Assembly: GCA_013375355.1 (NCBI GenBank)
Contig: JABXJV010000054.1
Coordinates: 1-41,553, forward strand
Origin: Candidatus Helarchaeota archaeon
Lineage (GTDB): Archaea > Asgardarchaeota > Lokiarchaeia > Helarchaeales > JABXJV01
Length of the DNA stretch: 41,553 nt
Direction of reading: 5' to 3'
In this document: positions 1-41,553 of the stretch, piece after piece
How the letters are laid out: every line of letters begins with the position of its first letter
Position numbering within the stretch: the stretch's first letter is position 1
Made by a program: the position numbers and the translations under genes
Notes under the pieces: model-generated
Databases searched by the model: none
What the model was told of the DNA's origin: nothing
The model's input: only the letters and a program-made list of their open reading frames with translations

Positions 1-1
1 T

Positions 2-1882
2 AATAGAGCAAATCCTGAAAATCATGCCATGAAAATATTTTCAATTATTAAAGAGATTTTTAAAAGTAGCTATAAATCCCGTTCATATTTAGCTAATTAT
101 GAATTAAGCCCACAAATGGAAAAAATTACTCGCGTTGTATTAATTGAATGCGTGAGAAATCCGCATAAAAGGAACTTTAAGGCTTTTTTTAACGAATTAA
201 AAGATTATGAAAAAAAATATTTTGGCAGTCAGAAAAGTTCCATTTCAATGAGTGTAACTGCAATAGAAAATCGCTTTCAACGTTTTATAACTGGTGTTTT
301 GGGTAGAATATTAAATACAGAAAAGTCAAATGTTAATTTCCAAGATATTATGAATAGGAAAATTATTTTTGACTTAAGTTCGATTATATATAAAGAAGGG
401 ACTAAGGAAGACGTTAGGCTTTTAATTAATTTAATTTTAAAATATGTTATTGATCAAGCATTAAGAAGGGGACCGACCCCTGAATTAAAACACATCGTTA
501 TATTAGAAGATTCACAGTTATTAGTTCCCGAGGTATTAAGAGAAGTGCCAGAGACGACCTTAGGGGAGGATATCCCACTTTTATTAAGAAGTGTAGGTGA
601 AGCAATGATTTCTGTTGCAACACGACCCCAAATATCACCCGATATAATATCAAATTCCGCAATTAAAGTCACATTTAAATTAAATCAAGCTGATGATACT
701 ATTAAAGTTGCAAAATATCAAAATTTGAATGAAGAACAAGAACAATATCTAAGATTGACAAAAAAACAAGAAGCTATTGTAACTACACTTAATTTTCCTT
801 ATCCCTTCAGAATTAAAACAGTCACATCTTATCCTAAAACTATTACAGATGTCGATATCAAAAAGCATAATAAAAAATTCTATCCTGAAATGTATGAACA
901 TGAAAAAGAAATCATTATAGATGATCAGATAAGACATCAGATTAAAACTTCTGAAGCAGTAGTTAAAAATTACGAAGAAACTAAAATTAGTAAAAATGAT
1001 ACTGCATTTGATGAAAAAGAAGTAAATAGATTATTAAGTAGTTGGGAAATAAAGTGTTTTCAAAATTTAACTATTGATTATAAAAGAATGTTTTTAAAAT
1101 TAAGAAAAACGCTTTCAGAACCAAAATCTCTAAATGAAATTTCAAAGCATTTAGGTCTTAAATCAGAAGAGCTAAATAAATATTTGAAAAAATTTGAATC
1201 TTTAAGATTGATAAGCTATAATTTTTTTCCTAATTTTGATTCAGAAAAAACTGAAAAAAAATTTCATCTAAATAATAATGAAAATTATCTAAAGAAAATG
1301 ATAGAGAAAAAATTAAAAGACGAATTCTATAATGCTGGAGTAATTGGGGATTCAGATATTGAGTCTTTTGATTTCTTTATTTTTAAAAATGAGTTTTATA
1401 TAAAAATCTTTACAAATAAAATAAATGAGACAAATAAATATTTTTTTAAGGAATTATTTCTGCAATGGGAAAGTGAAATTTTAAAAAATAAAAAAACTGG
1501 CTTTATAGTAATTGTTCCATATAGGTCTACAATAAAAGCAATAACATCAGTTATAAAAGATAGCTTAAAAATTCCTGTAGAAATAATTAATTTTAGTTAC
1601 GATAATTGGGAAAAATTAATAAAAATTATTAAATCAAAAAAAATTACAGCAGAATTTCAAATAAAGGAAGGAATTTCAAAAGATATCGATGAAATATTAG
1701 AAGATCTTGATGAATCAGATACAAAGGAAATGGCTAATAAATTTTTTATTTTAGAAAATAAACAAGAAAAGAATAATTTAATTCAAATTGATTCTAATTT
1801 AGACAAAAAAGAGGATAATAATTTTTTTTCTTTTATTGATAAATCCCAAAAAAAAATTAAATCAGAGTTAGAAAAAGAATGA
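2..1882 (+). CDS. HerA/FtsK-type ATPase, C-terminal part (5' truncated by window)
   Basis: The reading frame is open to the first base of the window, so the ATG at 29 is probably internal and the true start, with the Walker A loop, lies outside. The visible part starts in the ATPase core. A Walker B-like strand (HIVILEDSQLL, about residue 152-162 from the ATG) is followed by a sensor-like SVATRPQ, as in HerA/VirB4-like DUF87 ATPases. After about residue 340 comes a lysine- and asparagine-rich extension with a probable winged helix (SLNEISKHLGLKSEELNKYL) and an alpha/beta segment of unknown function. HerA-type pumps move DNA or protein, but the target here cannot be told. No nurA-like neighbour is visible. 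The family call is fairly secure; the role is open. Confidence 0.7.
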   Translation, partial: NRANPENHAMKIFSIIKEIFKSSYKSRSYLANYELSPQMEKITRVVLIECVRNPHKRNFKAFFNELKDYEKKYFGSQKSSISMSVTAIENRFQRFITGVLGRILNTEKSNVNFQDIMNRKIIFDLSSIIYKEGTKEDVRLLINLILKYVIDQALRRGPTPELKHIVILEDSQLLVPEVLREVPETTLGEDIPLLLRSVGEAMISVATRPQISPDIISNSAIKVTFKLNQADDTIKVAKYQNLNEEQEQYLRLTKKQEAIVTTLNFPYPFRIKTVTSYPKTITDVDIKKHNKKFYPEMYEHEKEIIIDDQIRHQIKTSEAVVKNYEETKISKNDTAFDEKEVNRLLSSWEIKCFQNLTIDYKRMFLKLRKTLSEPKSLNEISKHLGLKSEELNKYLKKFESLRLISYNFFPNFDSEKTEKKFHLNNNENYLKKMIEKKLKDEFYNAGVIGDSDIESFDFFIFKNEFYIKIFTNKINETNKYFFKELFLQWESEILKNKKTGFIVIVPYRSTIKAITSVIKDSLKIPVEIINFSYDNWEKLIKIIKSKKITAEFQIKEGISKDIDEILEDLDESDTKEMANKFFILENKQEKNNLIQIDSNLDKKEDNNFFSFIDKSQKKIKSELEKE

Positions 1883-1935
1883 ATTTCTTTAAAATTTATT
1901 AAAAATATAAATAGAATATTTATTGCATTGAGTGT

Positions 1936-2826
1936 TTATTGAATTGAATCCCAATACAGGAAATTTAGAATAGATAAGGAACTAATTATAGCTTCTTCAG
2001 TAGTTATTGTTTCTGTACCTTGATGTGGAATCATATTTAAATTAAAAAAATTATTATTTTGAATTTTAATTTTCTTTTTTTCAAAAATAGGTAATAAACC
2101 TTCAAAAGGGGCTCCAAATACAATAAGCAGTTTTGAAACTTGAAGAATTTTATTAATTAGCTTTGTTTTATTTTTCATGATATTTTTACCATATTTTGAT
2201 GTTATAATAATACAAAAATCTTTAAAATAATCTAAAATATGTTTAAGATCTTTTATATAAACTTTATAACCCCAATAATATTTTAAATTTTTAGGGTCAA
2301 TCATCGAAATTTTCATTTTAGAATTTTGTATTTTTAAGAAAATAGTTATACGACGATCAATTTTTAAATTTGGTATGTCTAAATAAAATTTTTGGTTAAA
2401 TCCTATATCAATTTTCGAAAATTTATCATTAGATTCAATAACAAGTCCCTCTCTTGTTTCTCCTGATTCCAAATTTTCAAACTTATTTTTTAAAATGTGA
2501 TGAGCAATTTTCAAAGGCGGTAATAATCCACTAAATTTTAGAAATGGAGAAATTGGAAATTTACGTTTTCGTAAATATGGAGGGCATTCAAGATAATTAA
2601 AGATTGTAGTTATAAATTCTAAATTATTCTTTCTAATACTATTTTTTGTTTTAAAATAATGTGGATAAATATAAATCTCTTCAACTTTAAAAATTGCACA
2701 AGTTCGTGCAATAATTCCGATTTTTTCGGTCTTAGAGCGTAAATCTTGACAATTTTCTAAAATAGATGAAGGAATGGCAATAATTAATTTAATTTTTAAT
2801 TTTTTAGGAAATGTTCTAATATTCAT
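1936..2826 (-). CDS. SPOUT-superfamily RNA methyltransferase (DUF171 / C9orf114-like)
   Basis: A 296-residue protein whose C-terminus carries the knot region of the DUF171 SPOUT family (IPHQGTETITTEEAIISSL near residue 265-285). The N-terminal strand KLKIKLIIAIPSSIL and the RTCAIFKVEEIYIY segment form the first half of the Rossmann-like SPOUT fold. The middle (about 95-190) looks like the inserted beta-rich OB-type RNA-binding domain of this family. Members are S-adenosylmethionine-dependent RNA methyltransferases of archaea and eukaryotes; the substrate is not settled from sequence. The gene converges on the upstream ATPase gene with a short gap and lies 59 bases downstream of tyrA on the same strand, so the two may share a transcript. 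Confidence 0.75.
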   Translation of the reverse strand: MNIRTFPKKLKIKLIIAIPSSILENCQDLRSKTEKIGIIARTCAIFKVEEIYIYPHYFKTKNSIRKNNLEFITTIFNYLECPPYLRKRKFPISPFLKFSGLLPPLKIAHHILKNKFENLESGETREGLVIESNDKFSKIDIGFNQKFYLDIPNLKIDRRITIFLKIQNSKMKISMIDPKNLKYYWGYKVYIKDLKHILDYFKDFCIIITSKYGKNIMKNKTKLINKILQVSKLLIVFGAPFEGLLPIFEKKKIKIQNNNFFNLNMIPHQGTETITTEEAIISSLSILNFLYWDSIQ

Positions 2827-2885
2827 TATAATATTTCCATTTTTTTTCTAGTACAGGATTTTTAACGGCTAATAGTTATTAATTT

Positions 2886-3695
2886 TTAAATTTTTAGATT
2901 TTCCAAACTCTTTCTTACTAATTTTTCAAATTCTTTATGATCTAAATTAGAAATTTCATTAACTAATTCTGCAAAAAATTTTCTTTGTTTTTGTGAAAAA
3001 GGATTATTTTTTTGGATTTCAAATATTACATCTAAATTAATTAGTAAATTTTTTATGTTTGGTATCATCATTTTAAAAGATCTTGTATAAAAATTAGGTT
3101 CTATATTTGATTTAGCCATAGCTATAACCATACATAAGATAGTAAAATGAAATAAAGATTGAATTTTGCTCATTTTAATATCATGTTCACTATTTGATAT
3201 TATAAATACGTTACTTCCTAATTTTTCAAAAAGGTATTTGATTTTCGGGATCCACTGCTTTCCCTTTACAGGAATTAAAATTATATTTTCACCTGAAAAA
3301 TCACCTTGTGGACCAAATAAAAAATGTGCACTTAAATATTCAATTGAATCAGGAATTTCTAATTTATTTATGAAACCACTTTTTACTGAAGAAAGATCAA
3401 TTAACAAAGAACCTTTTTTCATAATTTTAATAACTCTTGAACAAATTTCAATTATATTTTCTAATGGAACAGAAACAACAACTATATCTGAATTATAGCA
3501 GTCTTCCAATAACCCAGACTCAATATTTTCTCCAATTTGTTTAGCCACTGACTTTGCTTTTTTTAAATCTCTACTGCAAATCATAACATTAGTAATATCC
3601 TTTAAACTCCTAACGAAGATTCTACCCATTCCCCCTGTTCCTCCAATGATCGAGATTTTTAATTGTTTAAAAAATGTCTCAAAAGAACTGTTCAT
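2886..3695 (-). CDS. tyrA: Prephenate dehydrogenase (TyrA)
   Basis: A 269-residue NAD(P)-dependent dehydrogenase that oxidatively decarboxylates prephenate to 4-hydroxyphenylpyruvate for tyrosine synthesis. The N-terminus has the dinucleotide-binding signature IIGGTGGMGRIF (about residues 15-26). The expected switch strand DIVVVSVPLENI and the active-site motif AHFLFGP (counterpart of HPMFGP) follow. The C-terminal helical dimerisation domain is shorter than in bacterial TyrA, as is common in archaea, and no ACT or chorismate mutase domain is attached. It is divergent from aroC across about 120 bases. The neighbourhood of shikimate genes supports the assignment. Confidence 0.85.
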   Translation of the reverse strand: MNSSFETFFKQLKISIIGGTGGMGRIFVRSLKDITNVMICSRDLKKAKSVAKQIGENIESGLLEDCYNSDIVVVSVPLENIIEICSRVIKIMKKGSLLIDLSSVKSGFINKLEIPDSIEYLSAHFLFGPQGDFSGENIILIPVKGKQWIPKIKYLFEKLGSNVFIISNSEHDIKMSKIQSLFHFTILCMVIAMAKSNIEPNFYTRSFKMMIPNIKNLLINLDVIFEIQKNNPFSQKQRKFFAELVNEISNLDHKEFEKLVRKSLENLKI

Positions 3696-3816
3696 TATTG
3701 TTATTTCCTTAAATTATATTATAAATGCTGTAATAATTATTTTTATTTGACAAACGATTTTTATTAAATCTATATTGTAAAATAAAATCTTTTGACTTTA
3801 ATGATGTTGATTAAAA

Positions 3817-4902
3817 ATGTCAGGAAATACTTATGGAAAGATCTTTAAACTTACAACTTGGGGAGAATCACATGGAACTGCAGTAGGAGTTATTATCGAT
3901 GGCTGCCCTGCAAATTTTGAATTGGACATAGGATTTATTCAAGAAAAATTAAATAAAAGAAGACCTGGCAAAAATGATTTAAGTTCCCCTAGAAAAGAAC
4001 CAGATCAAGTCGAGATTATATCAGGAATATTTGAGGGAAAAACTACGGGATCTCCTATTAGTTTATTGGTTTATAATAAGGATGTGGATTCATCTAAATA
4101 TGAAAAAATAAAAGATTTATTAAGACCTGGTCATGCGGATTTTACATATTTTATTAAATATCAAAATAGAGATTGGCGTGGTGGAGGTCGCGCATCAGGG
4201 CGAGAAACAATTGGTCGAGTGATTGCGGGTGCAATAGCTATGCAAATTCTAGAAAAATTAGGAATAAAGATAATTGCATACACTAAAGAATTAGGTGGTA
4301 TTAGAATTGAAAAAGTAGATTTAAATCTAATTGATAAAAATCCTGTTAAATGTCCAGATGAGTTGATTGCGAAAAAAATGGAAAATCTTCTTAGAGATAT
4401 TAAAAAAGAAGGAGATTCTATTGGCGGTATTATTGAAATTATTGCAAGTGGAATTCCAGCAGGTTTGGGAGAACCTGTTTTTGACAAACTTTCAGCAGAT
4501 ATAGCAAAAGCTCTAATGTCAATCGGATCGGTCAAAGGGGTAGAAATAGGTTCTGGGTTTCAAGCTGCTAGGATGAAAGGGTCAGAACATAATGATGAAT
4601 TCATTGTTGAAAATGGAAAAATTCGTTTAAAAACAAATTTTTCGGGTGGTATATTGGGTGGGATTTCAACAGGTGAGGAAATTATTGTAAGAATAGCAGT
4701 TAAACCAATTTCATCTATTCCAAAAAAACAGGACACAGTAAATATCAAGACATTAAAACCTGAAAAAATAATTGTAGAAGGAAGACATGATGTAACAAGT
4801 GTAATTAGATTGATACCAGTTGCAGAGGCGATGATGGCACTTGTATTATTAGATCATTTTTTAAGAAATAAATTCACAAAGTTTGACAATCTTCTCATAT
4901 AA
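3817..4902 (+). CDS. aroC: Chorismate synthase
   Basis: A 361-residue protein of normal length for AroC, which converts 5-enolpyruvylshikimate-3-phosphate to chorismate with reduced FMN. The start MSGNTYGKIFKLTTWGESHG is classical, with GESHG near residues 16-20. Other hallmarks are RPGHADFTYFIKY, the GGGRASGRETIGRVIAGAIA flavin-site segment, GSVKGVEIGSGF, and the terminal VEGRHDVTSVIRLIPVAEA. The ATG at 3817 is fixed by the conserved N-terminus. It is transcribed divergently from tyrA and converges on aroA, with only two bases between the stop codons. Confidence 0.97.
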   Translation: MSGNTYGKIFKLTTWGESHGTAVGVIIDGCPANFELDIGFIQEKLNKRRPGKNDLSSPRKEPDQVEIISGIFEGKTTGSPISLLVYNKDVDSSKYEKIKDLLRPGHADFTYFIKYQNRDWRGGGRASGRETIGRVIAGAIAMQILEKLGIKIIAYTKELGGIRIEKVDLNLIDKNPVKCPDELIAKKMENLLRDIKKEGDSIGGIIEIIASGIPAGLGEPVFDKLSADIAKALMSIGSVKGVEIGSGFQAARMKGSEHNDEFIVENGKIRLKTNFSGGILGGISTGEEIIVRIAVKPISSIPKKQDTVNIKTLKPEKIIVEGRHDVTSVIRLIPVAEAMMALVLLDHFLRNKFTKFDNLLI

Positions 4903-4904
4903 TA

Positions 4905-6179
4905 TTAATTTTGACTTTCAATAATATTTTCAACTAAATTAAAAAAATTAGGAAAAGATTTTGAAACACATTCTATATCTTTGATAACAATTTTACCAGT
5001 TTTAAGGGCGGCAATAGCAAAACTCATTGCAATTCTATGGTCATCATAAGTATTTATTTCTGCAGCTCTAGTTTTGCCCTTTTTAATTATTAAACCTGTG
5101 GGTAATTCCTCAATTTGTGAACCAATTTTCTTCAATTCAGTTGCTAGTGCTTTTATTCTATCAGTTTCTTTATATTTTAAATGTTCTACGTTTTGAATAT
5201 ATGTTTCACCCTTTGCATATGCACCTACAACTGCTAGTGTCGGAACTAAATCAGGATAATCCTTCATGTCTATCGTTATTCCGTGAAGATCGGTCCCTTC
5301 TACTTCAATCCAATTTTTTCCGTATTTAATTTTACATCCCATTTTTTTCAAAATGTCCAAAAATATTTTATCCCCTTGAGAGGAGCTAAAATTTAAATTA
5401 TTAATTCTTATTTTGCCTCCCAACACTGCAGCGATACCTAAGAAATAAGAAGCAGAGCTAAAATCTCCCTCTATAATAAATTCTTTTGGAATATATTGCT
5501 GATTTGCTGGAATCGTAAATTTCTTGTAATTTTCGTTTTTTATTTCTCCTTCGAAATATCTTATTGTATCTATTGTTAAGTCTATATAAGGCCTTGATTT
5601 AAGTGCACCAAGAGTATGAATTTCAACATCATTTTCAGCTTTAACACAACTTATTAATAAAGAACTGAAAAATTGTGAACTTATATCGCCTTTTAAAGTT
5701 GTTCGACCACCTCTAATTCCTCCTCCTTCTACAATTATTGGGGGGCAATTATTTTTATTAATAGAATAAGTTTTAACACCCAAATCATTTAATGCATGAA
5801 TTAAATCACCAATTGGTCGTTCATTCATCCTTTTATTACCATATATCTTGACTTGATTGTTTTTCATTAAAGCCGAATAACTGGTAATAAATCTCATGGT
5901 AGTTCCAGAATTTCCAACGTAAATTTCATTTAATGGATTTTTTAATGGGTAATCCATTCCGGTTATGTGTAGATCCCCCTTTATATTTTCTATTTTTGGA
6001 CCAAAGGCTGAACATGCTTTTATTGAATAATTTGTATCATCTGAAATTAAATAATTCTTTAATTTACTGGTTCCATTAGCTAAAGAAGCGATAAAAATAG
6101 CTCTGTGTGTTAAACTTTTTGAAGGGGGGGCGGTTAATTCAGTATCTATAATTTCTAATTTTTTTAATTTAACATTCAA
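4905..6179 (-). CDS. aroA: 3-phosphoshikimate 1-carboxyvinyltransferase (EPSP synthase)
   Basis: A 424-residue EPSP synthase that transfers the enolpyruvyl group of PEP to shikimate-3-phosphate. The N-terminal PPSKSLTHRAIFIASLANG, the NSGTTMRFI loop (near 105), ERPIGDLIHAL, and the C-terminal YDDHRIAMSFAIAALK are the usual substrate-binding motifs. The central GDFSSASYFL and DYPDLVPTLAVVGAYA segments are present and the length is normal. The start is an ATG at 6179. It converges on aroC and is divergent from aroK across about 170 bases. All catalytic motifs look intact. Confidence 0.96.
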   Translation of the reverse strand: MNVKLKKLEIIDTELTAPPSKSLTHRAIFIASLANGTSKLKNYLISDDTNYSIKACSAFGPKIENIKGDLHITGMDYPLKNPLNEIYVGNSGTTMRFITSYSALMKNNQVKIYGNKRMNERPIGDLIHALNDLGVKTYSINKNNCPPIIVEGGGIRGGRTTLKGDISSQFFSSLLISCVKAENDVEIHTLGALKSRPYIDLTIDTIRYFEGEIKNENYKKFTIPANQQYIPKEFIIEGDFSSASYFLGIAAVLGGKIRINNLNFSSSQGDKIFLDILKKMGCKIKYGKNWIEVEGTDLHGITIDMKDYPDLVPTLAVVGAYAKGETYIQNVEHLKYKETDRIKALATELKKIGSQIEELPTGLIIKKGKTRAAEINTYDDHRIAMSFAIAALKTGKIVIKDIECVSKSFPNFFNLVENIIESQN

Positions 6180-6352
6180 AATGTTCTCTCTTTAATTCAT
6201 CTTTCTATAAATTTCCATACTTCTTTATTTATTATAATAAGTCTTCAGATATTACTGTAAAAACAATGATTTATACAATCATATGTATGATTATAAATAA
6301 TAATTTCAAACTTGTATTTTAATATGATATATTAATTCTAGAGGTAATAATT

Positions 6353-6883
6353 ATGAAAAAAAGTAATATAGCATTAATAGGGTTTATGGGAACAGGAAAA
6401 ACTACAGTTGGAGAAAAATTAGCAAAAATTTTAAAGATGGACTTCATTGAATTAGATGAATTCATCGAAGAATTAGCTGGAAAGCCAATTCCTCTAATTT
6501 TTAAGGAAGATGGCGAGATACGTTTTCGAGAGTATGAAATTGAAGCTTGTAAAAAAGTTTCTATTAAAAACAATGTAGTAATTGCTTGTGGGGGAGGTGT
6601 AGTCTTAAATAAAATCAATATTGATTACTTAAAACAAAAAGGAATAATAATTTATCTGGAAGCCACACCGGTTGTAATTTATGAGAGAACAATGATAGAG
6701 GGAAAAGAAAAACGTCCACTTTTAGACAATCCAAATCCCATGAAATCAATTAAAGATTTATTAGAATTTAGAGCTCCTTTTTATAAAGCAGCAGCTCAAT
6801 ATACAATAAATACGGAAAAGGATATCAACTCAATAATTAATGAAATAGTTGAAATTTTTAAAAAAGAAAAAAAAAATAATTAA
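6353..6883 (+). CDS. aroK: Shikimate kinase, bacterial AroK/AroL type
   Basis: A 176-residue P-loop kinase that phosphorylates shikimate. Walker A is GFMGTGKTT at residues 10-18. The shikimate-site aspartate lies in FIELDEFIEE, the FREYE motif and GGG motif (IACGGGVVL) follow, and the lid has the conserved arginine in KEKRPLL. A ribosome-binding site GAGGTAAT precedes the ATG at 6353 by about seven bases. This is the bacterial P-loop form; most archaea use a GHMP-fold shikimate kinase, so the gene may have been acquired. It is divergent from aroA. Confidence 0.95.
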   Translation: MKKSNIALIGFMGTGKTTVGEKLAKILKMDFIELDEFIEELAGKPIPLIFKEDGEIRFREYEIEACKKVSIKNNVVIACGGGVVLNKINIDYLKQKGIIIYLEATPVVIYERTMIEGKEKRPLLDNPNPMKSIKDLLEFRAPFYKAAAQYTINTEKDINSIINEIVEIFKKEKKNN

Positions 6884-7298
6884 TTAAGTTTGTCGTATTA
6901 TGGCCAGGGCCAAGGAGAAAAGGGATCTGCACCAGAGGTTGTGAAAATTGTTTCACCCAATGCGAATTTTAGAAACGATAGGAATATTGGTATAATATTG
7001 CTTTCTTTTAATTCAGAATATTTATTATTCATTCTTTATCACGGTTTTTTTTGGATAGCTTTTTTTTCATTTTTCCCTATTTAAACCTCAATATTTCTTT
7101 TTCTTACTCAAACCATTATTTTTAACAATCTTGATGAATTAAAAGTGATAAATTCTAAAATGTGAGAGAGATTGTAAAAAAAGTAATAATTTCTATTTTC
7201 TAATTCGTTTTTTTGATAGAAATTTTAAAATTCGATATAATAAGAAAATATTGAGATTGAAAATATTTTATTAAAAATTTTAAAAAAAAGGTGAATTT
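6884..7298. other. Intergenic region with a short G+C-richer island, no supported gene
   Basis: About 415 bases between aroK and aroE. The part near 6900-6990 is clearly richer in G and C than its surroundings and contains a perfect inverted repeat GTGAAA-ATTG-TTTCAC near 6940-6955. A frame of 64 codons from a TTG at 6890 starts YYGQGQGEKGSAPEVVKIV but runs into low-complexity hydrophobic sequence. I recognise no family, and it may be a gene remnant or small RNA. The rest, to 7286, is plain AT-rich sequence. AAAGGTG at 7287-7293 is the ribosome-binding site of aroE. Confidence 0.4.
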
Positions 7299-8165
7299 TT
7301 GATAGAAATGGAATTAAGTGGCAAAACAAAGGCTGTAATACTAATAGGAAATCCAGTAGAGCATAGTATGTCTCCTAAAATGCATTCTAATGCTTTTAAA
7401 GAAGTCGGGATAAATGCGATTTATATCGCGACCAAAGTTGAAAAAAATAACGTAAAAGCTGCGGTTGAATCTATAACGGCATTAAATTTCTTAGGGGCAA
7501 ATGTAACAATTCCTCATAAAGTTGCAGTAATGAAATTTGTAGATGAAATAGATCCCATTGCAAGAGATATCGGAGCAGTTAATACAATTGTAAATAGGGA
7601 AGGAAAACTATTTGCAACAAATACAGACGGATTAGGATTTATGAGATCAATGAAACAAGCAGGAATTAAATTAAAGGGAATGAATTGTGTTATGGTTGGA
7701 GCAGGTGGGGTGGCAAGAGCGATTTCATTCAATTTATTGCAAGAAATTAATCATTTGAAAATAACCGACATTAAGAAGAAAGTTATTGATGGACTCGTTT
7801 CTAATTTACAACAAAGATATAGTAATAAAGTTTCATCGTTTAATCCTAGTAAAAATGTTTTAAAAACAGAATTGAAAAAGGCTGATTTATTATTAAATTG
7901 CACGCCAATTGGTATGTTTCCAAAACATGAAGAAAGTCCTGTTCCCAAGGAATTTTTAAGAAATGATCTGGTTGTCTTTGATGCTATTTATAATCCAATT
8001 GAAACTCTTCTAATAAAAAATGCCAAAGAAGAAGGAGCAAAGGCTATAGGTGGAAGTAAAATGTTTCTATATCAAGGTGTAGAAGCATTTGAACTATGGA
8101 CTAATAAAAAGGCACCAATAAAATTAATGGAAAAGATAATAAATGAAAATTTAACTAAAAAATAA
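7299..8165 (+). CDS. aroE: Shikimate dehydrogenase
   Basis: A 288-residue NADPH-dependent shikimate dehydrogenase. The substrate domain has GNPVEHSMSPKMHSNAF (near 16-32), NVTIPHK with the catalytic lysine, and NTDGLGF. The nucleotide-binding domain has VMVGAGGVARAI. The C-terminal GGSKMFLYQGVEAFELW is typical. The TTG at 7299 is chosen as start because AAAGGTG ends five bases upstream; the ATG at 7308 would be about 14 bases away. The gene is convergent with aroD, with one base between the stop codons. Confidence 0.95.
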   Translation: MIEMELSGKTKAVILIGNPVEHSMSPKMHSNAFKEVGINAIYIATKVEKNNVKAAVESITALNFLGANVTIPHKVAVMKFVDEIDPIARDIGAVNTIVNREGKLFATNTDGLGFMRSMKQAGIKLKGMNCVMVGAGGVARAISFNLLQEINHLKITDIKKKVIDGLVSNLQQRYSNKVSSFNPSKNVLKTELKKADLLLNCTPIGMFPKHEESPVPKEFLRNDLVVFDAIYNPIETLLIKNAKEEGAKAIGGSKMFLYQGVEAFELWTNKKAPIKLMEKIINENLTKK

Positions 8166-8166
8166 T

Positions 8167-8847
8167 TCATTTTTCGGCTTTTATTCTAGAAAATGAGTCT
8201 AAAATTTCATGCATATTCTCTATATTAATCTGACCAGGTGCAGTTAACTCTTCTATGGATGCAAAAGTAAAAAATCCACCAAAATATGGTGAAAAAATTC
8301 GTGAAAATATTCCTTTTTCACCCATAGCAAAAGTAACTATTTTATTTTTCGCATATTTAATCAATGATAGAATTCTAAGATTATCATCAATATTATTTGC
8401 ATTCGTTATAATTTTTGAAATATTCCCATTGATCTTTTCAATTTTTAAAAGAATTTTTTGGAGTTCATTTAATTCAGGAGTATTTGAAAAATTATGATAA
8501 GAAATAATTGTTTTTACATTTAATTTTTTGGTCAATTTTATGAGTTCATTAATATTAGATGTAGAATATTCAATATCAACAAATTCTGGCTTAAATTCAA
8601 TACATTTCTTTAAGATTCTTATTCTTTCTTCTTCAGTAGACTTTAAATGTCCTCCTTCATCTTTTTTTCTCACAGTAAAAATTTTTGGAATTTCAGTTAT
8701 TTTTAGTAATTGAGTTAATTCTTCATTAGAAATTATTTTAAAATAATCTAATCTAATTTCAATTAAATCTGCACCTTTTTCAATAGCAGCTCTAATTTTT
8801 TTTATAGCCATTTTTGAATTTTCTGCGGCAATTGCAACACAAATCGT
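8167..8847 (-). CDS. aroD: 3-dehydroquinate dehydratase, type I
   Basis: Class I dehydroquinase forms a Schiff base and dehydrates 3-dehydroquinate. Visible are GADLIEIRLDYF, IFTVRKKDEGG, the catalytic histidine in IISYHNF, the Schiff-base lysine in ISKIITNAN, and the terminal APGQI. The first ordinary start is ATG at 8811, but the frame upstream encodes ICVAIAAENSK, the conserved first strand of the family, and no ATG, GTG or TTG lies between it and the stop codon at 8866-8868. A strong AAGGAG site (8857-8862) sits nine bases before an ACG at 8847, exactly where the family methionine is expected. I place the start there; ATT at 8844 is the alternative. The enzyme is secure, the start is not. 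Confidence 0.88.
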   Translation of the reverse strand, partial: TICVAIAAENSKMAIKKIRAAIEKGADLIEIRLDYFKIISNEELTQLLKITEIPKIFTVRKKDEGGHLKSTEEERIRILKKCIEFKPEFVDIEYSTSNINELIKLTKKLNVKTIISYHNFSNTPELNELQKILLKIEKINGNISKIITNANNIDDNLRILSLIKYAKNKIVTFAMGEKGIFSRIFSPYFGGFFTFASIEELTAPGQINIENMHEILDSFSRIKAEK

Positions 8848-8875
8848 TTTAAGAAGCTCCTTAACTTATTTATAA

Positions 8876-9961
8876 TCATTTTTCTATGATAAATTCATCC
8901 GCTACTAATTTGCCGAAATGTCGCCCTCCGTGTTTATAAAAAACCAAGATCTCATCTCCGACTTTAAGTTTTGATACCGAAATAGCCTTTTGATCTTTAT
9001 TAACGAGTCTGATTGTTTCTGCATTTTGGACAATTGTTTTAAGGATTTCATCATTAATTTGAGCTTCAATTAATAGTAAAGGACGTTTCTCGATTTTGGA
9101 ACGCCCTATAATAGCTTTGCGACATGTTCCTTTTGAATCAACTATTAAGACTTCATCCCCTGCTTTAATTTCAGACAAATATTGTGTTTTACCATTTGGT
9201 AATAATATATAAGCATGAACAGCTCCTGCATTTACTCTAAAAGGACGAGACGCCACAAATTCAGTATCAAAAGTTTCACTATGAATAAGAAATAATCCCT
9301 TTGATTGGGATCCAATAAGCATACCTTCGCCTATATTTAAAATCGAACAAGTATCTAAACATACTCTATCTCCTGCCCCTACTTCTTTAATAATTGTTAC
9401 TTTTGCTATACTAAGTTCAATAGTTTTGGATTCTTCTAATAGATTTTTGATTTCTTTAATCTCATCGATTGATTTTAAGGGAATTAATACACCATCTGAG
9501 CCTAATTCTAGTGTTTCTAACATTAATTTTGCTTCGGATAAATTCTCGACTTCAACTATTAAGTTAGTATTAGTTTTATGTAAATCTGCTATTAAATTTT
9601 CAAGTGGAATAATCTTCCAATCCGCACCCTTTATTATAACAATCTTAGAACCTAATTTGGAAGCTTTAATTACCAATTCTTCATCTTCTTTACTTTTTAT
9701 TATTATATATCGTCCAATGCGCTGTTCTTTCTTTAAAGTCAATTCATGATCTTCTTCTTCCTTAATAATAAGAATATCTGGGTTGAGATCTTTATTAAAG
9801 GAATATAAAGTAATGGACCCAAATTCTCGAACCTTATTTGCAATTTCACTGTTATTTGTGAAAAAATTTGTTAATCCATTGATAACAGCTTCTGAAGCTA
9901 TTTTTTTTACAAAATCCCAGTCTTTTTCCAATTTAATTATAAATAGTTTTATCCTTATCAC
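8876..9961 (-). CDS. aroB': 3-dehydroquinate synthase II (archaeal AroB')
   Basis: A 361-residue member of the archaeal DHQ synthase II family, unrelated to bacterial AroB. It converts 2-amino-3,7-dideoxy-D-threo-hept-6-ulosonate to 3-dehydroquinate by NAD-dependent oxidative deamination. The family core is clear: GAGDRVCLDTCSIL, GEGMLIGSQSKGLFLIHSE, then ASRPFRVNAGAVHAYILLPN, and RPLLLIEA. The start is a GTG at 9961. It lies just upstream of aroD on the same strand and downstream of asd, whose product is the precursor of this archaeal entry route. The first enzyme of that route (AroA') is not in the window. Confidence 0.93.
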   Translation of the reverse strand: MIRIKLFIIKLEKDWDFVKKIASEAVINGLTNFFTNNSEIANKVREFGSITLYSFNKDLNPDILIIKEEEDHELTLKKEQRIGRYIIIKSKEDEELVIKASKLGSKIVIIKGADWKIIPLENLIADLHKTNTNLIVEVENLSEAKLMLETLELGSDGVLIPLKSIDEIKEIKNLLEESKTIELSIAKVTIIKEVGAGDRVCLDTCSILNIGEGMLIGSQSKGLFLIHSETFDTEFVASRPFRVNAGAVHAYILLPNGKTQYLSEIKAGDEVLIVDSKGTCRKAIIGRSKIEKRPLLLIEAQINDEILKTIVQNAETIRLVNKDQKAISVSKLKVGDEILVFYKHGGRHFGKLVADEFIIEK

Positions 9962-10017
9962 CTTACAATTTATTTGAATATAAAGAAAAATAAATTTTTT
10001 TGCGAAAAAGAAATAGA

Positions 10018-11097
10018 TTATATATAATTCTTCATAAGAGCCATTTCAGCTCCTAATAAAGAAGCCCCCGCTGCACCACGGATTGTATTATGGCTAATTA
10101 GACATAGATTTATTGAGAAATTATCTACACCTTTCCTAATTCTTCCAACGCTTACAGCCATACCCGGTACTGTTCCTGCTAATCTATCTAATCTGGGCTG
10201 TGGTCGATTTATTTCTTCACGAACAATTATTGGGTCTTTAGGAGCATATGTAAAGTTCTCCTTGTATTTTAAGAATTCTGGTATTCCTTTAAAATCCCCT
10301 AATATCTTTTTTACTTTCTGGATATCCTCAATTTTTTCTTGTGTATTAATATATAGGGTTTCAAAATGACCATCTGTAACTGGAACTCTAGTACATGTAC
10401 TTGCGATTGGAAAACCTGCATCTTTTATAGAATCTTTTTCCAATTTACCTAGAATTTTCAAGACTTCTGACTCAACTTTTTCTTCTTCTCCAGCAATAAA
10501 TGGTATAACATTATCATTAATTAATAAACCAGGAACTCCTGGAATTCCAGAACCAGAAATTGCCTGCCAAGTATTAGCAATTACACTCTTAATGCCAAAT
10601 TCCTCATATATTGGTTTAAGGACCATCGCTAAACCTACTGTCGTACAATTAGGATCAGTAACAATAGCACCTGACCATTTAGAATCTCTTTGTAATTTTA
10701 CTAAATCTAAATGATCAGCATTTAATTCAGGAATAATTAGTGGGACATCTTGATCCTGTCTATGGGCACTTGCTTTACTTTGAATATAATAACCAGCCTT
10801 AGCAAAATCCAGTTCTATTTGTTTAGCTTCCTTAGATGGTAGTGCAGAAAATGCGATATCCGCTTTTTGAACTTCTTTGGGCTCAGTTAATTTTATTTTC
10901 ATTTCTGCTATTTCCTCAGGAATATCTACATCAAGATACCAACTGTCTTTTAATCTGTCTTCATATTTCAACCCCGCAGATCTCTTAGAGGCTGAAATAT
11001 CCACTATATCGAACCATGGATGTTGACTTAGCATATATACTAATCTCTGTCCTACTGTTCCTGTAGATGCTAAAATAATACAGCTTCTTTTTTTCAT
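10018..11097 (-). CDS. asd: Aspartate-semialdehyde dehydrogenase
   Basis: A 359-residue enzyme of the archaeal/fungal ASADH branch, reducing aspartyl phosphate to aspartate semialdehyde. The nucleotide loop is STGTVGQRL (residues 11-19). The active-site cysteine is C151 in TDPNCTTVGLAM. DVPLIIPELNADHL, GSGIPGVPG, the CTRVPVTDGH strand, and the terminal NTIRGAAGASLLGAE are all typical. In the usual glycine-rich start GATG the first glycine is alanine (LASTG). The gene is 56 bases upstream of aroB' on the same strand and likely co-transcribed, feeding aspartate semialdehyde to both the aspartate-family and archaeal aromatic pathways. Confidence 0.94.
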   Translation of the reverse strand: MKKRSCIILASTGTVGQRLVYMLSQHPWFDIVDISASKRSAGLKYEDRLKDSWYLDVDIPEEIAEMKIKLTEPKEVQKADIAFSALPSKEAKQIELDFAKAGYYIQSKASAHRQDQDVPLIIPELNADHLDLVKLQRDSKWSGAIVTDPNCTTVGLAMVLKPIYEEFGIKSVIANTWQAISGSGIPGVPGLLINDNVIPFIAGEEEKVESEVLKILGKLEKDSIKDAGFPIASTCTRVPVTDGHFETLYINTQEKIEDIQKVKKILGDFKGIPEFLKYKENFTYAPKDPIIVREEINRPQPRLDRLAGTVPGMAVSVGRIRKGVDNFSINLCLISHNTIRGAAGASLLGAEMALMKNYI

Positions 11098-11233
11098 CTT
11101 TAATTACCAAACATTTAATTTTTGTTAAAAATGGATTATTATTTTAAATTTTTCTTTTATAATTTATTTTAAATCATTTTATATTAATATTAGCCTAGCT
11201 AATATTATGATATGACTAGTAGTTTTATTTAAA

Positions 11234-12562
11234 TCACATTAATTTTTTTTGGAATAGTTTTTTAGAACAAAAGTTAACATTAAAGAAATCAACTTTTTTG
11301 CCAACAACCAACTTACCATATGTACCATCAAAACCTATAGGTGAAAAAGAAAAATTACCATTTTTTATTTTAATTATTAAATCAATAATTTCTGTTGAAA
11401 TTTCCTTACTTAGTTTTTCTTCGAGGATGGAATTGTCTAAAAACCACATCTCACATTCATTTCCTAGAAGATTAATAATTTTATTATAAATATTTATTAT
11501 TTTTTTCGACTTTACGGTTTTAATTTGATAATAATAGGCCAAAATTTCTATCAGAGGAACCATATGAATAAACTTTTGTTGCTTTGGAGGTAAATAACCA
11601 TACTCTCTATTTGCCCCTTGAATCTTCGATAATTCTAATGCACGTTCTAAGACTCCAATTGTAAGTTTTTTTCCGCAAATAGGACATTTTTTATCCTTAG
11701 GAGTGAATTTGGGTGAATATACACAATAATCATTATTATGTCTTTCTTTTCCTGCTCTATGGCCTGAAAGAAAAAACTTACCTTCTGTAGGGTTAAATTC
11801 ACAAGTTCTTATTATAGAATTGGTCCTAAATGATTCAATTATTTCAAAGTAATTGAATTTTTCATTATTTAGATCCAAACTAGTAAATTCTCTTCCGCAA
11901 CGATTTAGCCATGTACTATGGGCATCACTATTTGAAATTAAACCAAATTTATCTAATTCGGGAATAAGTCCTAATATTACTGGATCTGCACTTAAACCCG
12001 TTTCCATGACATGAATTTCATCAGTTATACCGCCAAAAAAATCTTCTAAATAATTGATTGGATTTTTTGAGCCAAAAACTCCTTCAGGGGTCATGATATG
12101 AGCGGGAATAAATTCGATAAATTCGTTAATATTTAAAATTTCATTTATTTTGTTTCCAACTTCTTCATTATCTTCACATATTACAAAAGGTCTTCCAATA
12201 GTATTTTTTACATTCCATAACTCAAATAATCTTATTGTATTAGAAATACTTTCAAAATCTGGAAATAAAAAAACTATATGAGCCGATTTTCGATTTCTTT
12301 TGAGTGAACAAGTAAATATTAATTCCGTTTGTAAAATAAATTTCACAGATTTTTGATTTTCTAGTTGAAAAATCCCACTATCTTTTTGAGTTTCAACAAG
12401 TTGATTTTTTAAATTTCCCAGCCATAATTCATGTAAACAATCTCCAGTCCCAAAAACATCTATTCCTTTTTTAGGACCGGTTTCAAGGAAGTTTGTTAAA
12501 TTTATTTGACCTACTCCACCAGAATAACCACTATGATAGTGTAAATCTATATTGATTAACAT
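11234..12562 (-). CDS. endoQ: Endonuclease Q (PHP-domain DNA repair nuclease)
   Basis: A protein of about 442 residues with a PHP metal-dependent domain at the N-terminus: DLHYHSGYSGG, GTGDCLH, TELIFTC, PAHIMTPEGVFGSKN, METGLSADP and SNSDAHS supply the expected histidine and aspartate ligands. A zinc site follows (CVY.. then CPICGKKLTIGVLERALELS, near 290-315) and a helical tail. This order matches archaeal EndoQ, which nicks DNA 5' of hypoxanthine, uracil and abasic sites. The ATG at 12562 is preferred because PHP proteins begin just before DLH; a TTG at 12577 is possible. The gene stands alone between asd and a HAD gene. Confidence 0.82.
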   Translation of the reverse strand: MLINIDLHYHSGYSGGVGQINLTNFLETGPKKGIDVFGTGDCLHELWLGNLKNQLVETQKDSGIFQLENQKSVKFILQTELIFTCSLKRNRKSAHIVFLFPDFESISNTIRLFELWNVKNTIGRPFVICEDNEEVGNKINEILNINEFIEFIPAHIMTPEGVFGSKNPINYLEDFFGGITDEIHVMETGLSADPVILGLIPELDKFGLISNSDAHSTWLNRCGREFTSLDLNNEKFNYFEIIESFRTNSIIRTCEFNPTEGKFFLSGHRAGKERHNNDYCVYSPKFTPKDKKCPICGKKLTIGVLERALELSKIQGANREYGYLPPKQQKFIHMVPLIEILAYYYQIKTVKSKKIINIYNKIINLLGNECEMWFLDNSILEEKLSKEISTEIIDLIIKIKNGNFSFSPIGFDGTYGKLVVGKKVDFFNVNFCSKKLFQKKLM

Positions 12563-12754
12563 TTTTAATTTTTCCAAAATTTACTAGCTTTAAAATTAAA
12601 ATAATGTATAATTTTATAACCATTTTTATTGATAGATTTTCCAGATCTCTTATGCATTAAAAAAATTCTTTCATTAATACGATATGGAAGCCATAATATA
12701 AATTCTATAATATTTTATTATATTTATCTAAAAATAAAAGGTTATTTGAAAACA

Positions 12755-13438
12755 TTATAATTTCATAAGAGAATTTAATTCTGAAATTTTTGAAATTATA
12801 AAATCAGCTCCGCTTGCCAATAATTCTTCTTTAGTATGTAATTTACTCTTTTTTCCAATACAAAGAGCTCCTATATTCTTACCACATTCCATATCAATCA
12901 CATGATCTCCTATAATAATTGCCTGATTAGCTTTTACTTTTAATTTTTCTAAAATATAGTTTATATGCTCGGGATTTGGTTTTAATTCTTTAACAATATC
13001 TCTTGAGGCAATTATATCAATTAAATATTCAATTTTAGCCTTTTTTAAATAGAATTCAATTATTTCTTTTGGTTCTAGGGTAAATATTGCTAATTTAAAT
13101 CCCTTATTTTTTAAAATCTTTAATGTTTCTTTAACATTTGAATCAATTTTATTTTTCCTCGCAGCCTCCCATTCCCATTTTCGCATTATTTTATCTACAT
13201 CATTTGAAATTGACTTCAAATTATAGCTAGATTCTTTTTTTAAAATAAAAGTATGAGCCTTATTTAATGTAGTTAATACTCGATCTTGAATTGAAAAAAA
13301 ATCTATAGGAAATTCAAAAGCAGATTTCAAATATTCAATAACTTCTGAACGTAAAGAGACGTAATTTATTATAAAATCTACCAATGTTCCATCAAAATCA
13401 AAAATTATCAGCTTTTTATTAAATAAATTATTAGACAT
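12755..13438 (-). CDS. HAD-superfamily phosphatase
   Basis: A 227-residue haloacid dehalogenase-type hydrolase. Motif I is IFDFDGTLVD (residues 12-21) with the nucleophile and acid aspartates. Motif II is AIFTLEP, the motif III lysine is in KELKPNPEH, and motif IV is IIGDHVIDMECGKN. A helical cap lies between about 25 and 95, as in phosphoglycolate-phosphatase-like (subfamily IA) enzymes. The substrate cannot be told. The gene is a single unit with AT-rich spacers on both sides. Confidence 0.82.
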   Translation of the reverse strand: MSNNLFNKKLIIFDFDGTLVDFIINYVSLRSEVIEYLKSAFEFPIDFFSIQDRVLTTLNKAHTFILKKESSYNLKSISNDVDKIMRKWEWEAARKNKIDSNVKETLKILKNKGFKLAIFTLEPKEIIEFYLKKAKIEYLIDIIASRDIVKELKPNPEHINYILEKLKVKANQAIIIGDHVIDMECGKNIGALCIGKKSKLHTKEELLASGADFIISKISELNSLMKL

Positions 13439-13622
13439 GTATATTCAATATAAATTAAATTGTAAATTTTCAATATTTGAATTATTAAATAGAGTCAAAA
13501 ATGTTTTGACATTAAACCCTTCCCTTAATATTTTTAAAAACTCACCTTACTGTACAAAGATAACAAAATGATAAAAAAATTTAGCAAAAATAATGAAGGT
13601 TTTGTTATTTAACTTTATTCTG

Positions 13623-14648
13623 TTATTTCATTTTTTTAATAAAATCATATAATAATCCACGCCAATGATCTCTGATACTATATTCCGCACAATTTGTGGC
13701 CTCAGATAAAATTTTTTGAGTCAATATTGAATGGGAGTTTAATTTAGATGAAATCTTCTGATCTGCAGCATAAACGGTTGCCACTGTAAAAATATATGGA
13801 TTTCTCCCTCCTCGTTTTTTGAAATCTATATTCTTTAGAATCATTCTCGTTTCTCTCGTAAGTTCTCTTTCATAAGTAGTTGGATTGACATTATAATTTT
13901 TTAAACGTAAGTTGACTTTTGGATATTTCATAACATTCGAGATGATACGTGAAATATACTCTTCACTCCGACGAATTTTATTTTTAAAAAAAGTTCTAAA
14001 TTTTGGTCTCATTTTCAAGCTTAATTGAATCATTGCGCGTTCACTGACTCTATGTCCCAGAATTCGAAATGTTTTTGCAATCTCCTGTATCGTTACAGGT
14101 GCAAGGTCCTTATATTCTCGAACTGCTAATAAAAGACATAAGGCAATTAATAAAATATGATTTGTAATTTTTTCTTTATCTTTAATTATTTTATGGTAAA
14201 TATATGCCGCTCTATCTCGAATTTTCGAATTTAAATTCAATTTTGGAATAACCTGATTCAAAGTCTTTAAAGCTCGATAATCTGTTTCTCTTTTTGCGAT
14301 TCTAGCTCTTAAATCATAATATTTTAATCTTTTGAATAAAGCTTGTGATTTAGCAGAAAGTGGAATTCCTTGAGAATCTGAAAAAAATGAAGAATGTTCA
14401 TAATCAATAAAACTGCCCAATCCATCAATTATATGTAACCGATCTCCTAATGAAATATAATGCCTTGATGTATTGCTTATTTTATCATTTATAATTGGAT
14501 TCATTTTATATGTCGGGGGTACATATTGTTGAGACATAACTAAACCACAATTAGAACAAATATATTCTCCTCTTGAAAAGTCTAGAATAACATCATTATG
14601 TTTACATTCGACACCTAAGATTTGTATTTGAGATTTTCTATCATTCAT
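13623..14648 (-). CDS. tfb: Transcription initiation factor B (TFB/TFIIB)
   Basis: A 341-residue TFIIB homologue that bridges TBP-DNA and RNA polymerase. The N-terminal zinc ribbon is ECKHNDVILDFSRGEYICSNCGLV (residues 14-37, given here by its ends: C14 and H16, then C-x2-C). The first pair is C-x-H rather than C-x2-C. The B-reader/linker region follows, then two cyclin folds (about 110-220 and 230-335) with RDRAAYIYHKI and the DNA-contact pattern of TFB. Asgard genomes usually carry several TFB copies, so this is probably one paralogue. It is divergent from eS17 across about 236 bases. Confidence 0.9.
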   Translation of the reverse strand: MNDRKSQIQILGVECKHNDVILDFSRGEYICSNCGLVMSQQYVPPTYKMNPIINDKISNTSRHYISLGDRLHIIDGLGSFIDYEHSSFFSDSQGIPLSAKSQALFKRLKYYDLRARIAKRETDYRALKTLNQVIPKLNLNSKIRDRAAYIYHKIIKDKEKITNHILLIALCLLLAVREYKDLAPVTIQEIAKTFRILGHRVSERAMIQLSLKMRPKFRTFFKNKIRRSEEYISRIISNVMKYPKVNLRLKNYNVNPTTYERELTRETRMILKNIDFKKRGGRNPYIFTVATVYAADQKISSKLNSHSILTQKILSEATNCAEYSIRDHWRGLLYDFIKKMK

Positions 14649-14853
14649 TTTTTTAAACCTAATAAATTTTTAAATTACTTATAAGGTTCAAATTATCTTT
14701 TTTGAGGATTTTTAAAAGAAAAAATGAGAGTTATATTATTTTTAGATACATTTAATATGATTATAGTGAATTCAAAGACATTTATTGTTCTATGTAAGAC
14801 AGAGTACAATGAAACTAATTATTGATGCAAATAATTTTAAATAAAAAGACAAA

Positions 14854-14866
14854 TTTATATATAAAA
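14854..14866 (+). promoter_or_regulatory. TATA box of the eS17 gene
   Basis: TTTATATATAAAA is centred about 25 bases upstream of the TTG at 14885, the canonical archaeal TATA-to-transcription-start distance. This implies a leaderless or nearly leaderless mRNA and supports the TTG as start. Confidence 0.65.
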
Positions 14867-14884
14867 CTCTATTTGGTTTTAATT

Positions 14885-15127
14885 TTGTGTGGAAAAGTAA
14901 GAACTGAAACAATAAAAAGGTTATCGACTCAAATTTATGAAAAATTTCCAAGTAAATTCACTACTGATTTTGAGCATAATAAAAACATTTTAAAAAAGGT
15001 AACCAATTACACTTCTAAGCGTTTTAGAAATAAAATTGCAGGATATATTACTAGAATTATCGTTAAAAAACTAGAAATGGAACAATATGAGGATGAAGAT
15101 GCAGATTTTGCACCCCCCATGAGATGA
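14885..15127 (+). CDS. rps17e: Ribosomal protein eS17
   Basis: The frame from TTG 14885 encodes about 80 residues beginning (M)CGKVRTETIKRLSTQIYEKF and containing the eS17 hallmarks KFTTDFEHNK, SKRFRNKIAGYITR and a short acidic tail. eS17 is an archaeal and eukaryotic small-subunit protein of this length. An ATG at 14822 in the same frame would add 21 residues unlike any eS17 and would place the TATA box inside the gene, so it is rejected. No Shine-Dalgarno sequence is seen, in keeping with a leaderless transcript. It is a stand-alone gene divergent from tfb. Confidence 0.9.
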   Translation: MCGKVRTETIKRLSTQIYEKFPSKFTTDFEHNKNILKKVTNYTSKRFRNKIAGYITRIIVKKLEMEQYEDEDADFAPPMR

Positions 15128-15702
15128 AAGAAAATATCTAATATAAGTGTCATAAGCGTACCTAAAAAAATGAATTAAAACTAATTTTTTAAAATAGATA
15201 AAAAAGAAATTTTTAAATTAAACTATTTCAGAATATATATGGATGATGAAACTGACCTGCAAGGAATTAAATTTTCATTTAATTAATGAAAATATTAAAT
15301 GACTTGAATTTGTAAGTATTTCTGACATTTCTAATTTTTTTCTTTTTTAAAAGAAAATCTTTTTATGAATTGGTTACAATTATCATATAAAATTGATAAA
15401 TTATTAATATTCCAATAATTATAGCCAAAATAATAAAAACTGGAATAAAAACAGGAAAGTCCACAACTCTATTAAAGACTATTGGGATCGTAATAATAAA
15501 TGGAATAGTAAATATAAAAAGGGTTACAAAATCATGACTTAAAGGAATTAGAATTATCTGTCGATTTATGATTAAATCATATATTTTCGACTATCCAGAT
15601 TAATAATAAAAAAATTAAAAAATACAAATCTAATCACCAAAATAATTTTTTATATTTAAAATTTAAACTCCTCTAATTCCTTTTTGAAAAAGTTTTTAAA
15701 TC
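15128..15702. other. 575-base spacer, mostly AT-rich, with one start-less membrane-protein frame
   Basis: Between eS17 and the pilus-type ATPase gene. Besides the minus-strand frame listed separately at 15363-15590, I see only low-complexity AT sequence. A TTTTTAAAT element sits directly before the ATG at 15703. Confidence 0.4.
15363..15590 (-). pseudogene. Small two-helix membrane protein frame without a usual start codon
   Basis: An open frame of 75 codons follows a TAG at 15591-15593 and ends with TAA at 15363. It encodes NRQIILIPLSHDF, then two strongly hydrophobic stretches (FVTLFIFTIPFIITIPIVF and VFIPVFIILAIIIGILIIY). The pattern of two membrane helices around a charged turn (NRVVDF) looks like a real small protein. 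No ATG, GTG or TTG precedes the first helix; the only ordinary start is a GTG at 15464 between the helices. It may be a decayed gene, a gene with an unusual start (ATA or ATT), or chance in AT-rich DNA. Confidence 0.3.
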
Positions 15703-17943
15703 ATGAGTTTAAATATTTTCATTTTAAATAATTTAAGAATTATAATGAAGGAACTATCAAATATTTGCAAACCAGTATTGGAATTGGTTTATGGAGATGA
15801 TGGGTTAACTTCAAATAGATTATTTAAGAGGCTAAACTTTCTATGTTCTCAGAATGAATCATGCAAAAATAGAAAAATCTTCTCGAATTCTATTTGTACT
15901 TATAATTGTTTTAGAATGATTTCTGATTTTGATAAGATTGATGAAATTTTTTTCATTAATGAACAATTTAGATTGTGTTTCTATAAAAACCAAACTAAAA
16001 TGTTAAAAGAATTATCCGATTTTATTCGAAAAATTAAATTAATTAGTCTTAAGCTTAATCTGTTTAATAAATCTTGTGTAAATCGTAAAGTATGCCAAAA
16101 TAAATATCAAATTTTTTTAAACAGACTATTTGGAAATTATAATGAAATAGGGTTGCTTCAATCTAACCCAATAAGAGCTTATGTTGAAATTAAAAATGAA
16201 ATTATGGTTATTAATTCATTAATTGAGAGGAATAAAAATTGTAAAAAATGTCTGAATCACATTTTAGAAGATTTAAGAAAAATAGAATTATCAATTAATC
16301 AGCTAGATTTTTTTAAAAAATATATGAATTTAACACCTACAGGAAAAAAGGAGCCTTTTGAAAAAATTTATTTAAAAGTTTTTCAATTCAAGATAATACA
16401 AAACGAAGAAACAATAACCGAAAGCTTTCAAACGAACCAAATTATTGATCAGTATTCAGTGGGGCCATATATTATTAAAATTTATAATGATTATAAAAAA
16501 GAAGAATTTATCTATAGTTATTCAAATTCTATTAAATCAAATCAATTTACAAGAAATTTACTAGATACGAATGAAACTTTTAACGATAAAATGAAATTTT
16601 TTACTTTAAATGAATTAATAAGGTATAAATTGCAAAAAATTAAAAATTTTTTAGAATCAAATCATAAAGGTTCAAAAGTAAATTCAGAAAGACTTTCTAA
16701 AATACTTTGTTTTGAATCCATCGGGTTAAAGAAAATTATTCCTTTTCTATTAGATGATTTTATTGAGGAAATTTTTCTAGATAATCCTAAATCAACTATA
16801 TATATAGACCATAGTAAATATGGCAGGTGTTTTACGCCTATTACTTTTAATTCTAATGATATAGAAAATTTTAAAACTAAAATTAGATTGGAAAATAATT
16901 CTTTGTTGGATGAAAAACATCCATTTTTAAAAACAGATTTGACAACTGATTTTTTTAATGTAAGGGTGTCATGTAATATAAGTCCTTTAGCTACTGATGA
17001 ATTTAATTTCTCAATTAGAAAATTAAGAAAAAATGTATTCTCAATAATAGAATTAATAAATCTCAATACAATTTCTATTGAAGCAGCAGCATATCTATGT
17101 TTTCTATTATTTCACAGACGAAATATATTAGTTATTGGAGCCCCAGGAGCAGGTAAAACAACTTTAATTAATTCTTTAGATATTTTGACTCCAAATGAGT
17201 GGAGAAAAATATATTTGGAAGATGTAATTGAGAGCATTGCCCAATATAAATATGGAAAACATCAAGTTAGGTTTCATGTTTCATCAAATTCTCAAGAGAA
17301 TAAATTTTTTTCAAAAAATATTCAAGTTAGAGAGTCTCTTCATAGAACTCCTGATATGATATTTATTGGAGAATTAATTTATAAAGAAACTGTAAAAGCT
17401 TATTTTTTCTTATTAAAAACTGGACTAAGATGCGGACTTGGAACATGTCATGGAGAATCTCCTGAATTGATTATTCAAAGGTGGATAGGGGATGATGAAA
17501 TACCACAAAATTCAATTAAAAATCTAGACGTAATTGTGCAAATCGCCAAAACAAAATCTGGAAGAAAAGTTATAAGAATTGCAGAAATTGGAATCAATGA
17601 ACAAAATAATGATAATATTGAAATAGTTAATCTATTTTTAAGAGACCCAGAAAATGATTTACTAAAAAATAACTTTAACTCATTAAAAGAATTGTTTGAT
17701 GAGTCCCCTGTAATGAAGAAAATAAAAGAACTCTTAATTGAGAATATTTCAGTAAATAATTTTGTTGAAGAATTAATGACATATTATAAATTTTTTGAAT
17801 TATTAAAAAATCAAGAAATCTATGAATTGGATGATATCATATCATTTATTAAAAAATTTTGGGTTTTTAAAAGAAATCTTGAAATGCAACCTGAATTTTC
17901 ATTTAAAAAATTAAATTCACAACTATTATCTCTATTTTTATAA
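15703..17943 (+). CDS. Type II/IV secretion-pilus ATPase (TadA/ArlI/PilT-VirB11 family)
   Basis: A 746-residue secretion ATPase. An N-terminal region of about 350 residues is unusual and rich in cysteines (CSQNESC, CTYNCF, CVNRKVCQNK, CKKCL), possibly binding metal. The ATPase core starts near 350 (EEIFLDNPKSTIYIDH). Walker A is GAPGAGKTT (about 480-488), the Asp box is IYLEDVIES, Walker B is DMIFIGEL (about 552) and the His box is GLGTCHGE (about 579). These ATPases power assembly of archaeal type IV pili or archaella. The next gene, 53 bases on, encodes the cognate TadC/ArlJ-like membrane protein. No pilin or prepilin peptidase is visible. An ATG at 15745 is an alternative start. Confidence 0.85.
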   Translation: MSLNIFILNNLRIIMKELSNICKPVLELVYGDDGLTSNRLFKRLNFLCSQNESCKNRKIFSNSICTYNCFRMISDFDKIDEIFFINEQFRLCFYKNQTKMLKELSDFIRKIKLISLKLNLFNKSCVNRKVCQNKYQIFLNRLFGNYNEIGLLQSNPIRAYVEIKNEIMVINSLIERNKNCKKCLNHILEDLRKIELSINQLDFFKKYMNLTPTGKKEPFEKIYLKVFQFKIIQNEETITESFQTNQIIDQYSVGPYIIKIYNDYKKEEFIYSYSNSIKSNQFTRNLLDTNETFNDKMKFFTLNELIRYKLQKIKNFLESNHKGSKVNSERLSKILCFESIGLKKIIPFLLDDFIEEIFLDNPKSTIYIDHSKYGRCFTPITFNSNDIENFKTKIRLENNSLLDEKHPFLKTDLTTDFFNVRVSCNISPLATDEFNFSIRKLRKNVFSIIELINLNTISIEAAAYLCFLLFHRRNILVIGAPGAGKTTLINSLDILTPNEWRKIYLEDVIESIAQYKYGKHQVRFHVSSNSQENKFFSKNIQVRESLHRTPDMIFIGELIYKETVKAYFFLLKTGLRCGLGTCHGESPELIIQRWIGDDEIPQNSIKNLDVIVQIAKTKSGRKVIRIAEIGINEQNNDNIEIVNLFLRDPENDLLKNNFNSLKELFDESPVMKKIKELLIENISVNNFVEELMTYYKFFELLKNQEIYELDDIISFIKKFWVFKRNLEMQPEFSFKKLNSQLLSLFL

Positions 17944-17996
17944 ATTGATTTCTTTTCAATTTAGCTGTTTATATATGAATTTTTAAATAACTTAAT

Positions 17997-19556
17997 ATGA
18001 GAAATTACAGTGAAGAATTCAAAAAAAATCACTTATATAGTAAATTATGTAAAACATTTTCTAAGATTGATTTTCTAAAATTTATTAGTTCACGAATAAA
18101 CAATGAAAAATTAGAGTTTGCTGCTAAACATTTATTTAATAAATATATGTTAGTTCCCCAGGAAATTATCTCTGCATCAATATTATTTTTCTGTATGACT
18201 CTAATTTTTTCAATATTTCTAACTCTATTATTTAAATCCTTCCTTTTTTTAATTATAGGACTAGTAACTGGATATGTTTCATATAATATGATTTTAAACA
18301 AATTGATAATGGAATATGAAAGCGAAAAATTATTAATTCTACAATATGTTGACCTTACCTTTCAAGAATTTCTAATAATTTTAGCAACTACAAAATCAAT
18401 TTTTGATTCGATTTTTTTTATATCTCAAGGTAATTATCCTTATATTTCAAAAAAATTTCATGAAATGATATGGAAAATTAATCAGGGTTCTGATCCTGAA
18501 GAAACACTTTATAATTTTGCCCTTAATCAGCCTAGTGATCCTTTAAGGGAACGTATTCTAAATATAATCGCAACAAATTATTCACATGATACGATAATAG
18601 AAGAATTAGAGAGCCATATTGTTGAAAAAGAAAATGAATATCAAAAATTCACAAAACAATTAGATAGCAAATTAATTGTGATAATTGGAATTTGTTCATT
18701 TCTGCCACTTTTATTCACAATTACAATATTATTAAATGGATGGGAAAATAATGTCTGGATTTTTATTTTAATACCAATCTATTGGATTCTCCTCAGATAT
18801 TTAAAGAGATTTTTGTTAAAATCAAAATTTTTAATTTTTGGAAGCTTTGAAAATGAAAATTCAAATAAAAAATTAGAAAAAATGAAATTAGAATTTGAAG
18901 AACTAATTGAATTTCTTTCATTTTTTGGAAATTTTTTAAAAAGAAGGTTTACTATTGAAAGATCCTTCATAAGTGCGGTTTTTAAATATAGAGGAGTCTT
19001 AAAATCTAAATTAATCAATATTTTAAATTTATTTTTTTTCAAAAATATCTCTTTTGAATCTGCTTGGGATAAGTTTGCCCAAAGTCTTATTAATGAACCA
19101 TCTGTTCAAATTTTAAATTTAATCAAACGAATGTTAATAAAAGATTCAATAAAAGCAGGAAGTCAAATAATTTCACTTCTAACTCAATTGAAAAAAAATC
19201 AAAGTTTAATAAAAAAAAGAGAACTTGTTTATAAAACTCAACATTTTAAAATAAAGTTGATATCTCTAATCTCAGGATTTATTTTAGGGTTATTAATCTC
19301 ATTAGCTCCTGTTTTCAGTCTAGCTTTTTCTTTTTCAAATATAGATTTAAAATTTCAAAATTTGTTGCTGAAGTTAATAAATTATTTGGATTTTTTACCC
19401 TTAATTATAACTCTAATTTCAATTTTAATAATTTCATCATATAATTTAGCCAAAATCATCAAAATCGCTAATCCAATAAAAAATGTAATAATTACATTAA
19501 CAATCTTTGGTTGTACATGGTACCTTTGTTATCTATATTTATTTCATATACTATGA
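17997..19556 (+). CDS. TadC/ArlJ-like (T2SSF) membrane platform protein
   Basis: A 519-residue membrane protein with hydrophobic segments near 58-100 (two helices), 225-270 (two helices), 418-445, 460-485 and 492-517. Two cytoplasmic helical bundles (about 105-220 and 285-415) fit the duplicated T2SSF domain of TadC and ArlJ/FlaJ, the inner-membrane platform partner of the secretion ATPase. The gene directly follows the ATPase gene, and TTTTTAAATAACTTA lies just before its ATG, so it may also have its own promoter. Sequence identity to known members is low by eye; topology and context carry the call. Confidence 0.75.
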   Translation: MRNYSEEFKKNHLYSKLCKTFSKIDFLKFISSRINNEKLEFAAKHLFNKYMLVPQEIISASILFFCMTLIFSIFLTLLFKSFLFLIIGLVTGYVSYNMILNKLIMEYESEKLLILQYVDLTFQEFLIILATTKSIFDSIFFISQGNYPYISKKFHEMIWKINQGSDPEETLYNFALNQPSDPLRERILNIIATNYSHDTIIEELESHIVEKENEYQKFTKQLDSKLIVIIGICSFLPLLFTITILLNGWENNVWIFILIPIYWILLRYLKRFLLKSKFLIFGSFENENSNKKLEKMKLEFEELIEFLSFFGNFLKRRFTIERSFISAVFKYRGVLKSKLINILNLFFFKNISFESAWDKFAQSLINEPSVQILNLIKRMLIKDSIKAGSQIISLLTQLKKNQSLIKKRELVYKTQHFKIKLISLISGFILGLLISLAPVFSLAFSFSNIDLKFQNLLLKLINYLDFLPLIITLISILIISSYNLAKIIKIANPIKNVIITLTIFGCTWYLCYLYLFHIL

Positions 19557-19596
19557 ATTAAATAAAAATTGTAAATTGGAAAAAATATTTTAAAAA

Positions 19597-20487
19597 CTAA
19601 TCTTGAGTTTCAACTGACCTAGACCATTCATCAATAGCATTGGATAAGATAGAAACCAAATTATCTCGAAAAGTTGGATTTATTGCTACCATCGAATAAC
19701 AAGGTACACCTAACAATCGTTCTATTAATTTTGGTTTCATTGCCCTTGGCATATCTTGCTTATTAGCGATTCCTACTGTATGAAGTATTCTTTCTTGCTG
19801 TTTTTCTCTAATAATTTCTAAATAAACTTTTTTTGTTTCCATCACATTTTCTACAGTACTATCCGTAACCAATAAGACGATGTTTGTACCACGTAATAAA
19901 AAAGTCCATAGAGGAGTATATCGTTCTTGACCAGCAAAATCCCAAATTATAACTTCAAACCGGTCAGATAGACCAGTTAATCTTTTTACATCAACTGCAA
20001 TTGTTGGATTATAATCTAATGGAACATCGGTTCCTCTCATTAAATTAAGCATTGTTGTCTTTCCAACACCCCCAAATCCTACGAGTGCAATCTTGATAAT
20101 TCCCATTAATATTTTTTCTAGACTTGTAATGAAACCATCAAATGTGCTTACATCCCTTCCATCCCAACCTAAAGCTTGAATTCCAAAATCTTCTACAAAT
20201 GAATCTCTGGTTCTTTTTAATCTCTCTCTCAATCCTAAGTCATCATCGCCTTCATCTGCGCAAAAAACGAATAAATAATCCTTATATCTTCCAGGGCCTG
20301 GAGTATAACAAAATTTTAAACGCCCAGTTACGACTGATTTAATCTCTCCTTCTGATAAAGAACCGGCAAATGAACTTACTGCACTAAGAAAAACCGAAAC
20401 AAGACTATCGTCAACTTTGACGCTGCCATAGGTTTTATGGAATAAAATTGTCCCATCACTTCTGATAATATACACATGGTTAATCAT
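19597..20487 (-). CDS. Ras/Arf-like small GTPase with N-terminal longin/roadblock-like domain
   Basis: A 296-residue fusion. Residues 1-125 (MINHVYIIRSDGTILFHK, then SVVTGRLKFCYTP, then DYLFVFCADEGDDD) have the strand-helix pattern of a longin or roadblock domain. The GTPase follows: G1 GFGGVGKTT at 137-145, switch I PTIAVDV with T162, G3 DFAGQE at 183-188, G4 NKQD at 242-245; the G5 position reads SMVAINP rather than SAK. There is no C-terminal prenylation cysteine motif and no N-myristoylation glycine. Eukaryote-like GTPases joined to longin/roadblock domains are typical of Asgard archaea. GGGAGA precedes the ATG, and TATTTAAAG near 20531-20539 is a likely TATA box. Confidence 0.9.
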   Translation of the reverse strand: MINHVYIIRSDGTILFHKTYGSVKVDDSLVSVFLSAVSSFAGSLSEGEIKSVVTGRLKFCYTPGPGRYKDYLFVFCADEGDDDLGLRERLKRTRDSFVEDFGIQALGWDGRDVSTFDGFITSLEKILMGIIKIALVGFGGVGKTTMLNLMRGTDVPLDYNPTIAVDVKRLTGLSDRFEVIIWDFAGQERYTPLWTFLLRGTNIVLLVTDSTVENVMETKKVYLEIIREKQQERILHTVGIANKQDMPRAMKPKLIERLLGVPCYSMVAINPTFRDNLVSILSNAIDEWSRSVETQD

Positions 20488-20750
20488 ATTTTATTTTCTC
20501 CCATGTAATTAATATTATAATTATTTTTTCTTTAAATACCAACTTCTATGATAAATTCAAAGGCGATTTGATATTCATATAATCCATAATTTTTCAATTC
20601 TCATTTAAAAGATAACTATAACTTAATTTTAAATATTTTTATTTCTTTCTTTGGAAGTATTTTAACTTTATTTCAATTTTATTTATAAAAATTTATTTTA
20701 ATTGATTTTATCTAGATAGAATGGGAATAATTAAAAAATATGATTTATAT

Positions 20751-20790
20751 GCGCAAAATCATTATTTCCTAAATCATTTGCGCAAAATCA
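20751..20790. repeat. 11-bp direct repeat GCGCAAAATCA, two copies
   Basis: Perfect copies at 20751-20761 and 20780-20790, start-to-start distance 29 bases. GCGC is rare in this AT-rich window, and a third GCGCAT occurs at 20821. It could be an operator for the GTPase or a terminal sequence of the IscB element; neither can be shown. Confidence 0.5.
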
Positions 20791-20830
20791 CTTCTTTATA
20801 TAAGGGAAGAAATTAATATCGCGCATTTCA

Positions 20831-20845
20831 TAATATATAATAAAT
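20831..20845 (+). promoter_or_regulatory. Possible TATA box for the omega RNA
   Basis: TAATATATAATAAAT would set a transcription start near 20860-20865, about 35-40 bases before the first conserved stem. That leaves room for a 5' guide. Sequences of this kind are common in AT-rich DNA. Confidence 0.3.
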
Positions 20846-20900
20846 AGAAATTAATGAATTAGCAAAATTTGAAATTATTTCAAAGGTTTAAATCAAAGAA

Positions 20901-21189
20901 GTGCCCTACCCCTGACTTCCGTCAGAGATTCCAAATAGGAATCTAAGGGCACCAGACTTAGTTATAAGAAATTGTAGCTACGATGGATTGGTCATGACAC
21001 CTTCGGTTGCCGCCCCAGACTGAAGCTCTGTCGTTCGTGTTTAAAAGTCCTAAAGGGTTGTGGACAGTGATACGGACATAATAAGCCTTTTCATCATTGT
21101 CGAGGGGAAGACGGATTCCTCACTTGGTAACAGGGTAAGGATACGCACAACCCGTCCTTGGACGGAGGATTTATCCGAAAGGATTTTTT
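20901..21189 (+). ncRNA. IscB omega RNA (HEARO RNA)
   Basis: About 290 bases directly upstream of and co-directional with iscB, much richer in G+C than its surroundings. The 5' end folds as a three-way junction: stem GTGCCCT (20901-20907) with AGGGCAC (20946-20952), enclosing hairpins CTGAC-TTCC-GTCAG (20912-20925) and GATTCC-AAATA-GGAATC (20927-20943). The 3' end has CCGTCC/GGACGG (21152-21165) and a GNRA hairpin ATCC-GAAA-GGAT (21173-21184) running into six Ts just before the iscB ATG. Position, orientation and multi-stem form match HEARO/omega RNA, in which the guide is at the 5' end, here just before 20901. The exact ends are not defined. Confidence 0.85.
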
Positions 21190-21194
21190 AAAAA

Positions 21195-22436
21195 ATGGTA
21201 TTTGTAATTAATAATGATGGAAAGCCCTTAATGCCGTGCAGCAATGTAATTGCCCGGTTACTACTCAAGCAAAATAAAGCGAGAGTGGAAAGGGTAACTC
21301 CTTTCATCATTAAATTGTTATATCAGCTAAAGATAGTATATCTGCAAAAATTAAACCTTGGACTTGATTCTGGGAGTCGTATTATTGGTTCTGCGGTATC
21401 GGATATAGATGGTAATATACAATATATTTCACAAATAGAAGTACGTAATGATATCACAAATAGAATGAATAGAAGGAGAAATTATCGACAATTAAGACGT
21501 AATCGGAAGTGTCGTTATCGAAAATGTCGATTTTTAAACCGTAAAAATTCAAGAAGGAAGTTACGATTTTCTCCAACAATAAATAGTAAGATTAACACCC
21601 ATCTACGAGAAATTAAATTCGCTGAAAAAATATTACCAATTAATGACCTAATTATCGAGAATGGAACATTTGACCTACACGCCATTAGAAATCCAAGTGT
21701 ATTAAATAACCCAATATTATACCAAAAAGGATTAAAATATGGTTTCAACAATACAAAAGCGTTCGTTCTTCATCGTGATAATTATAGATGTCAATATTGT
21801 AAAGGTAAATCAAAAGATAGGAAATTACATTGCCATCATATTATATTTCGAGAACAAGGTGGAAGTGATAATCCTGAAAACTTAATTGTTTTATGTAAAA
21901 CTTGTCATTTGGCACTTCATGAAGGAAAAATCACGTTAAAAAAAAGTGGCTCTCGAAAGAGAGGATTGATGCATGCAACTCAAATGAATATTATAATAAA
22001 ACAATTATTTAAAAGAACAAACGCCAAAGAAACATTTGGTTTTATTACTAAGACACATAGGCAAGCTTTTAATTTACCAAAATATCATTTTATCGACGCA
22101 GCAGTAATTAGTACTAAGGGTAAACAACCAGACTTTAAAACCGATAAAATATTATATAAGAAGTGTATTCCGAGAGGTGATTATCAACAAACTAGGGGCA
22201 AAAGGAGTCAACAACATATAACCACTATGAAAATATGTGGATTTAGAAAATATGACAAAGTAAGGTATAATGGGAAAAACTATTTCATTAAAGGTCGTAT
22301 GGCTATTGGATATGCAATTTTAATGGATATTGAAGGACGTTCTCAACAATTGAAACCAATTCCAAAATTTATTAAGATGAAAAGGATAATTGCAAGAAAG
22401 TCATGGATAATGACCGAAAATTTAATCTTGATTTAA
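21195..22436 (+). CDS. iscB: IscB RNA-guided endonuclease
   Basis: A 413-residue IscB. The PLMP motif is at 11-14, RuvC-I GLDSGS carries D58, and an arginine-rich bridge helix spans about 88-125. RuvC-II LIIENGTFD has E155. The HNH domain has two Cys pairs (C199/C202 and C234/C237) around HCHH (212-215) and an asparagine in SDNPENL. RuvC-III KYHFIDAAVIS has H298 and D301. The C-terminal domain (about 330-413) fits the target-adjacent-motif-reading part. All catalytic residues of both nuclease domains are present, so the protein looks active. AAAGGA lies about 11 bases before the ATG. No TnpA transposase is nearby. Confidence 0.95.
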   Translation: MVFVINNDGKPLMPCSNVIARLLLKQNKARVERVTPFIIKLLYQLKIVYLQKLNLGLDSGSRIIGSAVSDIDGNIQYISQIEVRNDITNRMNRRRNYRQLRRNRKCRYRKCRFLNRKNSRRKLRFSPTINSKINTHLREIKFAEKILPINDLIIENGTFDLHAIRNPSVLNNPILYQKGLKYGFNNTKAFVLHRDNYRCQYCKGKSKDRKLHCHHIIFREQGGSDNPENLIVLCKTCHLALHEGKITLKKSGSRKRGLMHATQMNIIIKQLFKRTNAKETFGFITKTHRQAFNLPKYHFIDAAVISTKGKQPDFKTDKILYKKCIPRGDYQQTRGKRSQQHITTMKICGFRKYDKVRYNGKNYFIKGRMAIGYAILMDIEGRSQQLKPIPKFIKMKRIIARKSWIMTENLILI

Positions 22437-22639
22437 ACTTATTGCAAAATTTTCTTTTAAAAAAAAATTAATGTATTTTATGATTCCTAGGAAATTTTTG
22501 CTTTTTTTATTTCTAATTCATTCTCATTTTTTTCATATCTGCATTTTGGATATAGATTAGGAAAATTTTTTTAAATTATTTTAAAATTATTGGGTAAAAA
22601 ACAGATTTTTTTGTTTATTATTTAAAATGGGTATTTTAA

Positions 22640-23944
22640 ATGAGAGAAATTATTTCTAATAACGAATTGCTCTACAATTATAATCATTTAAAAATAAATA
22701 ATCCCAATCAAATTCCAGAAAAAATATATATTTGGGATGAGACACTCCGGGATGGTGAACAGACACCAGGGGTTAATTTATCATTTGAGCAAAAACTTGA
22801 TATCGCAAAATTATTAGATGAAATTGGAGTTAGCGTTATAGCTGTTGGGTTTCCGGCCGTTTCTGAATCAGAGAAAAAAATTGTTAATGAAATTGCTAAG
22901 GAAAAGTTTAGAGCAAAGATTGCGGCTCCTGCTAGGGCTAAAATAAGTGATATAGATGATTCTCTTCAATGTGATATAGATGAAATTCCAATATTCTTTC
23001 CTACAAGTAAATTGGCTTTAAAAAAAGTTTTGAACAAAGATATTAATGAATCGATGAAAATTGTATCAAAAGCCATTGAATATGCAGTTGATCATGGTGT
23101 AATTACTGATTTCGTTGCAATGGATGCATCTCGAACTGAATTTGATATGCTTTTAAATTTTTTTCATACAGCTATCGATTCAGGCGTAAATAAAATAATT
23201 ATTGCTGATACTGTGGGAATAATGCGTCCTTTAGCCATGTCCAATCTAATTAAAAACTTACGAGAGAATGAAATTATAAAAAAATCAACCACATCAATTC
23301 ATGCTCATAATGACTTTGGGCTTGCGGTTTCAAATACCTTAGCAGGAATTGAAATGGGAGCAAATTTTCCGCATGTTTGTGTAAATGGATATGGAGAAAG
23401 AAGTGGAAATGCTTCATTAGAAGAAATGGTTTTAGCTTTAGAAATATTATATAATAAAAAAACTTTAAAAAAAGAGAAAATATTTGAATTATCTAAATTA
23501 GTAGAAGAATATTTTGGCTTACCTATTTCTGTTCATCATCCAGTAACCGGTTTTAATAGTTTTTGTCATGAAAGTGGTCTTCATGTCGATGCAATTTTAC
23601 GAGGAGGGCCTGAAACTATTGAACCTTTTGATCCAAGAATAATTGGTAGACAAAGGCATTTCTATATGGGAAAATTCTCCGGAAGGAAAAATATCGAATG
23701 GATTCTCGATAAATTAGGAATTAAGGCAAATCCTGAACAAGTTTTAAAAATACTATATCAAGTTAAAAGCAAAGATATAAGAAATTCGATTAAAAAATCA
23801 AAGGAGTTAATGAATTTATTCGAAGAAAAAATTAATCAAACATATAGAGCGTTCTCAGCTTTGGAATTTCTAAAAATCGTAGAAGAGGTTACAAAACAAA
23901 AAATTTCTATTTCTAAATTAACCGAATATAATGAAGTCATCTAA
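22640..23944 (+). CDS. LeuA/homocitrate synthase-family acyltransferase
   Basis: A 434-residue DRE-TIM metallolyase. The signature WDETLRDGEQTPGVNLS (near 31-47), the metal ligands in SIHAHNDFGLAVSNTLAG, and the GYGERSGNASLEEMV motif are intact. Substrates for the family are acetyl-CoA with 2-oxoacids: 2-oxoisovalerate (LeuA), 2-oxoglutarate (homocitrate synthase/NifV/AksA), pyruvate (citramalate synthase) or oxaloacetate (Re-citrate synthase). The C-terminal part (about 300-434) is too short and divergent for a full LeuA regulatory domain, which favours a homocitrate- or Re-citrate-like enzyme. Neighbours do not decide. Confidence 0.85.
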   Translation: MREIISNNELLYNYNHLKINNPNQIPEKIYIWDETLRDGEQTPGVNLSFEQKLDIAKLLDEIGVSVIAVGFPAVSESEKKIVNEIAKEKFRAKIAAPARAKISDIDDSLQCDIDEIPIFFPTSKLALKKVLNKDINESMKIVSKAIEYAVDHGVITDFVAMDASRTEFDMLLNFFHTAIDSGVNKIIIADTVGIMRPLAMSNLIKNLRENEIIKKSTTSIHAHNDFGLAVSNTLAGIEMGANFPHVCVNGYGERSGNASLEEMVLALEILYNKKTLKKEKIFELSKLVEEYFGLPISVHHPVTGFNSFCHESGLHVDAILRGGPETIEPFDPRIIGRQRHFYMGKFSGRKNIEWILDKLGIKANPEQVLKILYQVKSKDIRNSIKKSKELMNLFEEKINQTYRAFSALEFLKIVEEVTKQKISISKLTEYNEVI

Positions 23945-23957
23945 ATTTTTTAAGTTT

Positions 23958-24644
23958 CTAAATTATTTTTGTAATTAGAAGTAATAAATTTCCAATTATC
24001 AAAGAAAATACGAAAATAGCAACTATCTGAAAAATTTCCTCGACTTTTTTCATCTTCAAACAATTATTTTTATTGGATTTTTGTTGATAAATTAGATCTT
24101 TTAGCAGTTTAATATCTAACGTTACCATGATTAATGAAAAAAAGAGAATACCATTTATTAACAAAAAAATAAAATGAAGAAAAAGCTCGATTATTATAAA
24201 CTGATTTAAAATTTGAATAAATAATTTAATATAACTATCAAAAATATAGAAAAATGATATTATAATGAAAAAAAATAACAATTTATTTTGCCATTTACAA
24301 GATTTATTACGTCTATTAAATAAATCATCTACTGATTTTTCACTATAAATCCTTTTGACCGGACCTTGGATGCTATAATAAATAATATACAAAAAAAGTT
24401 CAAAAAAAATAATTGAAATCATAAATATCAAAAAGAATAAATCTGATTTTAAAAAATTGATTCCTCCCATTCCTTCAAAACCTTTTTGCAAACCTAGAGA
24501 ATAATCAATATAGATTAATTCTGCTAAAAAATTGATAATTAAAAAAAGATAAAAAAAAGCCGACCCAAAAACTGTAATTTTTTTTTCCTTTGGAGTCCAT
24601 CTCTCTAAATATTCAGATAAAGATTTTTTTTTAAAATCCTTCAT
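23958..24644 (-). CDS. Multi-pass membrane protein of unknown function
   Basis: A 228-residue protein with five probable membrane helices, near 25-45, 70-92, 120-140, 145-175 and 203-227, and a basic cytoplasmic loop between helices two and three (RRNKSCKWQNK). The N-terminus (EYLERWTPKEKK) is soluble. I do not recognise the family. It converges on the LeuA-family gene and is divergent from uL23 across about 210 bases. Confidence 0.6.
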   Translation of the reverse strand: MKDFKKKSLSEYLERWTPKEKKITVFGSAFFYLFLIINFLAELIYIDYSLGLQKGFEGMGGINFLKSDLFFLIFMISIIFFELFLYIIYYSIQGPVKRIYSEKSVDDLFNRRNKSCKWQNKLLFFFIIISFFYIFDSYIKLFIQILNQFIIIELFLHFIFLLINGILFFSLIMVTLDIKLLKDLIYQQKSNKNNCLKMKKVEEIFQIVAIFVFSLIIGNLLLLITKII

Positions 24645-24855
24645 TTATTTTTTCTAGTATGCAGTTTATTATAAATTTAATTAAACAATTTCAAATATTT
24701 TAAATAATCTCGTTTTATTTTCATCTTTATAGTAATGATTAAATTTAAAATTTCAAATTATTGTATATTATTTATCAATAATTGTCTAATCTCTTACAAG
24801 TTAAAGACATAAATACCAAGATTTTAATTATTTATATCGAAATTGGTTGAGATTA

Positions 24856-25119
24856 ATGAGCTTATCAAACGACATAATCATTAGACCCGTTATGACAGAA
24901 GCCGCATTTGATTTAATCGAAAAAGAAAATAAACTGACATTTATTGTCCTTCGAATATCGAACAAGGTTACAATTAAACAAGCAGTGGAAGAACTTTATA
25001 ATGTTAAGGTCGAAAAAGTTAATACTTTAATTCAAAGAGATGGAAATAAAAAAGCTTATGTTAAATTAGTTCCTGAAGATAATGCCTCCGATATTGCAAC
25101 TAAACTGGGAATATTTTAA
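24856..25119 (+). CDS. rpl23: Ribosomal protein uL23
   Basis: An 87-residue large-subunit protein that lines the exit tunnel. [16 protein letters not shown], then [26 protein letters not shown], and KAYVKL are the usual uL23 pattern, and the length is normal for archaea. The ATG at 24856 is preferred, with GGTTGAG five to six bases upstream; an in-frame TTG at 24847 would overlap that site. uL2 follows after 16 bases. In most archaea uL3, uL4, uL23, uL2, uS19 are contiguous, but here only uL23 and uL2 are present. Confidence 0.93.
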
Positions 25120-25135
25120 AGGAAAGTGAAATATA

Positions 25136-25849
25136 TTGGGAAAAAGAATACGTGTTCAAAGAAGAAATAGCCCAACTTTTAAGGCTAATACCCATAAAAG
25201 AAAAGGAAAAATTTCACATCTTTCATTAAGTGAACAAAAAATAACTGGTATAATTATTGATTTAGTTCACGAAAGCGGAAGAGGTGCACCTTTAGCTTTA
25301 ATTAATTTTGATAATGGAAAAAAGGGATACATGCTAATTCCTGAAGGAGTATTTATTGGTCAAAAAATAGAAATAGGGGAAAAAGTTCCTATAAAAGAGG
25401 GAAATTCATGTCCTCTTAAAAATATACCTGAAGGTACACCTGTATTTAACATTGAATTAAAACCTGGTGATGGGGGAAAATTAGTTAGGGCGGGTGGTAC
25501 TTATGGTACCATAATATCTCGATCCTTAACAAAAGCAATGATTCGATTACCTTCTGGAAAGCTAAAAAGTTTTATACCGACTTGCAGAGCAACAATTGGA
25601 ATTGTCGCAGGTGGTGGAAGACCTGAAAAGCCAATTGTAAAAGCAGGAAAAAAATTTCATATGACAAAAGCTAAACGAAAAAAATGGCCTATTACAAGAG
25701 GGGTTGCTATGAATACAGTAGACCATCCGCATGGAGGCGGCGGTCATCAGCACATAGGTAAAAAAGGTTCTACGGTATCTAGGAACGCACCTCCAGGAAG
25801 AAAAGTTGGACTTATTGCTGCTCGTCGGAGTGGAAGAAAGAAAAAATAA
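25136..25849 (+). CDS. rpl2: Ribosomal protein uL2
   Basis: A 237-residue large-subunit protein needed for subunit joining and the peptidyl-transferase centre. The start (M)GKRIRVQRRNSPTF is the archaeal/eukaryotic form, which fixes the TTG at 25136 as start, with GGAAAGTGA upstream. GDGGKLVRAGGTYGTI, RGVAMNTVDHPHGGGGHQH with the conserved PHGGG loop, and the basic tail ARRSGRKKK are intact. It is co-transcribed with uL23. No uS19 follows; the next gene is on the opposite strand. Confidence 0.97.
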   Translation: MGKRIRVQRRNSPTFKANTHKRKGKISHLSLSEQKITGIIIDLVHESGRGAPLALINFDNGKKGYMLIPEGVFIGQKIEIGEKVPIKEGNSCPLKNIPEGTPVFNIELKPGDGGKLVRAGGTYGTIISRSLTKAMIRLPSGKLKSFIPTCRATIGIVAGGGRPEKPIVKAGKKFHMTKAKRKKWPITRGVAMNTVDHPHGGGGHQHIGKKGSTVSRNAPPGRKVGLIAARRSGRKKK

Positions 25850-25881
25850 AGAATAATTTAAATTCTAAAAAATTTTGCTAA

Positions 25882-27432
25882 TTATACACAAGAAAAAATT
25901 ATGTTATTCACTTTCCCGCCATAATCCTCATAAGTAGTTATATCACTCTCGGTAGGATTTACATTATAATAAAGAGGATTTGTCTTTAAATAGTTTAAAA
26001 ATCTTTCAGGTTCAATTTCTCTAATAGATTGTGGATATTTTCTAAAACGCCATTTTTTCTGCAATGTTATTATTGAAATAAAATATGCCCAAATCTGTTC
26101 ATTACTTAAAATTAGTTCACCTTTTTCATTGATTAAAGAATAGGGGGGTGGAAATACCGCTCTATCAAAAAAATCCCAGTTTTTTGTAGTCATTTTAATT
26201 CCAAATTTTTCAGGATTGGAGAAAGGTTCTGTTCCAGGAGTAGGAATGAAAATAAAACATATTGCAGTTTGAATTAAATTAGATTTGTTTAAATAATTTA
26301 GACATTTTAGATTATGTGTCATAGTTTCAATGGATTCTCCTGGAAATCCAATCATCCAACTGGGGATTGAATCAAGATTATACTTCTTTACTTTTTTTAA
26401 TGCCGTATATTGAATATTCCATGAAGGTTTTCTCATATTTTTTAAAATTTTATCGGAAGCGTTTTCTACTCCTATAGTAATATAAGATTTTGGATGATCT
26501 GTTAGCATCTTTTTCAATAAATCTAATCTACTATCATTAACTAAGTTTGCTCTCATCAGAACCATCCCTAATGAATTATTAAACGTTAGTTCACAGATTT
26601 CTTTAACCAATTCTTTGAAATTTTTTATTAACGGTAAATTTGTATCTCCAAAATCAAAAAAGACATTATATTTTTCATTGAGTTTTCTAATTTCATCTAT
26701 GATAACATTAATAGATCTGAATCGTAATTTACGATTCCAAAAATGTGGATTTGCACAAAAAGTGCAATTATATGTACAACCCCTACTACAATGAATTGAA
26801 AAATATAAAGGTTTCTTTAATTCGCTTTTTGGAATTAGATTAATGTTAATAGCTGGTAAGTTTGCCAATTCCTCATCAGTTAATAAATTTCTTCTCGGAT
26901 TACTTTTCTTAGAATTTGTTGTACCTAGTATGTCGGTGTAATTTTTTCCTTTAATTATCTTATTAACTAGCTCTAATGTTGTAAATTCTCCTTCACCTCT
27001 GACTACGACATCAAGAGCTCCATTAAATTCTTTTATGGTTTGAATATCTAAAAAAGTAACGTGTGGTCCACCAGCAATGGTTATAATCTCTGGATTAATC
27101 TGTTTAAAAATTTGAAATGCTTTTTTCAAACCATTAATATATGGTGTATAGGCGTATCCCCCTACGATCTTTGGATCGTGTTTTTGGATTAACATTTTAA
27201 TTAAATCTGATAGATTTTTTTTAGATTCAAAGTGAATGAAATCGTAATAAGCAATTGCATAACCCTCATGTTCTAATAAAGATCCAATACTCATTATACC
27301 ATTAGGAATAGGTAAAAGTTTCATTTTATTTTGACTTGAAATTTTTTCAAAATATGTATAAACTAGGTCTAAAGAACGAATCATGGGTTTAACGGGAGGC
27401 AAAATAAAGAGAATATCTTTTTTCTCTGTCAT
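25882..27432 (-). CDS. B12-binding-domain radical SAM protein
   Basis: A 516-residue protein. The N-terminal part (about 1-165) has the cobalamin-binding-like Rossmann pattern (GIMSIGSLLEHEGYAIAYYDF, KIVGGYAYTPY, TIAGGPHVTF and GEGEFTTLELV). The radical SAM cluster is C219-x3-C223-x2-C226 in CTYNCTFC, preceded by C215. ITIGVENASDKILKNM and SWMIGFPGES are the usual downstream strands. The C-terminus (about 430-516) is unassigned. Members catalyse methylations, ring formation and other radical reactions, and the substrate is unknown. It converges on uL2. Confidence 0.88.
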   Translation of the reverse strand: MTEKKDILFILPPVKPMIRSLDLVYTYFEKISSQNKMKLLPIPNGIMSIGSLLEHEGYAIAYYDFIHFESKKNLSDLIKMLIQKHDPKIVGGYAYTPYINGLKKAFQIFKQINPEIITIAGGPHVTFLDIQTIKEFNGALDVVVRGEGEFTTLELVNKIIKGKNYTDILGTTNSKKSNPRRNLLTDEELANLPAININLIPKSELKKPLYFSIHCSRGCTYNCTFCANPHFWNRKLRFRSINVIIDEIRKLNEKYNVFFDFGDTNLPLIKNFKELVKEICELTFNNSLGMVLMRANLVNDSRLDLLKKMLTDHPKSYITIGVENASDKILKNMRKPSWNIQYTALKKVKKYNLDSIPSWMIGFPGESIETMTHNLKCLNYLNKSNLIQTAICFIFIPTPGTEPFSNPEKFGIKMTTKNWDFFDRAVFPPPYSLINEKGELILSNEQIWAYFISIITLQKKWRFRKYPQSIREIEPERFLNYLKTNPLYYNVNPTESDITTYEDYGGKVNNIIFSCV

Positions 27433-27717
27433 TAATCAAACTCCATCAATTTTTTTTTTAAAATTCTTTAAATAATCTAAGAAATAATATATAAACTACC
27501 AGTTTCGCCCTACAAAATATATTGTTAATGAAATGAATTATAATCTGAGAAATAAACAAAAAATTCTTGTTGAACCATAAGTAAAATAATTTCAAACGAT
27601 TAATACAATTTAGAAATATAACCGAAAAAGAATTAATAGTCAATATTCATAACAAATTGTAATTAATAACTGAAAAATTTTCAATGTATCATACAGACTG
27701 AAAAGTAGTGAATAAAA

Positions 27718-28080
27718 ATGTCATATGATGATTTAGTGAACAACATTATGACGCAAAATCCGTCAATTACGGCTATTGCGATAGAAAGTAACGGGTCAAT
27801 CATTTATCAAACATCTAATTGGGATCTTTCGGGAGACCTTTCATCAGTAATTGGTATATGGAGTTCAAGTCAAGGTGGTGGATCACTCAATATTCAAGGA
27901 ATTAAATATATTTGTTTAGAAGTAATCCCTGAACGTCTAATTGCAACAAATGTCAAAGGCCAAGGACATATCGTTGCATTTAAAGGAAATAGTGGGAATC
28001 GAATAATAACTTACGTTAGTCCTGACGGTGATACCAGAGGTGCTCTTGCAGTCCTAACTGAACTTGCTGCTTATTTCTAA
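27718..28080 (+). CDS. Asgard profilin
   Basis: A 120-residue protein with the profilin layout. The N-terminal helix MSYDDLVNNIM is followed by ITAIAIESNGSIIYQTSNWDL, then by the central strand SLNIQGIKYICLEVIPERLIATNVKGQGHIVAFKGNSGNRIITYV (given as the region 60-105), and a C-terminal amphipathic helix TRGALAVLTELAAYF. This parallels eukaryotic profilin, with a GGxKY-like strand, a glycine-rich turn and a final helix that packs with the first to bind polyproline. Profilins bind actin monomers, and Asgard profilins act on actin in vitro. A roadblock-fold protein is the alternative. The next gene encodes a proline-rich, gelsolin-like protein. Confidence 0.75.
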   Translation: MSYDDLVNNIMTQNPSITAIAIESNGSIIYQTSNWDLSGDLSSVIGIWSSSQGGGSLNIQGIKYICLEVIPERLIATNVKGQGHIVAFKGNSGNRIITYVSPDGDTRGALAVLTELAAYF

Positions 28081-28359
28081 TTATTATTTTGTTATATTTT
28101 TTTATTTTCAAATAATTAACTTAGTAAATCATTCTTTTTTTGACAGATATTAACAAAAAAATATCTTTATTTTTTAATTATTAGAAAATTATGCATATTA
28201 TAAATTGATAACAAAATTTATTTTAACATATTAATAAATTTAAAAAAACAGTCTTGGAAAAATATTAATTCTTATAAATTTTAAATTATATAATTTGAAA
28301 ATAATTATTTATATTTTAAAAACAAAAGATATCATTAGTAAGTTTTTAGGTTGGAAATT

Positions 28360-29310
28360 ATGAGCTCAGATAATAAATTCGTGATTATGTTAGAAATTAC
28401 AAGTGGAATGAGCGAAAGACTTCTTTTTAATATGGATAGTCTGAAAGATGATAACATTGTTGCAATGATGGATGAGATTAATAATGTAATTTGGTTATGG
28501 ATGGGAAAAAATACTGGATTGGTTCAAAGAAGGGGATCTATGCGCGCGGCAAGAAGTTTAAAGGCGTATGGCCATGAAATTGGAAATTATATTGTTGGCA
28601 GAAAATTAAGTGATGTACTAGATGTAAGAGGAGACTCTATTGAATCCGATCCGGAACAAAAAGGGAGATTTGAAAAAATATTAAGCATTTTAAATGCTGA
28701 ACATTCTTTAAAATTCGATGGTGTTCTTGCTGAATATGTTGGAGTAGGTTCAGGAAAATCCAATATTAAATATGGACTAACAACTGAACAAAGAAGCGAA
28801 TTAGTTAAGGCAGCTCTTGCTGCACCGACTGCAGGAGATGATACCCGAAAAATTGAACAAATTGTTGGAGATTTTCGTCCACCACCTCCACCAGAATCAA
28901 GTACTGCAAAGGTCATCCCTAAATATCAAAAGAATGCCTCTTCTGCACCAATACCAACACCCCCAAAACCAGCACAACCAACACCACCAACACCTGCGGC
29001 CCCAACAAAGACAGTAACAATCCAACAAAGAACAGATATTGATGAAAACATTCTAGGTGAAATTAAAGGATCAATTTTGATAAATGCGATTTTAAGTAAA
29101 ATTAATGAGGTTTTTGTGGGAGTAACGAAAAATTCTGATGGATCGAATACCTATAGTATAGAAGGTCCCAATGGGGAAACTTGTAAATTTAATTTAATAG
29201 GTTCCAATATAAATTTCCTTCCAGGATCTTGGGAAAAAATAGATCCTAACCTAAAACAAGACATTCAAAAATTGTTTCTAGAAAGGGTACAATTAATATT
29301 GAAAAAATAA
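28360..29310 (+). CDS. Gelsolin-like domain protein with proline-rich linker
   Basis: About 316 residues from the ATG at 28360; GGTTGG is five to ten bases before it, and a TTG at 28351 is the alternative. Residues 1-110 resemble a gelsolin/villin repeat: NIVAMMDEINNVIWLWMGKN is the display-then-WxGK strand pair, and the helix RGSMRAARSLKAYGHEIG follows. The middle has PPPPPE (about 173-178) and a PTPPKPAQPTPPTPAAP run (about 198-215), which are potential profilin ligands. The last 90 residues form a separate alpha/beta domain I do not recognise. It lies about 280 bases after the profilin gene on the same strand, suggesting a joint role in actin control. Confidence 0.6.
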   Translation: MSSDNKFVIMLEITSGMSERLLFNMDSLKDDNIVAMMDEINNVIWLWMGKNTGLVQRRGSMRAARSLKAYGHEIGNYIVGRKLSDVLDVRGDSIESDPEQKGRFEKILSILNAEHSLKFDGVLAEYVGVGSGKSNIKYGLTTEQRSELVKAALAAPTAGDDTRKIEQIVGDFRPPPPPESSTAKVIPKYQKNASSAPIPTPPKPAQPTPPTPAAPTKTVTIQQRTDIDENILGEIKGSILINAILSKINEVFVGVTKNSDGSNTYSIEGPNGETCKFNLIGSNINFLPGSWEKIDPNLKQDIQKLFLERVQLILKK

Positions 29311-29314
29311 TTAA

Positions 29315-31087
29315 TTATTTTTTATTTTGATTTTGAAACATTTGAATTAACTCATCAGTGGTAGTTGCATCTTCTGGATTTTTATCTTTTCTTATCTGTA
29401 TAAACCTTGGGAAACGAATAGATAGCCCAGCATTTTCTTTAAATTCTCCAAATGCTGCTGAATACGTTGGTGATAGAGTTATTTCGTCCCCTCTTACCTC
29501 AATTACAATATTAGGTGAAAAAAGTACATCCGGTTTTATTTCTTTTGGTAATTCAACTCGTGGATCTTGCTTTTTAATCCTTAAAGGGTCAAAAAGATCC
29601 ATTAATGTTTTCAAAACATCTTCAGTAAAACCAGATGCAATTTTACAAGTTGTTTTAAAAGAATCTGTATCTTTATCGTAAATGGCTCCAAATACGGCTC
29701 CATAAACTCCAGCCCATTTACCTCGTCCCATATTAGCACCAACAACCACTAAATCAATTGAATCCCCGAGATTTTCCTGATAAGAATGTTTATATTTAAT
29801 CCACAAAAATCCTCTGGCACCAGCTTTATAAATAGAATCTATTTGAATTGATTTTGCTATTACACCTTCACAGCCATCCTTAATTGAATTATCTAAAAAA
29901 TCGTAAAACGGTTTTGGAGACTCTACAATTAAGTTTTTAGCAGTGGATAAACCGTTATTTTTAATCAAATTTTCTAATTCTTTTCTTCTTTTAACATAAG
30001 ATTCATTCAAATAACTTTTTCTACCTAAAAATAATAAGTCAAATACGAATAGTTTAACCCTAAATTGTTCTTTGACTTTATCAATGTCATATTTTCTACG
30101 TCGATGCATCAATTCTTGAAATGGTTTAAACTTATTTTTAGTTATATCATAGGCAACGCATTCGCCCTCTAGAATTAATTGATTTACATTAATACCTTTG
30201 ATATATTCTCGGACATCAGGAAATTGTTCAGTTAAACTTTCAAGATTTCTGGAAAATAATACGATTTTATCTTCATTTTTGTGGGCTTGAATTCGAATTC
30301 CATCATATTTATATTCCAGAGCACATTTTCCCCCCAATTTTTCTAGAATTTCTTCAGGTGTCGCCAATCTCTGTGCCAACATCATCCTAATAGGATTTCC
30401 AATTTGAATCTTAATATTTTTAATTGCTTTAATTCCATTTACCGCCAATTCTTTTGCTATATACCCTAAATCACAACGAAGATTGTAAGCATTTTCTATT
30501 ATTTCTTTGTTTGTTTTGTCATCTGTAAAAGCAATAGCTAAGGCTTCAATCATAGTCATTTCGGCAATTCCAACTCTAAGTTTTCCCTCAATTGTTCTAA
30601 TTATCCATTTAGCTTCCTTAGGAGAAGCATTACCAAGTAACGAAGCAAGAGATTTCATTTTTCGTTCTTGAGATCCTGACCCTGAAAAGGTTCTCATTTT
30701 TTCAAAAGTAGAATATACTTGAGATACTGTCAAAGGTTTTGGTTTAATAAGTGTCATTTGTTTTTTCCCTTTTAAAGTTCCAACAAAGGATCCTAAATCA
30801 GTTGTTCTATTTTCAGATGAGAGTCCCCTTACCTTTTTTAAATGACTCTCAATTTTTTTTACAGGAATCCCAAAAGATGCAGATATTGTTTTTATTGCCA
30901 ATTTTTCGGCCATACCAATTTCTGGCTTTCCTATCCAACTAGGTTCTCCTAATGTTAAATAAAAAATTTTATCAATGAGATCGGTTGGAGTTTTTTTTAT
31001 TAATTCAACTAGATGGTCTATCATCTCCAACCTTTTAGTTGTATTATCTAATTTTTCGTATGTAGACACTAAATCCAGATATTTCAT
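29315..31087 (-). CDS. lig: ATP-dependent DNA ligase, archaeal type
   Basis: A 590-residue ligase I-like enzyme that seals nicks in replication and repair. An N-terminal DNA-binding domain (about 1-230) is followed by the adenylation domain with nucleophile K260 in EYKYDGIRIQ, motif III (LFVFDLLFL), motif IV (DGCEGVIAK) and motif V (WIKYK), then an OB-fold domain from about 430. The length is normal for archaeal ligases. It converges on the gelsolin-like gene. The next upstream gene, larC, is on the same strand 12 bases away, hence probably one transcript with it. Confidence 0.96.
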   Translation of the reverse strand: MKYLDLVSTYEKLDNTTKRLEMIDHLVELIKKTPTDLIDKIFYLTLGEPSWIGKPEIGMAEKLAIKTISASFGIPVKKIESHLKKVRGLSSENRTTDLGSFVGTLKGKKQMTLIKPKPLTVSQVYSTFEKMRTFSGSGSQERKMKSLASLLGNASPKEAKWIIRTIEGKLRVGIAEMTMIEALAIAFTDDKTNKEIIENAYNLRCDLGYIAKELAVNGIKAIKNIKIQIGNPIRMMLAQRLATPEEILEKLGGKCALEYKYDGIRIQAHKNEDKIVLFSRNLESLTEQFPDVREYIKGINVNQLILEGECVAYDITKNKFKPFQELMHRRRKYDIDKVKEQFRVKLFVFDLLFLGRKSYLNESYVKRRKELENLIKNNGLSTAKNLIVESPKPFYDFLDNSIKDGCEGVIAKSIQIDSIYKAGARGFLWIKYKHSYQENLGDSIDLVVVGANMGRGKWAGVYGAVFGAIYDKDTDSFKTTCKIASGFTEDVLKTLMDLFDPLRIKKQDPRVELPKEIKPDVLFSPNIVIEVRGDEITLSPTYSAAFGEFKENAGLSIRFPRFIQIRKDKNPEDATTTDELIQMFQNQNKK

Positions 31088-31099
31088 AAAAACACGAAA

Positions 31100-32359
31100 T
31101 TATTTATTTTCAAAGAAAAGACTTCGAATTTTTTTTGTTGCAATTTTTTCAATGATTCTAGCAGAATTGTTAGTGTTTTTTGCTATATTTATTAGGTCAT
31201 CAAATTCAGGTTTTATTTGAATAATTTCTCCCTTAAGATTTTTTACTATTTTTATGTTTATTTTCCACTTTTTATTATCTAAATCAATTTCAATTTCTTT
31301 CATTTCTCGATTAAGAACAAATCTTTTACAAGGATAAACACGAACTCCTAAAGTTCCTGTTTCTTTCATCAACATTTTTATTAACTCTTCCTCGTTTATT
31401 GAATCAGTAATTACTTTTAAAATATGTCCTGGGCGATTTTTTTTAGTTATAGTTGGAATTATACATACATCCTTAGCATGACCTTCATCAATTAATTTTT
31501 TAATGGTATGACCAAGAATCTCACCCGAAACATCATCCAGATTTGTTTCTAATATAACTATTTCATCAGTATTTGAAAATATTTCTTTTTGATAACCAGT
31601 TATTATCCTCATTATATTTGGAATATTGGGGAAAGTTTTTGTGCCAGCACCATAACCGATAGATTTTATCTTCATGTTTGGTAAGCGTGAAATTGATTTT
31701 ATTTTTAAACTTGCCATAATGGCAGCCCCAGTAGGTGTAGTCAATTCTTCAGTAATATCACCACCTGTGATTTCAATATTATTTGAAGAAAGAATTTCTA
31801 ATGTAGCAGGTGCGGGAGCTGATATTAGACCATGAGAAAATTTAATCTTTCCACTACCAATTGCAACAGGCAATACAAACCAAGTTACATTATTAAATAA
31901 ATTTAAACTTTCCAATGCTATCGCAGATCCAATGGAATCAACTAATGTATCAGCTGAGCCTGTTTCATGCAAGTGCACTTTCTCTATAGTAGTATTATGA
32001 ATTTTAGCTTCTGTATTTATTAAAATTTGAACTACTGATAATGCATATTCTTTAGCCATATCTGATAATTTTAAATCATTTAAACAAGCTTCAGTAATTT
32101 TAATTAATTCATTTCCTGTGCGGTGCTTTGATTTTTCTGAAAATTTTATTTGAATTCTTTTTGCATTAAATTGATATATTGAATTGTTAATTAAAGATAG
32201 AGAAATTTCTGAAACTCCTTCTAAATAGTTTGATATTATAGAAATTTTACTCTGGATTTTTTCAATATTTACTCCAAGATCAATTAAAGCGCCTAGAAAT
32301 TTATCCCCTGATATTCCCGTAGTTTGACAATCAATAATAGCGGTATTTGGTTTATTCAC
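31100..32359 (-). CDS. larC: LarC, nickel-pincer cofactor nickel chelatase
   Basis: About 419 residues. LarC inserts nickel into the pyridinium-bisthiocarboxylate mononucleotide to complete the NPN cofactor of lactate racemase-type enzymes. The N-terminus has DCQTTGISGDKFLGALIDLG. The metal/cofactor motif EKVHLHETGSADTLVDSIGSA and EELTTPTGAAIMA are typical. The C-terminal half contains ETNLDDVSGE and GTLGVRVYPCKRF, and the protein is a single frame without the programmed frameshift some bacteria use. The GTG at 32359 is preferred because GGGA lies nine bases upstream; TTG codons at 32362 and 32368 are alternatives. larB is 44 bases upstream. Confidence 0.92.
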   Translation of the reverse strand: MNKPNTAIIDCQTTGISGDKFLGALIDLGVNIEKIQSKISIISNYLEGVSEISLSLINNSIYQFNAKRIQIKFSEKSKHRTGNELIKITEACLNDLKLSDMAKEYALSVVQILINTEAKIHNTTIEKVHLHETGSADTLVDSIGSAIALESLNLFNNVTWFVLPVAIGSGKIKFSHGLISAPAPATLEILSSNNIEITGGDITEELTTPTGAAIMASLKIKSISRLPNMKIKSIGYGAGTKTFPNIPNIMRIITGYQKEIFSNTDEIVILETNLDDVSGEILGHTIKKLIDEGHAKDVCIIPTITKKNRPGHILKVITDSINEEELIKMLMKETGTLGVRVYPCKRFVLNREMKEIEIDLDNKKWKINIKIVKNLKGEIIQIKPEFDDLINIAKNTNNSARIIEKIATKKIRSLFFENK

Positions 32360-32403
32360 CAATTTCAATCCCTTTAATAAGATTAATTTAATTAAAACTT
32401 CAA

Positions 32404-33216
32404 TTATTTATCTTTTAATCTATTTCTAAATGAAGCTACACGATTAGCAATTTTTGCTGCCATAACCCCTGCTCCGAATCCATTATCTATATTAACTACC
32501 GCAAGCGGAGAGCAAGAACTTAGCATCGAATTCAATGCACTAAACCCTTTCTCACTAACGCCGTAACCTATAGAAGTGGGAACTCCTATTACCGGAACGT
32601 CTAAAAGGGAGGAAACAACACCTGCTAATAAACCTTCAAAACCTGCACAAACTACTACAACATCTACTTCTGCATCAATTAATTTCCTTAAAGGTGGAAA
32701 AATTCTATGTAAACCAGCAATACCTACATCATATGAAGTAAAAGTTGAACATCCCATAGAGTTACATATAATTTTTACTTCTTCAGCAATGGGAATATCC
32801 GATGTACCAGCAGTAATTATCCCAATTTTACCTCCTTTATCTTCAATTTTATATCCCTTTTTCTTTACTACTATTAATTTCGCTAAATCATGCACTTCAA
32901 TCTCTAAATCTTGTGGTAAAATATTTTGGATCTCAACAGCATGTTTATCTGAAATTTTTGTCATTATGGAGATATTTTTGGTCTGGGCAATTTTTATTGC
33001 AATTTGTGCAGCTTGATTAGGATTCTTGCTTGCGCTATAAACTATTTCAGGGATTCCAGTTCTAAGTTCCCTTTCCATATCTATATTAACAAATTCTTCC
33101 AAACTTATGATTCTATTTGCTTTTAATAATCTTTCAGCCTCGTCAATCGAGATTTTCCCATTTTTAAAATCTTCTAAAATTTCTCTCGAAGTCTTCATAA
33201 ATCTTATTTTCTCCAT
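32404..33216 (-). CDS. larB: LarB, nickel-pincer cofactor synthase (carboxylase/hydrolase)
   Basis: A 270-residue protein. LarB carboxylates nicotinic acid adenine dinucleotide and hydrolyses its phosphoanhydride as the first step of NPN cofactor synthesis. The N-terminal helical part (about 1-110) precedes a PurE-like AIR-carboxylase fold: GKIGIITAGTSDIPIAEE, then YDVGIAGLHRI, VVCAGFEGLLAGVVSSLL, VPVIGVPTSIGYG and NIDNGFGAGVMAAKIA. The ATG at 33216 is used; a second ATG at 33198 with GGAGAAA upstream is an alternative. It is followed by larC, but larA and larE are not in the window. Confidence 0.94.
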   Translation of the reverse strand: MEKIRFMKTSREILEDFKNGKISIDEAERLLKANRIISLEEFVNIDMERELRTGIPEIVYSASKNPNQAAQIAIKIAQTKNISIMTKISDKHAVEIQNILPQDLEIEVHDLAKLIVVKKKGYKIEDKGGKIGIITAGTSDIPIAEEVKIICNSMGCSTFTSYDVGIAGLHRIFPPLRKLIDAEVDVVVVCAGFEGLLAGVVSSLLDVPVIGVPTSIGYGVSEKGFSALNSMLSSCSPLAVVNIDNGFGAGVMAAKIANRVASFRNRLKDK

Positions 33217-33317
33217 TTTTTAGTTTTTAATGTTATAAAATAAAATTCAAATAAATTTCTTATTTTTTGTTTAAAATTAAGTGCAGCTTTTCTATCGAAT
33301 TATTAATTATTTAAATT

Positions 33318-33776
33318 TTAGTGATTATGTTTATGTTTAAAAACTCTCTTTTTCTCCTCTGATAGTAGTGGCATAAAAATCTTTTTAATCGATTTTATTT
33401 CTGGTCGTTTTTCTAATTCTTCACTTAAATTATCTATTGATTTACCTTGACCTCGAACAGCCATGACCAACATACAATTCTCTCCGTCTAAATGTATATG
33501 TAAAGTTGCATCAATTACATCATAATATTGATGTTGAATCTCGGTTAATTCATCCATTATTCCGGGTTTTTCTTCATGATTTAAAATACAAGTGATTGAA
33601 CCAGCTTTCAAATTTCCTCCTTCTGCCAATTCTACACTTTTATCTTCTATATATTCCCTCATAATTTTTCTAATTGTGTCTGATCTTGACATGTCCTTTT
33701 TCTTAATTATTTCATCAAACTCATTTAACAATATTTCCGGTAAAGAAACTGTAAACCGTTGATATTTTTTTTTCAA
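33318..33776 (-). CDS. nikR: Nickel-responsive regulator NikR
   Basis: A ribbon-helix-helix DNA-binding domain (RFTVSLPEILLNEFDEII, then SRSDTIRKIMREYI) is joined to an ACT-type nickel domain. Nickel ligands have the exact NikR spacing: His, +11 His, +2 His, +6 Cys, in HQYYDVIDATLHIHLDGENC. The tail KHKHNH may bind further metal. Start: GGGAGG lies eight bases before TTG 33776, giving 152 residues; a TTG at 33800 would put that site inside the gene. NikR represses nickel uptake genes when nickel is ample; its place next to larB and larC suggests it controls this nickel-cofactor locus. Confidence 0.93.
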   Translation of the reverse strand: MKKKYQRFTVSLPEILLNEFDEIIKKKDMSRSDTIRKIMREYIEDKSVELAEGGNLKAGSITCILNHEEKPGIMDELTEIQHQYYDVIDATLHIHLDGENCMLVMAVRGQGKSIDNLSEELEKRPEIKSIKKIFMPLLSEEKKRVFKHKHNH

Positions 33777-33815
33777 ATCATTTTCCTCCCAAATTTTCAA
33801 TTTTCTTAAACAAAA

Positions 33816-34538
33816 TTATTTTAGGCACAATACAGCTACAGGTGTGGATGCTTTTCTCCATTGTGCCATCTTTGAATTCGGGTCATAAGACATAGAAATT
33901 TCTTTTCTTCCATGATTTCCTACTATTATTATAAGAGAATTTGGTGCTGCTTGTTTATACATGCTCAACATCCACTTATCTGTCCTATGGATTAATCTTT
34001 TAATTAAATTCTCAGGAGGGCCACGTTTATGGATCGGGTTTTGATATAAATTTTCAAAATCTAGAAAATGAATCCATTGAAAATCAAATCTGTTCAAATA
34101 TTTGGAAGCAGATACCCACGTATTTGTATCCATCTTAGTGGGAATAACTTTTGATGTTCCTGCATAAGTTATAAGATCTTCTTGTCTACCAATCATTAAA
34201 GTTGATTTGGAATTTTGATTTAAATGTGACATAAGATTAAAATCTTTATTTTGAAGATCCCCATGAAAAATTTGTTGCAAAACCTCATTGGCAAGGGGTT
34301 GCTCGGTTTCTAATAATATTAAAGCTTTAGATTGACTTATGACAAACTCGGGTTTGTGAACTACAATCTCAAATAATCCAAAGTTATCTAACATTATCAA
34401 AATAACTCGTTCTATTGGAGGAGTCTTCATTTGAATGGGTTCAGGCAAATTATTGGGAATTGTGATTCCAAACAAGTGTAAAATAGTCGAAGTCAGTGAA
34501 GCCATTGGTGCATTAATCGATGGTAAATCATCACTCAA
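33816..34538 (-). CDS. Alkaline-phosphatase-superfamily-like protein
   Basis: A 240-residue protein resembling a reduced phosphatase/phosphopentomutase-type metalloenzyme fold. VILIMLDNFGLFE (about 46-58) is the first metal-site strand, MDTNTWVSA the middle and SLIIIVGNHGRKE the last metal strand with histidine. Where the nucleophilic Ser or Thr is expected near NAPMASL the match is weak, and the protein is short for the family, so activity is uncertain. A TTG at 34538 is the start with AAAGGG about 11 bases upstream. It lies 39 bases upstream of nikR and reads in the same direction, so it may belong to that transcript. Confidence 0.6.
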   Translation of the reverse strand: MSDDLPSINAPMASLTSTILHLFGITIPNNLPEPIQMKTPPIERVILIMLDNFGLFEIVVHKPEFVISQSKALILLETEQPLANEVLQQIFHGDLQNKDFNLMSHLNQNSKSTLMIGRQEDLITYAGTSKVIPTKMDTNTWVSASKYLNRFDFQWIHFLDFENLYQNPIHKRGPPENLIKRLIHRTDKWMLSMYKQAAPNSLIIIVGNHGRKEISMSYDPNSKMAQWRKASTPVAVLCLK

Positions 34539-34702
34539 GATTAAATCAAACCCTTTTAATCTTTCTTTATTAACTATATCTTGAGTTTATTTTTTCCTTA
34601 TTTATTTTTTTAAAAATTCATTTTTTGCATAATAAGAAAAAAAAGGATATTTAAAGAAAATAATCAAAAATAAATAGGATAATTAGAACATAATGAAAAG
34701 TA

Positions 34703-34828
34703 TGGAGCCTCAGCCGGGGAACGATCCCGGGACCTTTGCCTTTCTGCCAGATATTATTACCAGGGCAACGCTTTACCGTCGAAATATTCAGATCGGCATG
34801 AATTTTCTACCAACTGAGCTACTGAGGC
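34703..34828 (-). tRNA. tRNA-Thr(GGU), two introns (D-loop and anticodon loop)
   Basis: Acceptor GCCTCAG (34822-34828) pairs with CTGAGGC (34707-34713); T73 and an encoded CCA follow. The D-loop intron at 34776-34808 (33 nt) has a full BHB: central helix GTTG/CGAC, bulges GTA and GGT, and an inner helix GAAA..ATTC/GAAT..TTTC. Splicing gives GCTCAGTTGGTTAAAGC. The anticodon stem TTGCC/GGCAA holds loop C-T-GGT-A-A with a 16-nt intron at 34742-34757 (position 37/38). The T-loop reads ATCGTTC, with A54 and T58 in place of the usual T54 and A58. It is the last gene of the minus-strand RNA cluster. Confidence 0.85.
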
Positions 34829-34837
34829 TAAATTTAA

Positions 34838-34994
34838 TGGTGCGGGGGATGGGAGTTTCACCGAAATATAAAATATTTCGGATTCGAACCCATGAACTCC
34901 TACGAGACAGGATCTTAAGTCCTGCGCCGTTCGGCACGTTTGTATGACCCCATACAAATTGTCTCTTTTGTTTTACCAACTTGGCTACCCCCGC
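34838..34994 (-). tRNA. tRNA-Leu(UAA), two introns (D-loop and T-loop)
   Basis: Acceptor GCGGGGG/CCCCCGC, A73 and an encoded CCA. The anticodon stem CAGGA/TCCTG encloses CTTAAGA (anticodon TAA) without an intron. A long variable arm TCTC-GTAG-GAG fits tRNA-Leu. The D-loop intron at 34929-34973 (45 nt) has central helix TTGG/CCGA, an inner hairpin TTTGTATG/CATACAAA and restores D-stem GCC/GGC. The T-loop intron at 34855-34882 (28 nt) fits a textbook BHB: outer helix ATGGG/CCCAT (the T-stem), bulges AAT and ACT, central helix TTCG/TGAA, and inner helix CCGAAATA/TATTTCGG. Splicing restores TTCGAAT. Confidence 0.92.
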
Positions 34995-35105
34995 AAGGGT
35001 GCTTTATATTAGCTATTTTTAGTTCAGCTAATTTGTTTTTTTCTAAATTGTCTATTTCAATATAATTTTTAATGAGATTTTCATATTTAAGATTTAGAAT
35101 TAAAG

Positions 35106-35304
35106 TGCCGAAGGAGGGCTTTCCGTCCAAATTCTAATAGCTCTTTGGTTTCGGACCCTCGATCTCCGGAATACGCGTTTATGGAGCTAAATCCGATAAC
35201 TTTATGAGTCCGGCGCGTATTCTTCTTGATCATAAGGGATCAAGATTTCTAACCAGGCTTCTCTCCCAGAAAATTAAGTTTTCTGGGACCTAAGCTACTT
35301 CGGC
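35106..35304 (-). tRNA. tRNA-Met(CAU), elongator type, four candidate introns
   Basis: Acceptor GCCGAAG (35298-35304) pairs with CTTCGGC (35107-35113); A73 is followed by CTT, so CCA is not encoded. The D-loop insert at about 35258-35289 contains a perfect 9-bp hairpin CCCAGAAAA/TTTTCTGGG. The D-arm insert at about 35217-35247 contains an 8-bp hairpin TCTTGATC/GATCAAGA. The anticodon stem CCGGA/TCCGG with CTCATA is split by about 31 nt (35172-35202). The T-loop insert at 35120-35149 fits a BHB (outer GAGGG/CCCTC, central TCCG/CGGA, bulges AAA and AAG) and leaves loop TCCGAAG. Removing all four gives a normal-length tRNA. The anticodon intron has the weakest BHB; its edges are approximate. Confidence 0.8.
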
Positions 35305-35411
35305 TATGTTAATTCTTACAAGTTTTATTAAAATAACCTTAGTTTATAGAATTTACTATTATTAATATTAAACCTTTTTCTTAAAGAAAAATTTGGAAAT
35401 AAATAATTAAA

Positions 35412-35518
35412 TGGAGCCTCTGGGGGGACTTTCAGGCTTTTATATAATTTTAGCCGCCTTTTGAACCCCCGACCATTGGCTTACAAGGCCAGCGCTCTAC
35501 CAACTGAGCCACAGAGGC
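35412..35518 (-). tRNA. tRNA-Thr(UGU), one T-loop intron
   Basis: Acceptor GCCTCTG/CAGAGGC, T73 and an encoded CCA. The D-arm GCTCAGTTGGTAGAGC and the anticodon arm CTGGC-CTTGTAA-GCCAA (one C-A mismatch) are uninterrupted. The only intron, 31 nt at 35429-35459, lies at T-loop 59/60 and fits a complete BHB: T-stem GGGGG/CCCCC as outer helix, central TTCA/TGAA, bulges AAA and AGT, and inner GGC/GCC. Splicing restores TTCAAAT. Confidence 0.93.
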
Positions 35519-35554
35519 ATTATATCTGCAGAAATAGTATCTGCAGTCCTTATA

Positions 35555-35700
35555 TGGTGGGAAAGGTGAGATTTGAACTCACGATCCCGTGGTTTCTTTT
35601 TGATCCTTTGAATTACTCGGATAACCCAAGCCACGAATCATAGCCTTTAGCGGTGAAGGAAGATCCTTCTTTTTTTTGCCCTAAGCTAGACCACTTTCCC
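35555..35700 (-). tRNA. tRNA-Pro(UGG), two introns (D-loop and anticodon loop)
   Basis: Acceptor GGGAAAG/CTTTCCC, A73 and an encoded CCA. T-arm GTGAG-TTCAAAT-CTCAC is uninterrupted. The anticodon stem CGTGG/CCACG holds C-T-TGG-G-A, split after G37 by a 31-nt intron at 35594-35624, with a partial central helix CTT/AAG and inner ATCC/GGAT. The D-loop intron is about 37 nt at 35646-35682, with central TAGC/GCTA and inner GAAGGA/TCCTTC. Its exact edges allow more than one reading; the spliced D-arm would be close to GGTCTAGCTTGGCTATGATT. Confidence 0.85.
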
Positions 35701-35707
35701 GTATAAG

Positions 35708-35900
35708 TGGGGTCGAAGGGATTTGAACCCTTGATAAGTCCTCTGGATAAACTCGTATATCCAAACGAGTTACTCCTAGTGGTACGCTCCAAAATTACAT
35801 CATTTGGAATCAGTATTTTTTTTTAAAATTTTCTGGAGCCCGTTGTCATACCGAGATTTCTTCAGCACACGAAAGGTGAACCGATCTAGACCACGACCCC
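35708..35900 (-). tRNA. tRNA-Trp(CCA), three introns (D-loop, anticodon loop, variable loop)
   Basis: Acceptor GGGGTCG/CGACCCC, A73 with no encoded CCA, and T-arm AAGGG-TTCAAAT-CCCTT. The D-loop intron at 35852-35881 (30 nt) has central AGAT/ATCT and identical CGG bulges. The anticodon intron at 35771-35832 (62 nt, position 37/38) has a perfect BHB: stem ACGGG/CTCGT, central CTCC/GGAG, bulges AGA and TAA. Splicing gives CTCCAGA. It contains CTGA and ATGATG motifs resembling box D and box C. A third insert of 26-27 nt in the variable region (about 35738-35764) has the hairpin TGGATA/TATCCA; its removal leaves TTATC or CTTATC. Confidence 0.88.
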
Positions 35901-35923
35901 TTAATATTCAATATTTTGGGGAG

Positions 35924-36075
35924 GTAATAATATTTTACCGTGTTCGGAACGAGAACGGATGGTTCCATTGGCCTATGGCCGATCACGAATGATCAGCTAA
36001 CTGGATTTCTCGTTGGCTCTCGCACAACAGAAGTTCCAATAACGCACCAAATGTTTAATTCGGCATATTATTTCC
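35924..36075 (-). other. Terminal BHB processing helix flanking the permuted 5S rRNA
   Basis: The leader AATAATAT (36065-36072) pairs with the trailer ATATTATT (35926-35933). Next to it the central 4-bp helix CGGT/GCCG (35937-35940 with 36061-36064) is flanked by three-base bulges AAA (35934-35936) and AAT (36058-36060). This is the canonical archaeal bulge-helix-bulge. Cuts after the second base of each bulge fall at 35935/35934 and 36059/36058 and would let the ends be ligated into a circle. Confidence 0.85.
35935..36058 (-). rRNA. rrf: 5S rRNA, circularly permuted gene (predicted circular product)
   Basis: On the minus strand the 3' half of 5S (TTAAACATTTGG to GTTAGCTGATCA) comes first, then TTCG (35986-35989), then the 5' half (TGATCGGCCATAGG to CCGAACACGGTAA). 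Helix I is closed by the tetraloop as GCTGATCA-TTCG-TGATCGGC. Joining the outer ends at the BHB gives ACACGGTAATTAAAC, matching the usual 5S loop B region ACACGGAAGTTAAGC. The exon is 124 nt, that is 120 nt plus UUCG. Helix II (GCCAATG/CATTTGGT, one bulge), helix III (CCGT/ACGG with loop C containing CCGAAC), helix IV (GTTG/CAAC) and helix V (GGA/TCC) all form. It is the first gene of the RNA cluster. Confidence 0.93.
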
Positions 36076-36479
36076 TCTTTTTCTAAGGCGCCATAAATCT
36101 TTTCCGTCTTTATTAACCATTTTGTATAATTAAAATTTAAACTTCAATTTTTTAAAATTCTTAAGAATTAATTTAAAATTTTTCTCCATTACTTTTAACT
36201 TATTCTAAATTGAAATTTTATGTAAGATGTTGAACTAATAATTTATTATTTTCATCATATAACTTAATACTTGACGATTTCAAATGTTTGGAATAAAATC
36301 CAATGGTGTATTATTAATTTAATATTATTAGTTTATTAAAATAATTTAGAAAAATATTCATAAATTGATTTTGTATTCAAAAAATATATCTAAAATTTTG
36401 CTAAATTTGTAAAAATTAATAAAATTAGGTGAATTTTACAACACTATATAATTCAATAAAATAAAAACCGTGATTAAAG
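36073..36479. promoter_or_regulatory. Divergent AT-rich promoter region
   Basis: About 400 bases without a gene. On the minus strand an AT-rich TTTAAATTTTAATTATA near 36128-36145 could serve the RNA cluster. On the plus strand ACTATATAATT (36443-36453) lies about 30 bases before the ATG at 36480. Nothing else is recognised. Confidence 0.4.
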
Positions 36480-37628
36480 ATGGCTAATGGTTTTCCCTCA
36501 ATCCCTGGATTAACGCCAGAAACAGATTATTTTGCTATGATTCTTCAAATAGTTTTTTATGTTTTCTTTTTTATCTTTATGTTTTATGGTCAACGTATAC
36601 AAATGTGGACGTGGTTAAAAACAATAGAAAATGCAGTTGCAAAGTTGCAATATATGGCTCATGAGGGAAGAGAAATAACTATACATATGATTAAGAATAT
36701 TGCAAAAGCAGAGACCGATCCTAGAAGTCTTGTGGGACAATTTTTGGAATTTTTTATTGTCCAACCTGTTGAAAAGGATCCTGCAGGAGTCATAAGAAGA
36801 TTGGAACATGTTCTTGATGTTCGTGAATCTAGATTTAAAGACCAAGTTAAAATTTTAGCACCTAATGTCAATAAGGATGAAGCTGCAAATATTGAAAATA
36901 CGTTAGAAGCTGCATTGTCTGTTAATTTAATTTATCGAATTGTAAAACATTTTTACCTATTAGGTAAAAAAACTAAATCAATGATGGTAATTATGCAGAT
37001 TCAAATGCAATTAAGTCTTATATTGAGGATTGCAAAAGCAATTATGGAAGCGTTAAAAGCTTTTTCACAAGGTAAACCAATTGGAGATGGACTTGGACCT
37101 CTAGTTATTGCAAATCTTTATCATAAATATAAAAGTCCTCAAAATGAACCAAAGACAATATTAGATTACACGGAAGATATAACAGTTCATGAAATGGAAA
37201 TTGAAGATAGGCATGCATTTTTAGTTCGAGCTACAGGTCCTGGGGCTAGGGTGGGAAAACCAGGTCAAGCTGTACAAAAATTAATGGATGAATATCAAGA
37301 TAGAATCAAACGCTTATTTATGATAGATGCTGGTTTAAAACTTGAAGGTGAAAAAAGTGGAGATGTAATTGAAGGCGTTGGTGCAGTTATAGGAGGACCA
37401 GGTGTTGAAAAATATAAGATTGAAGAAAGTGGTGTAAAATATAATCTTCCCATGGATGGATACGTAGTAAAAGAATCCGCAATTGATGCATACGGTCCAA
37501 TGAAACAAAGTATTTCAAAATCTGTAAATAAAGTAATTGAATTTCTAAAAAACGGGATTCAGGAACGTACGGAAAAAGGCGACACTATTATCATCTGCGG
37601 TGTAGGAAATACAGTCGGAATCGGCTAA
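36480..37628 (+). CDS. Archaeal DUF1512-like membrane-anchored protein
   Basis: A 382-residue protein with one strong N-terminal membrane helix (about 18-42, MILQIVFYVFFFIFMFYGQ) and a long soluble part. The soluble region has helical segments (VRESRFKDQVKIL, AALSVNLIYRIVKHFYLLGKK and QMQLSLILRIAKAIMEAL) and a glycine-rich alpha/beta C-terminus (GDGLGPLVIANL, FLVRATGPGARVGKPGQAV, VGAVIGGPGVEKYKIEE, TIIICGVGNTVGIG). This fits the archaeal family DUF1512, whose role is unknown. A small zinc-ribbon membrane protein follows after 12 bases and is probably co-transcribed. The family name is from memory and could be wrong; the architecture is seen directly. Confidence 0.65.
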   Translation: MANGFPSIPGLTPETDYFAMILQIVFYVFFFIFMFYGQRIQMWTWLKTIENAVAKLQYMAHEGREITIHMIKNIAKAETDPRSLVGQFLEFFIVQPVEKDPAGVIRRLEHVLDVRESRFKDQVKILAPNVNKDEAANIENTLEAALSVNLIYRIVKHFYLLGKKTKSMMVIMQIQMQLSLILRIAKAIMEALKAFSQGKPIGDGLGPLVIANLYHKYKSPQNEPKTILDYTEDITVHEMEIEDRHAFLVRATGPGARVGKPGQAVQKLMDEYQDRIKRLFMIDAGLKLEGEKSGDVIEGVGAVIGGPGVEKYKIEESGVKYNLPMDGYVVKESAIDAYGPMKQSISKSVNKVIEFLKNGIQERTEKGDTIIICGVGNTVGIG

Positions 37629-37640
37629 GGAGTAATATTA

Positions 37641-38273
37641 ATGGCATTAAATGGTGAAAAAAAATCTAAAATTAGCAGCATTTTTCAGGCACTTGGTACA
37701 ATTTTATTTATTATTAGCTTTTTTCTCATATTATCGGCCTTAGGGTTAATACCTAATTTTCCTAAGGATCAAATTTTTTTAACTTATGGTATGATATTAT
37801 TAGGACCAGCATTTTTGTTTTTAATTTTAAGTGCTTTAACAGGAGTGAGTAGAGAAGTTAAGAAATTAGAACAATTTACAACAATAAAATGTCAGAATTC
37901 TTCATGTAAACATGTAGTAATTAGAGATTTTAACAAAAAAGACTTCGTGTTTAAAGAATTAAAGGAATCTTGTATAAAATGCAATTCAACTATGTATATA
38001 ACAGATATTTCTTCTATTCCTATAAAGAAGTTTAAAGAAGAACATAAGAAAGAAATTCGCTCAAAAAAACCAAAACTTGATAAAAAAGAAAAGAAATACA
38101 AAACGATAACAACTTTCAAATGTGAAAATTCAGATTGTGATTTTACTAAAACAAGGGATTTTAAACTAAATGATTATATATTTGAAAAAATTGACGATAT
38201 TACTTGTTCTAAATGTGGTTCGACTTTATTTATTTCTGAAATCAGCCATTTAATCCCAGAAAAGGCTTCTTAA
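37641..38273 (+). CDS. Two-helix membrane protein with duplicated zinc-ribbon-like domains
   Basis: A 210-residue protein. Two membrane helices (about 16-36 and 48-68) are followed by two copies of a four-cysteine module: KCQNSSCKH with CIKCNSTMYITDI (about 84-125), and KCENSDCDF with CSKCGSTLFISEI (about 157-203). A lysine-rich linker lies between them. The repeats share the pattern FKC-x4-C, RDF, DY/DF-x-F, C-x2-C, S-T, I-S/D-I, so this is an internal duplication. Function is unknown. It follows the DUF1512-like gene by 12 bases with AAGGAG upstream of the ATG. Confidence 0.65.
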   Translation: MALNGEKKSKISSIFQALGTILFIISFFLILSALGLIPNFPKDQIFLTYGMILLGPAFLFLILSALTGVSREVKKLEQFTTIKCQNSSCKHVVIRDFNKKDFVFKELKESCIKCNSTMYITDISSIPIKKFKEEHKKEIRSKKPKLDKKEKKYKTITTFKCENSDCDFTKTRDFKLNDYIFEKIDDITCSKCGSTLFISEISHLIPEKAS

Positions 38274-38366
38274 TCTTTGAACTTAAAAAAATTTTATGAA
38301 TTATAATAATTTTTTATATTTTGCAAATAAAATGCATTTAAGTTTTTTAATTCACTATTTTTTTTT

Positions 38367-38840
38367 ATGAAAAAAAAATACTCTTTAGTGGGTTTCTCTG
38401 GAACATTTGGTCCTCTTCATATAGGACACAAACAATTGTTTAGAAAAGCGTTTGAGGTTAGCAAGAAAGTGATGGTCGGAATTACTGATGATTCTATGAC
38501 AATAAAAAAAGTATGTGCAGAATTGATAGCTCCTTATTCGGAGAGAAAGGAAGCAATTATAAGTTTTTTAAAAGAAATAGGAAATTTAGAAAATGTAATT
38601 TTTATTAAATTAACTGACGTTTATGGTCCATCTATTGAAGACTCGGGTTTAGAAGCATTGATTCTTAGTAAAGAGACCTCCTATATGGGAGAAAAAATAA
38701 ATGAAATTAGAAAAGAGCGAAATTTAAAACCTTTAGATTATGTCACGGTAGATTTAATTCTAGCAAAAGATGGAAAACGCATTTCATCAACCCGAATTAG
38801 AAAAAAAGAGATTGATCCAGATGGAAATGTTTTAGAGTGA
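38367..38840 (+). CDS. coaD: Phosphopantetheine adenylyltransferase, archaeal type
   Basis: A 157-residue nucleotidyltransferase that adenylates 4'-phosphopantetheine to dephospho-CoA. It has the nucleotide-binding start VGFSGTFGPLHIGHKQLF with the HxGH motif (HIGH), then RKEAIISFL, and the terminal ISSTRIRKKEI motif. The size and the lack of extra domains fit the archaeal PPAT family, which differs from bacterial CoaD in sequence. The gene stands between the zinc-ribbon membrane protein and pheS on the same strand. Confidence 0.9.
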   Translation: MKKKYSLVGFSGTFGPLHIGHKQLFRKAFEVSKKVMVGITDDSMTIKKVCAELIAPYSERKEAIISFLKEIGNLENVIFIKLTDVYGPSIEDSGLEALILSKETSYMGEKINEIRKERNLKPLDYVTVDLILAKDGKRISSTRIRKKEIDPDGNVLE

Positions 38841-38900
38841 AGTTTTAATTTTATGATTTATTATTTTATTTATCGAAATTTTTAATGTAGTTGAAGTTAA

Positions 38901-40448
38901 ATGTCCAATAATGTTTTAGCAGTATCAGAAGCTGAATTAAAAATCCTTAAGAGTTTAAAAAAACTCGGAGGAAAAGCTAGTCCTGAACAGATTGCAGACC
39001 ATGCTAATTTACCATTAATTAAGGTCAAATCAAGTAAATCATTTCTTTGGGATAAAGGATTAATAGATTTTAAAGATTCAGAATTAAAGAATTATTTCGC
39101 AACTAAAGAGGGAATTAATTACGGAAAAACTGATTTACCCGAAATTCAATTAGTTAATTTTCTAAAAAATAACCCCAAATCTAATATTCAAAGTATGAAT
39201 AAAAAAATAAACAGGCAAATTCTTAATATTGGGATAAAATGGGCAAAGAAAAAAAATTGGATCTCAACAATTAAAGAAGAAAATGAAACTAAATTTAATC
39301 TTACCAAATCAGGGGAAAAAATCAAACTTCCTATAGAATCAAAAATATTAAAAACCTTTTCATCAGCTGATATTAGTCACACAGAACAATCTTTATTTGA
39401 TGAATTTCCAAGTTTGAATACTGATATTTCACCTCTTACAGAATTGATAAAAAGAAATTTGGTTGAATCTAAAACGAAGATTCAATCTGTTTTCCTACTT
39501 AAAGATTTCGATTTTAATAAATTAACAACTAAACAAATAACAAAATTAACTAGAGATGAAATATTAAGCGATAATTGGAAGAATATAAAAATTAAATCAT
39601 ATAATGTTTCTAGTTCACCTCCTGTTATTTATCCCGGAAAGAAACAACCTTATTTAGAATTACTTGATGAAGTTCGTGAAATACTTGTCGGAATGGGCTT
39701 TCAGGAAGAAATTGGCCCTATTGTAGAGGCAGAATTCTTCAACTTTGATGCTTTATTTCAAGCCCAAGATCATCCTGCACGTGAAATTCACGACTCTTAT
39801 ATTCTAAAATTTCCCCAAGTTGCGAATCTTAAAAGGAATTCGTATATAACAAATGTAGAACAAACTCATGTTGATGGTTGGAAAACAGGATCAATTGGTT
39901 GGGGGTCATTTGATTTTGAATTGTCTATGAGATTAATTCTACGTACTCAAACAACCGCTGTTTCAATTAGAAAGCTTATTGAAGTTAAAAAACCTCCAAT
40001 CCGCATGTTTTGTCTTGATAAGGTATTTAGACCTGATGTTCTCGATGCAAAGCATGCTGTTGAATTTCACCAACTTGAAGGAATAGTCCTTGGTGAAAAT
40101 TTAAATCTGAGGCATCTGTTAGGCGTACTTTCCCAATTTGGAAAAGAATTAGGTTTTGAGGACATCAAATTTAAGCCTGGATATTTCCCATTTACATGCC
40201 CTAGTGTGGAAGCTTTTGTTAAGCACCCAAAACTAGGTTGGATCGAAATTCTTGGCAGTGGCCTTTTTCGTCCTGAAGTTTTAATCCCACTAGGTATCGA
40301 TTATCCTAAAGTTCAATGCATCGCGTTTGGAATTGGAATTGGTCGTTTGGCAATGATTAGACTTGGTTTAGATGATATAAGAGAGCTTCATTCTCAGAAA
40401 TTAAATTATTTACGAAATACATCGATAGTAATTTCAAAAAAAATGTGA
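38901..40448 (+). CDS. pheS: Phenylalanyl-tRNA synthetase alpha subunit
   Basis: A 515-residue archaeal/eukaryotic-type PheS. The N-terminal 200 residues hold several winged-helix-like DNA/RNA-binding modules (ELKILKSLKKLGGKASPEQIADHANL and others, within 12-190). The class II catalytic core follows: FFNFDALFQAQDHPAREIHD, then RLILRTQTTAVSIR, then VFRPDVLDAKHAVEFHQLEG and motif 3 GIGIGRLAMIRLGLDDIRELH. pheT is not in the window, so the two subunits are encoded apart. GTTGAAG-type sequence lies before the ATG at 38901. Confidence 0.96.
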   Translation: MSNNVLAVSEAELKILKSLKKLGGKASPEQIADHANLPLIKVKSSKSFLWDKGLIDFKDSELKNYFATKEGINYGKTDLPEIQLVNFLKNNPKSNIQSMNKKINRQILNIGIKWAKKKNWISTIKEENETKFNLTKSGEKIKLPIESKILKTFSSADISHTEQSLFDEFPSLNTDISPLTELIKRNLVESKTKIQSVFLLKDFDFNKLTTKQITKLTRDEILSDNWKNIKIKSYNVSSSPPVIYPGKKQPYLELLDEVREILVGMGFQEEIGPIVEAEFFNFDALFQAQDHPAREIHDSYILKFPQVANLKRNSYITNVEQTHVDGWKTGSIGWGSFDFELSMRLILRTQTTAVSIRKLIEVKKPPIRMFCLDKVFRPDVLDAKHAVEFHQLEGIVLGENLNLRHLLGVLSQFGKELGFEDIKFKPGYFPFTCPSVEAFVKHPKLGWIEILGSGLFRPEVLIPLGIDYPKVQCIAFGIGIGRLAMIRLGLDDIRELHSQKLNYLRNTSIVISKKM

Positions 40449-40562
40449 ATTATTAAGTCCAACTTAAAGATAATATTTGATCACATCTAAAATTTAGTAA
40501 ACATATTTTTTTATTTTTCACATCATAAATTATGAGAATTTTAAACAAAAGTATAATTTTAG

Positions 40563-41553
40563 GTGAAAATTATTAAAATTGAATCATTGGACATCCCAGA
40601 ATCAGTAAAAACTATCTTAAAACAGCAAAATTTTATTGATCTTTATCCTCCTCAGGTAAAAGCAATAAAAAAGGGAGTTTTAAATGGAAAAAATTTAGTT
40701 CTTGCAATACCAACTGCATCTGGAAAAACCCTAATTTCTGAATTAGCTATGTTGAAAGCTATCATAGAGAAAAATGGGAAGGCAGTTTATCTAGTTCCAT
40801 TACGTGCTCTAGCAAATGAAAAATATGAAAGTTTTAAAAAATGGGAAGAAATAGGAGTAAAATTGAATATTTCCACAGGTGATTATGATAATAAAGACCC
40901 ATGGTTAAAAAATTACCAATTAATAATAAGCACAAATGAAAAATTTGATTCTTTAATTAGACATCAAGTAAAATGGATTAAAGATATATCTGTATTCGTC
41001 TTTGATGAAGTGCATTTGATGAATGATCCTCAACGAGGACCAACATTAGAAATATTAATTACAAATGTAATGCAATTTGTCAAAAACGCCCAAATTATTG
41101 CACTTAGTGCAACTGTTAAAAATGCAGAACAAATTGCTGAATGGCTAAAAGCATCTGTTGTCATTAGTGATTGGCGCCCCGTTAAATTAAATGAAGGGGT
41201 ATATTTCGATAGTTCTATTTATTTTTCGGATAAACAAGAAAAATTGTCAAAGATCTACTCAGATCCCGTTGTCGATTTAGTTGTTGATACAATTAAAAAT
41301 AAAAAACAAGCTTTGATATTCGCAGATACAAGACGTTCAGCAGCTGGATTAGCAAACAGAATTTCAAAATACCTTCTTAAACATTTAAAAATTTCAGAGC
41401 GAAAGGCGCTTGAATCAATCTCAAATAAAATTTTATCTGTAGGTGAAAATACGAAGATTCGCCAAAAATTAGCTGATTTGATCCTTAAAGGAGTAGCATT
41501 TCACCACGCTGGTTTGATTTCTGGGCAGAGAAATCTAATTGAGACCTCCTTCA
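40563..41553 (+). CDS. Hel308/Ski2-like superfamily 2 DNA helicase, N-terminal part (3' truncated by window)
   Basis: The frame opens with GTG at 40563, preceded by TAGG, with an in-frame stop just upstream, and stays open to the window end (330 codons). Motifs appear in order: YPPQVKAI, Walker A IPTASGKT, PLRALANEKY (Ia), TNEKFDSL, Walker B DEVH, SAT (ALSATV), then in RecA domain two FADTRRSA and FHHAGL. The DEVH box, the PLRALANEKY and FHHAGL motifs fit archaeal Hel308 (Hjm), which acts at stalled replication forks. The ratchet and helix-hairpin domains would lie beyond the window. Confidence 0.85.
   Translation, partial: MKIIKIESLDIPESVKTILKQQNFIDLYPPQVKAIKKGVLNGKNLVLAIPTASGKTLISELAMLKAIIEKNGKAVYLVPLRALANEKYESFKKWEEIGVKLNISTGDYDNKDPWLKNYQLIISTNEKFDSLIRHQVKWIKDISVFVFDEVHLMNDPQRGPTLEILITNVMQFVKNAQIIALSATVKNAEQIAEWLKASVVISDWRPVKLNEGVYFDSSIYFSDKQEKLSKIYSDPVVDLVVDTIKNKKQALIFADTRRSAAGLANRISKYLLKHLKISERKALESISNKILSVGENTKIRQKLADLILKGVAFHHAGLISGQRNLIETSF

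Follow-up and report, generated by a model that had tools for sequence, protein, structure and literature searches.

Does the locus in which the two halves of a 5S rRNA appear in reversed order serve as the working 5S rRNA gene of its host, and would the RNA made from it be closed into a circle? The earlier note had proposed such a gene at 35924..36075 of the window, by which we mean the whole 41,553-nt stretch of Candidatus Helarchaeota DNA analysed here. These coordinates were correct, and the strand, which had been left unstated, is the minus strand. The permuted unit is 152 nt long, with its 5′ end at 36075 and its 3′ end at 35924, and the 5S gene proper occupies 36058-35935 with its halves swapped; read from its 5′ end, the unit consists of a leader, the 3′ half, a UUCG tetraloop, the 5′ half and a trailer (Table 1). 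It is near certain that this 5S rRNA gene is real and conserved, that it is permuted, and that a BHB frames it. In our best explanation, the permuted gene is the working 5S gene, its RNA would be excised at the BHB by EndA, the tRNA-splicing endonuclease, and ligation would then yield a circle; taken as a whole, we hold this explanation to be highly probable.

The window contains only one copy of the permuted 5S, which stands upstream of a minus-strand run of tRNA genes with apparent introns. One of these tRNAs, at about 35412-35518 on the minus strand, has the anticodon TGT as judged by eye and an Rfam match without the T arm; about 30 nt seem to interrupt its T loop and are probably a non-canonical intron. 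A further likely tRNA, at about 35706-35900 on the same strand, has the acceptor strands GGGGTCG and CGACCCC separated by about 190 nt, was missed by ARAGORN and Rfam, and probably contains several introns, and more tRNA-like stretches are found down to about 34700. Elsewhere in the window, on the plus strand at 20901-22436, a HEARO RNA (117 bits) is followed by a 413-aa RRXRR + HNH protein, and we take the two together to be an IscB-like RNA-guided nuclease unit.

Table 1. Positions of the permuted 5S rRNA unit and its parts, in window coordinates
Feature	Position	Strand	Basis or remark
TATA-like element ATTTATGG	36091..36098	minus	about 25 nt upstream of BHB leader start; candidate promoter
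Distal leader strand, 4 bp	36074..36077	minus	pairs with 35921-35924 beyond one A-A mismatch
BHB outer helix, 5′ (leader) strand AATAATAT	36065..36072	minus	sequence and both-side changes in 46 chosen loci
BHB centre helix, 5′ strand GCCG	36061..36064	minus	BHB geometry
5′ bulge AAT	36058..36060	minus	predicted EndA cut 36059/36058; canonical BHB geometry
3′ half of 5S rRNA, 69 nt, encoded first	35990..36058	minus	R1 and R2 matches; alignment with linear 5S of the phylum
UUCG tetraloop joining natural 3′ and 5′ termini	35986..35989	minus	caps helix I
Helix I under cap	35997-35990 with 35985-35978	minus	read from sequence
5′ half of 5S rRNA, 51 nt, encoded second	35935..35985	minus	R1 and R2 matches; the 27-bit RF00001 match fits here
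BHB centre helix, 3′ strand CGGT	35937..35940	minus	one G-U in pairing with GCCG
Helix III of mature 5S	35941-35938 with 35958-35955	minus	recovered across loci
3′ bulge AAA	35934..35936	minus	predicted EndA cut 35935/35934
BHB outer helix, 3′ (trailer) strand ATATTATT	35926..35933	minus	pairs with leader strand AATAATAT

The claim that the 5S halves are swapped is borne out, end to end, by two covariance models in the rotated order, both built from 5S sequences of the phylum with the window excluded. The seeds of the first model (R1) are 21 of the 36 aligned matches to the linear model (RF00001) in the phylum, each rotated at the homologous point and given four N at the joined ends. One of these is a bad seed (L016, from genome G020), itself a rearranged gene, and the second model (R2) is therefore R1 without it, with 20 rotated linear 5S sequences. 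R1 matches the window at 35935-36058 over all 125 model positions with 73.6 bits (E = 2.8e-21), and R2 matches over positions 1-125 with 75.1 bits (E = 7.9e-19). The same gene in a relative (L001) scores 71.8 bits with R1, and the next among the matches listed reaches 7.3 bits in the 81 kb searched; with R2, L001 scores 73.3 bits and the next of the listed matches 7.4 bits. In its given order, the window has no match to RF00001 at the gathering cut-off of 38 bits, and permissive filters recover 27 bits, from the 5′ half only. When the RNA encoded by the window is put in the usual order, it aligns with linear 5S rRNAs along its length. Helix I, which had been described as perfect beneath its cap, is indeed fully paired, but perfect it is not, as it holds one G-U wobble. 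Among the caps, a bare UUCG occurs most often, in 25 of the 100 loci that could be parsed by script.

Upstream of the unit, all 8 bases of the TATA-like element ATTTATGG are kept in L001, and TATA-like words show only a mild excess at -40 to -59 among 106 distinct loci; as a candidate promoter of the permuted 5S unit, the element is suggestive only.

The BHB was likewise borne out as canonical: the window has a 4-bp centre (GCCG/CGGT), bulges AAT and AAA of 3 nt each, and an outer helix of 8 bp, and in L056, which is the same gene as L001, leader and trailer pair over 13 bp without a break. We surveyed the flanks of 114 loci, taking one match from each and leaving out L085 (at a contig end), L001 (represented by L056) and the extra copies in L130, L157 and L159. 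A canonical BHB with at least five contiguous outer pairs is found in 58 of the 114, compared to 2.4% of 2257 pairings in which a locus was combined with another locus's 3′ flank. In a relaxed test, which allows the innermost centre pair to fail and leaves out L157-L159 (two linear genes and one with another break point), 71 of 111 loci qualify, versus 108 of 2200 swapped pairings. The 40 loci with fewer than five outer pairs in this test include lineages with 0-4; some of these poorly paired loci have internal loops, and L118, L137, L143 and their kin are truly weak. A repeated hairpin (like ATCTGGATGCGTTCCAGAT) stands directly before the BHB leader in L128, L135, L137 and their kin, all loci with a weak outer helix.

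The outer helix has a mean of 6.14 of 8 pairs over 92 distinct flank pairs, which represent 108 loci (L157-L159, L146, L155 and L156 were left out), compared to 3.08 for swapped flanks and 3.52 for the highest of 200 shuffles; at least six outer pairs are present in 63 of the 92, but in only 7.2% of the swapped pairings. The flanking helices differ between loci and their pairing is nonetheless kept. In an alignment of 46 chosen loci, each of the 8 outer pairs varies at both of its positions, and leader and trailer covary among related genomes. For the structure as named, 81.3% of the cells in this alignment are paired, versus 55.4% after shuffling and 33.6-44.7% after sliding; by helix, the values are 69.0% for the outer helix, 73.9% for the centre and 98.2% for helix I under the cap. 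From the same 46 loci RNAalifold recovers helices I, II and III and the IV-V hairpin and not the outer helix, and the use of different registers by different loci may be why. The minimum-energy fold of the 152-nt unit contains the outer helix and lacks the BHB centre.

If each bulge is cut behind its second base, as predicted, 124 nt (36058-35935) would be released, made up of 69 nt, UUCG and 51 nt, and the window's joint after such splicing would read ACACGGTAA/TTAAAC (a slash marks the joint); both the length of this product and its restored loop B hold as first proposed. The same cuts, applied to the 71 better-paired loci, give CCGGAA/GTTAAG (19), CCGGAA/GTTAAA (12), CACGGA/AGTCAA (7), CACGGA/AGTTAA (5) and others. 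These predicted joints mostly match the 5S consensus CGGAAGUUAAGC, and an off-consensus minority includes CCCGGA/TTAAAC and CCCGAT/AGTTAA, at two loci each. Both the splice register and the break point vary between lineages. BHB registers lie about 1 nt apart between loci, yet the correct joint is mostly preserved; the register used by the window's group, with CGGTAA/TTAAAC, is the one furthest in. Such preservation across registers would be expected if selection acted on the ligated product.

We propose that transcription from an upstream promoter would yield a precursor composed of the leader, the 3′ half, the UUCG-capped helix I, the 5′ half and the trailer, in which the leader, the trailer and the last bases of the 5′ half would fold into the BHB. 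EndA would cut both 3-nt bulges to give the 124-nt RNA, whose two new ends would lie side by side in loop B, where an RtcB-type ligase would join them into a closed circle. The leader would leave after cutting, freeing the BHB-centre bases to close helix III. The centre strand CGGT (35940-35937) shares bases with the 3′ strand of helix III (35941-35938), and the BHB and mature helix III are therefore mutually exclusive; the BHB must either precede the mature fold or compete with it, a point that counts against our explanation.

Candidate enzymes are encoded in related genomes. EndA (PF01974) has two matches in each of the 8 related genomes, and two-subunit EndA accepts relaxed BHBs. RtcB (PF01139) is present in 7 of the 8 and was not found in G133, a 1.4-Mb assembly. 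At one locus (G091:C1:1674331-1677159), the RtcB match falls into two parts of a single 993-aa open frame, which probably contains an intein. From the sequences, it is very likely that the RNA is excised and closed into a circle, and likely that this circle is the ribosomal form of 5S; we infer transcription, cleavage, ligation and the presence in the ribosome of the circle rather than a re-opened form.

Several known RNAs share parts of this scheme. In two Thermoproteus species, the gene for SRP RNA, earlier thought missing, is permuted and its RNA is circularised via a BHB; EndA cleavage is shown, RtcB is inferred, and the circle is seen in RNA-Seq (Plagens 2015, PMC4731332). The window gene is of the same type, with swapped halves, fused natural ends, new ends in or near a loop, and a leader-trailer BHB, and by analogy the permuted SRP RNA is an RNA that works in the way proposed here for 5S. 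Unlike the Thermoproteus case, the permuted RNA here is the 5S rRNA of the ribosome, is encoded by roughly half of the phylum's genomes, and is predicted from sequence. Archaeal 16S and 23S, but not 5S, are often circularised via a BHB according to PMC12918454, which also notes reports of circular 16S and 23S transcripts for Asgard archaea. The 16S and 23S pre-rRNAs thus resemble the present case in being ribosomal RNAs that involve a BHB, EndA and a circle, although, unlike the 5S gene here, their genes are in the normal order.

Permuted tRNA genes, some of them archaeal, also involve a BHB, and their circle is re-opened at the acceptor end. They share with the window gene the swapped halves and a circular intermediate, as in Cyanidioschyzon (Soma 2007). 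Unlike in the permuted tRNAs, the natural ends of the 5S are fused by a tetraloop, and we see no mark of re-opening. The 5S genes of Halobacterium and Sulfolobus are linear. In both, 5S-derived circRNAs with variable ends are described, which the authors suggest to be part of 5S degradation (PMC12558985). These circRNAs derive, like the RNA proposed here, from archaeal 5S, and they differ from it in their variable ends. No earlier report of a permuted or circular 5S in Asgard archaea was found in the partial texts obtained from the open-licence PMC literature, preprints excluded, and one elsewhere is possible.

The circle might be made and later opened again, perhaps within the UUCG cap, to give a linear 5S with ends near the usual place. 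This alternative shares the EndA and ligase steps with our explanation and differs from it in the last step alone, and the odds of the two overlap. Re-opening of this kind has a precedent in the Pyrococcus 23S, which is reported to be circularised and then re-linearised by excision of helix 98 (PMC7758197, PMC12918454), and helix I, which bears the cap, is also the site of the natural 5S termini. The caps, however, are often short tetraloops such as UUCG, which are compact and would be hard to cut, and we consider a re-opened product unlikely.

If the leader and trailer were instead trimmed away and nothing were ligated, the permuted gene would yield a linear 5S whose termini fall in loop B. 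Permuted mitochondrial 5S rRNAs are made by such trimming and work as linear molecules with ends in loop B, and we know of no EndA or BHB that acts with them. These organellar genes, which like the window gene encode a 5S rRNA with its halves swapped, lend the trimming scheme a precedent (Valach 2014, cited in PMC10085705), but unlike the window gene they belong to organelle genomes. A nick in loop B might also be tolerated. Trimming does not, however, account for a conserved two-bulge BHB at the ends with a covarying outer helix, and it has no need for a register that mostly restores the consensus joint; we regard it as distinctly improbable.

The evidence from relatives points to the permuted gene being the cell's working 5S rRNA gene, a component of the best explanation, which as a whole has, in our judgement, a strong chance of being right. 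The pheS product encoded in the window shares 89% identity with its counterpart in Helarchaeota isolate LW55_61, which NCBI places in Promethearchaeati, a group that we take to be the Asgard archaea; by this neighbour, the gene is on an archaeal chromosome and is not of organelle origin, as the mitochondrial type of permuted 5S is. Isolate LW55_61 carries the same permuted gene (L001), with one substitution in 152 aligned bases. This sole substitution, at 35983, lies in helix I and changes A-U to G-U. Directly beyond the outer helix, L001 carries an insertion of 13 nt that the window lacks, and the aligned flanks of the two differ at 3 of 45 bases on the upstream side and at 10 of 46 on the downstream side; the surrounding 767-base alignment is 86% identical. 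A standard 5S gene elsewhere in the genome was sought in two relatives: RF00001 found no linear 5S in either Helarchaeota genome (0 of 2; G001 and G002), whereas it matches 11 of 14 control genomes, and R1 finds exactly one permuted gene in each of the two.

To count permuted genes across the phylum, we required at least 45 bits with R1 and state the linear matches alongside; these genome counts use R1 with its bad seed L016, and the window alone was rescored with R2. By this threshold, 115 of the 227 genomes of the phylum have a permuted 5S (103 at 50 bits or more), comprising 49 of 83 in the window's class and 66 of 144 in the rest of the phylum, a much broader distribution than the earlier note had envisaged. 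RF00001 matches 12 of the 83 genomes in the class (8 over the cut-off), 75 of the 227 in the phylum (64 over the cut-off), and 229 of all 392 relatives (218 over the cut-off); subtraction of the phylum leaves a linear 5S over the cut-off in 154 of 165 outside genomes. Thus, not all members of the phylum are permuted, as the 64 of 227 with a linear 5S over the cut-off indicate. Outside the phylum, R1 reaches at least 45 bits in 8 of 165 genomes, with a maximum of 55.9, and each of these matches overlaps a linear RF00001 match. A permuted gene with no linear match over the cut-off is found in 110 of 227 genomes inside the phylum and in 0 of 165 outside. A census with R1 at E ≤ 0.001 was rejected as too generous: it returns 70 of 83 genomes in the class and 196 of 227 in the phylum, including half-matches on linear genes, and by subtraction 140 of 165 outside the phylum.

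Five of the 115 genomes with a permuted gene also have a linear match over the cut-off (G031, G055, G124, G113 and G096). Those in G031, G055 and G124 adjoin bacterial 23S and were rejected as the genomes' own 5S, being probably contaminants; the one in G113 was rejected as a second gene, as it overlaps the genome's own permuted copy; and the one in G096 (L165) is a linear gene interrupted by an insert. G020, also counted among the 115, is broken at a different point. Neither form passes these cut-offs in 53 of the 227 genomes, and several of these, when read, carry permuted genes with inserts or other break points and lower scores. G008 and G010 were considered as partial duplications (1.5 copies), and their sequence reads linear. 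In the literature, 5S genes are reported in two assemblies of one Asgard paper (PMC9723677). Two tandem permuted copies are present in G137 (L130), and two dispersed copies on contig C1 of G091 (L117 and L118). In G001, G174, G084 and G166, which are permuted, and in G177 and G178, which are linear, no more than about 5 kb separates pheS from the 5S gene, with varying order and strand.

These counts bear on the possibility that the locus is a pseudogene, a decayed or transposed extra copy, and that the real 5S is linear and elsewhere, a view left some room by the fact that the genome-wide search for a linear 5S covered the relatives G001 and G002. A pseudogene would not be expected to differ from L001 by one base in a region that is otherwise 86% identical, to lack a linear counterpart in both relatives, or to belong to a state, permuted without linear, that occurs in nearly half of the genomes of the phylum and in none of the 165 outside it; we find this reading very hard to sustain. 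A misjoined contig that makes an ordinary 5S look permuted can be dismissed as extremely improbable, for although L001 and L002 come from metagenome assemblies and many contigs are short, the same structure recurs in many assemblies, including contigs of 3.33 Mb (G091), 2.27 Mb (G042) and 1.42 Mb (G174), with a shared break point and covarying flanks, and a misjoin would not create a BHB.

Variants of the gene bear on how the permuted order may have arisen. In L165 (minus strand of contig C117, G096), the 5S is linear, and 23 nt are inserted where the permuted genes are usually broken, AACACGGA/.../AGTTAAAC; the ends of the insert form a BHB (CACG-gaa-CAGTCT ... AGACTG-CGTG-aaa). This linear gene may come from another organism in the bin, since G096 also has a permuted copy. 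Other 5S genes are broken elsewhere, in frames that appear BHB-like by eye: L159 (G005) in the 5′ strand of loop B, and L146 (G020) and L179 (G043) in loop C. Several loop-B-permuted genes have inserts in loop C. More generally, inserts of very roughly 25-35 nt are seen inside the 5S in several places, loop C above all, in the permuted loci L052-L054, L067, L070, L071, L155, L156, L173, L175 and L178 and also in the linear L180 (G212). The inserts within 5S genes are probably further BHB introns. Together, the insert of L165, the other break points and the loop C inserts suggest an exchange between introns and permutation. For SRP RNA, permuted genes plausibly came from a variant with simple BHB introns, according to the report on Thermoproteus (PMC4731332).

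The distribution of the two forms was followed on a pheS tree of 91 sequences, one from the window and the others from 90 of the 208 genomes that gave a match; 48 were labelled permuted, 26 linear, 2 as having another break point and 15 undecided. Between the permuted and linear labels, 3 changes are required on this tree, which is single-gene and unrooted and has weak deep forks, and the permuted state is found in several well-supported and mutually distant clades. Considering these comparisons together, we think it reasonably likely that Asgard ribosomes commonly contain a circular 5S made via the tRNA-splicing machinery, that permutation and BHB introns interconvert, and that the permuted state is old.

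5S rRNA is near-universal and has been regarded as simple. Its permuted order may explain the seeming absence of 5S genes from many Asgard genomes, and the models used to search for 5S can be corrected for it. The phylum would also offer many natural examples of a stable RNA gene becoming permuted. If our explanation is true, the tRNA-splicing enzymes would help to make a third rRNA, and a circular 5S would stand inside the ribosomes of close relatives of eukaryotes.
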